A DNA stretch of 64,000 nt from Roseateles sp. (GTDB taxonomy: Bacteria > Pseudomonadota > Gammaproteobacteria > Burkholderiales > Burkholderiaceae_C): assembly GCA_016790285.1 (NCBI GenBank), contig JAEUPJ010000035.1, positions 37,802 to 101,801 on the forward strand. The letters are read 5' to 3'. A program made the translations under genes and the position numbers. The notes beneath the pieces were generated by a model. It was not told the origin of the DNA. It saw only the letters and a program-made list of their open reading frames with translations, and made no database searches. The stretch's first letter is position 1, and the number at the start of each line of letters is the position of its first letter. Below, one piece after another: positions 1 through 64,000 of the stretch.

Positions 1-817
1 GCGGCAGCGGCGGCGTGGGCACCGTCAGGGTGGCCGGCGGGGCGGGCGGTGCGGGAGGGGCGGGCGGTGCCGGCAGGGGGGGCAGGTCGCTCGCCCGATA
101 GACACGCAGTTCGCGCCGCCGCTCCACCGTGCTCGCGCCGGGTGCGGCCGGCACCACGACGTCCTGCTCGATGACGATGCCCGGCTCGCCAGGCGCAGCA
201 CCGCTGCGGGCCCGGACGCGCTCGGCGTCGGCGCTGCGGGCGCGCTCGGCGACGCGGGCGCCCCATTCCTTCCAGCGCGCCGCCTGCTCCTTCATGCGCT
301 CGCTCCATTCCTGCATCGAGGCCTGCCACGCGGCGTGGGCGGCGGCATCGCCGCCGGATGCCCAGCCGGCGTTGCCGCGCAGGCGCTGGACGCGCTTGTC
401 GTCGGGGTAGAGCACCCAGCTCTCCTTGGCCACCGGGTCGTTCAGGTAGACGATGCGCGGGCCGCCCTCGCGCTGCACCTCGCGGCGCGTGCGGCCTTCG
501 CCATCGCGGCAGAGCTGGCTTTGCTGGCGGCGCACGATGCGGTTGCCATCGGCCAGCGGCTGGACGTTCTCGTGCACGGCGGTGGCGCAGTAGGGCGCGC
601 CCTTGACGACGCGCTCGGCCTCCAGCTCGCGGCCAGCGAAGGTGAGGGTCGTGCCGCCCAGGGCCAGCCGCATGGGCATGTCCGACAGCGCGAGCTGCAC
701 CTGCCGCTCGACGTCGCGTTCGATGTCTCGTTCGGCCTCCCGCGCGGAGGACGGGGCGGCGAGGGTCAGGGCGGCGAGCACGGCCAGGCCGGTGAGGGCG
801 GTGTGGGATGCGTTCAT
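1..817 (-). CDS. exported protein of an ECF-sigma operon (3' end outside window)
   Basis: The frame is open from an ATG at 817 down to the window edge (about 272 codons), so the C-terminus is missing. Residues 1-25 look like a Sec signal peptide (hydrophobic core, cut near PSSA), which suggests a periplasmic or surface location. The middle is charged, with many Arg and Glu residues and a probable helical stretch near residues 150-200. The visible end is a Pro/Ala-rich linker. A GGAGA ribosome site lies just before the ATG. It is the third gene behind a sigma factor and a TM protein, 16 bp after the latter, so it is probably co-transcribed and may be a target or partner of that pathway. I do not recognise the family. 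Confidence 0.7.
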   Translation of the reverse strand, partial: MNASHTALTGLAVLAALTLAAPSSAREAERDIERDVERQVQLALSDMPMRLALGGTTLTFAGRELEAERVVKGAPYCATAVHENVQPLADGNRIVRRQQSQLCRDGEGRTRREVQREGGPRIVYLNDPVAKESWVLYPDDKRVQRLRGNAGWASGGDAAAHAAWQASMQEWSERMKEQAARWKEWGARVAERARSADAERVRARSGAAPGEPGIVIEQDVVVPAAPGASTVERRRELRVYRASDLPPLPAPPAPPAPPAPPATLTVPTPPLP

Positions 818-833
818 GTCGGTCTCCAGGCGG

Positions 834-1352
834 TCAGTTCAGGATGCGCACGGCCAGCACCTGGCCGTTCGGGTTCACCATCAGCTCGGCGCGCACGGTC
901 TCGTCGGCGCGGCTGGCGTCAAAGGGCAGGCCCAGCCAGGCCAGGCGTTCGCGCGGCAGCTCCGCGGGCTGCAGCCACACGGGCGTGGTCCCGGCGCCCG
1001 GGGCGCCGGGTGCTGCGAGCGCGGCGCGGAACTCGGCCTCCGGCACGAGGGGAATGAAGCCGCTGCCCGGTGCGGCCGCCCGCGCCGTCTGGCTGCCGGG
1101 CGGGTCCAGCAGCAGCAGGGCCGTCAGCAGCACGGCGGCAGCCGCGCCCAGCGCGCCGCTGCCCCAGGCCAGGCGCCGGAACCAGCGGGGTTCGGCCGCC
1201 TCGGCGGCCAGCGGCGGCGGGCGGCGTGCCTGCAGTTGGTGGGTCAGGGCGGCGAGCACGGCAGCGTCGCGGCTGGCATCGGGCTGCAGCCGCGCGAACT
1301 CGGCGCGCGCCGGGCGCAGCCAGTCGGGGGTGTCGTTGTCGGAAGGGGTCAT
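834..1352 (-). CDS. putative anti-sigma factor (single TM)
   Basis: A 172-residue protein with a cytoplasmic N-terminus of about 65 residues, one strong TM segment (about 69-90, LGAAAAVLLTALLLL) and a periplasmic C-terminal part. The end (RAELMVNPNGQVLAVRILN) resembles a small TonB-C-like beta unit, which is an impression only. The start overlaps the stop of the sigma factor gene by 4 bp (ATGA), the usual layout of a sigma/anti-sigma pair. The role as anti-sigma factor is inferred from this position and from the topology. No zinc-binding HxxxCxxC motif is visible, so it is not a ZAS-type anti-sigma factor. Confidence 0.6.
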   Translation of the reverse strand: MTPSDNDTPDWLRPARAEFARLQPDASRDAAVLAALTHQLQARRPPPLAAEAAEPRWFRRLAWGSGALGAAAAVLLTALLLLDPPGSQTARAAAPGSGFIPLVPEAEFRAALAAPGAPGAGTTPVWLQPAELPRERLAWLGLPFDASRADETVRAELMVNPNGQVLAVRILN

Positions 1353-1966
1353 GGTCGTTCTCCCACGGCCAGCAGGTCAGCCAGGCGCTGGCGGGCGCGG
1401 TGCAGCCGGGTGCGCAGCACGTCCACGCTGATGCCGGCGATAGCCGCGGCTTCGCCGTACGAGCGTTCCTGCAGGTCCACGAGGGTGAGGGCTTCGCGCT
1501 GGGGCCAGCTCAAGGTGCGGATGGCCGCCCACAGCCCCTGGCGCTGCTGGGCCTGGTGAAGCGGGGCGTCGCTGCCCGGGGCGATGTGCGGGCTGCCGGT
1601 GGCGTCCAGTGGCGTGTCCAGGGTGTCGTCCAGCGGCACGTGGCGCCGGGCGTCGCGCCACTGGCTCAGCACCTGGTGGCGGGCCATGCCGGCGAGATAG
1701 GCGCCGAGCGAACCCCGCCCGGCGTCGAAGGCCTGCGGGCCCCGCAGCAGCTGCGCGAAGGCCTCCTGCACGGCGTCCAGCGCCGCGGCTTCGTCGCCTG
1801 CCAGCGCCAGCGCGTAGCGGTAGATGGAGCCGCTCTCGCGCCGGTACAGCAGCGCCAGCGCCTCGGCATCGCCCGCGGCCAGGCGGGCCAGCAGCGTGCT
1901 GTCGTCATGCACGGGCGCGGGGGCGGGGGTCGGCGCCATGAAGCCCAGGCGGTTCAGCCAGGTCAT
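1349..1966 (-). CDS. ECF-type RNA polymerase sigma factor
   Basis: A 205-residue sigma-70 family protein of ECF size. Region 2 covers about residues 25-95 (LYRRESGSIYRYAL, then DAVQEAFAQLL). Region 4 lies near the C-terminus (LSWPQREALTLVDLQERSYGE followed by an AxxxGISVDVLRTRLHRARQ helix-turn-helix). It would direct RNA polymerase to a small regulon, probably including its own operon. The first ATG is at 1966; a second in-frame ATG at 1939 is possible, since neither has a good ribosome site and the first nine residues are not conserved sigma sequence. It overlaps the TM protein behind it by 4 bp. Confidence 0.88.
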   Translation of the reverse strand: MTWLNRLGFMAPTPAPAPVHDDSTLLARLAAGDAEALALLYRRESGSIYRYALALAGDEAAALDAVQEAFAQLLRGPQAFDAGRGSLGAYLAGMARHQVLSQWRDARRHVPLDDTLDTPLDATGSPHIAPGSDAPLHQAQQRQGLWAAIRTLSWPQREALTLVDLQERSYGEAAAIAGISVDVLRTRLHRARQRLADLLAVGERP

Positions 1967-2100
1967 GAGGCGGGCGGGGTCAGGCGGCGCATGCCCCTAT
2001 TGAGCGCGGCGAGGCCCGGCCGTTACTCCGGACAAACCCGTCGTCACTTTCGGCACGGGCGCGCAGGGCCATGATGCTGGCGCCCCGAAGGAGACCCTCC

Positions 2101-2520
2101 ATGCTGAAGCTGCAAGGCCTGGACCACCTCGTGCTGCGCGTCGTCGACCTCGACGCCCTGACGCGTTTCTACGTGGACGTGCTCGGCTGCGCCGTCGAGC
2201 GCCGCCAGGACGAGATCGGCCTGGTGCAGCTGCGCGCCGGGCGCTCGTTGATCGACCTCGTGCCCGTGGACGGCAAGCTCGGCCGCATGGGGGGCGTCGC
2301 ACCGGGCCCGGAGGGCCGCAACATGGACCACTTCTGCCTGCGCGTGGAGCCCTTCGACGCGGCGGCCGTCCGCGCGCACCTGGCGGCGCATGGCGTGGAT
2401 GCGGGCGCCGTGGAGAGCCGCTACGGCGCCGAAGGGGAGGGGCCATCCATCTATCTGGCCGATCCCGAAGGCAATGTCGTGGAACTGAAGGGGCCGCCCG
2501 GGCCGGTGGCGCCGGCCTGA
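2101..2520 (+). CDS. VOC family (glyoxalase/dioxygenase-fold) protein
   Basis: A 139-residue protein with a vicinal-oxygen-chelate fold made of two beta-alpha-beta-beta-beta units. Typical signatures are LDHLVLRVVDL at the start, FYVDVLGC, NMDHFCLRVE in the middle and YLADPEGNVVELKG at the end. The two His and the final Glu fit the metal-binding positions of the family. The start is placed at 2101 because AAGGAG at 2088-2093 lies 7 bp ahead and the first strand begins directly; an ATG at 2071 would add ten unlikely residues. The substrate is not predictable from the sequence. The gene stands alone between the divergent sigma operon and an AhpD-like gene. Confidence 0.88.
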   Translation: MLKLQGLDHLVLRVVDLDALTRFYVDVLGCAVERRQDEIGLVQLRAGRSLIDLVPVDGKLGRMGGVAPGPEGRNMDHFCLRVEPFDAAAVRAHLAAHGVDAGAVESRYGAEGEGPSIYLADPEGNVVELKGPPGPVAPA

Positions 2521-2592
2521 ACTTGTCCTGCGTCAAGGCGGCCTCGCTTATGCGGCTTCAGCATGAAGACCGAGAAACAGCAGGAAAACCGC

Positions 2593-2949
2593 ATGAGCAA
2601 GAACTACCGCGAGATCACCGCCGAGGTGTCGGCCCAGCTCGCCCACCTCCGCGCGGACACGCCGGACGTGCTGCGCGGCTTCGGCGCGCTCGCCCAGGCC
2701 GCCACGCGGGACGGCGCGCTGGACAAGAAGACCAAGGAGCTCATCGCCATGGCGCTGTCGGTCGCCGCCCGCTGCGACCCCTGCCTGGGCTTTCATGCGG
2801 AGTCCCTCGTCAAGCTCGGCTGCACGCGCGCCGAGCTGGAGGAGATGCTGGGCATGTGCGTCTACATGGGAGGCGGGCCGTCGCTCATGTATGCGGCGCA
2901 TGCCTTGCAGGCCTACGAACAGTTCGGCGGCCAGGCGCGGGCGGCGTGA
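2593..2949 (+). CDS. carboxymuconolactone decarboxylase/AhpD-like protein
   Basis: A small all-helical protein of about 118 residues with the AhpD-type active site: KELIAMALSVAARCDPCLGFH contains the CxxC pair followed by the conserved His. Proteins of this family act as alkylhydroperoxidase-type disulfide reductases or as decarboxylases; the CxxC favours a redox role. The start at 2593 (MSKNYREI) is chosen because AGGAAA lies about 6 bp before it. An ATG at 2563 would add ten polar residues and cannot be excluded. The substrate is unknown. Confidence 0.85.
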   Translation: MSKNYREITAEVSAQLAHLRADTPDVLRGFGALAQAATRDGALDKKTKELIAMALSVAARCDPCLGFHAESLVKLGCTRAELEEMLGMCVYMGGGPSLMYAAHALQAYEQFGGQARAA

Positions 2950-3053
2950 CGCCACGCTTCGGCGTCCTGGAAGTCTCACTCCCAGATTGCATGCTGTGCG
3001 CGGCGGCCTGCAGCCCCTAAGTTACGGGCTCCTTCCACCCCAGGAGTCCCGAC

Positions 3054-3344
3054 ATGAAATGCCCCAGCTGCCCCGATGCCACCCTGGCGATGACCGATCG
3101 CCAGGGCGTCGAGATCGACTATTGCCCCAGCTGCCGGGGCGTCTGGCTCGACCGGGGTGAGCTCGACAAGCTGATCGAACGCGCCTCGACGGCGCCCGGG
3201 GCCCAGGCGCCCGCGGCGGCGCCGCACCCTGGCGCGCCGCAGCAGCGCCCGGATTTCGTGGACTCCGACTACCGCCATCACGGCGGGCAGGGCCACGCGC
3301 GGGGCTACCGCCGCAAGTCGTGGCTGAGCGAGATCTTCGACTGA
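3054..3344 (+). CDS. zf-TFIIB-type zinc-ribbon protein
   Basis: A 96-residue protein that opens with two cysteine pairs (MKCPSC and [12 protein letters not shown]), the hallmark of the zf-TFIIB zinc ribbon found in many small bacterial proteins. A Pro/Ala-rich linker and a basic tail ([14 protein letters not shown]) follow. The ending KSWLSEIFD recurs in proteobacterial members of this group. AGGAGT is placed 6 bp before the ATG. The cellular function is not established for the family. It is 34 bp upstream of htpX in the same direction and may be co-transcribed with it. Confidence 0.85.
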
Positions 3345-3378
3345 CCCGTCCATCCCCGCACGCAAGGAGACTGCCACC

Positions 3379-4254
3379 GTGAAGCGCGTCCTGTTGTTCC
3401 TGCTCACCAATCTCGGCGTCATGCTGGTGCTGGGCCTGGTGGTGAACCTGCTGGGCCTGAACCAGTTCCTCACCGCCAACGGCTTGAGCGTCGGCGGGCT
3501 GCTGGGCTTTGCCCTGGTGATGGGCTTTGGTGGCGCGTTCATCTCGCTGCTGATCAGCAAGCCCATGGCCAAGTGGACGACGCGGCTGCAGGTCATCGAC
3601 GGCTCGCCGGACCCCACGCACCGCTGGCTCGTCACCACCGTGGCGCGCTTCTCGGCGGCCGCCGGCATCCGCCCGCCCGAGGTCGGCATCTACGAGGGCC
3701 CGCCCAATGCGTTCGCGACGGGCGCATTCAAGAACTCGGCGCTGGTGGCCGTGTCCACCGGGCTGCTGCAGTCCATGACCCGCGAGGAGGTGGAGGCCGT
3801 CATCGGGCACGAGGTGGCCCACGTCGCCAATGGCGACATGGTCACGCTGACGCTCATCCAGGGCGTCATGAACACCTTCGTCGTGTTCCTGTCGCGCGTC
3901 ATCGGCTACGTGGTGGACAAGGTCGTGCTGCGCAGCAACCAGGACGGCCCGGGCGTGGGCTACTACGTGACCACCGTGGTGCTGGACCTGCTGCTGGGCG
4001 TCGTGGCGGCGATGGTGGTGGCCTGGTTTTCGCGCCAGCGCGAGTTCCGCGCGGATGCCGACGCCGCCCGGCTCATGGGCCGCAAGCAGCCCATGATCAA
4101 CGCCCTGGCCCGCCTGCATGGGCTGGACCCGGGCGAGATGCCGCAGGCCCTGAAGGCCATGGGCATCAGCGCCAGGCCCAACGGCTGGATGGCCTGGTTC
4201 TCCAGCCACCCGCCGATGCAGGCCCGCATCGAGCGGCTGCAGCAGCAAGCCTGA
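3379..4254 (+). CDS. htpX: membrane zinc metalloprotease HtpX
   Basis: The 291-residue protein has the full length and layout of HtpX (M48B): two N-terminal TM segments (about 5-25 and 35-58), the zinc motif HEVAH at residues 144-148, two further hydrophobic segments (about 155-180 and 193-215), and the third ligand Glu222 in [10 protein letters not shown]. HtpX degrades damaged or misfolded inner-membrane proteins and acts in envelope stress together with FtsH. The start is GTG at 3379, with AAGGAGA at 3364-3370. It follows the zinc-ribbon gene by 34 bp, so both may share a transcript. Confidence 0.96.
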
Positions 4255-4273
4255 CGCCGCCGCGTGCACGCAC

Positions 4274-4296
4274 GGCCCCCGCCACAATCGGGGGCC
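4274..4296 (+). repeat. GGCCCCCG/CGGGGGCC hairpin between htpX and aminotransferase
   Basis: A perfect 8-bp stem (4274-4281 with 4289-4296) around a 7-base loop (CCACAAT). No T tract follows, so it is at most a weak terminator. It sits 30 bp before the aminotransferase start and could lie in its leader. Confidence 0.4.
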
Positions 4297-4325
4297 ATCT
4301 GCGTTCCTGCCCGCGCCGCTCGCCC

Positions 4326-5474
4326 ATGCCCGTTTTGCCCACCAAGCTGCCGAACACCGGCACCACCATCTTCACCGTCATGTCGGCGCTGGCTGCCGAG
4401 CATGGTGCCGTCAACCTCGGCCAGGGCTTCCCGGACTTCGGTGCCGACCCCGCGCTGCTGCAGGCCGTCACCGACGCCATGGCCGCCGGCCACAACCAGT
4501 ACCCGCCGATGACCGGCGTGCCCGCGCTGCGCGAGGCGGTCGCCGCCAAGCTCAACAGCCTGTACGGCGCGGCCTACGACCCCGGCAGCGACATCACCAT
4601 CACGGCCGGCGGCACCCAGGGCCTGATCACGGCCATCCACAGCTGCGTGGGCGCGGGCGACGAGGTGATCATCATCGAGCCCGCCTACGACAGCTACGAC
4701 CCCGCCATCCGCCTGGCCGGCGCGGTGCCGGTCGGCGTGCCGATGACGGCGGATTACCGCATCGACTGGGCGGCGGTGCGCGCCGCCATCACGCCGCGCA
4801 CACGGGCTCTGGTGCTCAACACGCCGCACAACCCGAGCGGCCGGGTCGCCACGGCCGACGACCTGAACGAACTCGCGAGCCTCGCCGAGCAGCACGACCT
4901 CTTCGTCATCAGCGACGAGGTCTACGAGCACATGGTGTTCGACGGCGCCCCGCACGAGAGCGTGGCCCGCCACCCGGGCCTGCGCGAGCGCAGCTTCCTG
5001 GTCAGCAGCTTCGGCAAGACCTTCCACGTGACGGGCTGGAAGGTCGGCTTCGTCGCCGCGCCGCCGGTGCTGTCGGCGGCGTTTCGCCGGCTGCACCAGT
5101 ACACGGTGTTCACGGTGCACACGCCCACGCAACACGCGCTGGCCGCCTACCTGGCCGACCCGGCGCCCTTGCAGACCCTGAGCGCCTTCTACCAGGCCAA
5201 GCGCGATGCCTTCCGCGCGGCGCTGGCCGCCACGCCGCTGAGGCTGCTGCCCTGCGAAGGCACCTATTTCCAGACGGTCGACTACGCGGCGGTGTCGGAC
5301 CTGCCCGAGCTGGATTTCGCCCGCTGGCTCACGACAGAGATCGGCGTGGCGGCCATCCCGCTGTCGGTCTTCTACCAGCAGCCGCAGGAGCGGCGGCATG
5401 TGAGGTTCTGCTTTGCCAAGCGGGACGAGACGCTGGCCGAAGCCGCACGGCGTTTGCAACGAAGCCTGGCCTGA
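4326..5474 (+). CDS. PLP-dependent methionine-type aminotransferase
   Basis: A 382-residue fold-type I aminotransferase of the class I/II group. The N-terminus LPNTGTTIFTVMSALAAEH and NLGQGFPDF are typical of the YbdL/methionine aminotransferase and kynurenine aminotransferase branch. NTPHNPSGR, SDEVYEHMVFDG and the PLP-lysine motif SSFGKTFHVTGWKVG are all present, so the enzyme should be active. It probably transfers the amino group of methionine or aromatic amino acids to 2-oxo acids. No neighbour fixes the pathway. The ATG at 4326 is chosen because homology begins directly after it. Confidence 0.9.
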   Translation: MPVLPTKLPNTGTTIFTVMSALAAEHGAVNLGQGFPDFGADPALLQAVTDAMAAGHNQYPPMTGVPALREAVAAKLNSLYGAAYDPGSDITITAGGTQGLITAIHSCVGAGDEVIIIEPAYDSYDPAIRLAGAVPVGVPMTADYRIDWAAVRAAITPRTRALVLNTPHNPSGRVATADDLNELASLAEQHDLFVISDEVYEHMVFDGAPHESVARHPGLRERSFLVSSFGKTFHVTGWKVGFVAAPPVLSAAFRRLHQYTVFTVHTPTQHALAAYLADPAPLQTLSAFYQAKRDAFRAALAATPLRLLPCEGTYFQTVDYAAVSDLPELDFARWLTTEIGVAAIPLSVFYQQPQERRHVRFCFAKRDETLAEAARRLQRSLA

Positions 5475-5567
5475 GCCCGCTGGCACGCCCCCTGCTAACC
5501 CTGAGACTGGGAGGCGGGCGCCGCTGTCGGCTGGTCGTTCGCCGTGAACCACCTCACGGAGACCAGC

Positions 5568-6251
5568 ATGTTGCACCTCTCACGCACCCGGGTCGATGCA
5601 CCAATTCGGGCCGTTGATGCACCCCGGACGACAGCCGGGGAGCTGTTCGGCAAGACCATCAATCTGTCTGGCCGTCGGCGCTTCACATCGCAGCGGGTCG
5701 TGCTGTATGCCGTGCTGGCTGCCCAGGGCCGGGCGGGTGCGGTAGCCATTGCCCGCGAGGCGCTGGACACCTTCGCGCAGGCGCACGGCGCCTTGCTGGA
5801 GGGGGAGCTGGCGCCGCAGGCACTGGGGGCTGCACTGACCGAGGCCTATTTCGGCGCTGATCGGGCCAATGAGCGCATCACGGCCTTCATCGGCCTGGCG
5901 CGCCGGGCGTTGGACGCCATTGCGGCAGGTGGTCCGCAGGCATCAGGCCTGCTGGAGGAACTTGTCGAAGCGGCGACGCCGCTGCTCGGCACGCTCAACC
6001 GGCTCACCCAGGTCTACGAAGACCTGGCGCGCCAGCATGCGGCGGCTGCCAAGCGGCAGCTCAGCGCCGTGATGGGTGACATCGAGCAGATCGCCAAGCA
6101 TGCCCGCATCGTGTCCTTCAATGCCCAGGTCGTGGCGGCTCGCGCCGGGCATTCCGGCCGCGAGTTCTCGGTGGTGTCCGGCGAGCTGACGCAGATCACC
6201 GGCAAGCTCGATGGCCTGGTGCGTGAGGCGGTACGCAGCGCCATCGTCTGA
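5568..6251 (+). CDS. small PilJ-N/MCP-like cytoplasmic protein
   Basis: A protein of 227 residues without a TM segment. Residues about 20-50 (LFGKTINLSGRRRFTSQRVVLY) match the start of the type IV pili/NarX-type sensor domain (PilJ N-terminal). The C-terminal 60 residues (IAKHARIVSFNAQVVAARAG, then GREFSVVSGELTQITGK) match the tip of a methyl-accepting chemotaxis signalling hairpin. The usual long coiled coil and HAMP domain are missing, so it is a miniature receptor-like protein. It could bind CheA/CheW-type partners or act on its own; this is inference. ATG at 5568 is preferred over GTG at 5544 because GGAG lies 6 bp before it. Confidence 0.75.
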   Translation: MLHLSRTRVDAPIRAVDAPRTTAGELFGKTINLSGRRRFTSQRVVLYAVLAAQGRAGAVAIAREALDTFAQAHGALLEGELAPQALGAALTEAYFGADRANERITAFIGLARRALDAIAAGGPQASGLLEELVEAATPLLGTLNRLTQVYEDLARQHAAAAKRQLSAVMGDIEQIAKHARIVSFNAQVVAARAGHSGREFSVVSGELTQITGKLDGLVREAVRSAIV

Positions 6252-6401
6252 CGTGAGCGGGCCGCGGTTTTGGTGTGCCGAGCGTTCGGCATGACGCAAC
6301 CGAGCTTTCGGCACGCACCCCGAGAGCCCCTGCCGGCGGGACGCCAGCGGCGCCGTGACTGAAAATCAGCAGTTCCCGTTCCGCACCGCACAGGCCCCGC
6401 C
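6252..6401 (+). promoter_or_regulatory. ilvD upstream region with short inverted repeats
   Basis: This 150-bp gap holds a TGCCGA-GCGT-TCGGCA hairpin (about 6277-6292), a second CCGA-GCTT-TCGG hairpin close behind, and a GAAAAT hexamer near 6360 that could be the -10 box for ilvD, with its start codon about 36 bp further on. The hairpins have no T tract, so a terminator role for the upstream gene is uncertain. Confidence 0.35.
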
Positions 6402-8261
6402 ATGCCCACCTACCGCTCCAAGACCACCACCGCCGGCCGCAACATGGCGGGCGCCCGCGCGCTGTGGCGCGCCACCGGCATGAAGGACGAGGACTTCTCC
6501 AAGCCCATCATCGCCATCGCCAACTCCTTCACCCAGTTCGTGCCGGGCCATGTGCACCTGAAGGACCTGGGCCAGCTGGTCGCCCGCGAGATCGAATCGG
6601 TGGGCGGCGTGGCCAAGGAGTTCAACACCATCGCGGTGGACGACGGCATCGCGATGGGCCACGACGGCATGCTGTATTCGCTGCCCAGCCGCGACATCAT
6701 TGCGGACTCGGTCGAGTACATGGTCAACGCCCACTGCGCCGACGCGCTCGTGTGCATCTCCAACTGCGACAAGATCACCCCGGGCATGCTGATGGCCGCG
6801 ATGCGGCTGAACATCCCCGTGGTGTTCGTCTCCGGCGGCCCGATGGAGGCCGGCAAGGTGCGCCTGGCCGTGCCCGAGACGGCCACCGTCAAGTTCAAGA
6901 AGCTGGACCTGATCGACGCCATGGTCATGGCGGCCGACGACAAGGTCAGCGACGCCGAGGTCGCCGAGGTCGAGCGCTCGGCCTGCCCCACCTGCGGCAG
7001 CTGCTCGGGCATGTTCACGGCCAACTCCATGAACTGCCTGACCGAGGCCCTGGGCCTGTCCCTGCCGGGCAATGGCACCACGCTGGCCACGCACGCCGAC
7101 CGCGAGCAGCTCTTCAAGCGCGCCGGCCACCTCATCGTGGAGCTGGCCAAGCGCCACTACGAGGGCGGCGACGAGAGCATCCTGCCGCGCGCCATCGGCA
7201 AGAAGGCCTTCGAGAACGCGATGACGCTGGACATCGCCATGGGCGGCTCCACCAACACCATCCTGCACATCCTGGCCGCGGCCCAGGAGGCCGGCATCGA
7301 TTTCGACATGACCGACATCGACCGCCTCTCGCGCAGCGTGCCGCAGCTGTGCAAGGTGGCGCCCAACACCAACAAGTACCACATCGAAGACGTGCACCGC
7401 GCCGGCGGCATCATGGCCATCCTGGGCGAGCTCGCCCGGGCCGGCAAGCTGCACACTGACGTGCCGACCATCCACGCGCCGACCATGGCCGAGGCGCTCG
7501 CCCAGTGGGACGTGACCGTCTCCACCGACGAAGCCGTCAAGACCTTCTACCTCGCCGGCCCGGCCGGCATCCCCACGCAGGTGGCCTTCAGCCAGTCCAC
7601 CCGCTGGCCCAGCCTCGACCTGGACCGCGCCGAAGGCTGCATCCGCTCCTACGAGCATGCCTTCAGCAAGGAAGGCGGCCTGGCGGTGCTGCGCGGCAAC
7701 ATCGCGCTGGACGGCTGCGTCGTCAAGACCGCGGGCGTGGACGACAGCCTGATGGTGTTCGAGGGGCCGGCCCACGTGGTCGAGAGCCAGGACGAAGCGG
7801 TGTCCAATATCCTCGATGACAAGGTCAAGGCCGGCGACGTGGTCGTCGTTCGCTACGAAGGCCCCAAGGGCGGCCCCGGCATGCAGGAGATGCTCTACCC
7901 CACGAGCTACATCAAGAGCAAGGGCCTGGGCAAGGCCTGCGCGCTGCTGACCGACGGCCGCTTCTCCGGCGGCACCTCGGGCCTGTCCATCGGCCACTGC
8001 TCGCCCGAGGCCGCGGCCGGGGGGGCCATCGGCCTGGTCAGGAACGGCGACCGCATCCGCATCGACATCCCCAACCGCACGATCGACGTGCTGCTGAGCG
8101 ACGAGGAACTCGCCCGCCGCCGCGCCGAGCAGGACGCCAAGGGCTGGAAGCCCGTGCAGGCGCGCCCGCGCAAGGTGAGTGCCGCGCTCAAGGCCTACGC
8201 CCTGCTCGCGACCTCGGCCGACAAGGGCGCCGTGCGCGACCTGAGCAAGCTCGGCGACTGA
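6402..8261 (+). CDS. ilvD: dihydroxy-acid dehydratase
   Basis: A 619-residue protein with full-length IlvD features. It dehydrates 2,3-dihydroxy-isovalerate and 2,3-dihydroxy-3-methylvalerate to the 2-oxo acid precursors of valine and isoleucine. Iron-sulfur cysteines are seen in [13 protein letters not shown] and [19 protein letters not shown], and the C-terminal [15 protein letters not shown] signature is intact. [20 protein letters not shown] is the standard start. The gene is monocistronic here, with no other ilv gene in the window. Confidence 0.97.
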
Positions 8262-8306
8262 CATTCCGATACGCGCGACGTGACTCCCGCGCCCACAGTG
8301 CGGCCC

Positions 8307-9017
8307 ATGAGTCCTTCACGCCTTTCCTGGAGCACGGCCGGCCTGGCCGTGCTGCTGAGCGCCTGCGGCGGTGGCGGGAGCTCGAGCCCGGCCCCCGCGC
8401 CCCCTCCGGTGGCCGCCGAGCCTGTGCCGTCGCCCGTGCCGTCCCCTGCGCCGTCGCCGGCACCTACCCCCGCGCCGACTCCTGCGCCGACTCCTGCGCC
8501 GACGCCTGCTCCGGCACCGGCACCCACCCCGGCCCCCGCCCCGCCGCCGGCGTCACCAGCCGAGCCCGGCACGCGTGCCACCTGCGAACTGCCCAATTTC
8601 CAGGCCGAGTTGTTAGAACTTGTGAACCGCCATCGCGCCGCGGGGGCCAGCTGCGGCAGTGAGGGGACGTTCCCGGCGACGGCCGCGCTGCGCTGGCAGC
8701 CCAACCTCGTGCAGGCTGCGCTGCGCCACAGCGACGACATGCAGACCGGCAATTTCTTCAGCCACACCGGCAGCGATGGCACGAGCGGCGGCCAGCGCAT
8801 CACGGCCGCCGGCTACACCTGGCGCTCGTGGGGCGAGAACATCGCCGCCGGCCACGCCACCGTCTCCATCGTCGTCGCCGGCTGGATGGCCAGCCCCGGC
8901 CACTGCGCCAACGTCATGAAGGCCGGCTTCACCGACATCGGCGTGGCGTGCGTGAAGGGCGGCACCGGCAACAACTTCCGCACCTACTGGACGATGGAGC
9001 TGGGCAGCCCGCGCTGA
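8307..9017 (+). CDS. CAP/SCP-domain lipoprotein with Pro-rich linker
   Basis: A 236-residue protein with a lipoprotein signal (hydrophobic core, then LLSAC|GGGG), so it is probably lipid-anchored. Residues about 28-80 are a low-complexity Pro-Ala-Thr-Ser linker built from repeats. The rest is a CAP (SCP/PR1-like) domain: LLELVNRHRAAG, ALRHSDDMQTGNFFSHTGSDG and WGENIAAGHATVSIVVAGWMASPGHCANVM carry the conserved His and Glu cavity residues. Bacterial CAP proteins are secreted and have mostly unknown targets. ATG at 8307 is preferred to GTG at 8280 because the signal peptide starts directly after it. Its stop lies 5 bp from the stop of the convergent permease gene. Confidence 0.85.
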   Translation: MSPSRLSWSTAGLAVLLSACGGGGSSSPAPAPPPVAAEPVPSPVPSPAPSPAPTPAPTPAPTPAPTPAPAPAPTPAPAPPPASPAEPGTRATCELPNFQAELLELVNRHRAAGASCGSEGTFPATAALRWQPNLVQAALRHSDDMQTGNFFSHTGSDGTSGGQRITAAGYTWRSWGENIAAGHATVSIVVAGWMASPGHCANVMKAGFTDIGVACVKGGTGNNFRTYWTMELGSPR

Positions 9018-9022
9018 AGGCT

Positions 9023-10357
9023 TCAGCCCGCGTCTGCCCGCTGGCCAGGCCACTGGCCCATGCCGCGCGGGATGCGGTGCCTCCACGCACGCGTGGCCAG
9101 GCCCATCAGCAGGACCGCGAAGGCGGCCTGCCCGGCCAGGAAGCCGGCGTCGCGTCGGAGCACCAGGTCCTGCGCGTGCAGCAGCCACAGGACGCCGCCG
9201 AGCGCGGCGGTGATGCCAAGCAGGGCCAGCATCGTCATGACGCTGCGGTTGCTGAGGCCGCGCAGCCAGGCCGCCAGGCCCACGCACAGCGCGGCGTCCA
9301 GGCCCGCCCGGCAGGCCGGGAGCGCCAATGTGGCCACAGGGAGATCCTGCCGCCAGGCGTGAAAGCCGATGACGCCGAGGGTCGTGGCCCACAGGAACAG
9401 GGTGCTGTCCACCAGCATCCGCGCGACCTGGGTGTTCGGCTGCAAGCCGCGCGGGGCCAGCTGCAGCCGCCAATGCGTGACGCGCACCACCAGACCCGTC
9501 ATGGCGTACGTCAGCAGGTAGCCGGCATACAGCGCCAGGTGCAGCAAGGTGCTGCCGGCGATGTCGCGGGCCATCAGCGCCGTCAATGGCCCGGCACCGC
9601 TGAAACCCAGCAGGAGGAACGGGACGTACTGGGCCCACAACCGCTGCGCACCGCCGGTCTCGCTGCCGCGTTGGTCGTCGAAGGCCAGCGTGGCCCAGCG
9701 CCAGCGCGGCATCCCAGCCCCCCGGCGGTGGCGCCAACGCGCCAGCAGCGGCGCCACGCCGGGCCAGCGAGGCTGAAGGCGGTGCGTGGCCCGCCAGACC
9801 CAGGCCAGCATCAGGAGGCCAGCGCCCAGGCTCGCCGCTGCCGGGCCGGTCGCGTCGAGCCAGGCGGATCTCGTGGCCCCCATGGCCAGCGCCGAGCCGG
9901 CCAACACCGGGCCGAGTGCCAGGGCGGCGGCCGGCAGGCTGCCGCTCCAGGCCCAGGCGGCCAGCGTACCGAGCGCTGCCCCCCAGATCGGCAGCGCCAG
10001 CGCCCAGCAGGCCAGGCCCACGGCGCCCATGTCGACGGACCGCGCGGCGACGACAACGGGGCCCACCAGCCCGAGCGCCAGCAGCACCACCGCGTGCTCG
10101 CGCCAGGCGCGGTGCACCTGCCGCGTGAATGTGCGCGGCGCGACCTGATCCCGCCAGATGCGGCTGTCGCGGGCGGCCTGGCTCGCGGGTGCACTGCAGG
10201 CCCCCGCCAGCAGTGCCATCTGCACGAGCAGCAAGGTGGCGAGGATGCCGGGCTCGGGCCGGGTCATGACAGCCCAGATGGCCAGCCCCAGCGACAGGGG
10301 CAGCGGGGCGAACCAGCTCAGGTCCAGCCAGCGCAGCAGTTGGCGCTCGTCTCTCAT
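9023..10357 (-). CDS. polytopic membrane protein, likely ABC permease
   Basis: A 444-residue, very hydrophobic protein with about 11-12 predicted TM segments and no recognised catalytic motif. Its start overlaps the stop of the ATPase gene by 4 bp (ATGA), and both follow a YtrA-type GntR regulator, so it is most probably the membrane half of this ABC transporter. The sequence does not carry a clear ABC-2 permease signature that I can see. The cargo is unknown. YtrA-controlled transporters in other bacteria often answer to cell-wall-active antibiotics, but nothing here proves that. Confidence 0.7.
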   Translation of the reverse strand: MRDERQLLRWLDLSWFAPLPLSLGLAIWAVMTRPEPGILATLLLVQMALLAGACSAPASQAARDSRIWRDQVAPRTFTRQVHRAWREHAVVLLALGLVGPVVVAARSVDMGAVGLACWALALPIWGAALGTLAAWAWSGSLPAAALALGPVLAGSALAMGATRSAWLDATGPAAASLGAGLLMLAWVWRATHRLQPRWPGVAPLLARWRHRRGAGMPRWRWATLAFDDQRGSETGGAQRLWAQYVPFLLLGFSGAGPLTALMARDIAGSTLLHLALYAGYLLTYAMTGLVVRVTHWRLQLAPRGLQPNTQVARMLVDSTLFLWATTLGVIGFHAWRQDLPVATLALPACRAGLDAALCVGLAAWLRGLSNRSVMTMLALLGITAALGGVLWLLHAQDLVLRRDAGFLAGQAAFAVLLMGLATRAWRHRIPRGMGQWPGQRADAG

Positions 10358-11238
10358 GTGTTGAGCACTTCCATCAGGTCTTCCATGCCGAGGGCCTGGT
10401 CAGTGGGCGCAGCCACGGCGCGGCGCGTGTCCACCAGCAGCCGCCCGCCTTGCGCTGCCGACCAATGCAGCTCGCCCGGCTGCAGGGCCGAGGGCCGCTC
10501 GGGGCAGGGCCGCACGCGCAGCGACTCCGTGCACTCGTCCCAGCCCTCGAACAATTGCACCCGCCCTTCACGCAGGAAAAGCACGTGAGTGACGACCCGC
10601 TCCAGGTCGGACAGCAGGTGCGACGAGATCAGCACCGTGCGCGGTGCCTCGCGCTGGCGGGCCGAGAACAACACGCGCATGAAGTCGCGCCGTGCGATCG
10701 GGTCCAGGCTGGCCACGGGCTCGTCCAGCAGCACAAGGTCCGGGTCGTGGGCCAGGGCCAGCACGACGGCGAGCTTCTGCTGGTCGCCCGCGGACAGCGT
10801 TTCGGCATTGCGGCCCATGGGCACCTCCAGCCGGGCGGCGAGGGCCAGGGCCAGGCGGTCGCTGAAGGCCGGGTAGACCTGGGCCATCTGTTCCAGATGC
10901 TCGTACCCGTTCAGGCCTGCGAAAAGGTCGGGTGTCTGGGCGGCATAACCCAGCCGCGCCTTGACCGCATCGGTGAGTGCCGTGCTCGGGCAGCCCAGCA
11001 GCTCGCTGTGGCCTTCGTCGGCGGTCTGCAGCCCGAGCAAGGTGCGCAGCAGCGTGCTCTTGCCAGCGCCGTTGCGCCCCACCAGGCCCACCACCGCGCC
11101 GCTCGGGATGTCCAGGTCGACGCCCTGGAGCACATGCCCGCTGGTGAGCGACCATGTCTCGTAGCGATGCACGGTCAGCGCGTGGGCCTGGATGGCCGGG
11201 GCGCCCGGGGCGCCAGGGGCGTTTTGAGCGGATGTCAC
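10354..11238 (-). CDS. ABC transporter ATP-binding protein
   Basis: A 294-residue ATPase. Walker A is GLVGRNGAGKSTLLRTLLGL and the D-loop/Walker B is DPDLVLLDEPVASLDP. The signature is LSAGDQQKLAV, a slight variant of LSGGQ. The switch His is in ISSHLLSDLERVV. The start is GTG at 11238, overlapping the GntR stop, with GGAGG upstream. A variable C-terminal 60 residues follow the nucleotide-binding domain. It would energise the permease encoded immediately downstream. Confidence 0.93.
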   Translation of the reverse strand: MTSAQNAPGAPGAPAIQAHALTVHRYETWSLTSGHVLQGVDLDIPSGAVVGLVGRNGAGKSTLLRTLLGLQTADEGHSELLGCPSTALTDAVKARLGYAAQTPDLFAGLNGYEHLEQMAQVYPAFSDRLALALAARLEVPMGRNAETLSAGDQQKLAVVLALAHDPDLVLLDEPVASLDPIARRDFMRVLFSARQREAPRTVLISSHLLSDLERVVTHVLFLREGRVQLFEGWDECTESLRVRPCPERPSALQPGELHWSAAQGGRLLVDTRRAVAAPTDQALGMEDLMEVLNT

Positions 11239-11642
11239 CGTGAGTCCTCCTGATCGAGTCGTTGTTGCAGGGCGGCCTGCAGGGCGGTGTCGGGCACGCC
11301 CAGCTGGCGCGCCTGCTGCACGAGGGCGTCCAGGGCCGGCCCCAGCAGCGCCAGGCGGTCGCTCGGCGCCGCATCACCGGCGCGCCGGGCTGCCACGGCC
11401 ATGCCCACGCCACGCCGCCGCTCCAGCACGCCTTCGGCCTCGAGCAGGCTGTAGGCCTTGCTGACCGTCATGGGGTTGATCGCATGGCGCTCCGCCACGG
11501 CGCGCACGCTGGGCAGTTCGTCGCCGGGCTGCCACAGGCCACCAGCCACCAGGCGCTGCACCTGCTCCACCAACTGGCGGTAGAGCGGCGTGCTGCCCTG
11601 CGGGTTCAGCTGGAAGGGGTCGGAGACGGGGCTGGGTGCCAT
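11235..11642 (-). CDS. GntR-family regulator, YtrA-like
   Basis: A 135-residue protein with an N-terminal winged helix (GSTPLYRQLVEQVQRLVAGG, then LPSVRAVAERHAINPMTVSKAYSLLEAEG) and only a short helical C-terminal part. That size and its place ahead of an ABC transporter fit the YtrA subfamily, which binds DNA as a dimer. The start at 11642 is preferred over upstream codons at 11717 because a -35/-10 pair and an operator occupy that space. There is no ribosome site before this ATG, and the -10 box ends 7 bases ahead, so the mRNA is probably leaderless. It likely represses its own operon. Confidence 0.87.
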   Translation of the reverse strand: MAPSPVSDPFQLNPQGSTPLYRQLVEQVQRLVAGGLWQPGDELPSVRAVAERHAINPMTVSKAYSLLEAEGVLERRRGVGMAVAARRAGDAAPSDRLALLGPALDALVQQARQLGVPDTALQAALQQRLDQEDSR

Positions 11643-11649
11643 GCGTATT

Positions 11650-11679
11650 AGTGTATTGCATACACAATACACAAGGCAA
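11650..11679 (-). promoter_or_regulatory. gntR-ABC operon promoter with palindromic operator
   Basis: On the minus strand, TTGCCT (11679-11674), an 18-bp spacer and TACACT (11655-11650) form a promoter. The perfect inverted repeat GTGTATTG-N6-CAATACAC (11651-11672) fills the spacer and most of the -10 box. A YtrA-type repressor bound there would block RNA polymerase. The expected transcription start falls on or next to the gntR ATG at 11642. Confidence 0.75.
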
Positions 11680-11730
11680 TGGCCCGCGCGCAGGCCGCGC
11701 ATCCCCCCGCTCAGCAACGGGGGGGCAGCT

Positions 11731-12561
11731 TCACTCCTGGAAGCCGAAATGCCGCTCGGGCGCCTGCAGCTCCAGGGCGCGGAAGGCCGAGGGCGACATG
11801 CCGGTGAAGTCGCGGAAATCGCGGGCGAGGTGCTGGTGGTCGTGGTAGCCGGCGTCCAGGGCCAGGTCGAGCCAGCGGGCGGCCGGGGCCAGGTTGGCCA
11901 GGCGCACGAGGCGGTCGAAGCGCGCCACGCGACCGAACAGGCGCGGGTTCACGCCCGTACGCGCCGCGAACTGGCGGCGCAGCTGGCGCACATCCAGGCC
12001 GTGGGTGCGTGCCAGGGCGTCCAGGCCCGGGCCGTCGCCCAGCAGCAGCTGGCGCGCGACGAGGTCGGCCGCGGCCAGGGGCTTGCGCGGTGCGAGCAGC
12101 TGCGGCAGCAGCCAGGCCTCGGCGTGGGCGATGAGCTCGCCGGGGTCTTCGTGCTGGGCGAGCCGCTCCACCAGCGCCCGGAACGACGCCGGGAACACGC
12201 CCTCGGCGTCCACCCATTCGTCGGTGAGGCTGTCCAGCGGCAGGCCGGTGAGGCGGTACAGCGCGCCGGGCTCGAACTCGATCTGGTAGACGGAGAAATC
12301 GAGCCCGCCCTGGCGCAGCGTGGCCACGGTGGGCTGGCCGATGAGGGCCGCACGGGGCTTGCGGCGCTGCGGCGACCCCGGGGCGAAGGCCACCTCCTCG
12401 GCGTCCCGCAGGTAGAAGGCCAGGGCCGCCGCAGGCCGCGGCCAGTAGGGCTTGACGGGCACCGTCAGGCCGGCGGCAAAGCGCAGCCGGATCACCTGGT
12501 GCTGCCGCACCCAGCCGCGCAGGGGCGGGCTGGGCGGCGCGAAGTGAAAGACGGGCGACAT
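11731..12561 (-). CDS. AraC-family transcriptional regulator
   Basis: A 276-residue protein. The N-terminal 150 residues form a beta-rich sensor-like domain (LRGWVRQHQVIRLRF, PYWPRPAAALAFYLRD) seen in regulators with a DUF6597-type domain. The C-terminal AraC helix-turn-helix pair covers about 165-265: LDALARTHGLDVRQLRRQFAARTGV and DLALDAGYHDHQHLARDFRDFTGMSPSAFR. The effector is unknown. It is 15 bp downstream of a cupin gene on the same strand and may be co-transcribed with it, and it may control the cupin or the hydrolase nearby. Confidence 0.87.
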   Translation of the reverse strand: MSPVFHFAPPSPPLRGWVRQHQVIRLRFAAGLTVPVKPYWPRPAAALAFYLRDAEEVAFAPGSPQRRKPRAALIGQPTVATLRQGGLDFSVYQIEFEPGALYRLTGLPLDSLTDEWVDAEGVFPASFRALVERLAQHEDPGELIAHAEAWLLPQLLAPRKPLAAADLVARQLLLGDGPGLDALARTHGLDVRQLRRQFAARTGVNPRLFGRVARFDRLVRLANLAPAARWLDLALDAGYHDHQHLARDFRDFTGMSPSAFRALELQAPERHFGFQE

Positions 12562-12576
12562 GCGGTGCGGGCGGGG

Positions 12577-13083
12577 TCAGTCGTCGAGGGGCGGCCCGAC
12601 GATCTCCATGCCGTGCGCGGCGAACAGCGCCTGCGCTGCGTCGGGCGGCGGCGGGCCCGCGAGCCGGGACAGCGCGGCGAAGAAGTCTTCCATGCGCCCC
12701 GCCGGTGTGTACAGGAAACGCAGGCGGCCGGTGGGGCTGAGCTGGCGGAAGGTGTGGGGGACGCCGCGCGGCAGGAAGAGGCTGTCGCCCGTCTTCAGCA
12801 GGTACTGCTCGTCGCCGCACTGGAAGCGGTAGTCGCCTGCCTCGACGATGAACACCTCGTCCTGCTCCGGGTGGCGGTGCAGCGGCGGGCCGCCGGGGGC
12901 TTCGCCGGCCCAGCTCATGACGCTGAGTGCCTGGTCAGTGGCGGCGGCGGGCACGTTGAGCATCCAGCGGTCGGGGCCGACGGGCAGCGGCTGCCCGCCA
13001 TGGCTGTGGCCGGCGGGCACGAGGTGGGCGCGCCGGGGCGCGGTGGCGAGCGAGGCCTGGGGGAGGGGGGTGAGGGCGCTCAT
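12577..13083 (-). CDS. cupin-domain protein
   Basis: A 168-residue single-domain cupin. The motif GGPPLHRHPEQDEVFIVEAGDYRF (metal-ligand His, His, Glu) and the second motif GDSLFLPRGVPHTFRQLS give a complete metal site. It could be a small dioxygenase, an isomerase or a sensor; the sequence alone does not decide. GGAG lies 7 bp before the ATG. It precedes the AraC gene on the same strand with a 15-bp gap. Confidence 0.85.
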   Translation of the reverse strand: MSALTPLPQASLATAPRRAHLVPAGHSHGGQPLPVGPDRWMLNVPAAATDQALSVMSWAGEAPGGPPLHRHPEQDEVFIVEAGDYRFQCGDEQYLLKTGDSLFLPRGVPHTFRQLSPTGRLRFLYTPAGRMEDFFAALSRLAGPPPPDAAQALFAAHGMEIVGPPLDD

Positions 13084-13170
13084 GCGGTCTCCAGGGCGTG
13101 GGGTGCCGCCAGCATGGCAAAAGCCGAGGCGCTGCGCTGGTATGGATCGGACACCGCGGGCCTGCTCGCC

Positions 13171-14247
13171 TCAGCGCGCCAGCGGCAGCACGGCCTGGCG
13201 CAGCAGCTGCAGCTGAGCCTGCAGCAGCGGGCCGTTGGGGTCATGGCCGGCGCGCGGCACCGTCACGAGCTGCTTGCGCGGGGCGGACAGGCGCTCGAAA
13301 TAGGCGCGCGTCACCGCCGGCGGCGTCAGCAGGTCTTCCTCGCCCTGCACGAGGAACACGGGCAGCTGCAGCTGCGTGCGCTGCGCCATCAGGTCCATCT
13401 GCCACAGCATGCCGTCGCCCTTCAGGCCCACGAACTTGAGGAAGGAGAAGTCCTCGCCCGCCTCGTAGGCGGCGGCGTCCTGCGGCCCATCGTAGCCAGG
13501 TGCCGGGCGCCAGGCCGGGCCGGGGTCGGTGCGCCGGGCTTCGTAGCCGCGCAGCAGACGGCGCAGCTTGCCGAAGCTGCGCGGGTCCGTCCACGGCGGT
13601 GCGCCGAGCGCCTGCAGGGTGGCCAGCGCGGGGTTGTCGCCCAGCTCGCGGGCGCGCTGCAGGGCGAGCGTGTAGCTGGCGGCCAGGTCCGCCGGGCCGA
13701 CGAGCTGGGACACGCCGACATAGGCATGGAAGAGGTCGGGCCGCCGCCAGGCCATCTCCACGGCCAGGGCCGAGCCCCAGGAGCTGCCGGTGAGGATGAG
13801 CTTGCGCTGGCCCAGCCGCTCGCGCAGGTGCTCGGCCAGCGCGATGCCGTCCTCGGCCATCAGCGCCAGGGTCAACGGCGTGGCGTCGAACTCGTCGGGC
13901 GCCAACTCACGCACCGGCAGCTGGCGGCCATAGCTGCGCCCGGCGCCGCGCTGGTCCCATTGCACGAGCGTGGCGTGCTGCGACCAGGCGCCGTACAGGC
14001 TCGCGGCAAACGGGCTCAGCGGGTTGCCCGGCCCGCCGTGGATGAAAAGCAGCACGGGCAGCCGGCAGTCGGCACTGTCGACGGTGACCCACTGCTCCAC
14101 GCCGTTCAGGCGCACGAAGCCCTGCTCCTGCAGCGCGCGCCTGCCGTCGGGCCCCGAACGGCACACGGCAGCCGGGGAAGCGGCGTCCGCAGCACCCGCC
14201 AGGCCCGGGGCCGCCAGCAGGGCGGTGGTGAACAGGCGTCGCTGCAT
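13171..14247 (-). CDS. exported alpha/beta hydrolase (prolyl-aminopeptidase-like)
   Basis: A 358-residue protein with a likely signal peptide (MQRRLFTTALLAAPGLAGAADA). The alpha/beta hydrolase signs are FIHGGPGNPLS (oxyanion-hole segment of the S33 peptidase group), WDQRGAGRS, the nucleophile elbow LTGSSWGSALAVE, an acid in GEEDLLTPP and the His in AGHDPNG. This matches S33 aminopeptidase-like hydrolases, probably periplasmic. The natural substrate is unknown. It is transcribed away from the serine protease gene at 14346, with about 98 bp of shared upstream DNA. Confidence 0.82.
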   Translation of the reverse strand: MQRRLFTTALLAAPGLAGAADAASPAAVCRSGPDGRRALQEQGFVRLNGVEQWVTVDSADCRLPVLLFIHGGPGNPLSPFAASLYGAWSQHATLVQWDQRGAGRSYGRQLPVRELAPDEFDATPLTLALMAEDGIALAEHLRERLGQRKLILTGSSWGSALAVEMAWRRPDLFHAYVGVSQLVGPADLAASYTLALQRARELGDNPALATLQALGAPPWTDPRSFGKLRRLLRGYEARRTDPGPAWRPAPGYDGPQDAAAYEAGEDFSFLKFVGLKGDGMLWQMDLMAQRTQLQLPVFLVQGEEDLLTPPAVTRAYFERLSAPRKQLVTVPRAGHDPNGPLLQAQLQLLRQAVLPLAR

Positions 14248-14345
14248 GGGCGGTCTCCAATCATGGGCAGGCGGGGCTCGCCGCAGTGGACATGAGCGTA
14301 TTGCATTAGGCTCGCTTCCCCACCCGAGAGATCCCGCTCACCGCC

Positions 14346-15164
14346 ATGCTGCACCGCTCCCCCGACTGCCTTGCGCCCCAGGCCGACTCGCTGCGCCGGT
14401 GGCGGCGTGGGCTGCTGCTTTCGGCCCTGGTGGCGCTGGCGGGTGGGATGCCACCTGCGTCGGCCGCCCCGTTGCCGGAGCTGATCGCCCAGGCCAAGCG
14501 CTCGGTCGTCGTCGTCGGCAGCTACGGGTTGATGGACAACCCGCGCTTCGGGTTCCGGGCGGCGGGGTTTGCCGTGGGCGACGGGCTGCGCGTGCTCACC
14601 AACGCGCACGTCGTGCCGCCCGAGGAGCCGGGGCGCATTGACCGCAGCATCGCGGTGCAGGTGTGGGAGGGCGAGCAGTGGCGGCTGCGCAGCGCGCGGC
14701 TGCTCGCGCGCGACCTGCGCAACGACCTCGCGCTGCTGGAGATCGACGGCCCGGCCCTGCCGGCGCTGCGCCTGGCCACGCGCGAGGCGGCCGAGGGCAC
14801 GTCGATCGCGCTGATGGGCTTTCCGATCGGCAGCGCGCTGGGCTATGTGCACACGACGCACCGCGGCATCGTGTCGGCCTGGACGGCCATCGCCACGCCG
14901 GCCTCCGACCCCTCGGGCCTGAACCCGCGCGCCGTGCGCCAGCTGCGCGATGGCACCTTCCGCGTGATGCAGCTCGACGCCATTGCCTACCCCGGCAACA
15001 GCGGCGGCCCGGTGCTGGACGTCGACACCGGCGAGGTCGTCGGCATCGTGCAGGGCGGCACCGTCAAGGGCACCAAGGAAGCGGCGCTGAGCGCGCCGAC
15101 CGGCATCACCTATGCCGTGCCGGCCAGCGCGGGCGCGGCACTGCTGGCCGAGCCGCGGCGCTGA
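14346..15164 (+). CDS. exported trypsin-like (S1C) serine protease
   Basis: A 272-residue protein with an N-terminal signal or anchor (about 18-42, LLLSALVALAGG). The catalytic triad can be read as TNAHVV (His), NDLALLEI (Asp) and YPGNSGGPVLD (Ser). It resembles the protease domain of DegP/HtrA enzymes but has no PDZ domain, so it is shorter than those. It probably acts in the periplasm on unfolded or specific proteins. Its stop lies 4 bp from the stop of the convergent amidohydrolase gene. Confidence 0.88.
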   Translation: MLHRSPDCLAPQADSLRRWRRGLLLSALVALAGGMPPASAAPLPELIAQAKRSVVVVGSYGLMDNPRFGFRAAGFAVGDGLRVLTNAHVVPPEEPGRIDRSIAVQVWEGEQWRLRSARLLARDLRNDLALLEIDGPALPALRLATREAAEGTSIALMGFPIGSALGYVHTTHRGIVSAWTAIATPASDPSGLNPRAVRQLRDGTFRVMQLDAIAYPGNSGGPVLDVDTGEVVGIVQGGTVKGTKEAALSAPTGITYAVPASAGAALLAEPRR

Positions 15165-15168
15165 AACG

Positions 15169-16410
15169 TCAGCCCCGGCCCGCCACGCCGAGCATGGCCT
15201 GCAGCAGCACGTTGCAGCCGGCCTCGATGTGCTCGGGCTTGGCGTCCTCGATCTCGTTGTGGCTGATGCCGTCCTTGCAGGGGATGAAGATCATGCCGGC
15301 CGGCGCCAGGCGCGCCATGTAGACGGCGTCGTGCCCCGCGCCCGAGACGGCGGGCATGTTGCTGTAGCCCAGCGCGTCGGCGGCCTTCTGCACGGCGGCG
15401 ATGCAGTCGGGGTGGAAGGGCTGGGCCGGGTAGTGGCTGACGGGCGTGATCTCGATGGTGAGGCCCGAGTCGGCGGCGAGCTTCGCGGCAACCGCGCGGA
15501 TGTCGGCGTCCATGGCCTCGCACAACGCGTCGGTCGCGTTGCGCAGGTCGATGCTGAACTTCACGCGGCCCGGGATGACGTTGCGGCTGTTGGGGTGCAC
15601 CTGCACCATGCCCACGGTGCCCCGGCCATGCGGCGGGTGGCGGTGGGCGCAGGCCACCACTTCCTGCATGAGCTTGGTGGCCACCTGCAAGGCGTCCTTG
15701 CGCAGCGCCATGGGTGTGGGCCCGGCGTGGGCCTCCATGCCGGTCACGACGCAGTCGTACCAGCGGATGCCCAGCACGCCGGTGACGACGCCGATGGTCT
15801 TGTCGTGGTCTTCCAGCACCGGGCCCTGTTCGATGTGGGTCTCGAAGTAGGCGCCGATGGGGTGGTCACCCGGCACCTGCTCGCCGATGTAGCCGATGCG
15901 CTCGAGCTCGCCCTTGACCGTCTTGCCTTCGGTGTCCGTCGCGGCATAGGCGTGCTCCAGCGTGAAGGCCTTGGCGAACACGCCCGAGCCCATCATGACG
16001 GGCACGAAGCGCGAGCCTTCTTCGTTCGTCCAGAAGGCGACCTCGATGGGCGCCTCGGTCTCGATGCCGTGGTCGTTCAGCGTGCGCACGACCTCGATGC
16101 CGGCGAGCACGCCGTAGTTGCCGTCGAACTTGCCGCCGGTGGGCTGGGTGTCGATGTGGCTGCCGGTCATGACGGGCGGCAGGCTGTTGTTGCGGCCCGG
16201 GCGGCGCATGAAGGCGTTGCCGATCTGGTCGATGGTCACCGTCATGCCGGCTTCGCGCGCCCAGCGCGTGACGAGGTCGCGGCCCTGCTTGTCGAGGTCG
16301 GTGAGCGTGAGGCGGCAGACGCCGCCCTTGTCGGTGGCGCCGATCTGGGCGAGCTCCATCAGCGAGGCCCACAGGCGCGGGCCGTTGATGCGCAGGTTCT
16401 TCATGTCCAT
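15169..16410 (-). CDS. M20-family amidohydrolase (N-carbamoyl-beta-alanine amidohydrolase)
   Basis: A 413-residue zinc-dependent hydrolase of the allantoate amidohydrolase/beta-ureidopropionase group. Metal and active-site motifs are GSHIDTQPTGGKFDG, WTNEEGSRF, ETHIEQGPVLE and SGAGHDAVYMA. As the last gene of the pyrimidine operon it most likely hydrolyses N-carbamoyl-beta-alanine to beta-alanine, CO2 and ammonia, the third step of uracil breakdown. By sequence alone allantoate or carbamoyl-amino acids would also be possible; context decides. The ATG at 16410 has GAGG 7 bp ahead; a second ATG lies two codons later. A 118-bp gap with an inverted repeat separates it from the dihydropyrimidinase gene. 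Confidence 0.9.
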   Translation of the reverse strand: MDMKNLRINGPRLWASLMELAQIGATDKGGVCRLTLTDLDKQGRDLVTRWAREAGMTVTIDQIGNAFMRRPGRNNSLPPVMTGSHIDTQPTGGKFDGNYGVLAGIEVVRTLNDHGIETEAPIEVAFWTNEEGSRFVPVMMGSGVFAKAFTLEHAYAATDTEGKTVKGELERIGYIGEQVPGDHPIGAYFETHIEQGPVLEDHDKTIGVVTGVLGIRWYDCVVTGMEAHAGPTPMALRKDALQVATKLMQEVVACAHRHPPHGRGTVGMVQVHPNSRNVIPGRVKFSIDLRNATDALCEAMDADIRAVAAKLAADSGLTIEITPVSHYPAQPFHPDCIAAVQKAADALGYSNMPAVSGAGHDAVYMARLAPAGMIFIPCKDGISHNEIEDAKPEHIEAGCNVLLQAMLGVAGRG

Positions 16411-16433
16411 GGTGCGGTCCTCAACTCAAAACA

Positions 16434-16521
16434 AAGCCACAGAGGCACAGAGGCACAGAGAGATCCCCATGCCGCGAACCGTCCGAGCTTCTCTGTGTCT
16501 CTGTGCCTCTGTGGCTGTGTT
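16434..16521. repeat. CACAGAGGCACAGAG inverted repeat, copy A
   Basis: The left arm (16434-16462) is built of CACAGAGG units, the loop is about 28 bases, and the right arm (16491-16521) is CTCTGTG units ending in GGCTGTGTT. The arms are close to perfect complements, so the operon transcript could fold into a stem of about 28 bp here. It fills the gap between the dihydropyrimidinase and amidohydrolase genes. The same element recurs at 19434-19519 and 21050-21140. Confidence 0.88.
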
Positions 16522-16528
16522 GTCTGGC

Positions 16529-19407
<2,879 letters not shown>

Positions 19408-19433
19408 GGGGCGCTCCGGTCAGAAAGGCAATT

Positions 19434-19519
19434 GCCACAGAGACACAGAGTCACAGAGACAACGCCACGTTGAAGGTCGACCGACCCTCTCTGCGGCTCC
19501 GTGCCTCTGTGGCTGTGTT
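19434..19519. repeat. CACAGAGGCACAGAG inverted repeat, copy B
   Basis: The left arm GCCACAGAGACACAGAGTCA (about 19434-19453) and the right arm CTCTGCGGCTCCGTGCCTCT with GTGGCTGTG (about 19488-19519) flank a roughly 35-base centre. The pairing has more mismatches than copy A, but the outer part is the same. It lies between the mmsA and NCS1 transporter genes. Confidence 0.85.
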
Positions 19520-19525
19520 CTGCAT

Positions 19526-21025
<1,500 letters not shown>

Positions 21026-21049
21026 GGGGTGACCTCGTAGCGCCCAGGA

Positions 21050-21140
21050 ACACAGCCACAGAGGCACAGAGGCACGGAGGAGGTGGTGCTCCTGGCGCCT
21101 TGGTGCTTTCTCTGTGCCTCTGTGTCTCTGTGGCTGTGTT
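21050..21140. repeat. CACAGAGGCACAGAG inverted repeat, copy C
   Basis: The left arm ACACAGCCACAGAGGCACAG (with AGGCACGGAG following, 21050-21079) and the right arm (about 21108-21140, TCTCTGTGCCTCTGTGTCTC then TGTGGCTGTGTT) are strongly complementary around a roughly 28-base centre. It lies between the preA and mmsA genes. Arms read in frame give peptides such as QRHRGTE and LCASVPLWLC, which are translation artefacts. Confidence 0.88.
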
Positions 21141-21149
21141 GCATGGGTT

Positions 21150-22457
21150 TCAAGCGCAACCCGCACTCATCGGGTTGTTCGGATGCGTCGTCCAGTTGGC
21201 GTAGGAGCCGTCCATCACCCGTCCGGTGCGGGCATCGGTCTCACCAGGCTGGAGCGCGCGCATCGAGATGGTGCCAGGGACCGGGCAGATCGACACGCAG
21301 AGGTTGCATCCGACACACTCGGCTTCGTTGACATGGAAGTGGCGCTTGCCGTCTTTCGTCGCCCAGATGGCCTGGTGGGAGGTGTCCTCGCACACCACGT
21401 GGCAGCGGCCGCACTGGATGCAGCTGTCCTGGTCAATGACCGCTTTCTCGACGTGGTTCAGGTTGAGCTGGTTCCAGTTCTTGACCGTGGGCACCGCCAT
21501 GCCTTGAAAGGCCTTCAGGTTGGCGTAACCCTTCTCGTCCATGAAGTTGGACAGGCCCGAGCACATGTCCTGCACGATCTTGAAGCCGTAGACCATGGCG
21601 GCGGTGCAGACCTGCACGGTGCCGCAGCCCATGGCGATGAACTCGGCCGCGTCGCGCCAGGTGCTGACGCCGCCGATGCCGCTGATGGGCAGCCCGGCCG
21701 TGGCCGTGTCGCGGGCGATCTCGGCCACCATGTTCAGCGCGATCGGCTTGACCGCCGGGCCGCAGTAGCCGCCGTGCGAGCCCCAGCCGTCGGTCACCGG
21801 GCTCATGGTCATGCGGTCCAGGTCCACGCCCATGACGGAGTTGATGGTGTTGATGAGGCTGACCGCGTCCGCCCCGCCGGCCTTGGCCGCGCGCGCCGGG
21901 AAGCGCACGTCGGTGATGTTGGGCGTGAGCTTCACGATGACGGGCATCTTCGTGTGCTTCTTGCACCACTCGGTGACCTGCTGGATGTACTCCGGCACCT
22001 GGCCGACCGCCGAGCCCATGCCGCGCTCGCTCATGCCGTGCGGGCAGCCGAAGTTCAGCTCCACGCCGTCGGCGCCGGTGTCGGCCACGCGCTCCAGGAT
22101 GGCCTTCCAGCTGGCCTCGTTCACCGGCACCATCAGCGACACGATCATGGCGCGGTCGGGGAAGTCGCGCTTCACGCGGCGGATCTCGTCGAGGTTGACC
22201 TGCAGCGGCCGGTCGGAGATGAGCTCGATGTTGTTGAAGCCGATGACGCGGCGGTCCTGGCTCCACAGCGTGGCGTAGCGCGGGCCATTCACGTTGACGA
22301 CCGGCGGGTCTTCGCCGAGCGTCTTCCAGACCACGCCGCCCCAGCCGGCCTCGAAGGCGCGGCGCACGTTGATCTCCTTGTCGGTCGGCGGGGCCGAGGC
22401 GAGCCAGAAGGGATTGGGGCTCTTGATGCCCAGGAAGTCGGTGCTGAGGTCAGCCAT
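21150..22457 (-). CDS. preA: NAD-dependent dihydropyrimidine dehydrogenase, PreA subunit
   Basis: A 435-residue protein. The N-terminal 300 residues are a dihydroorotate-dehydrogenase-like FMN barrel (GIKSPNPFWLASAPPTDKE, LNFGCPHGMSERGMGSA, VKLTPNITD). The C-terminus has two [4Fe-4S] ferredoxin motifs, CIQCGRCHVVCED and CVGCNLCVSICPVPG. It carries the pyrimidine site of the enzyme that reduces uracil or thymine with NADH (or runs in reverse). MADLSTDFLG at 22457 is the start; it overlaps the preT stop by 8 bp. The upstream frame to 22526 only reads preT DNA. Confidence 0.95.
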   Translation of the reverse strand: MADLSTDFLGIKSPNPFWLASAPPTDKEINVRRAFEAGWGGVVWKTLGEDPPVVNVNGPRYATLWSQDRRVIGFNNIELISDRPLQVNLDEIRRVKRDFPDRAMIVSLMVPVNEASWKAILERVADTGADGVELNFGCPHGMSERGMGSAVGQVPEYIQQVTEWCKKHTKMPVIVKLTPNITDVRFPARAAKAGGADAVSLINTINSVMGVDLDRMTMSPVTDGWGSHGGYCGPAVKPIALNMVAEIARDTATAGLPISGIGGVSTWRDAAEFIAMGCGTVQVCTAAMVYGFKIVQDMCSGLSNFMDEKGYANLKAFQGMAVPTVKNWNQLNLNHVEKAVIDQDSCIQCGRCHVVCEDTSHQAIWATKDGKRHFHVNEAECVGCNLCVSICPVPGTISMRALQPGETDARTGRVMDGSYANWTTHPNNPMSAGCA

Positions 22458-23820
22458 GGGTGGCCTCCTTGTCTTGGTGACGGGCGGTGGAGAGGCCCAG
22501 GGCGCGGTCGATGGCTTGCGCCGCACGCTTGCCGTGCTCCACGGCTTCCACGGTCAGGTCGCGGCCGCCGGCGCGGCAGTCGCCGCCGGCCCAGACGCGG
22601 GCCAGGCTCGTCGCACCGTCGGCATCGGTCTTGATGCGGCCAGCCTCCAGCGCGATGGCGCTGCCGGCAGCCTCGGGCCGGTAGGTCTGGCCGATGGCGC
22701 GCAGCACCAGGTCGGCCTCGATGACGAACTGCTCGCCGGTGTCCACCAGCTTGCCGCCCTCCAGCCGCGTGGCCGCGAAGCGCATGCCGCGCACCACGCC
22801 GCCCTCGGCCTGCACCGCCACGGGCCGCGCCCAGCAGCGGATGGTGACGCCATGCGTCTGCGCCCACTGCTGCTCGTGCAGCGAGGCCGACAGGCCCTCG
22901 GGGCCGCGGCGGTAGGCCATCGTGACCTGTTCGGCACCCAGCAGCTTGCTCTGCACGGCGGCGTCCACCGCCGTCATGCCGCCGCCGATGACGACCACGC
23001 GCCGGCCCACGGTCACGATCTCGGGCGCGCTCTGGCGCAGCTCGGCGATGAAGTGGACCGCGTCGCGCAGGCCTGGCAGCTCGGGCTCGGCGATGCCCAG
23101 CGCATTGACGCCCTGCAGGCCCAGGCCCAGGAAGACGGCGTCGTACTCGGCGAGCAGGCCGTCGAGCGTGATGTCGCGGCCCAGGCGGCAGTTCAGCCGC
23201 GGCGTGATGCCGCCGATGGACAGCAGCCAGTCGATCTCGCGCTGCGCGAAGCCGCCGGCCACCTTGTAGGTCGCGAGACCATATTCATTGAGGCCGCCGA
23301 GCTTCGGGGCGGCGTCGAACAGCGTGACGTCGTGCCCGCGCCAGGCCAGGCCATGCGCGGCGGCCAGGCCCGCGGGCCCGGCGCCCACCACGGCCACGCG
23401 CCGGCCCGTGGGCTGGCCGCGCTCGAACAGCGGCTTGCCCGGGCGCTCGAAGTAACCCTCCACGGCAAAGCGCTGCAGCAGGCCGATCTCCACCGGCTTG
23501 CTCTCGTTGGTGTTGCGCACGCAGGCCTGCTCGCACAGCACCTCGGTCGGGCACACGCGGGCGCACATGCCGCCCAGCGGGTTGGCCGTCAGGATGGCGT
23601 CGGCCGCGCCGCGCACGTTGTCCTGCGCCACGCGCTGGATGAAGGCCGGGATGTCGATGCCCGTCGGGCAGGCCGTCTGGCAGGGCGCGTCATAGCAGTA
23701 GTAGCAACGCTCCGCCTCGATGAGCGCCTGGGTGCGGTTCAGCGGCGGGTGGGCGTCGGCAAAGTTGCGCGCGTAGTCGGCGGGCGCGAGCCGGCCGGAT
23801 TTGAGGTCTGCAGGGTCCAC
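22450..23820 (-). CDS. preT: NAD-dependent dihydropyrimidine dehydrogenase, PreT subunit
   Basis: A protein of 456 residues that is the electron-input half of the PreTA complex. Iron-sulfur cysteines are seen in CYYCYDAPCQTACPTGID and CARVCPTEVLCEQAC. The FAD fingerprint is VVGAGPAGLAAAHGLA and the NAD(P)H fingerprint VVVIGGGMTAVDAA. The start is placed at GTG 23820, because GGAG lies 6 bp before it. The frame can be opened at a TTG at 23847, but that has no ribosome site and a stop sits just upstream. It is the first gene of the pyrimidine operon and diverges from the tetR gene. Confidence 0.93.
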   Translation of the reverse strand: MDPADLKSGRLAPADYARNFADAHPPLNRTQALIEAERCYYCYDAPCQTACPTGIDIPAFIQRVAQDNVRGAADAILTANPLGGMCARVCPTEVLCEQACVRNTNESKPVEIGLLQRFAVEGYFERPGKPLFERGQPTGRRVAVVGAGPAGLAAAHGLAWRGHDVTLFDAAPKLGGLNEYGLATYKVAGGFAQREIDWLLSIGGITPRLNCRLGRDITLDGLLAEYDAVFLGLGLQGVNALGIAEPELPGLRDAVHFIAELRQSAPEIVTVGRRVVVIGGGMTAVDAAVQSKLLGAEQVTMAYRRGPEGLSASLHEQQWAQTHGVTIRCWARPVAVQAEGGVVRGMRFAATRLEGGKLVDTGEQFVIEADLVLRAIGQTYRPEAAGSAIALEAGRIKTDADGATSLARVWAGGDCRAGGRDLTVEAVEHGKRAAQAIDRALGLSTARHQDKEATHG

Positions 23821-23850
23821 GGGAATCTCCGCGAAGAAAACAGGCAAACA

Positions 23851-23864
23851 TTACTACCCAGTAA
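23851..23864. promoter_or_regulatory. TTACT-N4-AGTAA operator between preT and tetR
   Basis: A perfect inverted repeat TTACT-ACCC-AGTAA sits 30 bp upstream of the preT GTG. It overlaps a weak promoter-like pair on the minus strand (TTCGGT, 17-bp spacer, TAATGT). It is the only clear dyad in the intergenic region and the best candidate site for the divergent TetR regulator. It does not match the E. coli RutR site. Confidence 0.55.
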
Positions 23865-23926
23865 AACTTGACCGAAGCGTAAAAACCCGCAGGGCCGGCT
23901 TGGTGCGCGCCGTCAAAATGCGGTGC

Positions 23927-24559
23927 ATGACCGACATCGCCACCGTGACGCGCATCCCGCGCGCCGCCACCCTGCGCAAGCAGGAGGCCATCCTGGCCGA
24001 GGCCGAACGCCAGTTCGCCCGCTTTGGTTTCGAGGGCGTGAGCCTGGACAGCATCGCGGCCGTGCTCGACCTCTCCCGCCAGAACCTGCTCTACCACTGG
24101 CCCAGCAAGGAGGAGCTCTACCGCGCCGTGCTGGACAGCGTCATGGGCGAGTGGATGGTCTGCATGACCGCCATCACCGAGGCCACGGAGCCCAAGGCGG
24201 CCCTGCATGCCTATGTGGAGGTCAAGCTGCGCTTCAGCCGCGACCGCGCCAGTGGCAACGCCGTGTTCACCCGCGAGATCATGGCCGGCGCGCCGCGCTA
24301 CCAGGACGTGCTCAAGGCCCGCGTGATGCCGCTGCTGCACGCCGACGTGGAGCGCTTCGAGCGCTGGGCCGACGAAGGCCGCATCCGCCGCGTGGACTTC
24401 ATGCACCTGATGTTCCTCATCTGGTCGTCCACCCAGGCCTACGCCGACCTGGCCCCGCAGTTCGCCCTCTACATGGGCAAGCCGCGCCTGGAAGACGCCG
24501 ACTTCGAGGCCGCGCGCGAGCTCATCACCAGCCTGATCTGGCGCAGCCTTGCGCTCTGA
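23927..24559 (+). CDS. TetR-family regulator of pyrimidine catabolism (RutR-like)
   Basis: A 210-residue TetR protein. Residues about 17-65 form the helix-turn-helix (ILAEAERQFARFGFEGVSL, then IAAVLDLSRQNLLYHWPSKEELY). The C-terminal part resembles the RutR/PydR ligand domain (AHxxVELKLRFS-like region, EIMAGAPRY). It probably senses a pyrimidine or its degradation product and represses the divergent pre/hyd operon. ATG 23927 is used; another ATG lies three codons earlier at 23918. No ribosome site precedes either, and CAAAAT at 23914-23919 could be a -10 box, so a leaderless start is possible. Confidence 0.87.
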   Translation: MTDIATVTRIPRAATLRKQEAILAEAERQFARFGFEGVSLDSIAAVLDLSRQNLLYHWPSKEELYRAVLDSVMGEWMVCMTAITEATEPKAALHAYVEVKLRFSRDRASGNAVFTREIMAGAPRYQDVLKARVMPLLHADVERFERWADEGRIRRVDFMHLMFLIWSSTQAYADLAPQFALYMGKPRLEDADFEAARELITSLIWRSLAL

Positions 24560-24580
24560 GCGGGCTCCCGCGGCGCCGCG

Positions 24581-26437
24581 TCAGGCGCCGTGCATCGCCC
24601 AGCGGCCCTTGCCCGCGCGCTTGCCGGCCAGCATGGCCTGGTCGGCCAGCGTGACCAGCCGCGTGGCCTCCTGCCCGTGCGCCGGGAACATCGCCACGCC
24701 GATGCTCGCGCCAACCGTGGCGGTGATGCCCCCGGGCAGCGGGAAGGGCGTCTGGAAGCACTGCGCCAGCCGCTCGACGGCGCGCACCTCGCCCTCGGGC
24801 GCGTCCAGGTGGCTGAGCACCACGACGAACTCGTCGCCGCCGATGCGCGCCACCACGTCGTTGCCCCGGCGCTGCTCGTTCAGGCGCTGGGCCACGCCAC
24901 GCAGCAGCGCGTCGCCCGCATCGTGGCCGTGCTCGTCGTTGATGGCCTTGAAGCCGTCCAGGTCGAGGTAGCAGACCGCCAGCGGCGACTGCTGGCGCTC
25001 GGCGTCGCGCAGCAGGAAGGCCAGGCGCTCCTGCAGCAGGTGGCGGTTGGGCAGGCCGGTGAGCGCGTCGTGCAGGGCCAGGTGGCGGGCCTGCTCCTCG
25101 CGCTCCTTCACGGCGGTGATGTCCACCATCATCCACAGCGTGTCGCCGCCGGGAAGGAAAGTGCCGCTGAGGTCGACCCACAGCCGCCGGCCGTCCTTGC
25201 GCATCATCTGGACCTGCGCCCGGAAGCGCCCCGAGGCTGGCATGCGCTGGTAGCCGCGCCCCGCGCGCTCGAAGGCCGCGTCGTCCGGGTAGAAGAGCCG
25301 CGCCGAATGGCCACGCAGCTCGTCGGAGGTGTAGCCGAACATCTCGGCAAGCGCCCGGTTGTGCCACACCTCGCAGCGGTCGCGCAGGCGCACCATGGGC
25401 ACGAGGTCGTTGTCCAGCAGCGCGCCGCGCTCGCTGGCCAGCTGCGCCACCTGGTGGCGCGCCCGCACCTGGCGCGCCTGGGCGCCGTAGACCACCCAGG
25501 CGGCTGCCAGCACGAGGCCGCATTGCCCCAGCACCAGCGAGCCGAACACCCAGGCCTGGTGGCGCCAGGGCGCAAAGTACTCGTCGGTGGACAAGCCCGC
25601 CAGCATCAGCAGCGGGTAGCCCGGCACGGCCTCGTAGGCGGTCACGCGCTCGATGCCGTCCAGCGCGTTGCGCGCCACGATGCTGCCCCGCTCCGGGCGC
25701 GACGCCACCGCCGCCCGCAGCTCCGCCGAGGCCTGGGCGCTGCCGATGCCAGGCACCTCGCTGCCGTCGCCCGGTGCCAGGCGCGCGAGCAGCGTGAGGT
25801 TGCGCGAACGCAGCGCCGCCGCCCCTTCCAGGCCGAGGTCGGCATGGCGGAAGTCGGTCGCCAGCTGCTCCGCGGCCAGCAGGCCCAGGGTGGCGCCCGC
25901 GAAACGGCCATCGGCATCCCGCTGCGCGCGCGCCAGCCACAGCCCCCAGCCGTTGACGGTGGGCAGCCGGACGGGGTCGGAGACGACCAGGCGTGCCGGC
26001 GTGGCGCGAGCGGCGTCGAGGGCTTCGCGCGCCGAGGCCGGCAGGCTGGCGTCGGCGCTGCCGTCGAGCGCGCGGCCTTCAGCATCGACGAAAAGCAACT
26101 GGGTGAGGCCCGGCACGGCGGCCTGCTGCGCCTGGGCAATGGTGTCCATGGCCGCGCCGCGCGCCGGGGTGCTGGCCGGCAGCAACCGCTGCTGCAGGGC
26201 CGCTGCATGCAGTGCGTTGTCGGCGAGCTTGAGCCGCGCGGCCACGTTGACGGCCAGGGTCTGGGCCACGTTGGCGGCAGCCTGGCGGGCCTCGGCGGCC
26301 TGGGCCTGGTGGCTGTCCCACAAGGCGAGCGCGGTGCCGCCTCCCAGGAGCGCGAGCAGCAGGGCCACGCCCAGCGCAAGGTGCCGGCGAAAGCGCGTCA
26401 GGCTGGCGGTGACGTACTGCGAGTCGAGGGATTTCAT
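24581..26437 (-). CDS. membrane PAS-GGDEF diguanylate cyclase
   Basis: A 618-residue protein. TM1 is about 20-45, followed by a periplasmic cache-like sensor of some 240 residues, TM2 about 290-315, a PAS domain about 335-455 (LLDNDLVPMVRLRDRCEVWHNRALAEMFGY) and a GGDEF domain about 460-615. The active motif GGDEF is at residues 533-537. The inhibitory I-site RGND stands five residues ahead, so both synthesis of c-di-GMP and product inhibition should work. The signal is unknown. A degenerate HD-GYP-like gene lies upstream on the same strand, 88 bp away, and the two may form one signalling unit. Confidence 0.92.
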   Translation of the reverse strand: MKSLDSQYVTASLTRFRRHLALGVALLLALLGGGTALALWDSHQAQAAEARQAAANVAQTLAVNVAARLKLADNALHAAALQQRLLPASTPARGAAMDTIAQAQQAAVPGLTQLLFVDAEGRALDGSADASLPASAREALDAARATPARLVVSDPVRLPTVNGWGLWLARAQRDADGRFAGATLGLLAAEQLATDFRHADLGLEGAAALRSRNLTLLARLAPGDGSEVPGIGSAQASAELRAAVASRPERGSIVARNALDGIERVTAYEAVPGYPLLMLAGLSTDEYFAPWRHQAWVFGSLVLGQCGLVLAAAWVVYGAQARQVRARHQVAQLASERGALLDNDLVPMVRLRDRCEVWHNRALAEMFGYTSDELRGHSARLFYPDDAAFERAGRGYQRMPASGRFRAQVQMMRKDGRRLWVDLSGTFLPGGDTLWMMVDITAVKEREEQARHLALHDALTGLPNRHLLQERLAFLLRDAERQQSPLAVCYLDLDGFKAINDEHGHDAGDALLRGVAQRLNEQRRGNDVVARIGGDEFVVVLSHLDAPEGEVRAVERLAQCFQTPFPLPGGITATVGASIGVAMFPAHGQEATRLVTLADQAMLAGKRAGKGRWAMHGA

Positions 26438-26525
26438 GCGCAGAGCGCGGTCTCCTGGGCGACGGGCGCCGTCGAGCCAGTGTAGGCCGGGGCCGCGGCG
26501 CTCCCGCGCCGCCCCTCGGGCGCGT

Positions 26526-27728
26526 TCAGAGCTTGAGCAGCGCCTCGAGGTTCACGCGCAGCTTGAGCTCCGCGGGCGCCAGGCTCGCGGCGATGGCCTG
26601 CGCTGCCAGGCGCGTGTCGCGGGCGACGGGGTTGCTCAAGGGGCTGCCGCTCTTGCCCAGCAGCGCGGCGACCAGCGGCTCGTTGGCGCTGAAGCCGCGC
26701 TTGAAGACGATGCCGATCTCGCCATTGGCCAGGCGCACGATGCTGCCCGGCGGGTACAGCCCCACGACCTTGATCAGCGCGGCGCCGGCTTCGTCAGGCT
26801 GCTGGTGTTCGTCCAGGAAGACGGCGCGCGCGGCCTTGGCGCCGCTGAGCGCCGGCCGGCTGCGGCGCGGCGACAGGCGCGCGCCGAAGATGTCGATGCG
26901 CCGCAGCAGCCGCGCCAGCATCTCCCCGGCGCCACGGCCGGCCAGCGGCCCGGGGCCGGCCTCGTGGTGCAGGCGCACGGCGGTGAGCCAGGCCTGGTCC
27001 TGGATGCCGAGCGCCGCCAGCCGCGTCGCGGCGCGGTCGCCATGGGCCGACAGCGCCTGGCGTTGCCCGGGCGTGGCCGCGTCCACCTGGCTGGCCATGC
27101 GGTCGTGCGCGGCGCTGGCGCCGTAGTTCATGGTGAGCGCCGCGCCCTGCAGCGCCTCGCGCAGCGGGGCCGGCAGACGCAGCTGCTGCGCGACGAGGTC
27201 GGCCAGCAGCAGCGTCAGCATGGCGTGGCGGGCGCTGTAGTCGCCGAACTCCTGGCTGGTCTCGAAGATGTGCAGCAGCAGCGTCGGGTCCGGGTGGGCA
27301 TGCAGCCGCTTGAGCGCGTTGTCGCGCAGCGCCGTGAGCCGGCTGATGAAGTCGGCCGGCTCGGCCTCGCGCAGCAGGGTGTGGGTGTGCAGCAGCAGGT
27401 CCGACCAGGCCTCCCGCGGGCCGAGCTCGACCTTGGCCGCCGCGGGCTGGTCCAGCCGGAAGCTGGAGTCGGCCTTGGCGATGTCGGCCAGGGGCACGCC
27501 CTGCATGACCAGGGTGTCGAGCCGGTGGGCGCGCGCCCGCTGGTACTCCATCGTGTCTTCGGTGTTCACCCAGGCACCGCCGTCGATGAGGCTGCGCACG
27601 AGCGGCGAGTCGCGCAGCGTCTGGCCGCGCGCGAACAGCAGGTTGCCGCTGGCGTCGAAGAGGTCGTAGGGCAGCGTCATGCCCAGCCGCAGCGTGCGGG
27701 CGGGGAGGGGGATGAGGTCAGAGGCCAT
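26526..27728 (-). CDS. degenerate HD-GYP-like protein
   Basis: A 400-residue soluble protein. The N-terminal 100 residues (RTLRLGMTLPYDLFDASGNLLFARGQTL) match the domain often found before HD-GYP phosphodiesterases. In the C-terminal half the fold can be followed: SARHAMLTLLLADLVAQQL, then MNYGAS where HDIGK is expected, HHEAGPGPLAGRG where HHExxdGxGYP is expected, and RPALSGAKAAR where RPY is expected. The HD metal residues are missing, so c-di-GMP hydrolysis is unlikely; it may bind c-di-GMP or a partner. This reading is inference from motif spacing. It sits upstream of the diguanylate cyclase gene on the same strand. Confidence 0.72.
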   Translation of the reverse strand: MASDLIPLPARTLRLGMTLPYDLFDASGNLLFARGQTLRDSPLVRSLIDGGAWVNTEDTMEYQRARAHRLDTLVMQGVPLADIAKADSSFRLDQPAAAKVELGPREAWSDLLLHTHTLLREAEPADFISRLTALRDNALKRLHAHPDPTLLLHIFETSQEFGDYSARHAMLTLLLADLVAQQLRLPAPLREALQGAALTMNYGASAAHDRMASQVDAATPGQRQALSAHGDRAATRLAALGIQDQAWLTAVRLHHEAGPGPLAGRGAGEMLARLLRRIDIFGARLSPRRSRPALSGAKAARAVFLDEHQQPDEAGAALIKVVGLYPPGSIVRLANGEIGIVFKRGFSANEPLVAALLGKSGSPLSNPVARDTRLAAQAIAASLAPAELKLRVNLEALLKL

Positions 27729-27763
27729 GGATCAGGACATTGTTCGGCAGGAACGAGGCAGGC

Positions 27764-27795
27764 TTGAGCCCGCGCGAAGGCCGGCTGCGTAGAAT
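27764..27795 (+). promoter_or_regulatory. candidate metH promoter
   Basis: TAGAAT at 27790-27795 is a good -10 hexamer. TTGAGC at 27764-27769 is the nearest -35-like hexamer, but the 20-bp spacing is too long to be ideal. Transcription from this -10 box would start near 27802, right before the SAH riboswitch. Confidence 0.5.
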
Positions 27796-27804
27796 TCCCG
27801 CCTT

Positions 27805-27867
27805 CATCCGAGGAGCGCTGCGAGGGTTTTCGGCCCCCAGGCTCGGATTGTTCCAACGGCGCTCATC
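27805..27867 (+). ncRNA. S-adenosylhomocysteine (SAH) riboswitch
   Basis: The segment contains CCGAGGAGCGCTGCGA, a G-rich loop, CCCCCAGGCTCGG and AACGGCGCTCAT in the order and spacing of the SAH riboswitch family. CCGAG (27808-27812) pairs with CTCGG (27842-27846), and GAGCGC pairs with GCGCTC near 27859-27864. SAH binding is known to turn expression on in this class. It lies between a -10 box and the metH start, so methionine synthase is induced when SAH builds up. The downstream pairing probably controls ribosome access near 27880. Confidence 0.9.
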
Positions 27868-27891
27868 GATCCCCCGCGCGAGACGCCATCG

Positions 27892-30591
<2,700 letters not shown>

Positions 30592-30698
30592 AGCATCCGC
30601 TTACAAGGGTTTCGAGGCACTGCGGCGGCCTCCTACACGGGGGCGGCCACGGCGCAGGCAAGCTCAGGGTCATCTCAAACAAGACCAAAAGGTTGCCC

Positions 30699-31301
30699 AT
30701 GTCCAGCACCGTTCCTGCCAAGTCCGTCCAGATTGTTGCCGGCGTCGCCGTCGTGATGGCGCTGCTGGGGGGCGCCTACGCCGTGGGCCGCTCGCAGGGC
30801 GTCACGGGCCCGGAGGCCGCGCCGGTTCAGGCGCAGGTCGAGGCCCCCGTGCAGCCGCCGGCGCGCACCGAACCTGCGCCGCAGCGCCTGGCCAGTGCGC
30901 AGCCGGTGCGCGAGGCCCAGCGCCCGGCGCCGGCGGCTGCGGCCGAGCGTGACACGCAGCCCGCGCTGTGCAGCAGCTGCGCCCGCGTGACCGACGTGCA
31001 CACCGAAACCCGCCGCGGCCAGGCCAGTGGCGTGGGCGCCGTGGGCGGTGCCGTGGTGGGCGGCCTGTTGGGCAACATGGTCGGCGGCGGCACGGGGCGC
31101 AAGCTCGCGACCGTCGGTGGCGCCGTGGCTGGCGGCTATGCCGGCAACGAGATCGAGAAGAACCAGAAGACGCACACCGTGTGGATCATCCAGATGCGCG
31201 AGGCCGATGGCCGCCTGCGCCGCTTCGAGCGCAGCGCCGACCCGGGCCTGCGCGTGGGTGACGAGGTGCGCCTGACCGAAGGCGGCTTCACCCGCCTGTG
31301 A
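30699..31301 (+). CDS. glycine-zipper 2TM-domain envelope protein
   Basis: A 200-residue protein with an N-terminal membrane segment or uncleaved signal (about 9-28, IVAGVAVVMALLGGAYAVG), a Pro/Glu/Ala-rich linker, a CSSCARV segment and a glycine-zipper pair (GVGAVGGAVVGGLLGNMVGG, then VGGAVAGGYAGNEIE) of the Rickettsia 17-kDa antigen/SlyB type. The C-terminus is a small beta domain ending in DEVRLTEGGFTRL. Such proteins are thought to sit in or near the outer membrane; their function is poorly defined. ATG 30699 is used; AAGG lies 7 bp before it. Confidence 0.85.
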   Translation: MSSTVPAKSVQIVAGVAVVMALLGGAYAVGRSQGVTGPEAAPVQAQVEAPVQPPARTEPAPQRLASAQPVREAQRPAPAAAAERDTQPALCSSCARVTDVHTETRRGQASGVGAVGGAVVGGLLGNMVGGGTGRKLATVGGAVAGGYAGNEIEKNQKTHTVWIIQMREADGRLRRFERSADPGLRVGDEVRLTEGGFTRL

Positions 31302-31319
31302 TGCCGGCGCTGCCGGGCC

Positions 31320-32078
31320 TCAGACCGTGATCGGCAGCCGCCGGTCCAGGCCGGCGAGGTCCTGGCAGAAGAAGCTGTCCTTCAGGTACTGGGGCTCGTA
31401 GCTGCGCACGTCGTAGTGCACCCAGGTGGGCGCGATGTCCGCCGGCTCCAGTGACTTGCGGTTGGCTCCCAGCCAGCCGATCTGCGCGTTGGACTTCTCC
31501 ACCAGCAGGCCCCGGACCTCATTGCAGCGGTCCATGTCCTCCCGCTTGCCCATGCCTGGCGCCAGCACGATGTCGATGTCCACGGCCTTGCCGTGGTGAT
31601 TGGTCGTCGTGCGCTGGTGGATCTGGTTGTCCACGCTGCAGCGGTAGCCCGACGAGAAGACGAAGCGCAGGTCGGCCCGGTAGGCGAACAGTGCGCGTGC
31701 GGCCCACAGGATCATGCGGTGGATGCCCGGGTACTCGTAGCGGTGGTTCTGCTCCGTCTTCACGCCCCCGAAGTACAGCCCCTTGAACTTGCCCTGCCCG
31801 AAGCCGCTGCAGGTACCGCAGCGGCAGCGCAGCGTGTCGAAGTCGATGGGAAACCGCCTGGCCAGGTCGTCGATGGCCTGGAAGGTCGCGCGGTCGACGA
31901 TGCCCGTGGGGGCGGGCAGGCGCATGCAGTCGCGCTGGAAGGCCTTGACCTGCAGCTCGGTGCCCGGGCCGAAGTCGCCGTCGGGCAGCGTGCCCCGAAA
32001 GCCGGCCAACCTCAGCTGCAGCTCGACGACATCGTCGCCCTGGGTGTCGCGCCGCAGGATGCGTTCGCCGTAGGCCAT
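31320..32078 (-). CDS. peptidoglycan-binding/M15-like peptidase
   Basis: A 252-residue protein with no signal peptide. Residues about 8-75 are a PG_binding_1 domain (GDDVVELQLRLAGFRG, DFGPGTELQVKAFQRD). Residues about 110-225 resemble the M15 D-Ala-D-Ala peptidases: SSGYRCSVDNQIH, NHHGKAVDID with candidate zinc ligands His161/162 and Asp167, and WVHYDV with His221. The HHG spacing is one residue shorter than the usual HxxG, so activity is likely but not certain. GGAGG lies 5 bp before the ATG. It is the last gene of a four-gene operon, 23 bp after the membrane protein. How it leaves the cytoplasm is unclear. Confidence 0.72.
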   Translation of the reverse strand: MAYGERILRRDTQGDDVVELQLRLAGFRGTLPDGDFGPGTELQVKAFQRDCMRLPAPTGIVDRATFQAIDDLARRFPIDFDTLRCRCGTCSGFGQGKFKGLYFGGVKTEQNHRYEYPGIHRMILWAARALFAYRADLRFVFSSGYRCSVDNQIHQRTTTNHHGKAVDIDIVLAPGMGKREDMDRCNEVRGLLVEKSNAQIGWLGANRKSLEPADIAPTWVHYDVRSYEPQYLKDSFFCQDLAGLDRRLPITV

Positions 32079-32101
32079 GGGTGCCTCCTTTCAATGGGGC
32101 T

Positions 32102-33730
32102 TCAGCGGCCGAGCAGTGCGTCGATCTCGGCCTGGTTCAGGGCGCCGGTGCCGCTGCCCGGTTGGCGCTGGTCTTGCCATGCCTGGATGCGCAAGCGGGT
32201 CTTGCCGTCGAACCATCCGCTGCAGTCGCCCTCGGCGATCAGCAGCGCGCGCTGGACGGCGCGCACCTGCGCTTCGGTGAGTGCCCGCTCGGCGTCGGTC
32301 GTGGCGTCGTGCATGGCCGTGCCAACGGGTCCCAAGGGCGCTGCGGGCGCGGCGCCGGCGGCGGCCACGGGTGGTGCAGGCGTCGCGGGTGCTGCGGAGC
32401 TGGCCTGGGGCTTGTCGCCGGAAGCGCGCAACCGGACGAGGCGGCTCAGGGCGTCGAACCAGAAAGGCGCGCCCAGCGTGCAGGCGAGGCCGACGATGAG
32501 CCAGCCCAGCAGGCTCACGAGCCGGTTGCCCCACCAGCACAGGTGCGCCGGGGCGAAGCCGGCCGGACAGCCGTGAAAGTACTGCGGTTGCGCCGACTCG
32601 GACCAGCCGATGGGCAGCCCCAGCCGCTGCAGCTCTTCCAGCGCCTCGGCACGCTGGCGCACCGCGCACAGCGACGCGTCTTCTGCGGCCCTACAAGGCT
32701 TGCCCTCGGGCGCCGACGCCGCAGCGCCGGGCCCGGCCGCCGGAGCCTGCGATGCCGGGGCCGGCGGCCGGGGCACGAGGGTATCGACCAGCTGGTCCTG
32801 CGCCAGCCTCACGGCCGCTGGCAGGCGTTCCCGCGGCAGGTCGTCCAGCAGCAGACGCGCGCTCGGCTGCAGGTCGCTCCACTGCGCGGGTGGCAGTTGG
32901 GCCAGCGACTTCTTGAAGTTCAGCACCCGCTCCAGCGTGGCCACCAGGCGCTTGTGCGTCAGCGCGTTGTCGCCCGCCGGGGCCTGGGCGATGGCGTCCT
33001 GCAAGGCGGTGCTGAGCGCGCCCAGGCGCGCCGCCGGGTCACCGGCAGGCACGGGCGACGGGGCGATGGCGGGCGCGGGAGCCCGCGCCGCCAGTTGGGC
33101 GACTTGTTCGCCGCTGGCGTAGCTGACGATGGCCGCGCGCAGGCCTTCGTCGTTCCACAGCCGTGTGGCCACCGTGATGGGGTTGATGTTCATCGCCGCA
33201 GCCGTCAGCACGCCGATCACGAACACGGTGAGCTGGACGTCGCGCTTGAACCAGCCGCTCGCGCGTTCGTTCACGGCGTCCCACCAGCCGCCCAGGCGCG
33301 CTTCGAAGGCGGGCCAGTCGTTCTCGACACCGTGGCTGAGCGCGACCAGCCCGTCCAGGAACTCCTGCGGCACGGCCTTGCCCTGCAGCAGTTCGATCAG
33401 CCCCTGCGGGCTGGCGGGGCGGACCTTCGTCGCCGTCAGCCCGATGAGATGCCCCAGCAGCGCAGGTACCAGGCTGCTCGCCTCGATGTAGGACGGCTTG
33501 CCCGGGTTGGCTTTGGTCTGGGGCGCCAGGGACACGAGCAGCGGGTGCTGCATGACCTTCAACGCGAAGGCGTTGTCGTCCCCGAGGAACGACACCAGGG
33601 CCTTTTGCAGGAAGAGTCCGCGCTTGCCCTTCATCTGTGACCAGGCCTCCTGCACGGCCGTCGTGAGCAGGCTCGTCAGGGCGAACACCAGGGCCAGGCC
33701 GATGGCGACGTCGATCAAACGGTTGTCCAT
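32102..33730 (-). CDS. membrane protein with C-terminal peptidoglycan-binding-like segment
   Basis: A 542-residue protein of no family I can name. A TM segment begins at residue 5 (LIDVAIGLALVFALTSLLTT). A second lies near 170-190 (LTVFVIGVLTAAAMNI) and a third near 430-455 (LLGWLIVGLACTLGAPFWF). Between the second and third is a large hydrophilic, Ala/Pro-rich domain with two Cys-containing patches (CRAAEDASLCAV, HGCPAGF). The last 55 residues (LTEAQVRAVQRALLIAEGDC, WFDGKTRLRIQAWQ) look like a PG_binding_1 domain. AAGGAAG precedes the ATG at 33730. Gaps of 10 and 23 bp to its neighbours show it belongs to the same operon. Confidence 0.7.
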   Translation of the reverse strand: MDNRLIDVAIGLALVFALTSLLTTAVQEAWSQMKGKRGLFLQKALVSFLGDDNAFALKVMQHPLLVSLAPQTKANPGKPSYIEASSLVPALLGHLIGLTATKVRPASPQGLIELLQGKAVPQEFLDGLVALSHGVENDWPAFEARLGGWWDAVNERASGWFKRDVQLTVFVIGVLTAAAMNINPITVATRLWNDEGLRAAIVSYASGEQVAQLAARAPAPAIAPSPVPAGDPAARLGALSTALQDAIAQAPAGDNALTHKRLVATLERVLNFKKSLAQLPPAQWSDLQPSARLLLDDLPRERLPAAVRLAQDQLVDTLVPRPPAPASQAPAAGPGAAASAPEGKPCRAAEDASLCAVRQRAEALEELQRLGLPIGWSESAQPQYFHGCPAGFAPAHLCWWGNRLVSLLGWLIVGLACTLGAPFWFDALSRLVRLRASGDKPQASSAAPATPAPPVAAAGAAPAAPLGPVGTAMHDATTDAERALTEAQVRAVQRALLIAEGDCSGWFDGKTRLRIQAWQDQRQPGSGTGALNQAEIDALLGR

Positions 33731-33740
33731 GGAGCTTCCT

Positions 33741-35159
33741 TCAGGCAACGCCCTTGAAGAACAGATGCCGGCCGATGCGGGCACAAGGCACCAGCCCGCG
33801 CGCCCAGCGCGGTGTGGCGACGGCGGCGGGCGCGTAGTAGTGGGTCGCCCCTTGCGTGGGGTCGCCATCGGGCAGCCGGCGCAGGCCATTGGCTTCGGCC
33901 GTGGCGACGCGGCGCGCGGCGTTGACGGCCAGCCGGAAGTCGCCGTCGGCCAGCGTGAGGGCCAGCAGCCGCCGTGCATTCGGGTCGTTGCTGTTCCAGC
34001 AGCTGAACTGCCACGGCTTGCGGCAGACCGACACGACGTCGCGCCCCCACCAGCTGCGCGCGGCAATGCGATTGAACACGACGTGGGCGACCGCCTCCAT
34101 GCCCTGCGGGCCTTCGCCGCGCGCCTCGCCCCAGAGGGTGCGCGCCAGCGTGGAGATGTCGTCGCCGAGGCTGGCTGCGTCGGCCGGGCTCGGGGGCTGC
34201 GCCGCGCGGACATCGGCGTCAGCCGTCGTGGTGCGCCGAGGCGGTGCGGCCAGGGCATCGCCGCGCTGCAGCGGGGACGCGCCAGCCCAGGCCAGGACGG
34301 GATGGATGGCGACGGCATAGGCCTCGCGGCCGTCCTTGGAGCCGCCTGCGTGCATGCCGACCCACTGGTCCTGCGCGTTCCAGATGGCGCCACCGCTCTG
34401 GCCGCCCGCGGTGGGCTGCGCGGGCCGCCAGCACAGGGCTTCGGTGAGCAGGTAGGGCGCCATCCCTGACCCCGCCAGCGACAGGCGCGCCGTGACGAGC
34501 TCCTGGAACACGCCCGGCACGATGCCGTCCGGGTCCATCAGGCGCAGCGGCTGCTGGGCCGAGCAGATGGCGGTGCCCGTGGGCAGGGCCTGCGGCGGCA
34601 GGGGCGCTGCCGCGAGGATGTCTGCCGGGACCTGCGCGACGGCGGCATCCAGCGCGGTGCTGATGCCCCCGAGCGTGAACTCCGGTGTCCAGTCCCGCAG
34701 GCGAGCGCGCAGCCCGGCACCCATCTCGACCTCGTCGCCGGGGGCTGCGCCGGCTTCCGCGCCCCAGACGTGGCCGGCGCTCAGGGCGTAGAAGCGGGCC
34801 GGGTCGGCGTGGGCCCGCAGCAGCCCGCTGACCAGGCCCTGCCGGCCGTTGCGGCTGGCATTGCGCGTGGTGGCCCACGACTGCGCCTGGGCGGGCCCGT
34901 CGTCGATGCGGCATTGCACCGGGATAGGTTCATGCGCATCCCACGCCGAGCGCAGCGTGCGAGGCCGCTCGCTGAAGGGCAACGCGGCATCGATCACCAG
35001 GGTCAGGCGCGCGTGGGTGCCCAGCGTCTGGCGCCAGCCGCGCAAGGCCCAGGCCGCTTCACCCAGGCCCAGCAGCGGCGCCAGCCGGGCGGCGCAGCCT
35101 GGCTGGGCGAGCAACGCGTCCAGCGCGCGCCGGGTGGCTTGGAGGTGGGGCCGCTTCAT
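33741..35159 (-). CDS. trypsin-like/SleB-like cell-wall hydrolase fusion
   Basis: A 472-residue protein with two enzyme modules. Residues about 95-300 look like a chymotrypsin-fold protease: SAGH130VW, LD171AAVAQV and GGQS255GGAIWN give a full His-Asp-Ser set in the right order. Residues about 335-470 are a SleB/CwlJ-type cell-wall hydrolase (LARTLWGEARGEGPQGMEAV with Glu345, VVFNRI, KPWQFSCWN, GATHYYAP). The N-terminal 90 residues are an unknown helical domain. There is no signal peptide. I know no described protein with this pairing. The start at 35159 follows the lipoprotein gene by 17 bp; the longer open frame to 35780 is a shadow of that gene. Confidence 0.75.
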   Translation of the reverse strand: MKRPHLQATRRALDALLAQPGCAARLAPLLGLGEAAWALRGWRQTLGTHARLTLVIDAALPFSERPRTLRSAWDAHEPIPVQCRIDDGPAQAQSWATTRNASRNGRQGLVSGLLRAHADPARFYALSAGHVWGAEAGAAPGDEVEMGAGLRARLRDWTPEFTLGGISTALDAAVAQVPADILAAAPLPPQALPTGTAICSAQQPLRLMDPDGIVPGVFQELVTARLSLAGSGMAPYLLTEALCWRPAQPTAGGQSGGAIWNAQDQWVGMHAGGSKDGREAYAVAIHPVLAWAGASPLQRGDALAAPPRRTTTADADVRAAQPPSPADAASLGDDISTLARTLWGEARGEGPQGMEAVAHVVFNRIAARSWWGRDVVSVCRKPWQFSCWNSNDPNARRLLALTLADGDFRLAVNAARRVATAEANGLRRLPDGDPTQGATHYYAPAAVATPRWARGLVPCARIGRHLFFKGVA

Positions 35160-35176
35160 GACGCCGTGGCTGCCGG

Positions 35177-37018
35177 CTAGCGCGTCTTGCAGGCGTTGGG
35201 GTTCGCACCCAGCGCGGTGATGACCTTGGCGACGTCGGTCTCCGTTTTCAGCGTGGCATCGGTGGCGCTGGCGTTGCAGGCCTTGATGGCAGCGTCGACA
35301 GCCGCATCGTCCACGCAGCCGTCCAGCTTCAAAGCCTTGGTGTCGGCCGACGTGAGCCCGGCAAACCGGCTCCTGGCGGCACAGGCGCCAGGGGCGGGTG
35401 CTGGCGCTGCTGCGGGCGCCGCCGCGGGTGCGGGTGCCGGTGCCGGTGCCGGTGCCGGTGCCGGTGCCGGTGCCGGTGCGGCGGCCGTGCCCACCTGGAC
35501 CTCGATCTGGCGCTCGGCCTGGCCCGCGCCATCGGCAAAGCGCAGGTGGATGAGCGTGCCGACCGCACTGCCCGCCGGCACGGGCAGGTCGAAGCGGAAC
35601 TGCCCGCCTTCGATCTTCAAAGGCAAAGGCCCGGGTGCCGGCCCGTCGATGACCGTTGCGGACGGCACGCCCGTGCCCCCCGCGACGAAGAAGGCTTGCG
35701 AGCCCCCTGCCGCCACCGCGACCGTCGGCCCCGGCGGCGTCACCGCCAGTGCCACGCCGCCCGTGGCTTGCAGCCGGCAATCCGCCAGCGCCGCACGCAG
35801 CTGGGCCGAGTTGGAGGCCGTCAGGCTGACGGACAGCGCATCGAGCCCTTCCTGCGCCAGCTCGACCGCCTGCGTCGCCTGACGAAGTTGCCGGATGGCC
35901 ACCGTGTCATCGTTCTCGGCCGCACGCACGCGCACGCCGGCCCGCTCGCCGCCTTGTGCGGCGCCGTCATGCACGGCCGGCGCCAGGGCGGTCGCACCCG
36001 TGAGCGTGAATCCCACCTCGCGCATGCCCTTGATGGCGGCGAACACGGAGGCGGTGTTGGGCACGGTCTTCTCCACTTCCTGGCTGACCGCGAGCTGGAT
36101 CTGCAGCGACTGGTGCCACAGCGCTTGAGCGGCGCCCGAGGCGCCCTCGATGGTGCGCAGCGCCTGCTGCTGCTGGGCTACGCTGGCTGCCGAACGCTGC
36201 CGCGCTTCGTCGTAGACCTTCCTCAGCTCGGCAGGGGCCTCCTCCCAGGCGAACTTCGCCGGCTCCGCGGCGTGGGAGATCGTCCGGGTCGTGGGCGGCG
36301 CCTGCTGGCAGACCTTGAACGCCAGCTTGTCCTCCGGGCTGGCGTCTGCGGCCGGTGCCTTGCACTTGGGGGGCTCCTTCACACGCTCGACCCAGGCCGC
36401 CTTGGGCGGCTCGGTCTGGATCCGGCGCGGCTCCGTCAGCGCGGCGTGCTGGATCAGCTGGCGGCGCAGGGCCGACTGCGCCAGCAGCAAGGCCTTGTAG
36501 CGCCCGTGCAGCGTGTCTTTCTCTGCGGTGTCGTCGGCGCTGCCCAGGCGTTTCTCGACGACACGCATCGGTTCGGCGGCCGTCAGCGCGCAGCCCAGCG
36601 CCTGGGCGCCAGCGCGGTAGACATCCCGCCGCGGCGCGGACACGAGGGTGGAGTTGAGCGCCCAGGCGGTCGAGCCCGCGATGCCGGCGCCCGCCATGTC
36701 GCGCGTGTTCGCGCCGGTGATGCCCTTGAACAGCGCCACGGCAGACAGCCCGATCAAGCCGGCACTCAGCACCGGGCCGCTGTTGCCTTGCGACTCGACG
36801 GCGGCGAGGTAGCGGCCCTGCACCTGGCTCACGTCCGTGATGGTGGCCTCGAGCGAGGCCGGCGCACCCTTGTTGGTGGTGACCCACTGGCCGTTGGCAT
36901 CCTTGGCAGCGACGAGACGGTCCGAGAAGATCTGTGGCGTCAGCGAGGAGCAGCCCGCGGCCGCCAGTGCTGAGGCGAGCAGGCACAGTCGCCCTGTACG
37001 GATGTTGATGCGTTCCAT
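35177..37018 (-). CDS. large lipoprotein, first gene of the envelope operon
   Basis: A 613-residue protein with a lipobox (LAAAGC|SSL, Cys23), so it is probably anchored in the outer membrane. The mature part has a hydrophobic stretch near 85-105 (LSAGLIGLSAVALFKGI), long helical segments (about 150-390), a beta-rich domain (about 420-520, resembling a bacterial Ig-like fold), an Ala-Pro repeat and a C-terminal Cys-containing domain. No enzyme motif is visible. GGGAGG lies 5 bp before the ATG. It is followed closely by the protease/cell-wall hydrolase fusion, the membrane protein and the M15-like peptidase, all on the same strand. The family is not recognised. Confidence 0.75.
   Translation of the reverse strand: MERINIRTGRLCLLASALAAAGCSSLTPQIFSDRLVAAKDANGQWVTTNKGAPASLEATITDVSQVQGRYLAAVESQGNSGPVLSAGLIGLSAVALFKGITGANTRDMAGAGIAGSTAWALNSTLVSAPRRDVYRAGAQALGCALTAAEPMRVVEKRLGSADDTAEKDTLHGRYKALLLAQSALRRQLIQHAALTEPRRIQTEPPKAAWVERVKEPPKCKAPAADASPEDKLAFKVCQQAPPTTRTISHAAEPAKFAWEEAPAELRKVYDEARQRSAASVAQQQQALRTIEGASGAAQALWHQSLQIQLAVSQEVEKTVPNTASVFAAIKGMREVGFTLTGATALAPAVHDGAAQGGERAGVRVRAAENDDTVAIRQLRQATQAVELAQEGLDALSVSLTASNSAQLRAALADCRLQATGGVALAVTPPGPTVAVAAGGSQAFFVAGGTGVPSATVIDGPAPGPLPLKIEGGQFRFDLPVPAGSAVGTLIHLRFADGAGQAERQIEVQVGTAAAPAPAPAPAPAPAPAPAPAAAPAAAPAPAPGACAARSRFAGLTSADTKALKLDGCVDDAAVDAAIKACNASATDATLKTETDVAKVITALGANPNACKTR
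35436..35477. repeat. (GCCGGT)7 hexamer repeat in lipoprotein gene
   Basis: Seven perfect tandem copies of GCCGGT encode an Ala-Pro repeat in the lipoprotein. Slippage by whole hexamers would keep the frame, so length variation between strains is possible. Confidence 0.9.
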
Positions 37019-37123
37019 GTTGCCTCCCTGATTGCGGCACTCAAGGCTAGGCGTGGGATGGGCGGGGGGCCATAGGGGATCGGCGGATGGCTCAACAGTT
37101 TTAAGGAGCGAGGGCGCCGCGGC

Positions 37124-38635
37124 TCAGGCGCTCGACCCCAACCCCCGCCGCAGCTGGATGGCCTCCGCCACGTGCGCCGCGCCCAGGTGCTCGGCACCGG
37201 CCAGGTCCGCCACGGTGCGCGCCACGCGCAGCACGCGGTGAAAGCTGCGCGCCGACCAGCCAAGCCGCTCGGCCGAGCGGTCCAGCAGCGCGCGGGCAGG
37301 GGCTTCAAGCACGGCGTGGTCGGCGAGTGCCTGGGGCGGCAGCAGGGCATTGGCGCAGCCCTGGCGCGCCAGGGCGCGCGACCGCGCTGCCGCCACGCGC
37401 GCGGCCACCGTGGCGCTGGCTTCACCCGGCGCGAGGTCCTGCAGGTCGCGCGGCGGGATGGCGGGCACCTCGATGAGGAGGTCGAGCCGGTCGAGGAAGG
37501 GGCCGCTCAGCCGCCCCTGGTAGCGGGCGACCTGGTCGGGCGTGCAGCGACAGGCCCGCAAGGGGTTGCCCAGGTGGCCGCAAGGGCAGGGGTTCATGGC
37601 CGCCACCAGCTGGAAGCGCGCCGGGAACTCGGCCTGGCGCGCCGCGCGCGAGATGAGGATGCGGCCCGTCTCCATCGGCTCGCGCAAGGCCTCCAGCGCG
37701 GTGCGCTGGAACTCCGGGAGTTCGTCGAGGAACAAGACGCCGTGCAGCGCCAGCGAGATCTCGCCCGGCCGCGGCGGCGAGCCGCCCCCCACCAGCGCCA
37801 CGCTGGACGCCGAGTGGTGCGGTGCCCGAAACGGCCGCTGCCCCCAGCGCGCGATGTCGAACTGCCCCGCCAGGCTCAGCACGGCGGCCGAGGCCAGTGC
37901 GTCGTCGTCCTCCAGGGCCGGCAGCAGCCCGGGCAGGCGCTGCGCGAGCATGGACTTGCCGGTGCCGGGCGGGCCCGTCATCAAGAGGGAATGACCGCCG
38001 GCCGCGGCGACCTCCAGCGCCCGCTTGGGGCCGGCCTGGCCACGGATGTCGGCGAGGTCCGGTCCCGCCAGCGGCGCCAGCCGGGGCAGTGCCGCGGCGC
38101 GGGGCAGGGCCTCGCCCTCGGGCTGCAGCGCCGCCACCACGTCCAGCAGGTGCCCGGCTTCCCGCACGACGAGGCCCTCGACGAGGGCCGCTTCGGCCGC
38201 GCTGGCGGCGGGCAGGAGCAGCTCCCGCGCGCCACCCGCCTGGCGCAGGGCCAGCGCCATGGCCAGCGCGCCGCGCACCGGGCGCAGTTCGCCGGCCAGG
38301 GACAGCTCGCCCGCGCACTCGAGCTGCGCCAGCCGCCCCGGCTCGATCTGGCCGTTGGCCGCCAGCAGGCCCAGCGCCATGGGGAGGTCGAAGCGGCCCC
38401 CCTCCTTGGGCAGGTCGGCGGGGGCGAGGTTCACCGTGATGCGCTTGTTGGCCGGGAAGGACAGCCCGCTGTTGTGCAGGGCGGCCCGCACGCGCTCGCG
38501 GGCTTCCTTGACCTCGGTGTCCGCCAGGCCCACGACGGTGAACGACGGCAGGCCATTGGCGAGGTGGACTTCCACGGTGACGGGGGCGGCGGCGAGCCCG
38601 TCGAGGGCGCGGGAGTGGACGGTGGCAAGGCTCAT
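37124..38635 (-). CDS. comM: YifB/ComM-family Mg-chelatase-like AAA ATPase
   Basis: A 503-residue protein. The N-terminal Lon-like fold (MSLATVHSRALDGLAAAPVT, VGLADTEVKEARERVRAALH) is followed by the AAA+ core: Walker A GPPGTGKSMLA, Walker B VLFLDELPEF, AMNPCPCGHLG and the C-terminal helical domain (RSFHRVLRVARTVADLAG). ComM is a hexameric helicase that extends branch migration during natural transformation. No other competence gene is in the window. The long frame continuing to 39997 on this strand is an artefact of overlapping genes; MSLATVHS at 38635 is the conserved start. Confidence 0.94.
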   Translation of the reverse strand: MSLATVHSRALDGLAAAPVTVEVHLANGLPSFTVVGLADTEVKEARERVRAALHNSGLSFPANKRITVNLAPADLPKEGGRFDLPMALGLLAANGQIEPGRLAQLECAGELSLAGELRPVRGALAMALALRQAGGARELLLPAASAAEAALVEGLVVREAGHLLDVVAALQPEGEALPRAAALPRLAPLAGPDLADIRGQAGPKRALEVAAAGGHSLLMTGPPGTGKSMLAQRLPGLLPALEDDDALASAAVLSLAGQFDIARWGQRPFRAPHHSASSVALVGGGSPPRPGEISLALHGVLFLDELPEFQRTALEALREPMETGRILISRAARQAEFPARFQLVAAMNPCPCGHLGNPLRACRCTPDQVARYQGRLSGPFLDRLDLLIEVPAIPPRDLQDLAPGEASATVAARVAAARSRALARQGCANALLPPQALADHAVLEAPARALLDRSAERLGWSARSFHRVLRVARTVADLAGAEHLGAAHVAEAIQLRRGLGSSA

Positions 38636-38711
38636 CGGGCCACGGTAGGGGCGCCGGGGCGGCCCGGTCCAGCCCTCACCAGCGCGCCACCCCGTGATGA
38701 ATTCCCGGCGC

Positions 38712-38761
38712 TGCACCGAGTGGGTGCGTGCGCGCCGGGTTGCGTGGGCCAATCTGGTGCA
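38712..38761 (+). promoter_or_regulatory. candidate NtrC binding sites
   Basis: Two dyads match the NtrC consensus TGCACC-N4-TGGTGCA in part: TGCACCGAGTGGGTGCG at 38712-38728 and TGGGCCAATCTGGTGCA at 38745-38761. They lie 60-110 bp upstream of the sigma-54 promoter, a normal enhancer distance. Confidence 0.65.
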
Positions 38762-38819
38762 TCCGCCTGCGCTGCGGGTGCGGTGGACCCAGTTTCGTGC
38801 GGCGGCGAAGGCCAGGTGC

Positions 38820-38837
38820 TTGGCACGGAAGCTGCAA
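38820..38837 (+). promoter_or_regulatory. sigma-54 promoter of porin-glnK-amtB operon
   Basis: TTGGCACGGAAGCTGCAA fits the sigma-54 consensus, with the invariant GG (38822-38823) and GC (38834-38835) exactly ten bases apart. Transcription should start near 38847, about 38 bp before the porin ATG. With the NtrC-like dyads upstream it indicates nitrogen-limitation control. Confidence 0.88.
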
Positions 38838-38884
38838 ATACCTGCCCGACTGCCCTTTCCAACACCTGAATTAGGAGATCCGCC

Positions 38885-39631
38885 ATGAAGTTGTCCCCTT
38901 CGCTGCTCGTCCTGGCCATGTCCGCGGTCGTGTTGCCCGCGTTCGCCGATGAGCCGGCGCCGGACCCGCTGTCGTTCAACGTCGGTGCCGTCACCGAGTA
39001 CCGTTACCGCGGCATCTCCCAGTCCCGCCTGAAGCCGGCCCTGCAGGGCGGCATCGACTACGCCGACCCGAGCGGCTTCTACGTCGGCACCTGGGCGTCG
39101 ACGATCAAGTGGATCAAGGACATTCCCGGCGGCGACGGCCAGGTCGAGATCGACCTGTACGGCGGCTACAAGACGGAAGTCGCCAAGGGCCTGACGCTGG
39201 ACGTCGGCGGCCTGTACTACCTCTACCCCAGCAACAACCTCAAGAACGTCTCGGGCTTTGCCAACGCCAACACCTTCGAGGTCTACGGCGCGCTGACCTT
39301 CGGCCCCGTGACGGCCAAGTATTCGCACAGCACGACCAACCTCTTCGGCAACGTCAACAGCAAGAACTCGAGTTACTTCGACGTCACCGCCAACTTCGAC
39401 CTCGGTGACGGCATGACGCTGTCGCCCCACGTCGGCCACCAGACCGTCAAGCACCTGGCCGTTGCCTCGTACACCGACTACTCGCTGACGCTGGCCAAGG
39501 ACTTCTCCGGCCTGGTGCTCAGCGGCGCCATCATCGGCACGGATGCGGACAAGACGTTCTACGCCAGCCCGGCCAACGGCAAGTTCCTGGGCAAGACCAC
39601 GCTGGTCGTCGGCCTGAAGAAGACCTTCTAA
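38885..39631 (+). CDS. TorF-family putative porin
   Basis: A 248-residue protein with a signal peptide (cut after VVLPAFA) and a beta-barrel-like pattern ending in Phe (VVGLKKTF). NVGAVTEYRYRGISQSRLKP is the hallmark start of the TorF/Gcw_chp family (TIGR02001). These outer-membrane proteins commonly precede glnK-amtB in beta-proteobacteria and may help small nitrogen compounds cross the outer membrane; this is inferred. GGAGAT lies before the ATG. It is the first gene behind the sigma-54 promoter, 18 bp ahead of glnK. Confidence 0.9.
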   Translation: MKLSPSLLVLAMSAVVLPAFADEPAPDPLSFNVGAVTEYRYRGISQSRLKPALQGGIDYADPSGFYVGTWASTIKWIKDIPGGDGQVEIDLYGGYKTEVAKGLTLDVGGLYYLYPSNNLKNVSGFANANTFEVYGALTFGPVTAKYSHSTTNLFGNVNSKNSSYFDVTANFDLGDGMTLSPHVGHQTVKHLAVASYTDYSLTLAKDFSGLVLSGAIIGTDADKTFYASPANGKFLGKTTLVVGLKKTF

Positions 39632-39988
<357 letters not shown>

Positions 39989-40022
39989 CGCGTCCATAAC
40001 AAACCGTTTGGAGAAACCTCAA

Positions 40023-41552
40023 ATGAAGAAACTCCTCGCCGGCCTTGCGCTTGCCGCCGGCCTGCTCGCGCCAGCCGCCTGGGCCCAGGACCCGGCCTCG
40101 GCGCCGGCCTCCGCCGCTGTCACGGCCACCGCTGATGCTCCGGCCTCGGCACCCGCTGCCGCTGCCGACGCCGCCTCCGCGCCGGCAGAAGCGGCCTCCG
40201 CCGCCGCGCCCGCTCCCGCGCCCAACAAGGGCGACACCTCGTGGATGATGCTGTCCACCCTGCTCGTCATCCTGATGACGGTGCCGGGCCTGGCGCTGTT
40301 CTACGGCGGCCTCGTGCGCAGCAAGAACATGCTGTCGGTGCTGATGCAGGTGATGGTCGGCTTCTCGCTGATCGTCGTGCTGTGGTTCCTGTATGGCTAC
40401 AGCTTCGCGTTCACCGAGGGCAACAAGTTCATCGGGGGCACGGACCGGCTCTTCATGAAGGGCGTCTGGGACAACGTCGCCGGTACCTTCGCCAACGGCG
40501 CCACCTTCAGCAAGGGTGTGCCGATGTACGAGATCGTGTTCGCGGCCTTCCAGGCGACCTTCGCCGGCATCACCGCCTGCCTGATCATTGGCGCCTTCGC
40601 CGAGCGCATCAAGTTCTCGGCCGTGCTCGCCTTCCTGGTGCTGTGGTTCACGTTCAGCTACCTGCCCATCGCCCACATGGTGTGGTTCTGGGCCGGCCCG
40701 GACGCCTACACGGCCGCTGCCGTGGTGGATGAGACCAACGCCAAGGCCGGCATGATCTGGCAGTGGGGCGCGCTGGACTTCGCGGGCGGTACCGTCGTGC
40801 ACATCAACGCGGCCGTCGCCGGCCTGGTGGGTGCCTTCATGGTCGGCAAGCGCGTGGGCTACGGCAAGGAAGCCTTCACGCCGCACAGCCTGACGCTGAC
40901 CATGGTCGGTGCCTCGCTGCTGTGGGTGGGCTGGTTCGGCTTCAACGCCGGCTCCGCCCTGGAAGCCAACGGTTTCGCGGCCCTGGCCTTCATCAACACC
41001 TTCGCTGCCACGGCTGCCGCCGTGCTGGCCTGGTGCATCGGTGAAGCGCTGCTCAAGGGCAAGGCCTCCATGCTGGGTGCTGCCTCGGGTGCCGTCGCCG
41101 GCCTCGTGGCGATCACGCCGGCTGCCGGCAACGTCGGCATCGGTGGTGGCCTGGTGATCGGCTTCATCGCCGGCTTCGCCTGCCTGTGGGGTGTGTCCGG
41201 CCTGAAGAAGCTGCTGGGTGCTGACGACTCGCTGGACGTCTTCGGCGTCCACGGCGTGGGCGGCATCGTCGGCGCGCTGCTGACGGGTGTGTTCAACAGC
41301 CCGAACCTGGGCGGCCCGAGCGCCGTCGGTGACTGGGTCACGGTCGCCATGGTCGCGCCGGACGCCTACTCCATCGCTGGCCAGGTCTGGATCCAGACCA
41401 AGGCCGTGCTGGTGACTGTCGTCTGGTCGGGCGTGGTCTCCCTCGTGGCCTACAAGCTGGTGGACCTGACCATCGGCCTGCGCGTCACCGAAGAGGAAGA
41501 GCGCGAAGGCCTGGACATCTCGTCGCACGGCGAGACGGCCTATCACAAGTGA
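40023..41552 (+). CDS. amtB: ammonium transporter
   Basis: A 509-residue protein with a signal peptide (MKKLLAGLALAAGLLAPAAWA), a long Ala/Pro-rich N-terminal stretch of about 45 residues, and the 11-TM Amt core. Signatures are DTSWMMLSTLLVILMTVPGLALFYGG, FAGGTVVHINAAVAGLVGA and DDSLDVFGVHGVGGIVGALLTG with the twin pore His region. It imports ammonium in the inner membrane and is gated by GlnK, encoded just before. ATG 40023 (MKKLL) is preferred to the upstream codon at 40008; TTTGGAG lies 7 bp before it. Confidence 0.97.
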   Translation: MKKLLAGLALAAGLLAPAAWAQDPASAPASAAVTATADAPASAPAAAADAASAPAEAASAAAPAPAPNKGDTSWMMLSTLLVILMTVPGLALFYGGLVRSKNMLSVLMQVMVGFSLIVVLWFLYGYSFAFTEGNKFIGGTDRLFMKGVWDNVAGTFANGATFSKGVPMYEIVFAAFQATFAGITACLIIGAFAERIKFSAVLAFLVLWFTFSYLPIAHMVWFWAGPDAYTAAAVVDETNAKAGMIWQWGALDFAGGTVVHINAAVAGLVGAFMVGKRVGYGKEAFTPHSLTLTMVGASLLWVGWFGFNAGSALEANGFAALAFINTFAATAAAVLAWCIGEALLKGKASMLGAASGAVAGLVAITPAAGNVGIGGGLVIGFIAGFACLWGVSGLKKLLGADDSLDVFGVHGVGGIVGALLTGVFNSPNLGGPSAVGDWVTVAMVAPDAYSIAGQVWIQTKAVLVTVVWSGVVSLVAYKLVDLTIGLRVTEEEEREGLDISSHGETAYHK

Positions 41553-41595
41553 TCTGAGCTGACGGACTGGCGCGAAGCCGGTCCTCCTTCACGCC

Positions 41596-41633
41596 AAGCC
41601 GCCCCGGGCCACCCGCCCGCGGCGGCTTTTTCT
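41596..41633 (+). terminator. rho-independent terminator after amtB
   Basis: AAGCCGCC and GGCGGCTT pair around a GC-rich loop and are followed by TTTTTC. The position 44 bp after the amtB stop fits the end of the nitrogen operon. Confidence 0.8.
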
Positions 41634-41668
41634 CTTGGCGCCTCACCTGCCCGTTATGCTGGCCCGCC

Positions 41669-42793
41669 ATGGATGTGATCACGCTCCTGGCGGCGGTGCT
41701 GGTCAATGCACTGCTGATGTTGCTGGCGCTCGCCGTCAGCGTCGGCGTGCGCGCCCGCGGCGGCCTGCAGGCCTGGCAGATGATGCTGCTCGGGCAGGCG
41801 CTGGGCTTCGGCTTTCTGATCGCGGCGACCCAGGTCGTGCCGCTGGTGATGGCCACGCTGGGCGTCATGGCGCTCAGTGGCTCGGCCTCGGCCATGGTGC
41901 TCACGTCGGCGCGCTTCCTGAGCCTGCCGGTGTCGCCCCGGGGCCTGTGGCTGCCGCCGCTGTTGCTGGGCGTCGTGCACGTGTTCCTGTTCCCGGACCT
42001 CAAGCAGACGACCGGCGTCACCAACCTCACCATCGGCCTGCAGATCGGCTGGGCCAGCTGGCTGCTGTTGTCCGGGGCCGGGCGGGTGCGCTGGCGCTGG
42101 CTGTGCGGCTGTGCCGCGCTCTTCAATGCCGTGCTCACCTTCGCACGCGGCGTGCTCGTGCTGGGCTGGCCCGAGATCTACCCGCGCTTCCTGGTGCCGC
42201 ATCCGCTGAACATCTCGCACCTGATGCTGCTCAACGCCAGCCTCGTGCTCGGCACCATGGGCTTCCTGCTGGCGCACCGCGACGCGGCTGAACAGGCCCT
42301 CGTGCGGCTGGCCTCGCTGGACAACCTCACCGGCCTGCTCAACCGCCGCGAGTGGATGCAGCGCGCGGGCAGGGCGCTGGGCACGGCCGACGACAGCGCG
42401 GTGTTGCTGATGCTGGACCTGGACCACTTCAAGCGCATCAATGACGAGCGCGGCCACCCGGCGGGCGACGAGGTGCTCAAGCTCACGGGCGAGGTGCTGC
42501 GCGGCGAGCTGCGCGCGAGTGACCTCGTGGGGCGCTACGGCGGCGAAGAGTTCTGCCTGCTGCTGCGCCAGTGCGACCCCGAGGCCTTCGGCCGGCTGGA
42601 CGCCCGGCTGCACCAGGCGCTGCGCCGGCGCTGTGAGGCGAGCCTGGGCTTCCCGGCCGATTTCAGCGCAGGCGCGGTGCGCGTCACGCCGGGCGAAGCC
42701 CTGGCCGCGGCCATCCAGCGCGCCGACGACCAGCTCTACCGCGCCAAGCACGCCGGCCGCGGGCGTACCTGCTGCGCGGACGGCGTCTTGTGA
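41669..42793 (+). CDS. membrane GGDEF diguanylate cyclase
   Basis: A 374-residue protein with about six N-terminal TM segments (residues 5-205) and a GGDEF domain (about 215-370). The active motif is GGEEF, in RYGGEEFCLLL, a functional variant. The I-site RASD stands five residues ahead. It should make c-di-GMP at the inner membrane in response to an unknown membrane signal. TATGCT at 41655-41660 could be a -10 box only 8 bp from the ATG, so the leader may be absent. It follows the amtB terminator and stands alone. Confidence 0.92.
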   Translation: MDVITLLAAVLVNALLMLLALAVSVGVRARGGLQAWQMMLLGQALGFGFLIAATQVVPLVMATLGVMALSGSASAMVLTSARFLSLPVSPRGLWLPPLLLGVVHVFLFPDLKQTTGVTNLTIGLQIGWASWLLLSGAGRVRWRWLCGCAALFNAVLTFARGVLVLGWPEIYPRFLVPHPLNISHLMLLNASLVLGTMGFLLAHRDAAEQALVRLASLDNLTGLLNRREWMQRAGRALGTADDSAVLLMLDLDHFKRINDERGHPAGDEVLKLTGEVLRGELRASDLVGRYGGEEFCLLLRQCDPEAFGRLDARLHQALRRRCEASLGFPADFSAGAVRVTPGEALAAAIQRADDQLYRAKHAGRGRTCCADGVL

Positions 42794-42860
42794 TCCGGGT
42801 CGCCGCCCCCAAGTGGGCCGACCACCGCGCCCCTGCTTACAAGTTTGAGATCATTCGGCC

Positions 42861-44126
42861 ATGGTTCCCCATCTGATCACCGCATTGAACGGCCCCATCA
42901 ACGAGCTGGAGGCCCGCATCCTGGAATCCATGCCCGCCACCGAACGCTGGTTCCGCCTGGAGTGGATGGAGCACACGCCCACCTTCTACGCCTCGGTGGA
43001 CCTGCGCAATGCCGGCTTCAAGCTCGCACCGGTGGACACCAACCTCTTCCCCGGCGGCTTCAACCACCTCACCGCGCAGATGCTGCCCCAGGCCGTGCAG
43101 GCGGCGATGGCCGCCATCGAGAAGATCTGCCCCGAGGCGCGCAACCTGCTCGTCATCCCCGAGACCGGCGCGCGCTGCAGCTTCTACCTGGACAACCTGG
43201 CCACGCTGGCGCGCGTGTTCACGCAGGCCGGGCTGAACGTGCGCTTCGGCACCCTGGACACCGCCATCACCGAGCCGACCGAGCTGCCCCTGGCCAACGG
43301 CGAGCGCATCACGCTCGAGCCCCTGGTGCGCAAGCGCGGCCGCCTGATGCTCAAGGGGTTCGACCCCTGCACCATCCTCCTCAACAACGACCTGGCCGCC
43401 GGCACACCGCCGCAGCTCATGGGCCTGCACGAGCAGTACCTGCTGCCGCCGCTGCACGCCGGCTGGACGGTGCGGCGCAAGAGCCAGCACTTCCGCGCCT
43501 ATGAGGAAGTCGCCAAGCGCTTCGGCAAGCTGCTGGGCATGGACCCCTGGCTCATCACGCCGATGTTCCAAAGCGTGGACCTGCAGGGCAAGAAGGGGCT
43601 GGAGGCGCTGCAGACCGCGGCCGACGCCCAGCTCACCAAGGTGCGCCGCAAGTACAAGGAATACGGCATCAACGAGAAGCCCTTCGTCGTCATCAAGAGC
43701 GACGTGGGCAGCTACGGGCGCGGCGTGTTGACGGTGCGCGATGCCAAGGACATCGAGGGCCTGGCCACGGCGCTGCCCGAGACCATCGGCCAGGAAATCA
43801 TCGTGCAGGAGGGCGTGCCCACGCACGAGCGCGTGCACGAGGCCGTGGCCGAGCCGGTCGTCTACACGATGGACCGCTATGTCGTGGGCGGCTACTACCG
43901 CGTGCACGCCAACCGCGGCATCGACGAGAACCTCAACGCGCCGGGGGCCAGCTACGTGCCGCTCGCGTTTGCCGAGTCGCCGCACCTGCCGCGGCCTGGC
44001 GAAAAGCCCGGCGTGAGCGCGCCCAACCGCTTCTACATGTACGGCGTCATCGGCCGGCTGGCCATGCTGGCGGCCAGCTACGAACTCGAGGCGACCGACC
44101 CGCAGGCCGAGGCCGAGGCCGCTTGA
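42861..44126 (+). CDS. gshA: glutamate-cysteine ligase (proteobacterial GshA type)
   Basis: A 421-residue protein matching the gshA type first described from Acidithiobacillus-like bacteria and common in beta-proteobacteria (TIGR02049): MVPHLITALNGPINELEARI, GGFNHLTAQMLPQAVQAAM, FVVIKSDVGSYGRGVLTVRD and YVVGGYYRVHANRGIDENLN. It joins glutamate and cysteine with ATP, the first step of glutathione synthesis. It is not related in sequence to E. coli GshA. The second enzyme, gshB, is at 50.7 kb on the same strand. Confidence 0.94.
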   Translation: MVPHLITALNGPINELEARILESMPATERWFRLEWMEHTPTFYASVDLRNAGFKLAPVDTNLFPGGFNHLTAQMLPQAVQAAMAAIEKICPEARNLLVIPETGARCSFYLDNLATLARVFTQAGLNVRFGTLDTAITEPTELPLANGERITLEPLVRKRGRLMLKGFDPCTILLNNDLAAGTPPQLMGLHEQYLLPPLHAGWTVRRKSQHFRAYEEVAKRFGKLLGMDPWLITPMFQSVDLQGKKGLEALQTAADAQLTKVRRKYKEYGINEKPFVVIKSDVGSYGRGVLTVRDAKDIEGLATALPETIGQEIIVQEGVPTHERVHEAVAEPVVYTMDRYVVGGYYRVHANRGIDENLNAPGASYVPLAFAESPHLPRPGEKPGVSAPNRFYMYGVIGRLAMLAASYELEATDPQAEAEAA

Positions 44127-44408
44127 TCGCCCACCCCCTACCGGCTGGCGCCGGCCCCCTCAAGGGGGCGCTCCCGACAGCCCGGCAGAGCCGGATCAGC
44201 GGGAGCTGCTGGATGGGCCGTCGGCTTCGCGGCGTCCGGAAGATGCCGGTCGGCTGACCACGGCGGGTGGTGGTACGTGCGGTACGCGCGTCAACTGCCG
44301 GCGTCAAGCCTCGCTTACGTGGTTTTGCTGCGGTGCACAAAACACCAGAACTGGGCGCAAAATGCCCACTTTCGATAAACGCCACCCCAAGCCGGTGGCC
44401 TTCGTGAA
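44127..44408 (+). promoter_or_regulatory. gshA-kup gap with three hairpins
   Basis: This 282-bp gap has no gene. GCCCCCT-CA-AGGGGGC (44154-44169) is a strong hairpin in a GC-rich block of a type often repeated between genes of this bacterial group; it may terminate gshA. TGGGC-N7-GCCCA (44352-44368) and GCCACC-N7-GGTGGC (44381-44399) lie close to the kup start, with GATAAA (44374-44379) between them as a possible -10 box. Confidence 0.5.
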
Positions 44409-46292
44409 GTGAGTTCTTCGCATGCGGCCCGCAGCCCTTCGGCGCTCGCGGGTCTGACCCTCGGGGCCCTCGGGGTCGTCTACGGCGACATCGGCACCAG
44501 CCCGCTGTACGCCCTCAAAGAAGTCTTCCATGGCGGCCACGTCGCCACCACGCCGGACAACATCCTCGGCGTGCTCTCCCTGTTGTTCTGGACGCTGACC
44601 GTCGTCGTCTCGATCAAGTACGTGCTCTTGATCCTGCGCGCCGACAACAACGGCGAGGGCGGGCTCATCGCCATGCTCGCGCTGGCGACCAACGCCGTGA
44701 ACGACAAGCCGCCGCTGCGCCGCTCGCTGATGCTCGTGGGGTTGTTCGGCACGGCCATCTTCTTCGGCGACGCCGTCATCACGCCGGCCATGACCGTGCT
44801 CGGCGCGGTCGAGGGCATCGACGTCTACGAGCCGCAGTTGCACGACGCCATCCTGCCCCTGACCCTCATCGTCATGACGGGGCTGTTTGCCGTGCAGCGT
44901 TTCGGCACGGGCGGCATCGGCAAGGCCTTCGGCCCCGTCATGCTGACCTGGTTCATCGTGCTGGCGGCTCTCGGCCTGCCGCACATCATCGACAACCCCC
45001 ACGTGCTCACGGCCGTCAACCCGCTGTACGCGCTGCACTTCTGCCTGGAGTACCGCTGGGTGGCCTTCGTGGCGCTGGGCGCCGTGGTGCTGGTGGTGAC
45101 GGGTGGCGAGGCGCTCTATGCCGACCTCGGCCACTTCGGCAAGAAGCCCATCCGCATCGCCTGGTACGGCGTCGTCATGCCGGCCCTGGTCATCAACTAC
45201 TTCGGCCAGGGCGCCATGCTGCTGGACAACCCCGAGGGCGTGAAGAACCCGTTCTTCCTGCTGGCGCCGGCTTGGGCGGAGATCCCGCTCTTCCTGCTCG
45301 CCACCGCCGCGGCCATCGTCGCGTCACAGGCCCTCATCACGGCCGCGTTCTCGGTCACCAAGCAGGCCATCCAGCTCGGCATCCTGCCGCGCCTGCGCAT
45401 CCTGCACACCAGCGTGCGCGACATCGGCCAGATCTACGTGCCCTTCGTGAACTGGGGCCTGTACGTGCTCGTGCTCGTGGCCGTGGTGTTCTTCGGCTCG
45501 TCCAGCAAGCTCGCCGGTGCCTACGGCGTGGCCGTCACCATCGACATGACCATCACCACGGTCATGACCTTCTTCGTCATCCGCTACGGCTGGAAGTACC
45601 CGCTGGCCCTGTGCGTGGCCGCCACGGGCATCTTCTTCCTGATCGACGTGACCTTCCTGGCCTCCAACCTGCTGAAGATCGCCGCGGGCGGCTGGTTCCC
45701 GCTGCTCATCGGTGTCGGCATGTTCACGTTGATGCTGACCTGGAAGCAGGGCCGTCGCCAGCTCTCCGAGAAGCTGCGCGAAGACGCCATCGAGCTGACA
45801 ACCTTCCTCGAGGCTGTCTTCATCAACCCGCCCACGCGCGTGGCCGGCACGGCGGTCTTCCTGTCGGCCGAGAAGGGCTCCACGCCCAACGCGCTGCTTC
45901 ACAACCTCAAGCACAACAAGGTGCTGCACGAGCAGAACATCTTCGTGACCGTCAAGCACCATGAGGTGCCCTGGATCGGCTTCGAGAAGCGCTGCGAGGT
46001 CGAGGCCCTGGGCAACAGCTGCTGGCAGGTGGCGCTGCACTTCGGCTTCAAGAACGAACCCGACGTGCCCGAGGCGCTGGAGCTGCTCAAGAAGCAGGGC
46101 GTGCAGCTCGACGACATGGAGACGAGCTACTTCCTGAGCCGCGACATCGTCATCCCGACCATCGGCTCGGGCATGGCCCTGTGGCGCGAGAAGCTCTTCG
46201 CCAGCATGCACCGCAACGCCGCCGCCGCGGCCGATTTCCTGCACCTGCCAACCAACCGCATCGTGGAGCTGGGCAGCAAGGTCGAGATCTGA
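44409..46292 (+). CDS. kup: Kup potassium uptake transporter
   Basis: A 627-residue protein of the KUP/HAK/KT family. [21 protein letters not shown] is the conserved start of TM1. The middle has about 12 TM segments ([37 protein letters not shown]), followed by a cytoplasmic C-terminal domain of about 170 residues. It imports K+ together with H+. The start is GTG at 44409, since no in-frame ATG lies before the conserved TM1. A short hairpin stands just upstream of this codon. Confidence 0.95.
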
Positions 46293-46431
46293 GTGGTCGG
46301 ACGCGGCGCGCCGAGCGCTGGGTCGGCGGTCGTTGTGGGTAGGTCGGAGTGATTGCGTGGCAGAGATCGGCCAGGAGCGGTCGGCTGGGGAGGTCTGCTT
46401 TCGGATAGGCTAACCTTGTGTTGATCTACCT

Positions 46432-47005
46432 AGTCATGTAGGGCGGGTCGCGACCCGCCGCTGAACCTGACGCACGAGCTTCGGCTGTCCCCCATGCCGC
46501 GGTGGATGGCGGGTCGCGACCCGCCCTACAGGTGCCTCTGCATCAAGCCGTTGAGCGACTGCTTTCGGGCAGCGGCGAAAGACCGCACCGGGTCGAAAGC
46601 TGCGTCGCGGCATGAGAGGACGGCCCCTCGGGGCCGTACTTCATGGTGTGCGGACCTTCCGTTTGTTGGCACGAGCTGTTCGGTCGGCCGACGCATCATC
46701 TTCAGGGGCATGAGTCAGTCATGTAGGGCGGGTCGGGCCCCCCCGCCCCACCACAACCACGACCGTCCGCGGTCCCCCCTGCCGCGGTGGAGGGCGGGTC
46801 GCGACCCGCCCTACAGGTGCCTCTGCATCAAGCCGTTGAGCGACTGCTTTCGGGCAGCGGCGAAAGACCGCACCGGCTCGAAAGCTGCCTCGCGGCATGA
46901 AAAGACGGCCCCTCGGGGCCGTACTTCATGGTGTGCGGACCTTCTGTTTGTTGGCACGAGCTGTTCGGTCGGCCGACGCATCATCTTCAGGGGCATGAGC
47001 CAGTC
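46432..47005. repeat. 285-bp tandem duplication with GGCGGGTCGCGACCCGCC palindromes
   Basis: Two direct copies (about 46432-46716 and 46717-47005) have a period of exactly 285 bp and differ by few bases, mostly in the first 60. Each holds a perfect palindrome of the GGCGGGTCGCGACCCGCC type (extended by GTA/TAC in places), a GGCCCCTCGGGGCC stem, and a stretch around CATCAAGCCGTTGAGCGACT. Frames through it repeat their own peptide and are not genes. A recent duplication of a mobile or REP-like unit is the simplest explanation. Confidence 0.88.
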
Positions 47006-47071
47006 GTAGCCGGCTGGCGGCAGCCCGCAAGCCGCGCGCATGCCCTCGGCCCGGCCTGTTCCTGGTGGTCT

Positions 47072-47250
47072 TCAGAACGTGAGGCGCGCCCGAGCGTAGT
47101 AATACGCCCAGTTGAAGCCCACCGGCGACAGCACGTCGCAGGGGAAGTTGCCCAAGTAGCTGATGTCGGCGATCGAACGCATCGGTGTTTGTCCATCGCG
47201 TTCACCGCACCGAGGCTCAGGTTCAGCGCCTTCGTGTGTTGCACTTTGGC
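47072..47250 (-). pseudogene. 3' remnant of a TonB-dependent receptor gene
   Basis: On the minus strand the last codons read YLGNFPCDVLSPVGFNWAYY then YARARLTF and stop, the typical final strands of a TonB-dependent receptor with terminal Phe. A different frame just upstream reads LNLSLGAVNAMDK, which resembles the usual motif before these strands. The two parts are joined only through a frameshift near 47190. No other receptor sequence is present, so this is a decayed C-terminal fragment of about 55 residues. It adjoins the tandem duplication, which may mark the rearrangement. Confidence 0.65.
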
Positions 47251-47318
47251 CCCTGCAGGCCATGCACATGCCGTGCCGCGCGCCGCTAGCATCGCCCGCT
47301 TTGCTTGCGCCCCCAGCC

Positions 47319-48671
47319 ATGACCGCCGCCCCTCATCCGCAGCCCGAACGCCGGCTCGACGTGCGCCATGCCGGCGCCTTGTGCGTGGGCATGGTCATCG
47401 GCGCCGGCATCTTCAAGACGTCCCCGCTGGCCGCGCAGGCGCTGGGCGACCCGACCCAGCTGCTGCTGGCCTGGGCGCTGGGCGGCGTGCTGTCGCTGGT
47501 GGGCGCGCTGTGCTTTGCCGAGCTGGCCGCCGCCTTCCCCGACACCGGCGGCGACTACCACTTCCTGCGCCGCGCCTACGGCCACCGGCTGGGCTTCCTG
47601 TTTGCGTGGTCGCGGTTTGCCGTCATCCACACTGGGTCGATGGCCCTGCTGGGTTTCGTGTTCGGTGACTACCTGGCCCAGGTCGTCGACCTGAGCCCGT
47701 GGCTCGGCACCCACGCCAGCGCGCTGCTGGCCGGCGGCCTCATCGTGGCGCTGACGGGGCTGAACCTGCTGGGCGTTCGCGTGGGCCTGGGCACCCAGCT
47801 CGGGCTGGGCGCAGCCGTGCTGCTGGGCCTGGTGCTGCTGGGCCTGGGAGCGGGGGCGCAGGTGCTCGCCGGCGTGCCACCCGCCAGCGCGCCGCCTGCC
47901 GCGCCGGGCACCGACTGGGGGCTGGCCCTCGTGTTCGTCTTCCTGGCCTACGGGGGCTGGAGCGATGCCGCGACGCTGTCCGCCGAGATGCGCGACCCCG
48001 AGCGCGGCATCCGCCGGGCCCTGCTGCTGGGCCTGGGCCTGGTGATGGCCCTGTACCTGCTGGCCAACTGGGCCTACCTGCGCGTGCTGGGCGTGGCGGG
48101 CCTGGCCGCCAGCGAGGCGCCCGCCGCGGCGCTGATGCGCGTGGCCTTCGGCCCGGCCGCCGAGCTGCTGATGGTGGGCGTGGTGACACTCACGGCGCTG
48201 TCGGTCATGAACGCGCTGCTCATCGCCGGCCCGCGCACCACCTATGCCGCGGCGCGCGACCTCGCCACCGAATGGCATCTCGCCCGCTGGAACCATGCCC
48301 GCGGCACGCCGACCGGCGCCGTGCTGGCCACGGCGGCGGTCGCGCTGCTGCTGGTGGCCTTCGGCGACCTCACGCGCGGCGGCTTCTCGACGATGGTGGA
48401 CTACCTCTCACCCGTCTACTGGTTCTTCATGACGCTCAGCGCCCTGGCCGTCATCGTGCTGCGCCAGCGCGAGCCGCAGCAGCCGCGCCCGGTGCGCGTG
48501 CCGCTGTACCCATGGCTGCCGCTGCTGTTCGCGGCCAGCAGCGCCTACGTGCTGTGGTCGAGCGTGGCCTACGTGAAGGCGGGGGCGGTGGTGGGCGTGG
48601 CCGTGCTGGCGCTGGGGGCGGCCCTCTTGTGGGGCCACGGGCGGCTCAGCAGATCTCGCGCTGGTCGATAG
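47319..48671 (+). CDS. APC-family amino acid transporter
   Basis: A 450-residue permease with 12 probable TM segments. GALCVGMVIGAGIFKTSPLAA (TM1, with the GxGIF motif) and LAFVFVFLAYGGWSDAATLS-like TM6 place it in the APC superfamily, near the amino acid/polyamine and LAT-type exchangers. The substrate is not predictable. ATG 47319 is chosen since the homology starts there; the open frame upstream to 47163 crosses the receptor remnant. Its 3' end overlaps the convergent amidotransferase gene by 26 bp. Confidence 0.88.
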   Translation: MTAAPHPQPERRLDVRHAGALCVGMVIGAGIFKTSPLAAQALGDPTQLLLAWALGGVLSLVGALCFAELAAAFPDTGGDYHFLRRAYGHRLGFLFAWSRFAVIHTGSMALLGFVFGDYLAQVVDLSPWLGTHASALLAGGLIVALTGLNLLGVRVGLGTQLGLGAAVLLGLVLLGLGAGAQVLAGVPPASAPPAAPGTDWGLALVFVFLAYGGWSDAATLSAEMRDPERGIRRALLLGLGLVMALYLLANWAYLRVLGVAGLAASEAPAAALMRVAFGPAAELLMVGVVTLTALSVMNALLIAGPRTTYAAARDLATEWHLARWNHARGTPTGAVLATAAVALLLVAFGDLTRGGFSTMVDYLSPVYWFFMTLSALAVIVLRQREPQQPRPVRVPLYPWLPLLFAASSAYVLWSSVAYVKAGAVVGVAVLALGAALLWGHGRLSRSRAGR

Positions 48672-49413
48672 ACGCGCCGCGCACGTGCACGAGCTGCCCG
48701 CCTTCGATGGGGGTCCAGGCCTGAGCGTCGTCGCCCAGCGGCTCCGAGGCGATGGCCCAGCCGCCGCGCTGGGGCTTGAGGTACAGGCTCGGGGGCTTGC
48801 GGTCGCTGGCCCAGCGCACGGCCCAGAGCTGCTCGCCGTCGGACAGCGCCGCTGAGAAGCGCAGCGGCGCCTCCACGCCCCGCGCCACCATCTCGCGCGA
48901 GGTCTCGCGCAGCACCTCGCAGATGGCGTCCTCCACCGGCATGCCGGCGTTCACGCGGGCCATGAGCAGCAGGAACAGCAGCTCGGAGTCCGTCGAGCCG
49001 CGGCGTTCGTCGAAGAGCTCGTCGGGCAGCGTGGCCTCCAGCCGCCGGCGCACACGGGCGAAGTCGCCCACCTGGCCGTTGTGGATGAAGAGATAGCGCC
49101 CGAGCGTGAACGGGTGGCAGTTCAGCCGCGACACCCCGCCGCCCGTGGCCGCGCGCACATGCGCCATGAAGAGGGGCGAGCGCACGTTGGCACACAGCGC
49201 CAGCAGGTTGTCGTCGCTCCAGGCCGGCATCACCTCGCGGTAGACGCCCGGCGTCTCGCGCTCGCCATACCAGCCGATGCCGAAGCCGTCGCCGTTGGTC
49301 ACGGCCTTGGCCTCGGCCGCCTGCAGGCTCTGGCGCACCAGTGAATGGCGCGGTTTGCAGACCAGGTCTTCCAAGAAGATCGACTCACCCGAATACGCCA
49401 GGAAGCGGCACAT
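48646..49413 (-). CDS. class II glutamine amidotransferase (YafJ/EgtC-like)
   Basis: A 255-residue Ntn-type amidotransferase. It starts MCRFLAYSG, with the nucleophile Cys2 after Met removal. GDGFGIGWYGE, LFMAHVRAATGGGVSRLNCHPF and LFIHNGQVGDF are the glutamine-site motifs. No synthase domain follows, so the acceptor must be another protein or the enzyme acts as a hydrolase, as suggested for YafJ and EgtC. It is transcribed against its neighbours: its end overlaps the APC gene, and its start faces the BenE gene 43 bp away. Confidence 0.9.
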   Translation of the reverse strand: MCRFLAYSGESIFLEDLVCKPRHSLVRQSLQAAEAKAVTNGDGFGIGWYGERETPGVYREVMPAWSDDNLLALCANVRSPLFMAHVRAATGGGVSRLNCHPFTLGRYLFIHNGQVGDFARVRRRLEATLPDELFDERRGSTDSELLFLLLMARVNAGMPVEDAICEVLRETSREMVARGVEAPLRFSAALSDGEQLWAVRWASDRKPPSLYLKPQRGGWAIASEPLGDDAQAWTPIEGGQLVHVRGASIDQREIC

Positions 49414-49456
49414 CCCTCACCCTCGTTGTCATGTTCCTCGCGGCTATGCTGGCCGC

Positions 49457-50635
49457 ATGAGGCGTTTGCTGCAAGACTTTTCGCCGGCCACCGTCGTGGC
49501 GGGCTTCGTGGCGGTGCTGGTGGGCTACACCAGCTCGGTGGCCATCATCTTCCAGGCCACCGTGGCGCTGGGTGCCACGCCGGCGCAGACGGCCTCGTGG
49601 CTCTGGGCCCTGGGCCTGGGCATGGGCGCCACCAGCCTGGGCCTGAGCCTGTGGACGCGCCAGCCGGTGCTGACCGCCTGGTCCACGCCCGGCGCGGCGC
49701 TGCTGGCCTCGGTGTCGGGCGTGGAGATGCCCGAGGCCGTTGGTGCCTTCATCGTCTGCGGCCTGCTCATCACCCTCGCGGGCGCGACGGGCTGGTTCGA
49801 GAAGCTGATGGACCGCATCCCTGTGGCCATCGCATCGGCCCTGCTCGCGGGCGTGCTGGCGCGCTTCGGGCTGGATGCCGTCGGCAGCGCGCGCACCGCA
49901 CCCGTGCTCGTGCTGGCCATGGCCGGCGCCTTCTTGCTGGGCCGGCGGTTGTGGCCACGCTATGCGGTGCCGGGCGTGCTGGTGATGGGCGTCGTCGTCG
50001 CGCTGGCGCAAGGCCGGCTGAGCTTCGCGGGGGCGGACACGTCGCAGCTGCTGGCGCTGCCCGTGTGGACTGCGCCGCACTTCACCTGGCATGCCGCCAT
50101 CGGCGTGGCGCTGCCCCTCTTCATCGTCACCATGGCCTCGCAGAACCTGCCCGGCGTGGCGGCCCAGCGCGCCAGCGGCTACCAGACGCCGGTGTCGGCC
50201 AGCATCGCCGTCACCGGCGCGGCGACCACGCTGCTCGCGCCCTTCGGCGGCTATGCGTTCAATCTCGCGGCCATCACCGCGGCCATCTGCATGGGCCGCG
50301 AGGCGCACGAAGACCCGGCACGGCGCTACACGGCCAGCATCGCGGCCGGCGTGTTCTACCTGCTGCTGGGCCTGGCGGGCGGTGCGGTGGCGATGCTGCT
50401 GTCGGCCTTCCCGCGCGAGCTCGTGGCGGCCATCGCAGGGCTGGCGCTGCTGGGCACCATCGGGGGTGCACTGGCCGGTGCACTCAAGGACGAAGGCCAC
50501 CGCGATGCGGCCATCCTGACCTTTCTCGTGTGCCTGTCGGGCATCACGGCCTTTGGCATCGGGGCGGCCTTCTGGGGCGTGGTGGCCGGTGGCGTGGCCA
50601 CGCTGGCCGCGAACTTGCGGCGCCCCCGGCCCTGA
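49457..50635 (+). CDS. BenE-family transporter
   Basis: A 392-residue membrane protein with about 12 TM segments of the benzoate:H+ symporter (BenE/YdcO) family: FSPATVVAGFVAVLVGYTSSVAI, WSTPGAALLASV and VTMASQNLPGVAAQRASGYQTP. It may import benzoate or another aromatic acid, but no benzoate pathway lies near. ATG 49457 is the conserved start. TATGCT (49445-49450) lies 6 bp before it and could be a -10 box of a leaderless or very short-leader transcript. It is 50 bp ahead of gshB. Confidence 0.9.
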   Translation: MRRLLQDFSPATVVAGFVAVLVGYTSSVAIIFQATVALGATPAQTASWLWALGLGMGATSLGLSLWTRQPVLTAWSTPGAALLASVSGVEMPEAVGAFIVCGLLITLAGATGWFEKLMDRIPVAIASALLAGVLARFGLDAVGSARTAPVLVLAMAGAFLLGRRLWPRYAVPGVLVMGVVVALAQGRLSFAGADTSQLLALPVWTAPHFTWHAAIGVALPLFIVTMASQNLPGVAAQRASGYQTPVSASIAVTGAATTLLAPFGGYAFNLAAITAAICMGREAHEDPARRYTASIAAGVFYLLLGLAGGAVAMLLSAFPRELVAAIAGLALLGTIGGALAGALKDEGHRDAAILTFLVCLSGITAFGIGAAFWGVVAGGVATLAANLRRPRP

Positions 50636-50685
50636 ACGCGCAGGGCCTTCGGGGCCTGTGCAACACTGACCGCATTGAACGGGCA

Positions 50686-51642
50686 ATGACCACCATGAAG
50701 CTGCTTTTCGTCGCCGACCCCCTGGCCACCTTCAAGACCTACAAGGACTCCACCTTCGCGATGATGCGCGAGGCCGCCCGGCGCGGCCACCGCATCCTGG
50801 CCTGCGAGCCCCAGCAGCTCGTCTGGCTGCGCGGCGGCCGCGTGACGGCGCGGCGTGCCGTCGAGATCGCACTGACCGGTGACGCCCACGACTGGTACAC
50901 CGTCACCGAGACGGCCGACGTGGCCCTGGCCGACGTCGACGCCGTGCTGATGCGCAAGGACCCGCCCTTCGACAGCGAGTTCTTCTACGCCACCCACCTG
51001 CTCAGCCAGGCCGAGCGCGAAGGCGCGCGCGTCTTCAACCGCCCCGGCGCCCTGCGCGAGCACCCCGAGAAGCTCGCCATCCTCGAGTTCCCGCAGTTCA
51101 TCTCGCCCACCGTCGTCACGCGCGACGCGGCCGAGATCCGCGCCTTCCACGCCGAGCACCGCGACATCATCCTGAAGCCCCTGGACGGCATGGGCGGCAT
51201 GGGCATCTTCCGCGTGAAGGACGACGGCCTGAACCTGGGCAGCATCATCGAGACACTGAACCGCGACGGCGCGCAGACGGTCATGGTGCAGCGCTTCATC
51301 CCCGCCATCTCGGAGGGCGACAAGCGCATCCTCATCATCGGCGGGCAGCCCGTGCCGCACTGCCTGGCCCGCATCCCGCAGGGCGGCGAGGTGCGCGGCA
51401 ACCTGGCCGCAGGCGGCAAGGGTGTGGCCCGCCCGCTCACCGCGCGGGACCGCGAGATCGCCGAGTACCTCGGCCCCATCCTCGCTGCGCGCGGCCTGCT
51501 GCTGGTGGGCCTGGACGTCATCGGCGAGAACGTCACCGAGATCAACGTGACGAGCCCCACCTGCTTCCAGGAGATCACCGACCAGAGCGGGTTCGACGTG
51601 GCCCGGATGTTCATCGATGCGCTGGAAGGAGCCCTGGCATGA
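50686..51642 (+). CDS. gshB: glutathione synthetase
   Basis: A 318-residue ATP-grasp enzyme. KLLFVADPLATFKTYKDSTF is the standard start, DAVLMRKDPPFDSEFFYATH, DIILKPLDGMGGMGIFRV and NVTEINVTSPTCFQEI carry the substrate and ATP site. It adds glycine to gamma-glutamylcysteine. ATG 50686 is given; a second ATG at 50695 three codons later is equally possible. It overlaps the DUF885 gene by 4 bp. Its partner gshA lies 6.6 kb upstream on the same strand. Confidence 0.95.
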   Translation: MTTMKLLFVADPLATFKTYKDSTFAMMREAARRGHRILACEPQQLVWLRGGRVTARRAVEIALTGDAHDWYTVTETADVALADVDAVLMRKDPPFDSEFFYATHLLSQAEREGARVFNRPGALREHPEKLAILEFPQFISPTVVTRDAAEIRAFHAEHRDIILKPLDGMGGMGIFRVKDDGLNLGSIIETLNRDGAQTVMVQRFIPAISEGDKRILIIGGQPVPHCLARIPQGGEVRGNLAAGGKGVARPLTARDREIAEYLGPILAARGLLLVGLDVIGENVTEINVTSPTCFQEITDQSGFDVARMFIDALEGALA

Positions 51643-53324
51643 GGCGTCGCGACTTCGCCGCCCTGGGCCTGACCGCGCTGGGCGTGTCCGCCCGTGCCGA
51701 GGGCGCGGCCTTCGGCCAGATGAGCGAGCGCTTCCTCGAAGCGCTCTGGAAGCTCGACCCCGACGCCGCCGTGGCGGCGGGCCGCTTCGAGTTCGCCGGC
51801 CGCGTGACGCTCCCGAGCCCCGCTCAGCGCCTGCGCATGACCGCCTTCCTGACCGAGCAGCTCGCGGCCTTCGAGAAGCTGCCCGACGCGACGCTGAGCA
51901 CCAGCGAGCGCATGGACCGCGCCCTGCTCATCGGCAAGATGCGCAGCGACCTGTGGCGGCTGGAGGTGCTGCGTGAATGGTCGTGGAACCCGGCGGAGCA
52001 CAACCCCGCCGCGCCGCTGGACCTGCTGCTCAACACGGAGTACGCACCGCTGCGCGAGCGCGTGCGCGCCCTGCAGCCGCGCGTGGCGGCGCTGCCGGGC
52101 TACTACCGCGCCGCGAGGCTCAGCCTGGCGGGCGTCACGCGCGAGCACACCGAGCTGGCCATCCAGCAGGCCCCGGGCGTGCTGGGCGTGCTCGACGACA
52201 TCGCCAAGCGCGCCGCCGAGGCCGGCCAGGCCAGCGCCTTGCGCGCGCCGATCGCCACCGCGCGGGCCGCCGTCAATGCCTACGTCGCACACCTCAAGAC
52301 GCTGCAGCCCACACGCGGCTTCCGCCTGGGCGCGGCCCTGTACGAGCCCAAGTTCCAGCACGACATCCAGTCGGCCCGCACCGCCAAGGAGACCTACGAG
52401 CTGGCGCAGCAGCGCCGCGAGGAGGTGCTCGCCAGCATGCAGGAGCAGGCCGCGCAGCTGTGGCCGACCGTCATGGGCAGCGAGCCCGTGCCGACGGACC
52501 GCTTCGCGCTGATCGGCCGTGTCATCGACAAGCTCAGCGCGCGGCATGTGGCGCGCGAGCGATTCGTCGAGGAGATCCGCGCGCAGATCCCGCAGCTGGA
52601 GGCCTGGGTGCGCGACCACGACCTGCTCAGCCAGGACGCCAGCAAGCCCCTCATCGTGCGCGAGACGCCCGAGTACCAGCGCGGCGTGGCTGGGGCCAGC
52701 ATCGAGGCCCCCGGCGCCTACCGGCCGCAGGACAAGACCTACTACAACGTCACGCCGCTGACCGACCTCACGCCCGAGCAGGCCGAGAGTTCGCTGCGCG
52801 AGTACAACCACTGGATCCTGCAGATCCTCAACATCCACGAGGCCATCCCGGGGCACTACACGCAGCTCGTGCATGCCAACCGCACACCGAGCAAGGTCAA
52901 GGCGCTGTTCGGCAACGGCGCCATGGTCGAGGGCTGGGCCGTGTACGGCGAGCGCATGATGATCGAGAGCGGCTACGGCGCCTCGCCCGAGATGACGCTG
53001 ATGTGGGGCAAGTGGCACCTGCGCTCGGTCACCAACACCGTGCTGGACTACAGCGTGCACGTGCTGGGCATGCAGGAGGCCCAGGCGCTGGACCTGCTCG
53101 TGCGCCAGGCCTTCCAGACGGAGCGCGAGGCGAAGGAGAAGTGGCGCCGCGTGCAGCTCACCTCCGTGCAGCTGACGAGCTACTTCAGCGGCTACAGCGA
53201 GATCTTCGCGCTGCGCGAGCAGCTCAAGGCGCGGCCTGGGTTCAACCTCAAGGCCTTCCACGAGCAGTTCCTGAGCTACGGCAACGCGCCGGTGCGGCTG
53301 ATCGCCGCCGAGATGCTCGGCTAG
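51639..53324 (+). CDS. DUF885 family exported metallopeptidase-like protein
   Basis: A 561-residue protein with an N-terminal MRRRDFAALGLTALGVSARA stretch that could be a short export signal (RRxF resembles the Tat motif). Long helical repeats follow. The metal-like motif HEAIPGHYTQLVH begins at residue 400 and is followed by MVEGWAVYGERMM, the DUF885 core that resembles a zinc peptidase. The natural substrate is unknown. It starts inside the gshB stop (ATGA), so it is co-translated with gshB; a role in glutathione or peptide turnover is possible but unproven. Confidence 0.87.
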   Translation: MRRRDFAALGLTALGVSARAEGAAFGQMSERFLEALWKLDPDAAVAAGRFEFAGRVTLPSPAQRLRMTAFLTEQLAAFEKLPDATLSTSERMDRALLIGKMRSDLWRLEVLREWSWNPAEHNPAAPLDLLLNTEYAPLRERVRALQPRVAALPGYYRAARLSLAGVTREHTELAIQQAPGVLGVLDDIAKRAAEAGQASALRAPIATARAAVNAYVAHLKTLQPTRGFRLGAALYEPKFQHDIQSARTAKETYELAQQRREEVLASMQEQAAQLWPTVMGSEPVPTDRFALIGRVIDKLSARHVARERFVEEIRAQIPQLEAWVRDHDLLSQDASKPLIVRETPEYQRGVAGASIEAPGAYRPQDKTYYNVTPLTDLTPEQAESSLREYNHWILQILNIHEAIPGHYTQLVHANRTPSKVKALFGNGAMVEGWAVYGERMMIESGYGASPEMTLMWGKWHLRSVTNTVLDYSVHVLGMQEAQALDLLVRQAFQTEREAKEKWRRVQLTSVQLTSYFSGYSEIFALREQLKARPGFNLKAFHEQFLSYGNAPVRLIAAEMLG

Positions 53325-53492
53325 GCCGGCGCGCCCGCTCGCCGAGCGCTGAACGGCGGGCGGAGCGTGCGATAGCTCACCAATTCGGCCTGCCGGCCTG
53401 TCAACGTGGCGGCCCGGCTCGCTAGCATGAACGTGCCGCACGGCTTGGCCATCGCATGAGGCGGCGCCCCATCCTGCCTGCCGGATCACCCC

Positions 53493-53948
53493 ATGCGCCA
53501 TCTTCTGCACATCTTCGTCCCGCGTCTGGCCCTGCTGCTGCTCGCCGGGGGGCTGTCGGTATCGGCCAGCGCCCAGGTCTTCAAGTGCGTCGACGCCTCA
53601 GGCCAGACGGCCTATCAGTCGCAGCCTTGCCCGGATGCCACGCGCAGCTCGCAGGTCGACGTGCGCTCCGTCTCCTCACTGCCGACGCTGTCCGGCACCG
53701 GCACGGCCGCCGAGATCCGCCAGGCCGTCGTGGCCAACTGCCTGGGTGCTGCCGGGCGCAGCACGCCGGCCATGATCCGTCTGGCCGCCGAGCAGCCGCG
53801 CAAGTTCCGCGCCTTTTGTGACTGCACGGCCGACGGCGTGATGCCGCAGGTCGACAAGATCAAGGAGCTCTACGCCCGCAAGGATGCGGCCGGCATCGAG
53901 CGCCTGGGTATGCAGGTCGGCCTGGCCTGCGCGTCGCGACTGCAGTAG
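53493..53948 (+). CDS. DUF4124-domain exported protein
   Basis: A 151-residue protein with a signal peptide (cut after SASA) followed by the DUF4124 signature QVFKCVDASGQTAYQSQPCP, with its conserved Cys pair. The C-terminal half contains further Cys (VVANCLG, FCDCTADG, GLACASR) and may form disulfides in the periplasm. DUF4124 proteins are common in beta-proteobacteria and have no known function. The gene is single, between a DUF885 gene and a convergent monooxygenase gene. Confidence 0.85.
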   Translation: MRHLLHIFVPRLALLLLAGGLSVSASAQVFKCVDASGQTAYQSQPCPDATRSSQVDVRSVSSLPTLSGTGTAAEIRQAVVANCLGAAGRSTPAMIRLAAEQPRKFRAFCDCTADGVMPQVDKIKELYARKDAAGIERLGMQVGLACASRLQ

Positions 53949-53981
53949 CGCGCGGGGCGCCTTCCGCCGGCCGGAGCCCGT

Positions 53982-55211
53982 TCAGCGGGCTTCGGGCGCC
54001 AGCTGGTGCCCGGCAGCCGCCTTGTAGCTGTTGATCTCGCGGGCCACCTCGGCGGGGTCGATGACGTCTTCCAGCCGCGCAAAGCCCTCGGGGGCCAGCG
54101 CCTCCACGCGGTCCAGGATGGCGTCCAGCCCCTCGCGCCGGTTCATCTCGACGATGCGCGCGCACAGGGGCCGGCGTTCGTTCTCGTAGGCGGCCAACGC
54201 GGCGTCGAGGTCGGTGTGGGTGGCCAGCGCCTCGGCCAGGGCCTGGGCATCCATGATGGCCTGCGTCGCGCCGTTGGAGCCGATGGGGTACATGGGGTGG
54301 GCGGCGTCGCCCAGCAGCGTGGAGCGGCCCAGCTGCCAGCGCGGCAGCGGGTCGCGGTCCACCATGGGCCACTCCAGCATCTGCTCGGCGCGGGTGATGA
54401 GCCCGGGCACGTCCAGCCAGTCGAAGTGCCAGCGCCCGAAGGTGGGCAGCAGGTCGTCCAGCCGGCCGGCGCGGCTCCAGTCGGCGCGGTCGGGGGCGGT
54501 GAGGCCCGGCACCGGTTCGCGCACGCGGCGGTCGGCAATCCAGTTGATGAGCTGCAGCCCGTCCTCGCGCGGCGCGCCGATCGGGTAGACGACGAACTTG
54601 GCCTGGCTGAAGCCGGCCTGCACCATCGTGCGGCCGTCCAGGAAGGGCGGCGCCCAGGTGGTGCCGCGCCACATCATCACGCCGCGCCAGCACGGCGGGC
54701 CCTCGTCCGGCACCAGGCGCCGGCGCAGCGCGGAGTGGATGCCGTCGGCGCCGACGACCAGGTCGGCCGCGAGCTCGCGCGGGCCGTCGGCGGTGTCGAT
54801 CTCGGCCACCGCGCGACCGCCCTCGTCGCGCACGTTCACGACGCGCTGCCCGCTGATCAGCGTGACCTTGCGCGCCGCCTCGGCCCACAGCCGCATCTGC
54901 AGCTCGCCGCGGTGGATGCTGAACTGCGGGTGCGCGTAGCCGCCTCCCAGACCGCGCGGGTCACGGTAGATGGCCTGGCCGTGGCGGTTGGCAAAGACCA
55001 GGGCGGATGTCTCGACCGCCATGGTGCGCAGCGCCGGCAGCAGGCCCAGGCCCGACAGCACGCCCACCGCGTGCGGCAGCAGGTTGATGCCCACGCCCAG
55101 CGGTCGGGGTTCGCGAACGGCCTCGAGCACGGTCACCTCATGGCCGCGTGCGTGGAGCGCGAGGGCGGCGGTCAACCCTCCGATGCCACCGCCGGAAATG
55201 ATGATCTGCAT
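53982..55211 (-). CDS. FAD-dependent aromatic-type monooxygenase
   Basis: A 409-residue group A flavoprotein hydroxylase. MQIIISGGGIGGLTAALALH is the FAD dinucleotide motif, VVGADGIHSALRR the DG motif and TLLGDAAHPMYPIGSNGATQAIMDA the GD motif. This group hydroxylates aromatic rings with NAD(P)H and oxygen. The exact substrate is unknown. The start at 55211 has no ribosome site; a promoter (TTGCCT, 17 bp, TACCCT) ends 6 bp before it, so the transcript is likely leaderless. It diverges from a marR gene and is probably controlled by it. The frame open to 55781 is a shadow. Confidence 0.92.
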   Translation of the reverse strand: MQIIISGGGIGGLTAALALHARGHEVTVLEAVREPRPLGVGINLLPHAVGVLSGLGLLPALRTMAVETSALVFANRHGQAIYRDPRGLGGGYAHPQFSIHRGELQMRLWAEAARKVTLISGQRVVNVRDEGGRAVAEIDTADGPRELAADLVVGADGIHSALRRRLVPDEGPPCWRGVMMWRGTTWAPPFLDGRTMVQAGFSQAKFVVYPIGAPREDGLQLINWIADRRVREPVPGLTAPDRADWSRAGRLDDLLPTFGRWHFDWLDVPGLITRAEQMLEWPMVDRDPLPRWQLGRSTLLGDAAHPMYPIGSNGATQAIMDAQALAEALATHTDLDAALAAYENERRPLCARIVEMNRREGLDAILDRVEALAPEGFARLEDVIDPAEVAREINSYKAAAGHQLAPEAR

Positions 55212-55215
55212 CAAC

Positions 55216-55261
55216 TCAGGGTATGCGAGATTGTTGCAGTAGGCAACCAAACCTACCCTGA
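55216..55261. promoter_or_regulatory. overlapping divergent promoters with MarR operator
   Basis: Plus strand: TTGTTG (55231-55236), 17 bp, TACCCT (55254-55259), then 6 bp to the marR GTG. Minus strand: TTGCCT (55246-55241), 17 bp, TACCCT (55223-55218), then 6 bp to the monooxygenase ATG. The dyad TTGTTGC-AGTAG-GCAACCAA (55231-55250) covers both -35 boxes and is the likely MarR operator. The outer TCAGGGTA/TACCCTGA dyad is simply the two -10 regions facing outward. Confidence 0.78.
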
Positions 55262-55265
55262 AGGC

Positions 55266-55790
55266 GTGACCAAGACTGACAGTCCCGACCCCGAAGGCCT
55301 GATGCTGCCCGTGCCGGGCATCGACTACGGCCTGCTCGACAGCCTGCTCGGCTACGCGCTGCGCCGTGCGCAGAACGCGCTCTACCTCGACTTCTACCGC
55401 GCCACTGCCGAGTGGGACGTGAGCCCGCAGCGCTTTGCCGCCCTCGTGCTCATCGCCCGCAACCCGGGCCTGCGCCAGGGCCTGCTCGGCCAGGCCATGG
55501 GCCTGCACCGCAGCGGCGCGCTGCGCCTGACCGACTGGCTCACCGCCAACGGCTGGGCCGAGCGGCGCGATGCACCGGGCGATGCCCGCGCCTGGGGCCT
55601 GTACCTCACGCCCACCGGCAAGCGCCGCCTTGCCAAGCTGGAGGCCGCCGTGGCCGCGCACGACCGCGCCCTCGTCGCAGCCCTCGGCGAGCAGGGCCCC
55701 GCACTGAAGGCCGGGCTGGACCGCCTCGCCTGGGCCGCCACCGCACAGAGCACCGCCCCCGACAACACCACCAGGAGACAAAAGCCATGA
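55266..55790 (+). CDS. MarR-family transcriptional regulator
   Basis: A 174-residue winged-helix protein. LLDSLLGYALRRAQNALYLDF is the dimer helix, and LTDWLTANGWAERRDAPGDARAWGLYLTPTGKRRL is the wing with the conserved DxR. It begins with GTG at 55266, which follows the -10 box by only 6 bp, so translation may be leaderless. The same frame is open far upstream, but that is the antisense of the monooxygenase gene. Its stop overlaps the start of the binding-protein gene by 4 bp. It probably represses the divergent monooxygenase gene and its own operon until an aromatic ligand binds. Confidence 0.88.
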   Translation: MTKTDSPDPEGLMLPVPGIDYGLLDSLLGYALRRAQNALYLDFYRATAEWDVSPQRFAALVLIARNPGLRQGLLGQAMGLHRSGALRLTDWLTANGWAERRDAPGDARAWGLYLTPTGKRRLAKLEAAVAAHDRALVAALGEQGPALKAGLDRLAWAATAQSTAPDNTTRRQKP

Positions 55791-56749
55791 TGGACCGACG
55801 CCACCTTCTTGCCGCGATCGCGGCCCTGCCGCTTGCGGCGCGCGCCCAGGGGCAGCCGCCCCGCATCCTCGTCGGCTTCCCCGCCGGCGGCTCGGTGGAC
55901 ACCACCGCCCGGCGCTTCGCCGAGTTCGGCCGCGGCAAGCTGGCCGAGACCGTGCTCGTCGAGCAGAAGGTCGGCGCTGGCGGGCGCATCGCCGTGGCGG
56001 CCCTCAAGGACGCCGCGCCCGATGGGCAGACGCTCATGATCAGCCCGTCGTCGATGTTCACCATCTACCCACACGCCTACCGCAAGCTGGCCTACAACCC
56101 GGCGACCGATGTCATCCCCGTCGCGCCGCTGGCGCTGTCCAGTTGCGGCTTCGGGGTCGGACCCATGGTGCCGGCCTCGGTCAAGACGCTGGCGCAGTTC
56201 GCCGATTGGGCCAAGGCCAACGCCGACAAGGCCGCCTACGCATCGCCCGCGGCCGGTGCCATGCCCCACTTCCTGGGCAACCAGTTCGAGCATGCGGCGG
56301 GCCTGAAGCTCACGCACGCGCCCTACCGCGGCGCCGCGCCCGGCATGCAGGACCTCATGGGCGGCCAGATCGCCTCGGGCTGCTTCTCCATCGGCGACTT
56401 CCTGCCCCACCTCGCCAGCGGCCGCGTGCGGCTGCTCGGCGTCACCGACAAGGCGCGCTCGCGTTTCGCGCCTGATGTGCCCACCTTCGAGGAGCAGGGC
56501 TTCAAGGGCATCGTGGGCGTGGAGAGCTATGGCCTGTTCGTGCCGGCCAGGACGCCGCAAGCCGTCATCGACAAGCTCGCCGAGGTGGCGCGCGCCGCCG
56601 TGCGCGAGCCCGGCGTCGTCGAGGCCCTGGGCAAGCTCGGCTTCGAGCCGCTGAGCCTGTCCCCGGCCGACTACGCCAAGCGCCTGGCGGCAGAGCGTGA
56701 GTACTGGGGCCCCGTCGTCAAGGCGTCGGGTTTCTCGTCGGACGATTAG
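55787..56749 (+). CDS. Bug/TctC-type periplasmic substrate-binding protein
   Basis: A 320-residue protein with a signal peptide (MMDRRHLLAAIAALPLAARA). FPAGGSVDTTARRFAEFGR, NKVGAGGRIAV-like and YRGAAPGMQDLMGGQI motifs place it in the tripartite tricarboxylate transporter receptor (Bug) family, greatly expanded in Burkholderiales. It should bind a small organic acid in the periplasm. No TctA/TctB membrane genes are next to it, so it is an orphan receptor as is common. AGGAG lies 9 bp before the ATG, and the gene overlaps marR, which links its ligand to the monooxygenase pathway. Confidence 0.92.
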   Translation: MMDRRHLLAAIAALPLAARAQGQPPRILVGFPAGGSVDTTARRFAEFGRGKLAETVLVEQKVGAGGRIAVAALKDAAPDGQTLMISPSSMFTIYPHAYRKLAYNPATDVIPVAPLALSSCGFGVGPMVPASVKTLAQFADWAKANADKAAYASPAAGAMPHFLGNQFEHAAGLKLTHAPYRGAAPGMQDLMGGQIASGCFSIGDFLPHLASGRVRLLGVTDKARSRFAPDVPTFEEQGFKGIVGVESYGLFVPARTPQAVIDKLAEVARAAVREPGVVEALGKLGFEPLSLSPADYAKRLAAEREYWGPVVKASGFSSDD

Positions 56750-56779
56750 CATGCCGGCTCCATCCACGGAGCCTCCTGC

Positions 56780-59188
56780 ATGCCCTGGCGCCGCCCGGCC
56801 CTTGCCCTTGCCCTTTGCCTGACCCTCGGCGCCGCCCATGCGGCGCCCGACGCCCTGCGCCTGAACACCCTGCTGACCGAGCAGCGCTACGCCGCGGTGC
56901 GCGCCGAGCTCGACGCTCTCTTGCGCGCGCCGCAGCCCGACGCGAGCCAGCGTGAGCTCATCTACCGCTGGCTCTTCGCGCGCGACGATGGCGCCGGTAT
57001 CGACCGCCGCACGCGCGGCGTGCTGGGCGACGAGCGGGCCGACGCCGTGGACCTGCTCGCCGCGGGCCGCCTGGCCCTGGACCGGCGCGACTTCGACCGT
57101 GCCCGCGCCTGCTTCGAGCGTGCGCTGGCCCGAGCGACGCGGCCGGTGGACCGTGCCCAGGCCCTGCGCGGCCTCGGGCAGCGGCACTACCAGCTGCGCG
57201 AATTCGACGCGTCGCTGCAGCAGCTGCAGGAAAGCCTGGCCGCCGAGCGCACGGCCGATGGCCTCTCGGCCCTGGCCGAGACGCTGATCCGCCTGGGCCG
57301 CACCGACGACGCCATCGCCGCGGCCGAGGGGGCGCTGGCGCTGAACCGCCACCACGAGATGGCCCACTACCTGCTCGGCAACGGCTACGCCCGGGAGAAC
57401 TACACCCAGCTCGCCACGCGACTGGGCGCGGGTTTCGCACCGCTGCTGGCGGACGTCCGGCGCGCGTCCGATGCCTTCGACCGTGGCGATTTCGATGCTG
57501 CGCTGGCGCTGAGTTTCTCGGTGCTCGAGCGCTGCCCGCAGCTTGGCCGCGCGCACGCCATCGCGGCCAAGGCGCTGGAGTCGCAGCGCCTGCGCATCGA
57601 CGTGCACCGCGCTGCCGCCGAGCGGCGCTTTGCCGCCACGCCCATGCCGGCGGTGCCCGGCATCGAGCGCTATGTGCTGAACTGGGCTGACCTGTCGCCC
57701 CGCCACCGCAAGCGCGTGGCGCTGTCGGTGGCGCCATGGAAGGCGTTCATCCCGGTGCTGGTGGAGGGCGGCGCCACGCACTTCATCAAGCCGATGTGGA
57801 TGCGCCTGTCCGAGACCCCCGAAGCCCACGCGTTGAAGGACGCCCGCATCGACTACGACTCGCGGCTGTGGGACGACGTGCGCGGCATGGGCGGCCACTT
57901 CACGGTGACCGGCGTCGAGGACGTCGAGCGCAGCATCTTCGACAAGTACAACACCGTGCTGCACGAACTGACGCACCAGGTGCACGGTGTGCTGACGGCC
58001 GACCAGGCGCGCGCGATCGAGGCGCTGTACCAGCAGGCCAAGGCGCGGGACGCCGCCACCCGCGACGGCTTCCTGTCGCGTTACGCCGGGGGCTCGGTGT
58101 GGGAGTACTTCGCCGAGGGCGCCAACGCCGAGGCCTCGCCGCGGCGCGACGCGTTCGACGGCCGCGAGATCGTGCGCGAGCGGCTCATCGCCATCGACCC
58201 CGCGCTGCGTGTGGCCGTGCAGCGCTTCTTTGCGCAACGCGACACGCGGGCCAGCCTGCCCGTGGCCCTCGTCAACGCCGGCAACCAGAAGCTCGAGGAC
58301 GGCCAGCTCGCCGAAGCCCGGCCGCTGTTCGCACGGGCGCTGAAGCTGGCGCCGACGGACGAGCGCGCGCTGGCGGCGCAGCTCTACGCGCTGGCCATCG
58401 AGGCCGACGGCGCTGCCGCCAGCGAGCTGGCCAAGCGCGCACTCGCTGCGCACCCGCGCAGCGGCACGTTGCACGTCGCCGCGGCCGATGCCCTGTGGCA
58501 TGCGGGGCGCCCACTCGCCACCGAGGTGCTGCCGGCGCTGGCCCGCGTGCGTGACACCCTCCAGGGCGAGGACCGTTTCCGCGTCGACCTCGCCCTGGCC
58601 GACCACCACCGCCGCCTGGGCGATGTGCCCCAGGCGCTCGCCGCCTTCGACGCCGTGCTGGCCTACCAGGGCGACCAGCCCGAGGCGCTGTGGGGCCGGG
58701 CGGCCACGCTGGCCCTCGCCGGCCGCTGGGACGAGGCCTTCACCCAGTACGAGGCCGTGCTGCGCCTGCGCACCGGCCTGGTGGCCCTGCGCCGCGACTA
58801 TGCGCTGGACCTGCTGCGCGCGGGGCGCCTCGCGCCGGCCCGTGCCCAGCTCAAGGAGGCGCTGCTGCTGGACCCGTCGGACCCTGACGTGCTCGCCCTC
58901 AAAGGCTGGCTGGCACTGGCCGAAGGCGACGCGGCTGCGGCCCGTCGCGACAGTGCCGAGGCCCTGGCGCGCGGCCCCTGGAGCGACTTGGCCGTCATCG
59001 TGAGCGCCGCGGCCCTGCAGTCGCTGGGCGAGCGCGAGGCCGCGCGTGCCGTGCTCGCCCCGCTGCGCGAGCGCATCGCCTCGGGCGCCCCGCCGCAGTA
59101 TGTCTACCGGCCGGAGAAGTCGGGCTGGTTCTCGGTGCACGAGCTGCCCGCCAGTGAGCGGCGCGTGATGGAGCTGCTGCTGCCGTGA
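56780..59188 (+). CDS. exported TPR protein with HExxH metallopeptidase domain
   Basis: An 802-residue protein with a signal peptide (cut after GAAHA). TPR repeats fill about 25-290 and again about 510-770. Between them is a zinc-peptidase-like domain: HELTH at 395-399 (NTVLHELTHQVHG) and a candidate third ligand Glu446 in WEYFAEGANA, the gluzincin arrangement. It is probably periplasmic. Such a peptidase enclosed by two TPR arrays is unusual; the arrays may select the substrate or a partner. The stop overlaps the FUSC gene by 4 bp, so they form one operon with the formaldehyde dehydrogenase gene. Confidence 0.78.
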   Translation: MPWRRPALALALCLTLGAAHAAPDALRLNTLLTEQRYAAVRAELDALLRAPQPDASQRELIYRWLFARDDGAGIDRRTRGVLGDERADAVDLLAAGRLALDRRDFDRARACFERALARATRPVDRAQALRGLGQRHYQLREFDASLQQLQESLAAERTADGLSALAETLIRLGRTDDAIAAAEGALALNRHHEMAHYLLGNGYARENYTQLATRLGAGFAPLLADVRRASDAFDRGDFDAALALSFSVLERCPQLGRAHAIAAKALESQRLRIDVHRAAAERRFAATPMPAVPGIERYVLNWADLSPRHRKRVALSVAPWKAFIPVLVEGGATHFIKPMWMRLSETPEAHALKDARIDYDSRLWDDVRGMGGHFTVTGVEDVERSIFDKYNTVLHELTHQVHGVLTADQARAIEALYQQAKARDAATRDGFLSRYAGGSVWEYFAEGANAEASPRRDAFDGREIVRERLIAIDPALRVAVQRFFAQRDTRASLPVALVNAGNQKLEDGQLAEARPLFARALKLAPTDERALAAQLYALAIEADGAAASELAKRALAAHPRSGTLHVAAADALWHAGRPLATEVLPALARVRDTLQGEDRFRVDLALADHHRRLGDVPQALAAFDAVLAYQGDQPEALWGRAATLALAGRWDEAFTQYEAVLRLRTGLVALRRDYALDLLRAGRLAPARAQLKEALLLDPSDPDVLALKGWLALAEGDAAAARRDSAEALARGPWSDLAVIVSAAALQSLGEREAARAVLAPLRERIASGAPPQYVYRPEKSGWFSVHELPASERRVMELLLP

Positions 59189-61307
59189 AGAAGCTGCTGC
59201 GCCGGCTCGAAGCCGCCCATCTGAATGGTTTGAGCGTCGCCCTGGGGGTGACGGCCACGCACGTGCTCGTCGGGGCGCTGTTCGGCGAGACGGCAGGCCT
59301 GGCCGCCGTGGGCGGCGCGGTCTGCGCCAGCCTCACCGACCTGCCCAACCCGCCGCAGCGGGTGCTGCCACGCGTGCTGCCGGCCGCCGCGGCCGCTGCG
59401 GTCGTGACGCTGCTGGTGGGCCTGACCGACGGCTCCCTGCCGCTCACGGTGGCCGTGATCGCGGTCGTGACCTTCCTGTCGCTGATGACGCTGGCCTGGG
59501 GCTTGCGCGCGGGGCCGCTGTCCTTCGCGCCGGTGCTGGCGATGGTGTTCGCCATGGCCTGGGACCGCACCGCGGGCGCGGCCTCGCCCTGGGAGCACGC
59601 GCTCTGGGTGGGGTTGGGCGGCTGCGTCTATGCCGCCTGGGGGCGGGGTGCGGCCGTGGTGCTGCGCCACCGGCTGCGTGAACTGGCCCTGGCCCAGGCC
59701 CTGCGCGCCACCGTGCAGCGGCTGCGTTCGCGCGCCCAGCGCATCGCCCTGGCGGTGAGCCCCGATGAAGCACGCATCCGCGCCTCCATCGCCGACGACG
59801 TGCAGCTGGCCGACGCCCTGCAGGCCGCGCGCGACCAGGTCTTCGCCGCGCGCCGCTCGCCGCGCAGCCGGCGCCAGACCGACCTCGTGCTCGGCCTCAT
59901 CGAGCTGCGCGACCTGCTCTTGGCCAGCCGGCTGGACACCGAGCTGCTGGGCCAGGACTTCCCCGGCCGCCAGTGGCGCGCGGCCCTGGCCGACACCCTG
60001 CGCCACCTGGCCGACGTGCTCGCGGCGCTGGCCGAGACGCTGGTGTCCGGCGCGCCGCTGCCCGAGGTGTCGGCCGACGCCTGGCGGGCCCAGCTGGCCG
60101 CGCGGCTGGCCGACGTGACGGCCCCGCCCGGGGACTCGCGCGTGCACGTGGTGTCGGCCCTGCAGACGCGCGTGGGGCACATGCTGGACGACGTCAGCGC
60201 CATGGTGGCCCGGCAGGCCGCCGCGGACAACCCCGACACGCCCTGGACGCCCGAGCGCCTGGCGCCCTTCGTGTCGCCCGAGGGCTGGCCGCTGGCTGCG
60301 CTCAAGCCGCACCTGACGCTGCAGTCGGGCGTCATGCGGCACGCGCTGCGCTCGGCGCTGGCGCTGTCGTTGGCCTACACGCTCGGCGCCTTCCTGCCCT
60401 GGTCGGCCCACCCGTTCTGGCTGATGCTCAGCGTGGCCGTCGTGCTGCGCGGCAACCTGGAGCAGACGCTGTCGCGGCGCAACGAGCGGATCATCGGCAC
60501 GGTGCAGGGCTGCCTGCTCGTGCTGCTGCTGGCGCATGTGCAGTGGGTGCCGCTGCTGAGCCTGTGCTTCATCGCGGCCGTCGGCACGGCGCACGCCTAC
60601 GTCAACCGCCGCTACCGGGTGGCAGCCACGGCCGCCACGCTGATGGCGCTGCTGCAGCCGCTGATGCTGGCGCCGGGCAGTGACCCCGCCATCGTCGAGC
60701 GCCTGGCCGACACCGTCATCGGCGCGGGCCTGGCGTGGCTGTTCAGCTTCGTGCTGCCGTCGTGGGAGCGCGCCGCGCTGCCGCGCCTGGCGGCACAGCT
60801 GCGCGCGGCCCTGGCCCGCCACGCCGGCAACATGCTGCGCTGGCAGCCGGGCCTGGACGAGCAGCTCGCCCAGCGCCTGAGCCGCCAGCAGGCCTACACG
60901 GCGCTGGCCGCCCTCGCGGCCGCAGCCCAGCGCACGCGCGTGGAGCCCGAGAGCGTGCGCCTGCCCGACGCCGAGATCGAATCGGCCCTGAGCCACGGCT
61001 ACCGGCTGATGGCGTTGCTGGGCGCCGTGCAGTTGCAGGTGCAGCGCCGCGCCGACCGGCTGGACGCCGCCCGCGCCGAGCCCGCGCTCACGCAGGCGCG
61101 CGAGGCTTGCGAGCAGGCGCTCAAGGGCGAGTCCATCGCCGCGCTGCCCGCCGAGCCGCCCGACGCCGATGCCGGCGCTTGGCCCGAACACGTCGGGCAG
61201 CAGGACCTGACACCCTGGCTGCTGCGCCGCCTGCGCCTGTGCCGCAGCGAGGCACGCGAACTCGTCACCGCCCTTCACCAACTTCAACCCACTGCAGGAG
61301 TCACCCC

Positions 61308-61311
<4 letters not shown>
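59185..61311 (+). CDS. FUSC-family membrane transporter (YccS-like)
   Basis: A 708-residue protein with two blocks of TM segments (about 15-150 and 390-520), each followed by a cytoplasmic helical region. This is the fusaric-acid-resistance/YccS layout (LALSLAYTLGAFLPWSAHPFWLMLSVAVVLRG begins the second block; HYRVAATAATLM-like follows). It probably exports aromatic acids or related compounds. It overlaps the peptidase gene ahead and the alcohol dehydrogenase gene behind, each by 4 bp, so all three are likely translated together. Confidence 0.85.
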
Positions 61312-62414
<1,103 letters not shown>

Positions 62415-62668
62415 CTTTCCAGATGTCGTCGTTCCCGCGCAGGATGTGTCCGAGGTTTCGCAAAGCATGCTTTGCGCCGGGCGAACGCCATTGCCGTGCA
62501 GGGCTACGGCGGGAACCCAGCCCGGCCCAACACGACGCCCAGGACACGCGAATCATCCGATCAATGCGGCTTCAAATCCCCCTCAATCCCCCTTTTCCAA
62601 AGGGGGAAGTGCCCGGCAAAGGACACACTTCGTGGAATCGCGTTCATGCCTGACGCGAGAAAATTGAC
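62415..62668 (+). repeat. frmA-hydrolase gap with CCCCCTTT/AAAGGGGG hairpin
   Basis: This 254-bp gap has no gene. CCCCCTTT-TCC-AAAGGGGG (about 62588-62606) is a perfect 8-bp stem, of a type that is scattered in many bacterial genomes, with CAAATCCCCCTCAAT before it. The DNA here is less GC-rich than its neighbours. It splits the two formaldehyde genes that would otherwise be adjacent. Confidence 0.7.
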
Positions 62669-63514
62669 ATGATGCAAACCCTCACCGAACACCGCTGCTT
62701 CGACGGCATCCAGGGCTTTTACCAGCATGACTCGGACGCCATCGGCTTGCCGATGCGCTTCTCGGTGTTCCAGCCTGCGTCTGCACATGGCGGCCCACGA
62801 CCTGCGTTGATCTACCTCGCCGGCCTCACCTGCACCGAGGAGACCTTTGCCATCAAGGCCGGCGCGCAGCGCGTGGCGGCCGAACTCGGCCTCACCCTGA
62901 TCGCGCCGGACACCAGCCCGCGCAACACCGGCATCGAGGGCGCCACGCGCGACTGGGATTTTGGCGAAGGCGCGGGCTTCTACCTCGATGCGACCGAGGC
63001 ACCCTGGAACAAGCACTTCCGCATGGCCTCGTGGATCACCGGCGAGTTGCTGCCGCTGGTCACCGATCGATTCGGCCTCGATCCGCGGCGCATCGGCATC
63101 ACGGGACACTCGATGGGCGGGCATGGGGCGCTGACCCTGGCGTTGAAGCATCGCGAAACGTTCAGGAGCGTCTCCGCGTTGGCGCCCATCGCCGCACCGA
63201 GCGAATGCCCGTGGGGCGTGAAAGCGTTCACCGGTTACCTGGGCACCGACCGCGCCGCGTGGTTGGCGCACGACGCCTGCGCCTTGCTGCGCGCCACACC
63301 GTGCCCGTTTCCCGCCGGCCTGCTCGTCGACCAGGGCCTGGCCGACAAATTCCTCACCGAGCAACTACACCCGGATCGGCTCGAATCCGCCTGCCGCACG
63401 GCGAACCAGCCGCTGACCCTGCGCCGCCATGACGGCTACGACCACGGGTACTACTTCGTGGCGAGCATCATCGAGCACCACTTGCGGTTTCATGCGGAGC
63501 GGCTGGCGGGGTGA
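62669..63514 (+). CDS. fghA: S-formylglutathione hydrolase
   Basis: A 281-residue esterase-D type hydrolase. CFDGIQGFYQHDS, LAGLTCTEETFAIKAG, the nucleophile motif GHSMGGHGALTLALK and YDHGYYFVASIIEHH (catalytic His) are intact. It splits S-formylglutathione to formate and glutathione, after the class III alcohol dehydrogenase. Two ATGs stand side by side at 62669 and 62672. Codon use looks somewhat less GC3-biased than in nearby genes, which hints at a different history; this was judged by eye. Confidence 0.95.
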   Translation: MMQTLTEHRCFDGIQGFYQHDSDAIGLPMRFSVFQPASAHGGPRPALIYLAGLTCTEETFAIKAGAQRVAAELGLTLIAPDTSPRNTGIEGATRDWDFGEGAGFYLDATEAPWNKHFRMASWITGELLPLVTDRFGLDPRRIGITGHSMGGHGALTLALKHRETFRSVSALAPIAAPSECPWGVKAFTGYLGTDRAAWLAHDACALLRATPCPFPAGLLVDQGLADKFLTEQLHPDRLESACRTANQPLTLRRHDGYDHGYYFVASIIEHHLRFHAERLAG

Positions 63515-63550
63515 GTCCCGCGAACCCAGCACCGCACGGGAGCCTGCACC

Positions 63551-64000
63551 CTACTTCGTCGGCGCCGAGAACACGCGCGCCAGCACCTGGCGGTCGGCCG
63601 CGGGCAGGGCGAGGATTTCGCCGAACACGGTCTTGACCATCCAGCAGGCGGTGTCGTTGGTGGTCATGGACGGGTAGTTGACCACGCGCAGCAGCACCGA
63701 GCGTTCGGCATCGCTGAATTTGTTGCCCAGCCGGTTCAACGCCACCTCGGCGCGGCGCGGCGACACCGTCGGCTCCGGCACCTGTTCGAGTTCCGCCACG
63801 ACGGCGCGCTCCACCAGGGCGAAGTAGTCCTCGATGTCCCTTACCGGCAGTTGCTCGATGGCCTTCAGGATCTTGGGCATCAACTGGCGGTTGCGCTCGC
63901 TGTCCGGGCGCGCCAGGGCCGCGCAGGTGGCCTCGTCCATGTGTTCGACCAGCTTCAACGCAAAAGTCATGCGCTTTTCGAGCGCCGCATCGTCCAGCCG
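63551..64000 (-). CDS. unknown protein, 5' end outside window
   Basis: The frame reads from the window edge (RLDDAALEKRMTFALKLVEH) to a stop at 63551, leaving about 149 codons. The Met at 63970 may be internal, because the frame is open upstream of it to the edge. It is soluble and largely helical (LPKILKAIEQLPVRDIEDYF, LLRVVNYPSMTTNDTACWMV). No signal peptide, TM segment or known motif is visible in this part. The family is not recognised. Confidence 0.6.
   Translation of the reverse strand, partial: RLDDAALEKRMTFALKLVEHMDEATCAALARPDSERNRQLMPKILKAIEQLPVRDIEDYFALVERAVVAELEQVPEPTVSPRRAEVALNRLGNKFSDAERSVLLRVVNYPSMTTNDTACWMVKTVFGEILALPAADRQVLARVFSAPTK

Follow-up and report, generated by a model that had tools for sequence, protein, structure and literature searches.

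The holins of phage holin-endolysin-spanin cassettes can have three transmembrane segments (TMs) in an N-out/C-in arrangement. Lysis cassettes are also found on chromosomes: in the type 10 secretion systems of Serratia (ChiWXYZ) and Yersinia (YenLC), lysis frees large cytosolic cargo and, as outlined in the cited part of PMC10847048, the peptidoglycan enzyme relies on an inner-membrane protein to reach the wall, with a spanin part at the outer membrane. Reviews likewise state that particles of extracellular contractile injection systems (eCIS) leave the cell when the producer lyses (PMC10598620, PMC8213781), and they describe the lysis genes of R-tailocins, whose release is called extensively studied (PMC10598620/PMC8213781). 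Trypsin-like peptidases are essential for the lysis that releases phage-derived particles in Caulobacter (LypABC); the sections of that paper drawn on here report that no holin-endolysin genes were found there, and they give CARD-like and NLR/ATPase parts and name no peptidoglycan hydrolase (PMC13236601). Finally, the bitopic Streptomyces protein CisA, encoded within the particle cluster, links the membrane to cytosolic contractile particles, according to the cited part of PMC12237407.

Here we describe four genes, A to D, of Roseateles sp., found in a window of 64,000 nucleotides, by which we mean the whole stretch of DNA that was analysed. All are encoded on the minus strand. Their span, 31320-37018, and the gaps between them (17, 10 and 23 bp) agree with an earlier note on this DNA, and both their coordinates and their gene content were confirmed:

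31302..37123, no strand assigned: inserted segment carrying A-D, flanked by a glycine-zipper gene and comM
35177..37018, minus strand: gene A, lipoprotein of 613 amino acids, lipobox AAGC, Cys23
33741..35159, minus strand: gene B, fusion of a trypsin-like serine peptidase and a SleB-type hydrolase, 472 amino acids, without a signal-like N-terminus
34260..34838, minus strand: trypsin-like domain of B, about residues 108-300 (limits approximate), with His130, Asp171 and Ser255
33756..34118, minus strand: SleB/Hydrolase_2 domain of B (PF07486), residues 348-468; PDB 4f55 matched at E 2.2e-13
32102..33730, minus strand: gene C, three-TM membrane protein of 542 amino acids, with a peptidoglycan-binding-like C-terminus and the motif GAPFWFD
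32117..32275, minus strand: C-terminal PG_binding_1-like domain of C, E 0.19 in the window copy, predicted to be cytosolic
31320..32078, minus strand: gene D, PG_binding_1 and M15-like, 252 amino acids, without a signal-like N-terminus; position of the exchangeable hydrolase

In another genome of the same genus (G597, locus L209), the regions that match the glycine-zipper gene and comM end 17 bases apart, and A-D have no match. Since the flanking genes adjoin there, we take A-D to be one inserted unit. Like ChiWXYZ and YenLC, A-D are chromosomal and not part of a phage, and they combine a predicted inner-membrane protein with putative peptidoglycan enzymes. Unlike in those cassettes, C is not a recognisable holin, no spanin was recognised in A-D, a trypsin-like/SleB fusion is added, and the hydrolase is often fused to the membrane protein. 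No description of the gene set was found in searches of open-licence PMC papers.

Composition of the four proteins

The wall-related modules that had been read from the sequence in B, C and D were recovered in profile searches at uneven strength, weakly in the window's C and for the M15-like part of D. B has a Hydrolase_2/SleB domain (PF07486, Pfam E 1.4e-16) of the type found in the spore cortex-lytic enzyme SleB; unlike in that enzyme, it is fused to a trypsin-like peptidase, and B scores 43 bits against TIGR02869, whose equivalog cut-off is 236.5. The peptidase half matches Trypsin_2 at E 8.6e-4, under the curated Pfam cut-off, and three of its residues are conserved: His130 is invariant across a six-row alignment, and Asp171 and Ser255 are kept in all 15 B proteins spanning that region. 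Glu345, which lies shortly before the SleB domain within WGEARGE, is kept in 16 of 16. B thereby shares a trypsin-like peptidase with LypABC, judged by this weak match and the conserved residues; the NLR-like ATPase and the CARD of LypABC were not found in A-D, which match no ATPase or NTPase family in Pfam, PHROGs, NCBIfam or PADLOC.

D carries PG_binding_1 (Pfam E 6.8e-12) at about 31872-32042. Its M15-like part, at about 31395-31667, had no Pfam match and was assigned from a weak match to the endolysin profile phrog_894 (E 0.0095, residues 138-228), from motifs read by eye and from the D of a relative (L021), which is a Peptidase_M15_4 at E 2.4e-14.

The TM segments of C lie at about residues 8-26, 165-183 and 404-422. 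Beyond the weak PG_binding_1 match, C belongs to no family in Pfam and to none in PHROGs or NCBIfam, with no holin family among these; its homologues match PG_binding_1 far better (E 9.1e-10 in L026, 4.2e-13 in L104, 9.3e-13 in L103 and 7.4e-27 in L171). Fourteen residues are invariant across 35 sequences from several phyla. Net charge in 35 C proteins is negative at the N-terminus in all 35, positive after TM1 in 29 and before TM2 in 27, and positive after TM3 in all 35. The signal is uneven, with the stretch after TM2, expected to be periplasmic, positive in 19 and negative in 6, and that before TM3 positive in 12 and negative in 15. These charge patterns suggest an N-out/C-in protein whose C-terminal end is cytoplasmic. 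A match of a C loop to the Apaf-1 CARD (E 0.64) was not significant and was not taken as evidence.

Three TMs in this predicted orientation recall the holins of phage cassettes, as do the exchangeable endolysin-type enzymes around C (M15, amidase, GH25, CHAP, muramidase). Unlike holins, which are much smaller, C has 542 residues, with two large loops, and a single-sequence tblastn search with the window's C returned no hit among 50,697 phage records. We therefore rejected a phage lysis cassette proper, and the match to a known phage lysis cluster that the earlier note had allowed for did not appear in these records.

For A, searches of Pfam, PHROGs and PADLOC gave no family, and NCBIfam gave two negligible matches, the best at E 0.011. 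The body of A is helical, with a stretch that looks Ig-like by eye and an (AP)n linker close to the C-terminus. No spanin-like feature was recognised in A, a large lipoprotein without a family. Keratin matches (best E 0.038) were not taken as evidence.

N-terminal hydropathy in the window is 1.76 for A, 1.14 for B and 0.71 for D, and it agrees with the earlier statement that an export signal is confined to the lipoprotein, as judged by hydropathy. B and D are predicted not to be exported by Sec. The separation is imperfect in the relatives, where the D of L094, the highest at 1.62, exceeds the lowest value among the lipobox-bearing A proteins (1.56, L156); the 16 B rows of this table include a C-terminal fragment (L092) and some late-called starts, and the second L096 row among its 10 D rows is an unrelated gene. 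Type 10 and holin-endolysin-spanin cassettes have a peptidoglycan-cleaving enzyme with no Sec signal of its own; the predicted counterparts here, by domain content and by the low N-terminal hydropathy of the window's B and D, are B, through its SleB domain, D, and the fused enzymes of relatives.

Distribution of the genes and neighbours of C

B was found in 11 of 399 family genomes, at 12 places in all, and in one of six genomes of the window's genus. These 12 places make up the independent test of synteny, and the order A-B-C held at every one. Among the 80 named loci, the 17 with B were labelled 'long' for having it, which makes the presence of B next to C definitional for them; the named loci also overlap the family sample (L090/G805, L092/G013, L095/G062, L099/G706, L103/G681, L104/G595, L156/G077) and are therefore not independent of it. 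Genes in relatives were called by a simple script, and some starts and strands were wrong (e.g. L097, L104, L106), so open frames were used there. A homologue of A lies 5' of B in 14 of the 17 loci by profile search, and in the remaining three (L106, L140, L162) a lipobox gene was seen there by eye.

Eight of these 17 loci have a separate M15 peptidase or amidase, eight have a hydrolase domain fused to C and one was unassigned, so a peptidoglycan hydrolase gene or domain accompanies C in 16. The fusions over cut-off are M15_4 in L097, L098 and L099, muramidase in L100 and CHAP in L162; weaker ones, with CHAP under cut-off, are seen in L103, L104 and L106. D is an exchangeable hydrolase and no fixed component of the operon. 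The proposal of a dedicated wall-acting unit is thus supported in part: the constant A-B-C order, the clean insertion and the regular company of a hydrolase speak for it, but not for D as a particular member.

In 63 of the 80 named loci, the relative of C is accompanied by neither A nor B, and 27 of these 63 have no neighbour within 60 bp. Independent occurrence of the genes, which the earlier note had named as evidence against a system, therefore holds for C and for the unfixed D but not for A-B-C, which stay together wherever B occurs in the family sample.

Domains of the SleB and M15 types are frequent among wall enzymes, and their presence in A-D would suit an ordinary operon for cell-wall maintenance whose enzymes are exported by an unrecognised route. 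We find this quite improbable for an operon so rare and patchy that was inserted as a unit, whose enzymes have no signal-like N-termini by hydropathy and change in type between loci, and where relatives of C have lipases and subtilases beside them.

Short C, without A and B, had 61 operonic neighbours, of which 54 distinct genes were scanned (one entered twice, giving 55 rows); those omitted were six genes downstream of C and an upstream gene that had been badly called. One of the six, L145:12085-14457, showed no family over cut-off. The Pfam families among the 54 were S8 (10), GH25 (5), PG_binding_1 (5), M15_4 (4), Amidase_2 (3), patatin (3) and Tle1-like (2), with Muramidase, CHAP and Trypsin_2 once each. 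The sole Pfam holin among the short-C neighbours scanned was a 3TM holin (PF11351) in L121, where it lies upstream of C at a distance of 26 bp. When 52 of 53 distal genes were scanned as a control, the only hydrolase-like family in at least two of them was Rv2525c_GlyHyd-like, with two, among the matches listed (25 of 107 families). Several of the neighbour sets stem from close relatives, and some other neighbours are unrelated enzymes.

The enzymes near C overlap with T6SS effector types (Tle1-like, patatin, M15, amidase, muramidase), as might be seen if the locus were an antibacterial effector set. B, D and the variable enzymes would then be toxins without signals that a T6SS or eCIS carries into other cells, and A and/or C would provide envelope immunity. 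In the phage collection, D matches covering more than 80% came from 2 of 4 records, both of one phage, and lay inside a peptidase gene beside a Vgr-like gene, which links a relative of D to such a gene (L217); VipB was found in 7 of the 11 B-positive genomes, the window's genome included (counted in B-positive genomes only). However, the other four have no VipB match, so T6SS is not present in every carrier. A hydrolase fused to C, as in 8 of the 17 B loci (three of them weak), is also ill-suited to an injected toxin or to immunity, and C keeps its invariant residues over several phyla. We consider an effector set unlikely.

A candidate route of self-lysis and release

We suggest instead that A-D may be an accessory, non-phage module for self-lysis and release, endolysin-like and outside the holin/endolysin/spanin systems, a reading to which, from sequence, we would give slightly less than an even chance. 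In the scattered environmental bacteria that carry the unit, a lipoprotein and an inner-membrane protein, together with apparently signal-less enzymes that cut wall and protein, may be the cell's own burst-and-release route for large particles. As with phage endolysins, the hydrolases would be kept at the cytosolic face of the inner membrane until triggering of C, or a breach of the membrane, gave them access to the wall. The SleB domain of B would then cut glycan strands and D or a fused enzyme would cut peptides, while A, assumed to be in the outer membrane and perhaps processed by the trypsin-like domain of B, would handle the last barrier. A likely, though not exclusive, purpose would be the release of cytosolic eCIS particles. 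For the exit of eCIS other than R-tailocins, a module of this accessory kind, whose wall hydrolases are linked to a membrane protein, would be a concrete candidate. If the self-lysis reading is right, it would also account for a large membrane-protein family that has no Pfam match here and would show endolysin-style lysis outside phages.

More broadly, C may define a widespread and undescribed class of lysis scaffold. Set in the inner membrane by three TMs, it would keep exchangeable wall hydrolases on the cytosolic side, with proteases and phospholipases encoded next to it, so that the envelope could be taken apart from within. Bacteria of several phyla, without phage holins or spanins, would die by it to free eCIS particles or other large cargo. 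We hold this wider reading to be possible and rather doubtful.

Pvc16_N was found in 9 of 11 B-positive against 58 of 388 B-negative family genomes (Fisher p 2.7e-6), a link that is confounded because B-negative genomes of the same genera often carry eCIS. Strict dependence on eCIS is weakened by three carriers (G143, L091, L094) with neither a Pvc16_N nor a sheath match; among the named loci, the Pvc16_N search covered the genomes of 50 of 80. The operon lies outside the eCIS cluster, with the window on contig C38 and the genome's eCIS on C8, and no holin or endolysin family was found in the 15 genes of that cluster scanned (E 0.001). With profiles mostly from this family, eCIS genes were seen near the operon only in G062, at 2.3 kb and with other genes between. 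Short C is near eCIS genes in L170, right after an eCIS gene run, and in L030, after DUF6519.

The association between genomes and these two loci would also fit a docking or firing station, where C would tether contractile particles to the inner membrane and the hydrolases would make a local opening in the wall of a cell that does not lyse; CisA is such a membrane adaptor for Streptomyces particles (PMC12237407). According to the cited part of that paper, CisA crosses the membrane once, from a cytoplasmic N-terminus to a C-terminus outside. C differs in its three predicted TMs and its C-terminus, predicted to be inside, and in most cases it is not linked to eCIS genes. A station would also leave the protease and lipase neighbours unexplained, and would have to operate in the three carriers without Pvc16_N and sheath matches; we regard it as quite improbable.

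Patatins, Tle1-like lipases and TIR types also serve in defence. One short-C neighbour has a CAP12/Pycsar effector TIR domain (PF10137), others are the patatin or Tle1-like lipases, and the gene-transfer-agent lysis of Caulobacter is driven by trypsin-like peptidases together with a CARD-NLR-like ATPase (LypABC, PMC13236601), all of which could point to an abortive-infection module by which an infected cell is lysed or killed. PADLOC, however, gave no accepted defence match for A-D (best E 0.017), and the lack of an NTPase family in these proteins leaves defence, in our view, with only a slim chance.

One relative was found when viral contigs were scanned with one C peptide, and plasmids gave 10 records; on a Hymenobacter plasmid, C is followed 1 bp on by an amidase and then by an S8 peptidase.

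Operon layout and domain content

The four genes, which the earlier note read as a machine that remodels or breaches the cell wall, are packed with intergenic gaps of 17, 10 and 23 bp:

37018-31320, minus strand, operon of four genes, A to D
A, minus strand, lipoprotein, 613 aa
B, minus strand, trypsin-like and SleB-like protein, 472 aa
C, minus strand, membrane protein with three transmembrane segments (TM1 to TM3), 542 aa
D, minus strand, peptidoglycan-binding and M15-like protein, 252 aa

Pfam searches found a SleB-type hydrolase in B (PF07486, E 1.4e-16) and PG_binding_1 in D (E 6.8e-12), together with a weak Trypsin_2 match in B and a marginal PG_binding_1 match in C. No Pfam family matched A, and the best match in a PADLOC scan of all four reached E 0.017. 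The weak calls become firmer because of the relatives: Asp171 and Ser255 of B are conserved in all 15 B proteins with that region, Glu345 in 16/16 and His130 in 6/6, and PG_binding_1 is a clear match in several homologues of C. The putative M15 part of D is the weakest call, made from motifs seen by eye, a weak endolysin profile and the D proteins of relatives; Peptidase_M15_4 was present in the one such protein tested, and its motif in 7/7 SH3+M15 proteins at the D position (SH3 assigned by eye). The B gene of Roseateles oligotrophus (L023/L092) is broken by a frame change, real or an assembly error, between its trypsin and SleB parts (approximately 7620-7690 of L023).

A fixed core, an exchangeable hydrolase and an insertion

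A, B and C form a fixed core, and the hydrolase that accompanies them is exchangeable. The 399-genome family sample has 12 B places in 11 genomes (seven in addition to four that coincide with loci from named genomes and one in G622), and an A-like gene precedes and C follows B in 12/12, the A match on contig C101 of the window's own genome being weak (E 0.002). Named genomes, when scanned, yielded at least 80 loci with C relatives, and among the 80 listed, 17 have B directly upstream of C. At 14 of these 17 a profile matched A upstream, and at the remaining three a lipobox gene was recognized by eye. A separate hydrolase gene encodes SH3+M15 at seven of the 17 and an amidase at one. Elsewhere the enzyme is fused to C: M15_4 (L097, L098, L099), a muramidase with a CHAP match below cut-off (L100), CHAP (L162), or CHAP below cut-off (L103, L104, L106). 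The L140 C protein gave no Pfam match; its end looks CHAP-like by eye. Beyond the 17, C carries CHAP below cut-off at L026, a muramidase at L171 and M15 by eye at L025. L026 is a second, divergent A-B-C set in the window's own genome (G000:C101:52293-56170), in which C ends in a peptidoglycan-binding and CHAP-like part and a further trypsin-like gene lies downstream.

The operon is rare in the family, with B in 11/399 genomes and in one of six from the window's genus, and A-D is one unit. In G597, of the same genus, 17 bases separate the end of the match to the left neighbour, a glycine-zipper gene, from the end of that to comM, on the right, and no A-D match lies near them; in G676 comM is about 40 bases away from a partial glycine-zipper match. 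The two genes are about 2.0, 3.3 and 4.3 kb apart in G803, G743 and G030, respectively, and the segment between them is without A-D matches. The comM gene itself occupies 37124-38692 of the window (relatives examined as L207 and L208). Its matches are split by approximately 56 kb in G030, of the same genus, and are also scattered in G743, so insertions may have recurred at this place in the chromosome.

Topology, lysis and injected effectors

Net charge was surveyed in 35 C proteins (15 from B loci and 20 from short C relatives without A or B). In all 35 it is negative at the N-terminus and positive behind TM3; the stretch following TM1 is positive in 29 and that preceding TM2 in 27, and charges before TM3 are mixed (12 positive, 15 negative). 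These charges suggest an N-out, C-in topology, to which the charge after TM2 (19 positive, 6 negative) is a poor fit. If this holds, the cytoplasm is the predicted location of the peptidoglycan-binding domain and of any hydrolase fused to C, a placement that would make the operon endolysin-like. A lipobox pattern was called in 10/12 A proteins; a further lipobox, in L093, escaped the pattern, and the L103 A gene is probably miscalled. The N-termini of B and D proteins are less hydropathic than those of A proteins, with ranges that touch (L094 D, 1.62; L156 A, 1.56), and this overlap, like the charge after TM2, weakens the topology and export argument.

Our leading reading, held tentatively and at a little under even confidence, is that A-D could be an accessory, non-phage module for self-lysis and release. 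Between them, an inner-membrane protein, a lipoprotein, a protease and two peptidoglycan cutters that seem to lack export signals could span all three envelope layers. To judge from the genes, the set would work in the manner of a type 10 or holin-endolysin-spanin cassette without belonging to that class, having no holin and no recognizable spanin. One precedent is the Yersinia lysis cassette (PMC10847048). Another is LypABC, for which it is reported that particle-releasing lysis requires trypsin-like peptidases and that a holin-endolysin gene set was not found (PMC13236601).

The main rival, which we consider unlikely, is that A-D is an injected effector set. Its enzyme types are shared with T6SS effectors and a relative of D sits in a Vgr-linked gene, but hydrolases are fused at some loci to the conserved membrane protein C and a match to VipB, the T6SS sheath protein, is absent in 4/11 B carriers. 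The window's own genome has three VipB matches (C74 and C75). At L217:858-6428 a Vgr-like gene is followed immediately by a 'putative peptidase', part of which is the D relative; the record bears the name 'Acinetobacter phage MD-2021a', and gshA and dsbB close by suggest that it contains chromosomal DNA.

Contractile injection systems and the wider C family

Pvc16_N, a marker of extracellular contractile injection systems (eCIS), occurs in 67/399 family genomes: 9/11 with B versus 58/388 others (Fisher p 2.7e-6). This association counts for less because eCIS are generally common in the genera that carry B, several of which have them in B-negative members too. Pvc16_N was found in 12/17 named genomes with B, a sample overlapping the family one, in 17/33 named short-C genomes searched (one below cut-off) and, at order level, in 9/25 C-positive genomes versus 51/399 overall (p 0.002). 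The genomes of G143, L091 and L094 gave neither Pvc16_N nor a sheath match. Physical linkage of operon and eCIS is rare (G062, 2.3 kb, with other genes between), and short C is linked to eCIS genes at L030 and L170; the linkage profiles were built mostly from the window's family, and distant eCIS genes may escape them. An eCIS cluster in the window's own genome (G000:C8, approximately 158.8-187 kb; L051, L052, L216) carries two sheath, two tube, CIS_tube, gp25, Baseplate_J, Tail_P2_I and AAA genes; 15 of the cluster's genes were scanned, and no lysis family was found among them.

Short C accounts for 63 of the 80 named loci listed, in Bacteroidota, Acidobacteria, Nitrospira, Alphaproteobacteria and others; 36 have an operonic neighbour within 60 bp and 27 have none. 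Among the 54 distinct neighbours scanned, Pfam assigned members to subtilase (10), GH25 (5), PG_binding_1 (5), M15_4 (4), Amidase_2 (3), patatin (3), Tle1-like (2), and one each to Muramidase, CHAP, Trypsin_2, a CAP12/Pycsar TIR domain and a GTA-type 3TM holin, counts that are not independent events because some loci are close relatives. Other neighbours belong to unrelated families, LGT, cytochrome and dioxygenase among them. Among 52 distal control genes, the families found in at least two of the genes, among the 25 of 107 families listed, were regulators and an Rv2525c-type glycoside hydrolase. The neighbour that matches the CAP12/Pycsar effector TIR domain, tentatively L139:11017-12132 to judge from sequence, speaks for a defence module, which we regard as improbable. 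That C represents a class of bacterial lysis scaffold holding exchangeable cytosolic wall hydrolases is conceivable, if somewhat doubtful.

On a Hymenobacter plasmid, C is followed 1 bp downstream by an amidase and then an S8 peptidase; on a Vitreoscilla plasmid it is isolated amid unrelated genes. The holin gene (L121:2172-2768, Azospirillum MAG) lies 26 bp upstream of short C. In Sphingomonas aerophila (L108:9114-13194), short C stands between a 112-aa gene and an M15 peptidase gene; the row begins with a small gene whose start is lipobox-like, and it resembles a lysis cassette. In Bacteroidota (L112, L114, L119, L127), short C precedes SH3+GH25, SH3+subtilase and a protein of 664-749 aa that has a signal-like start and belongs to no known family, a layout that parallels A-B-C-D.
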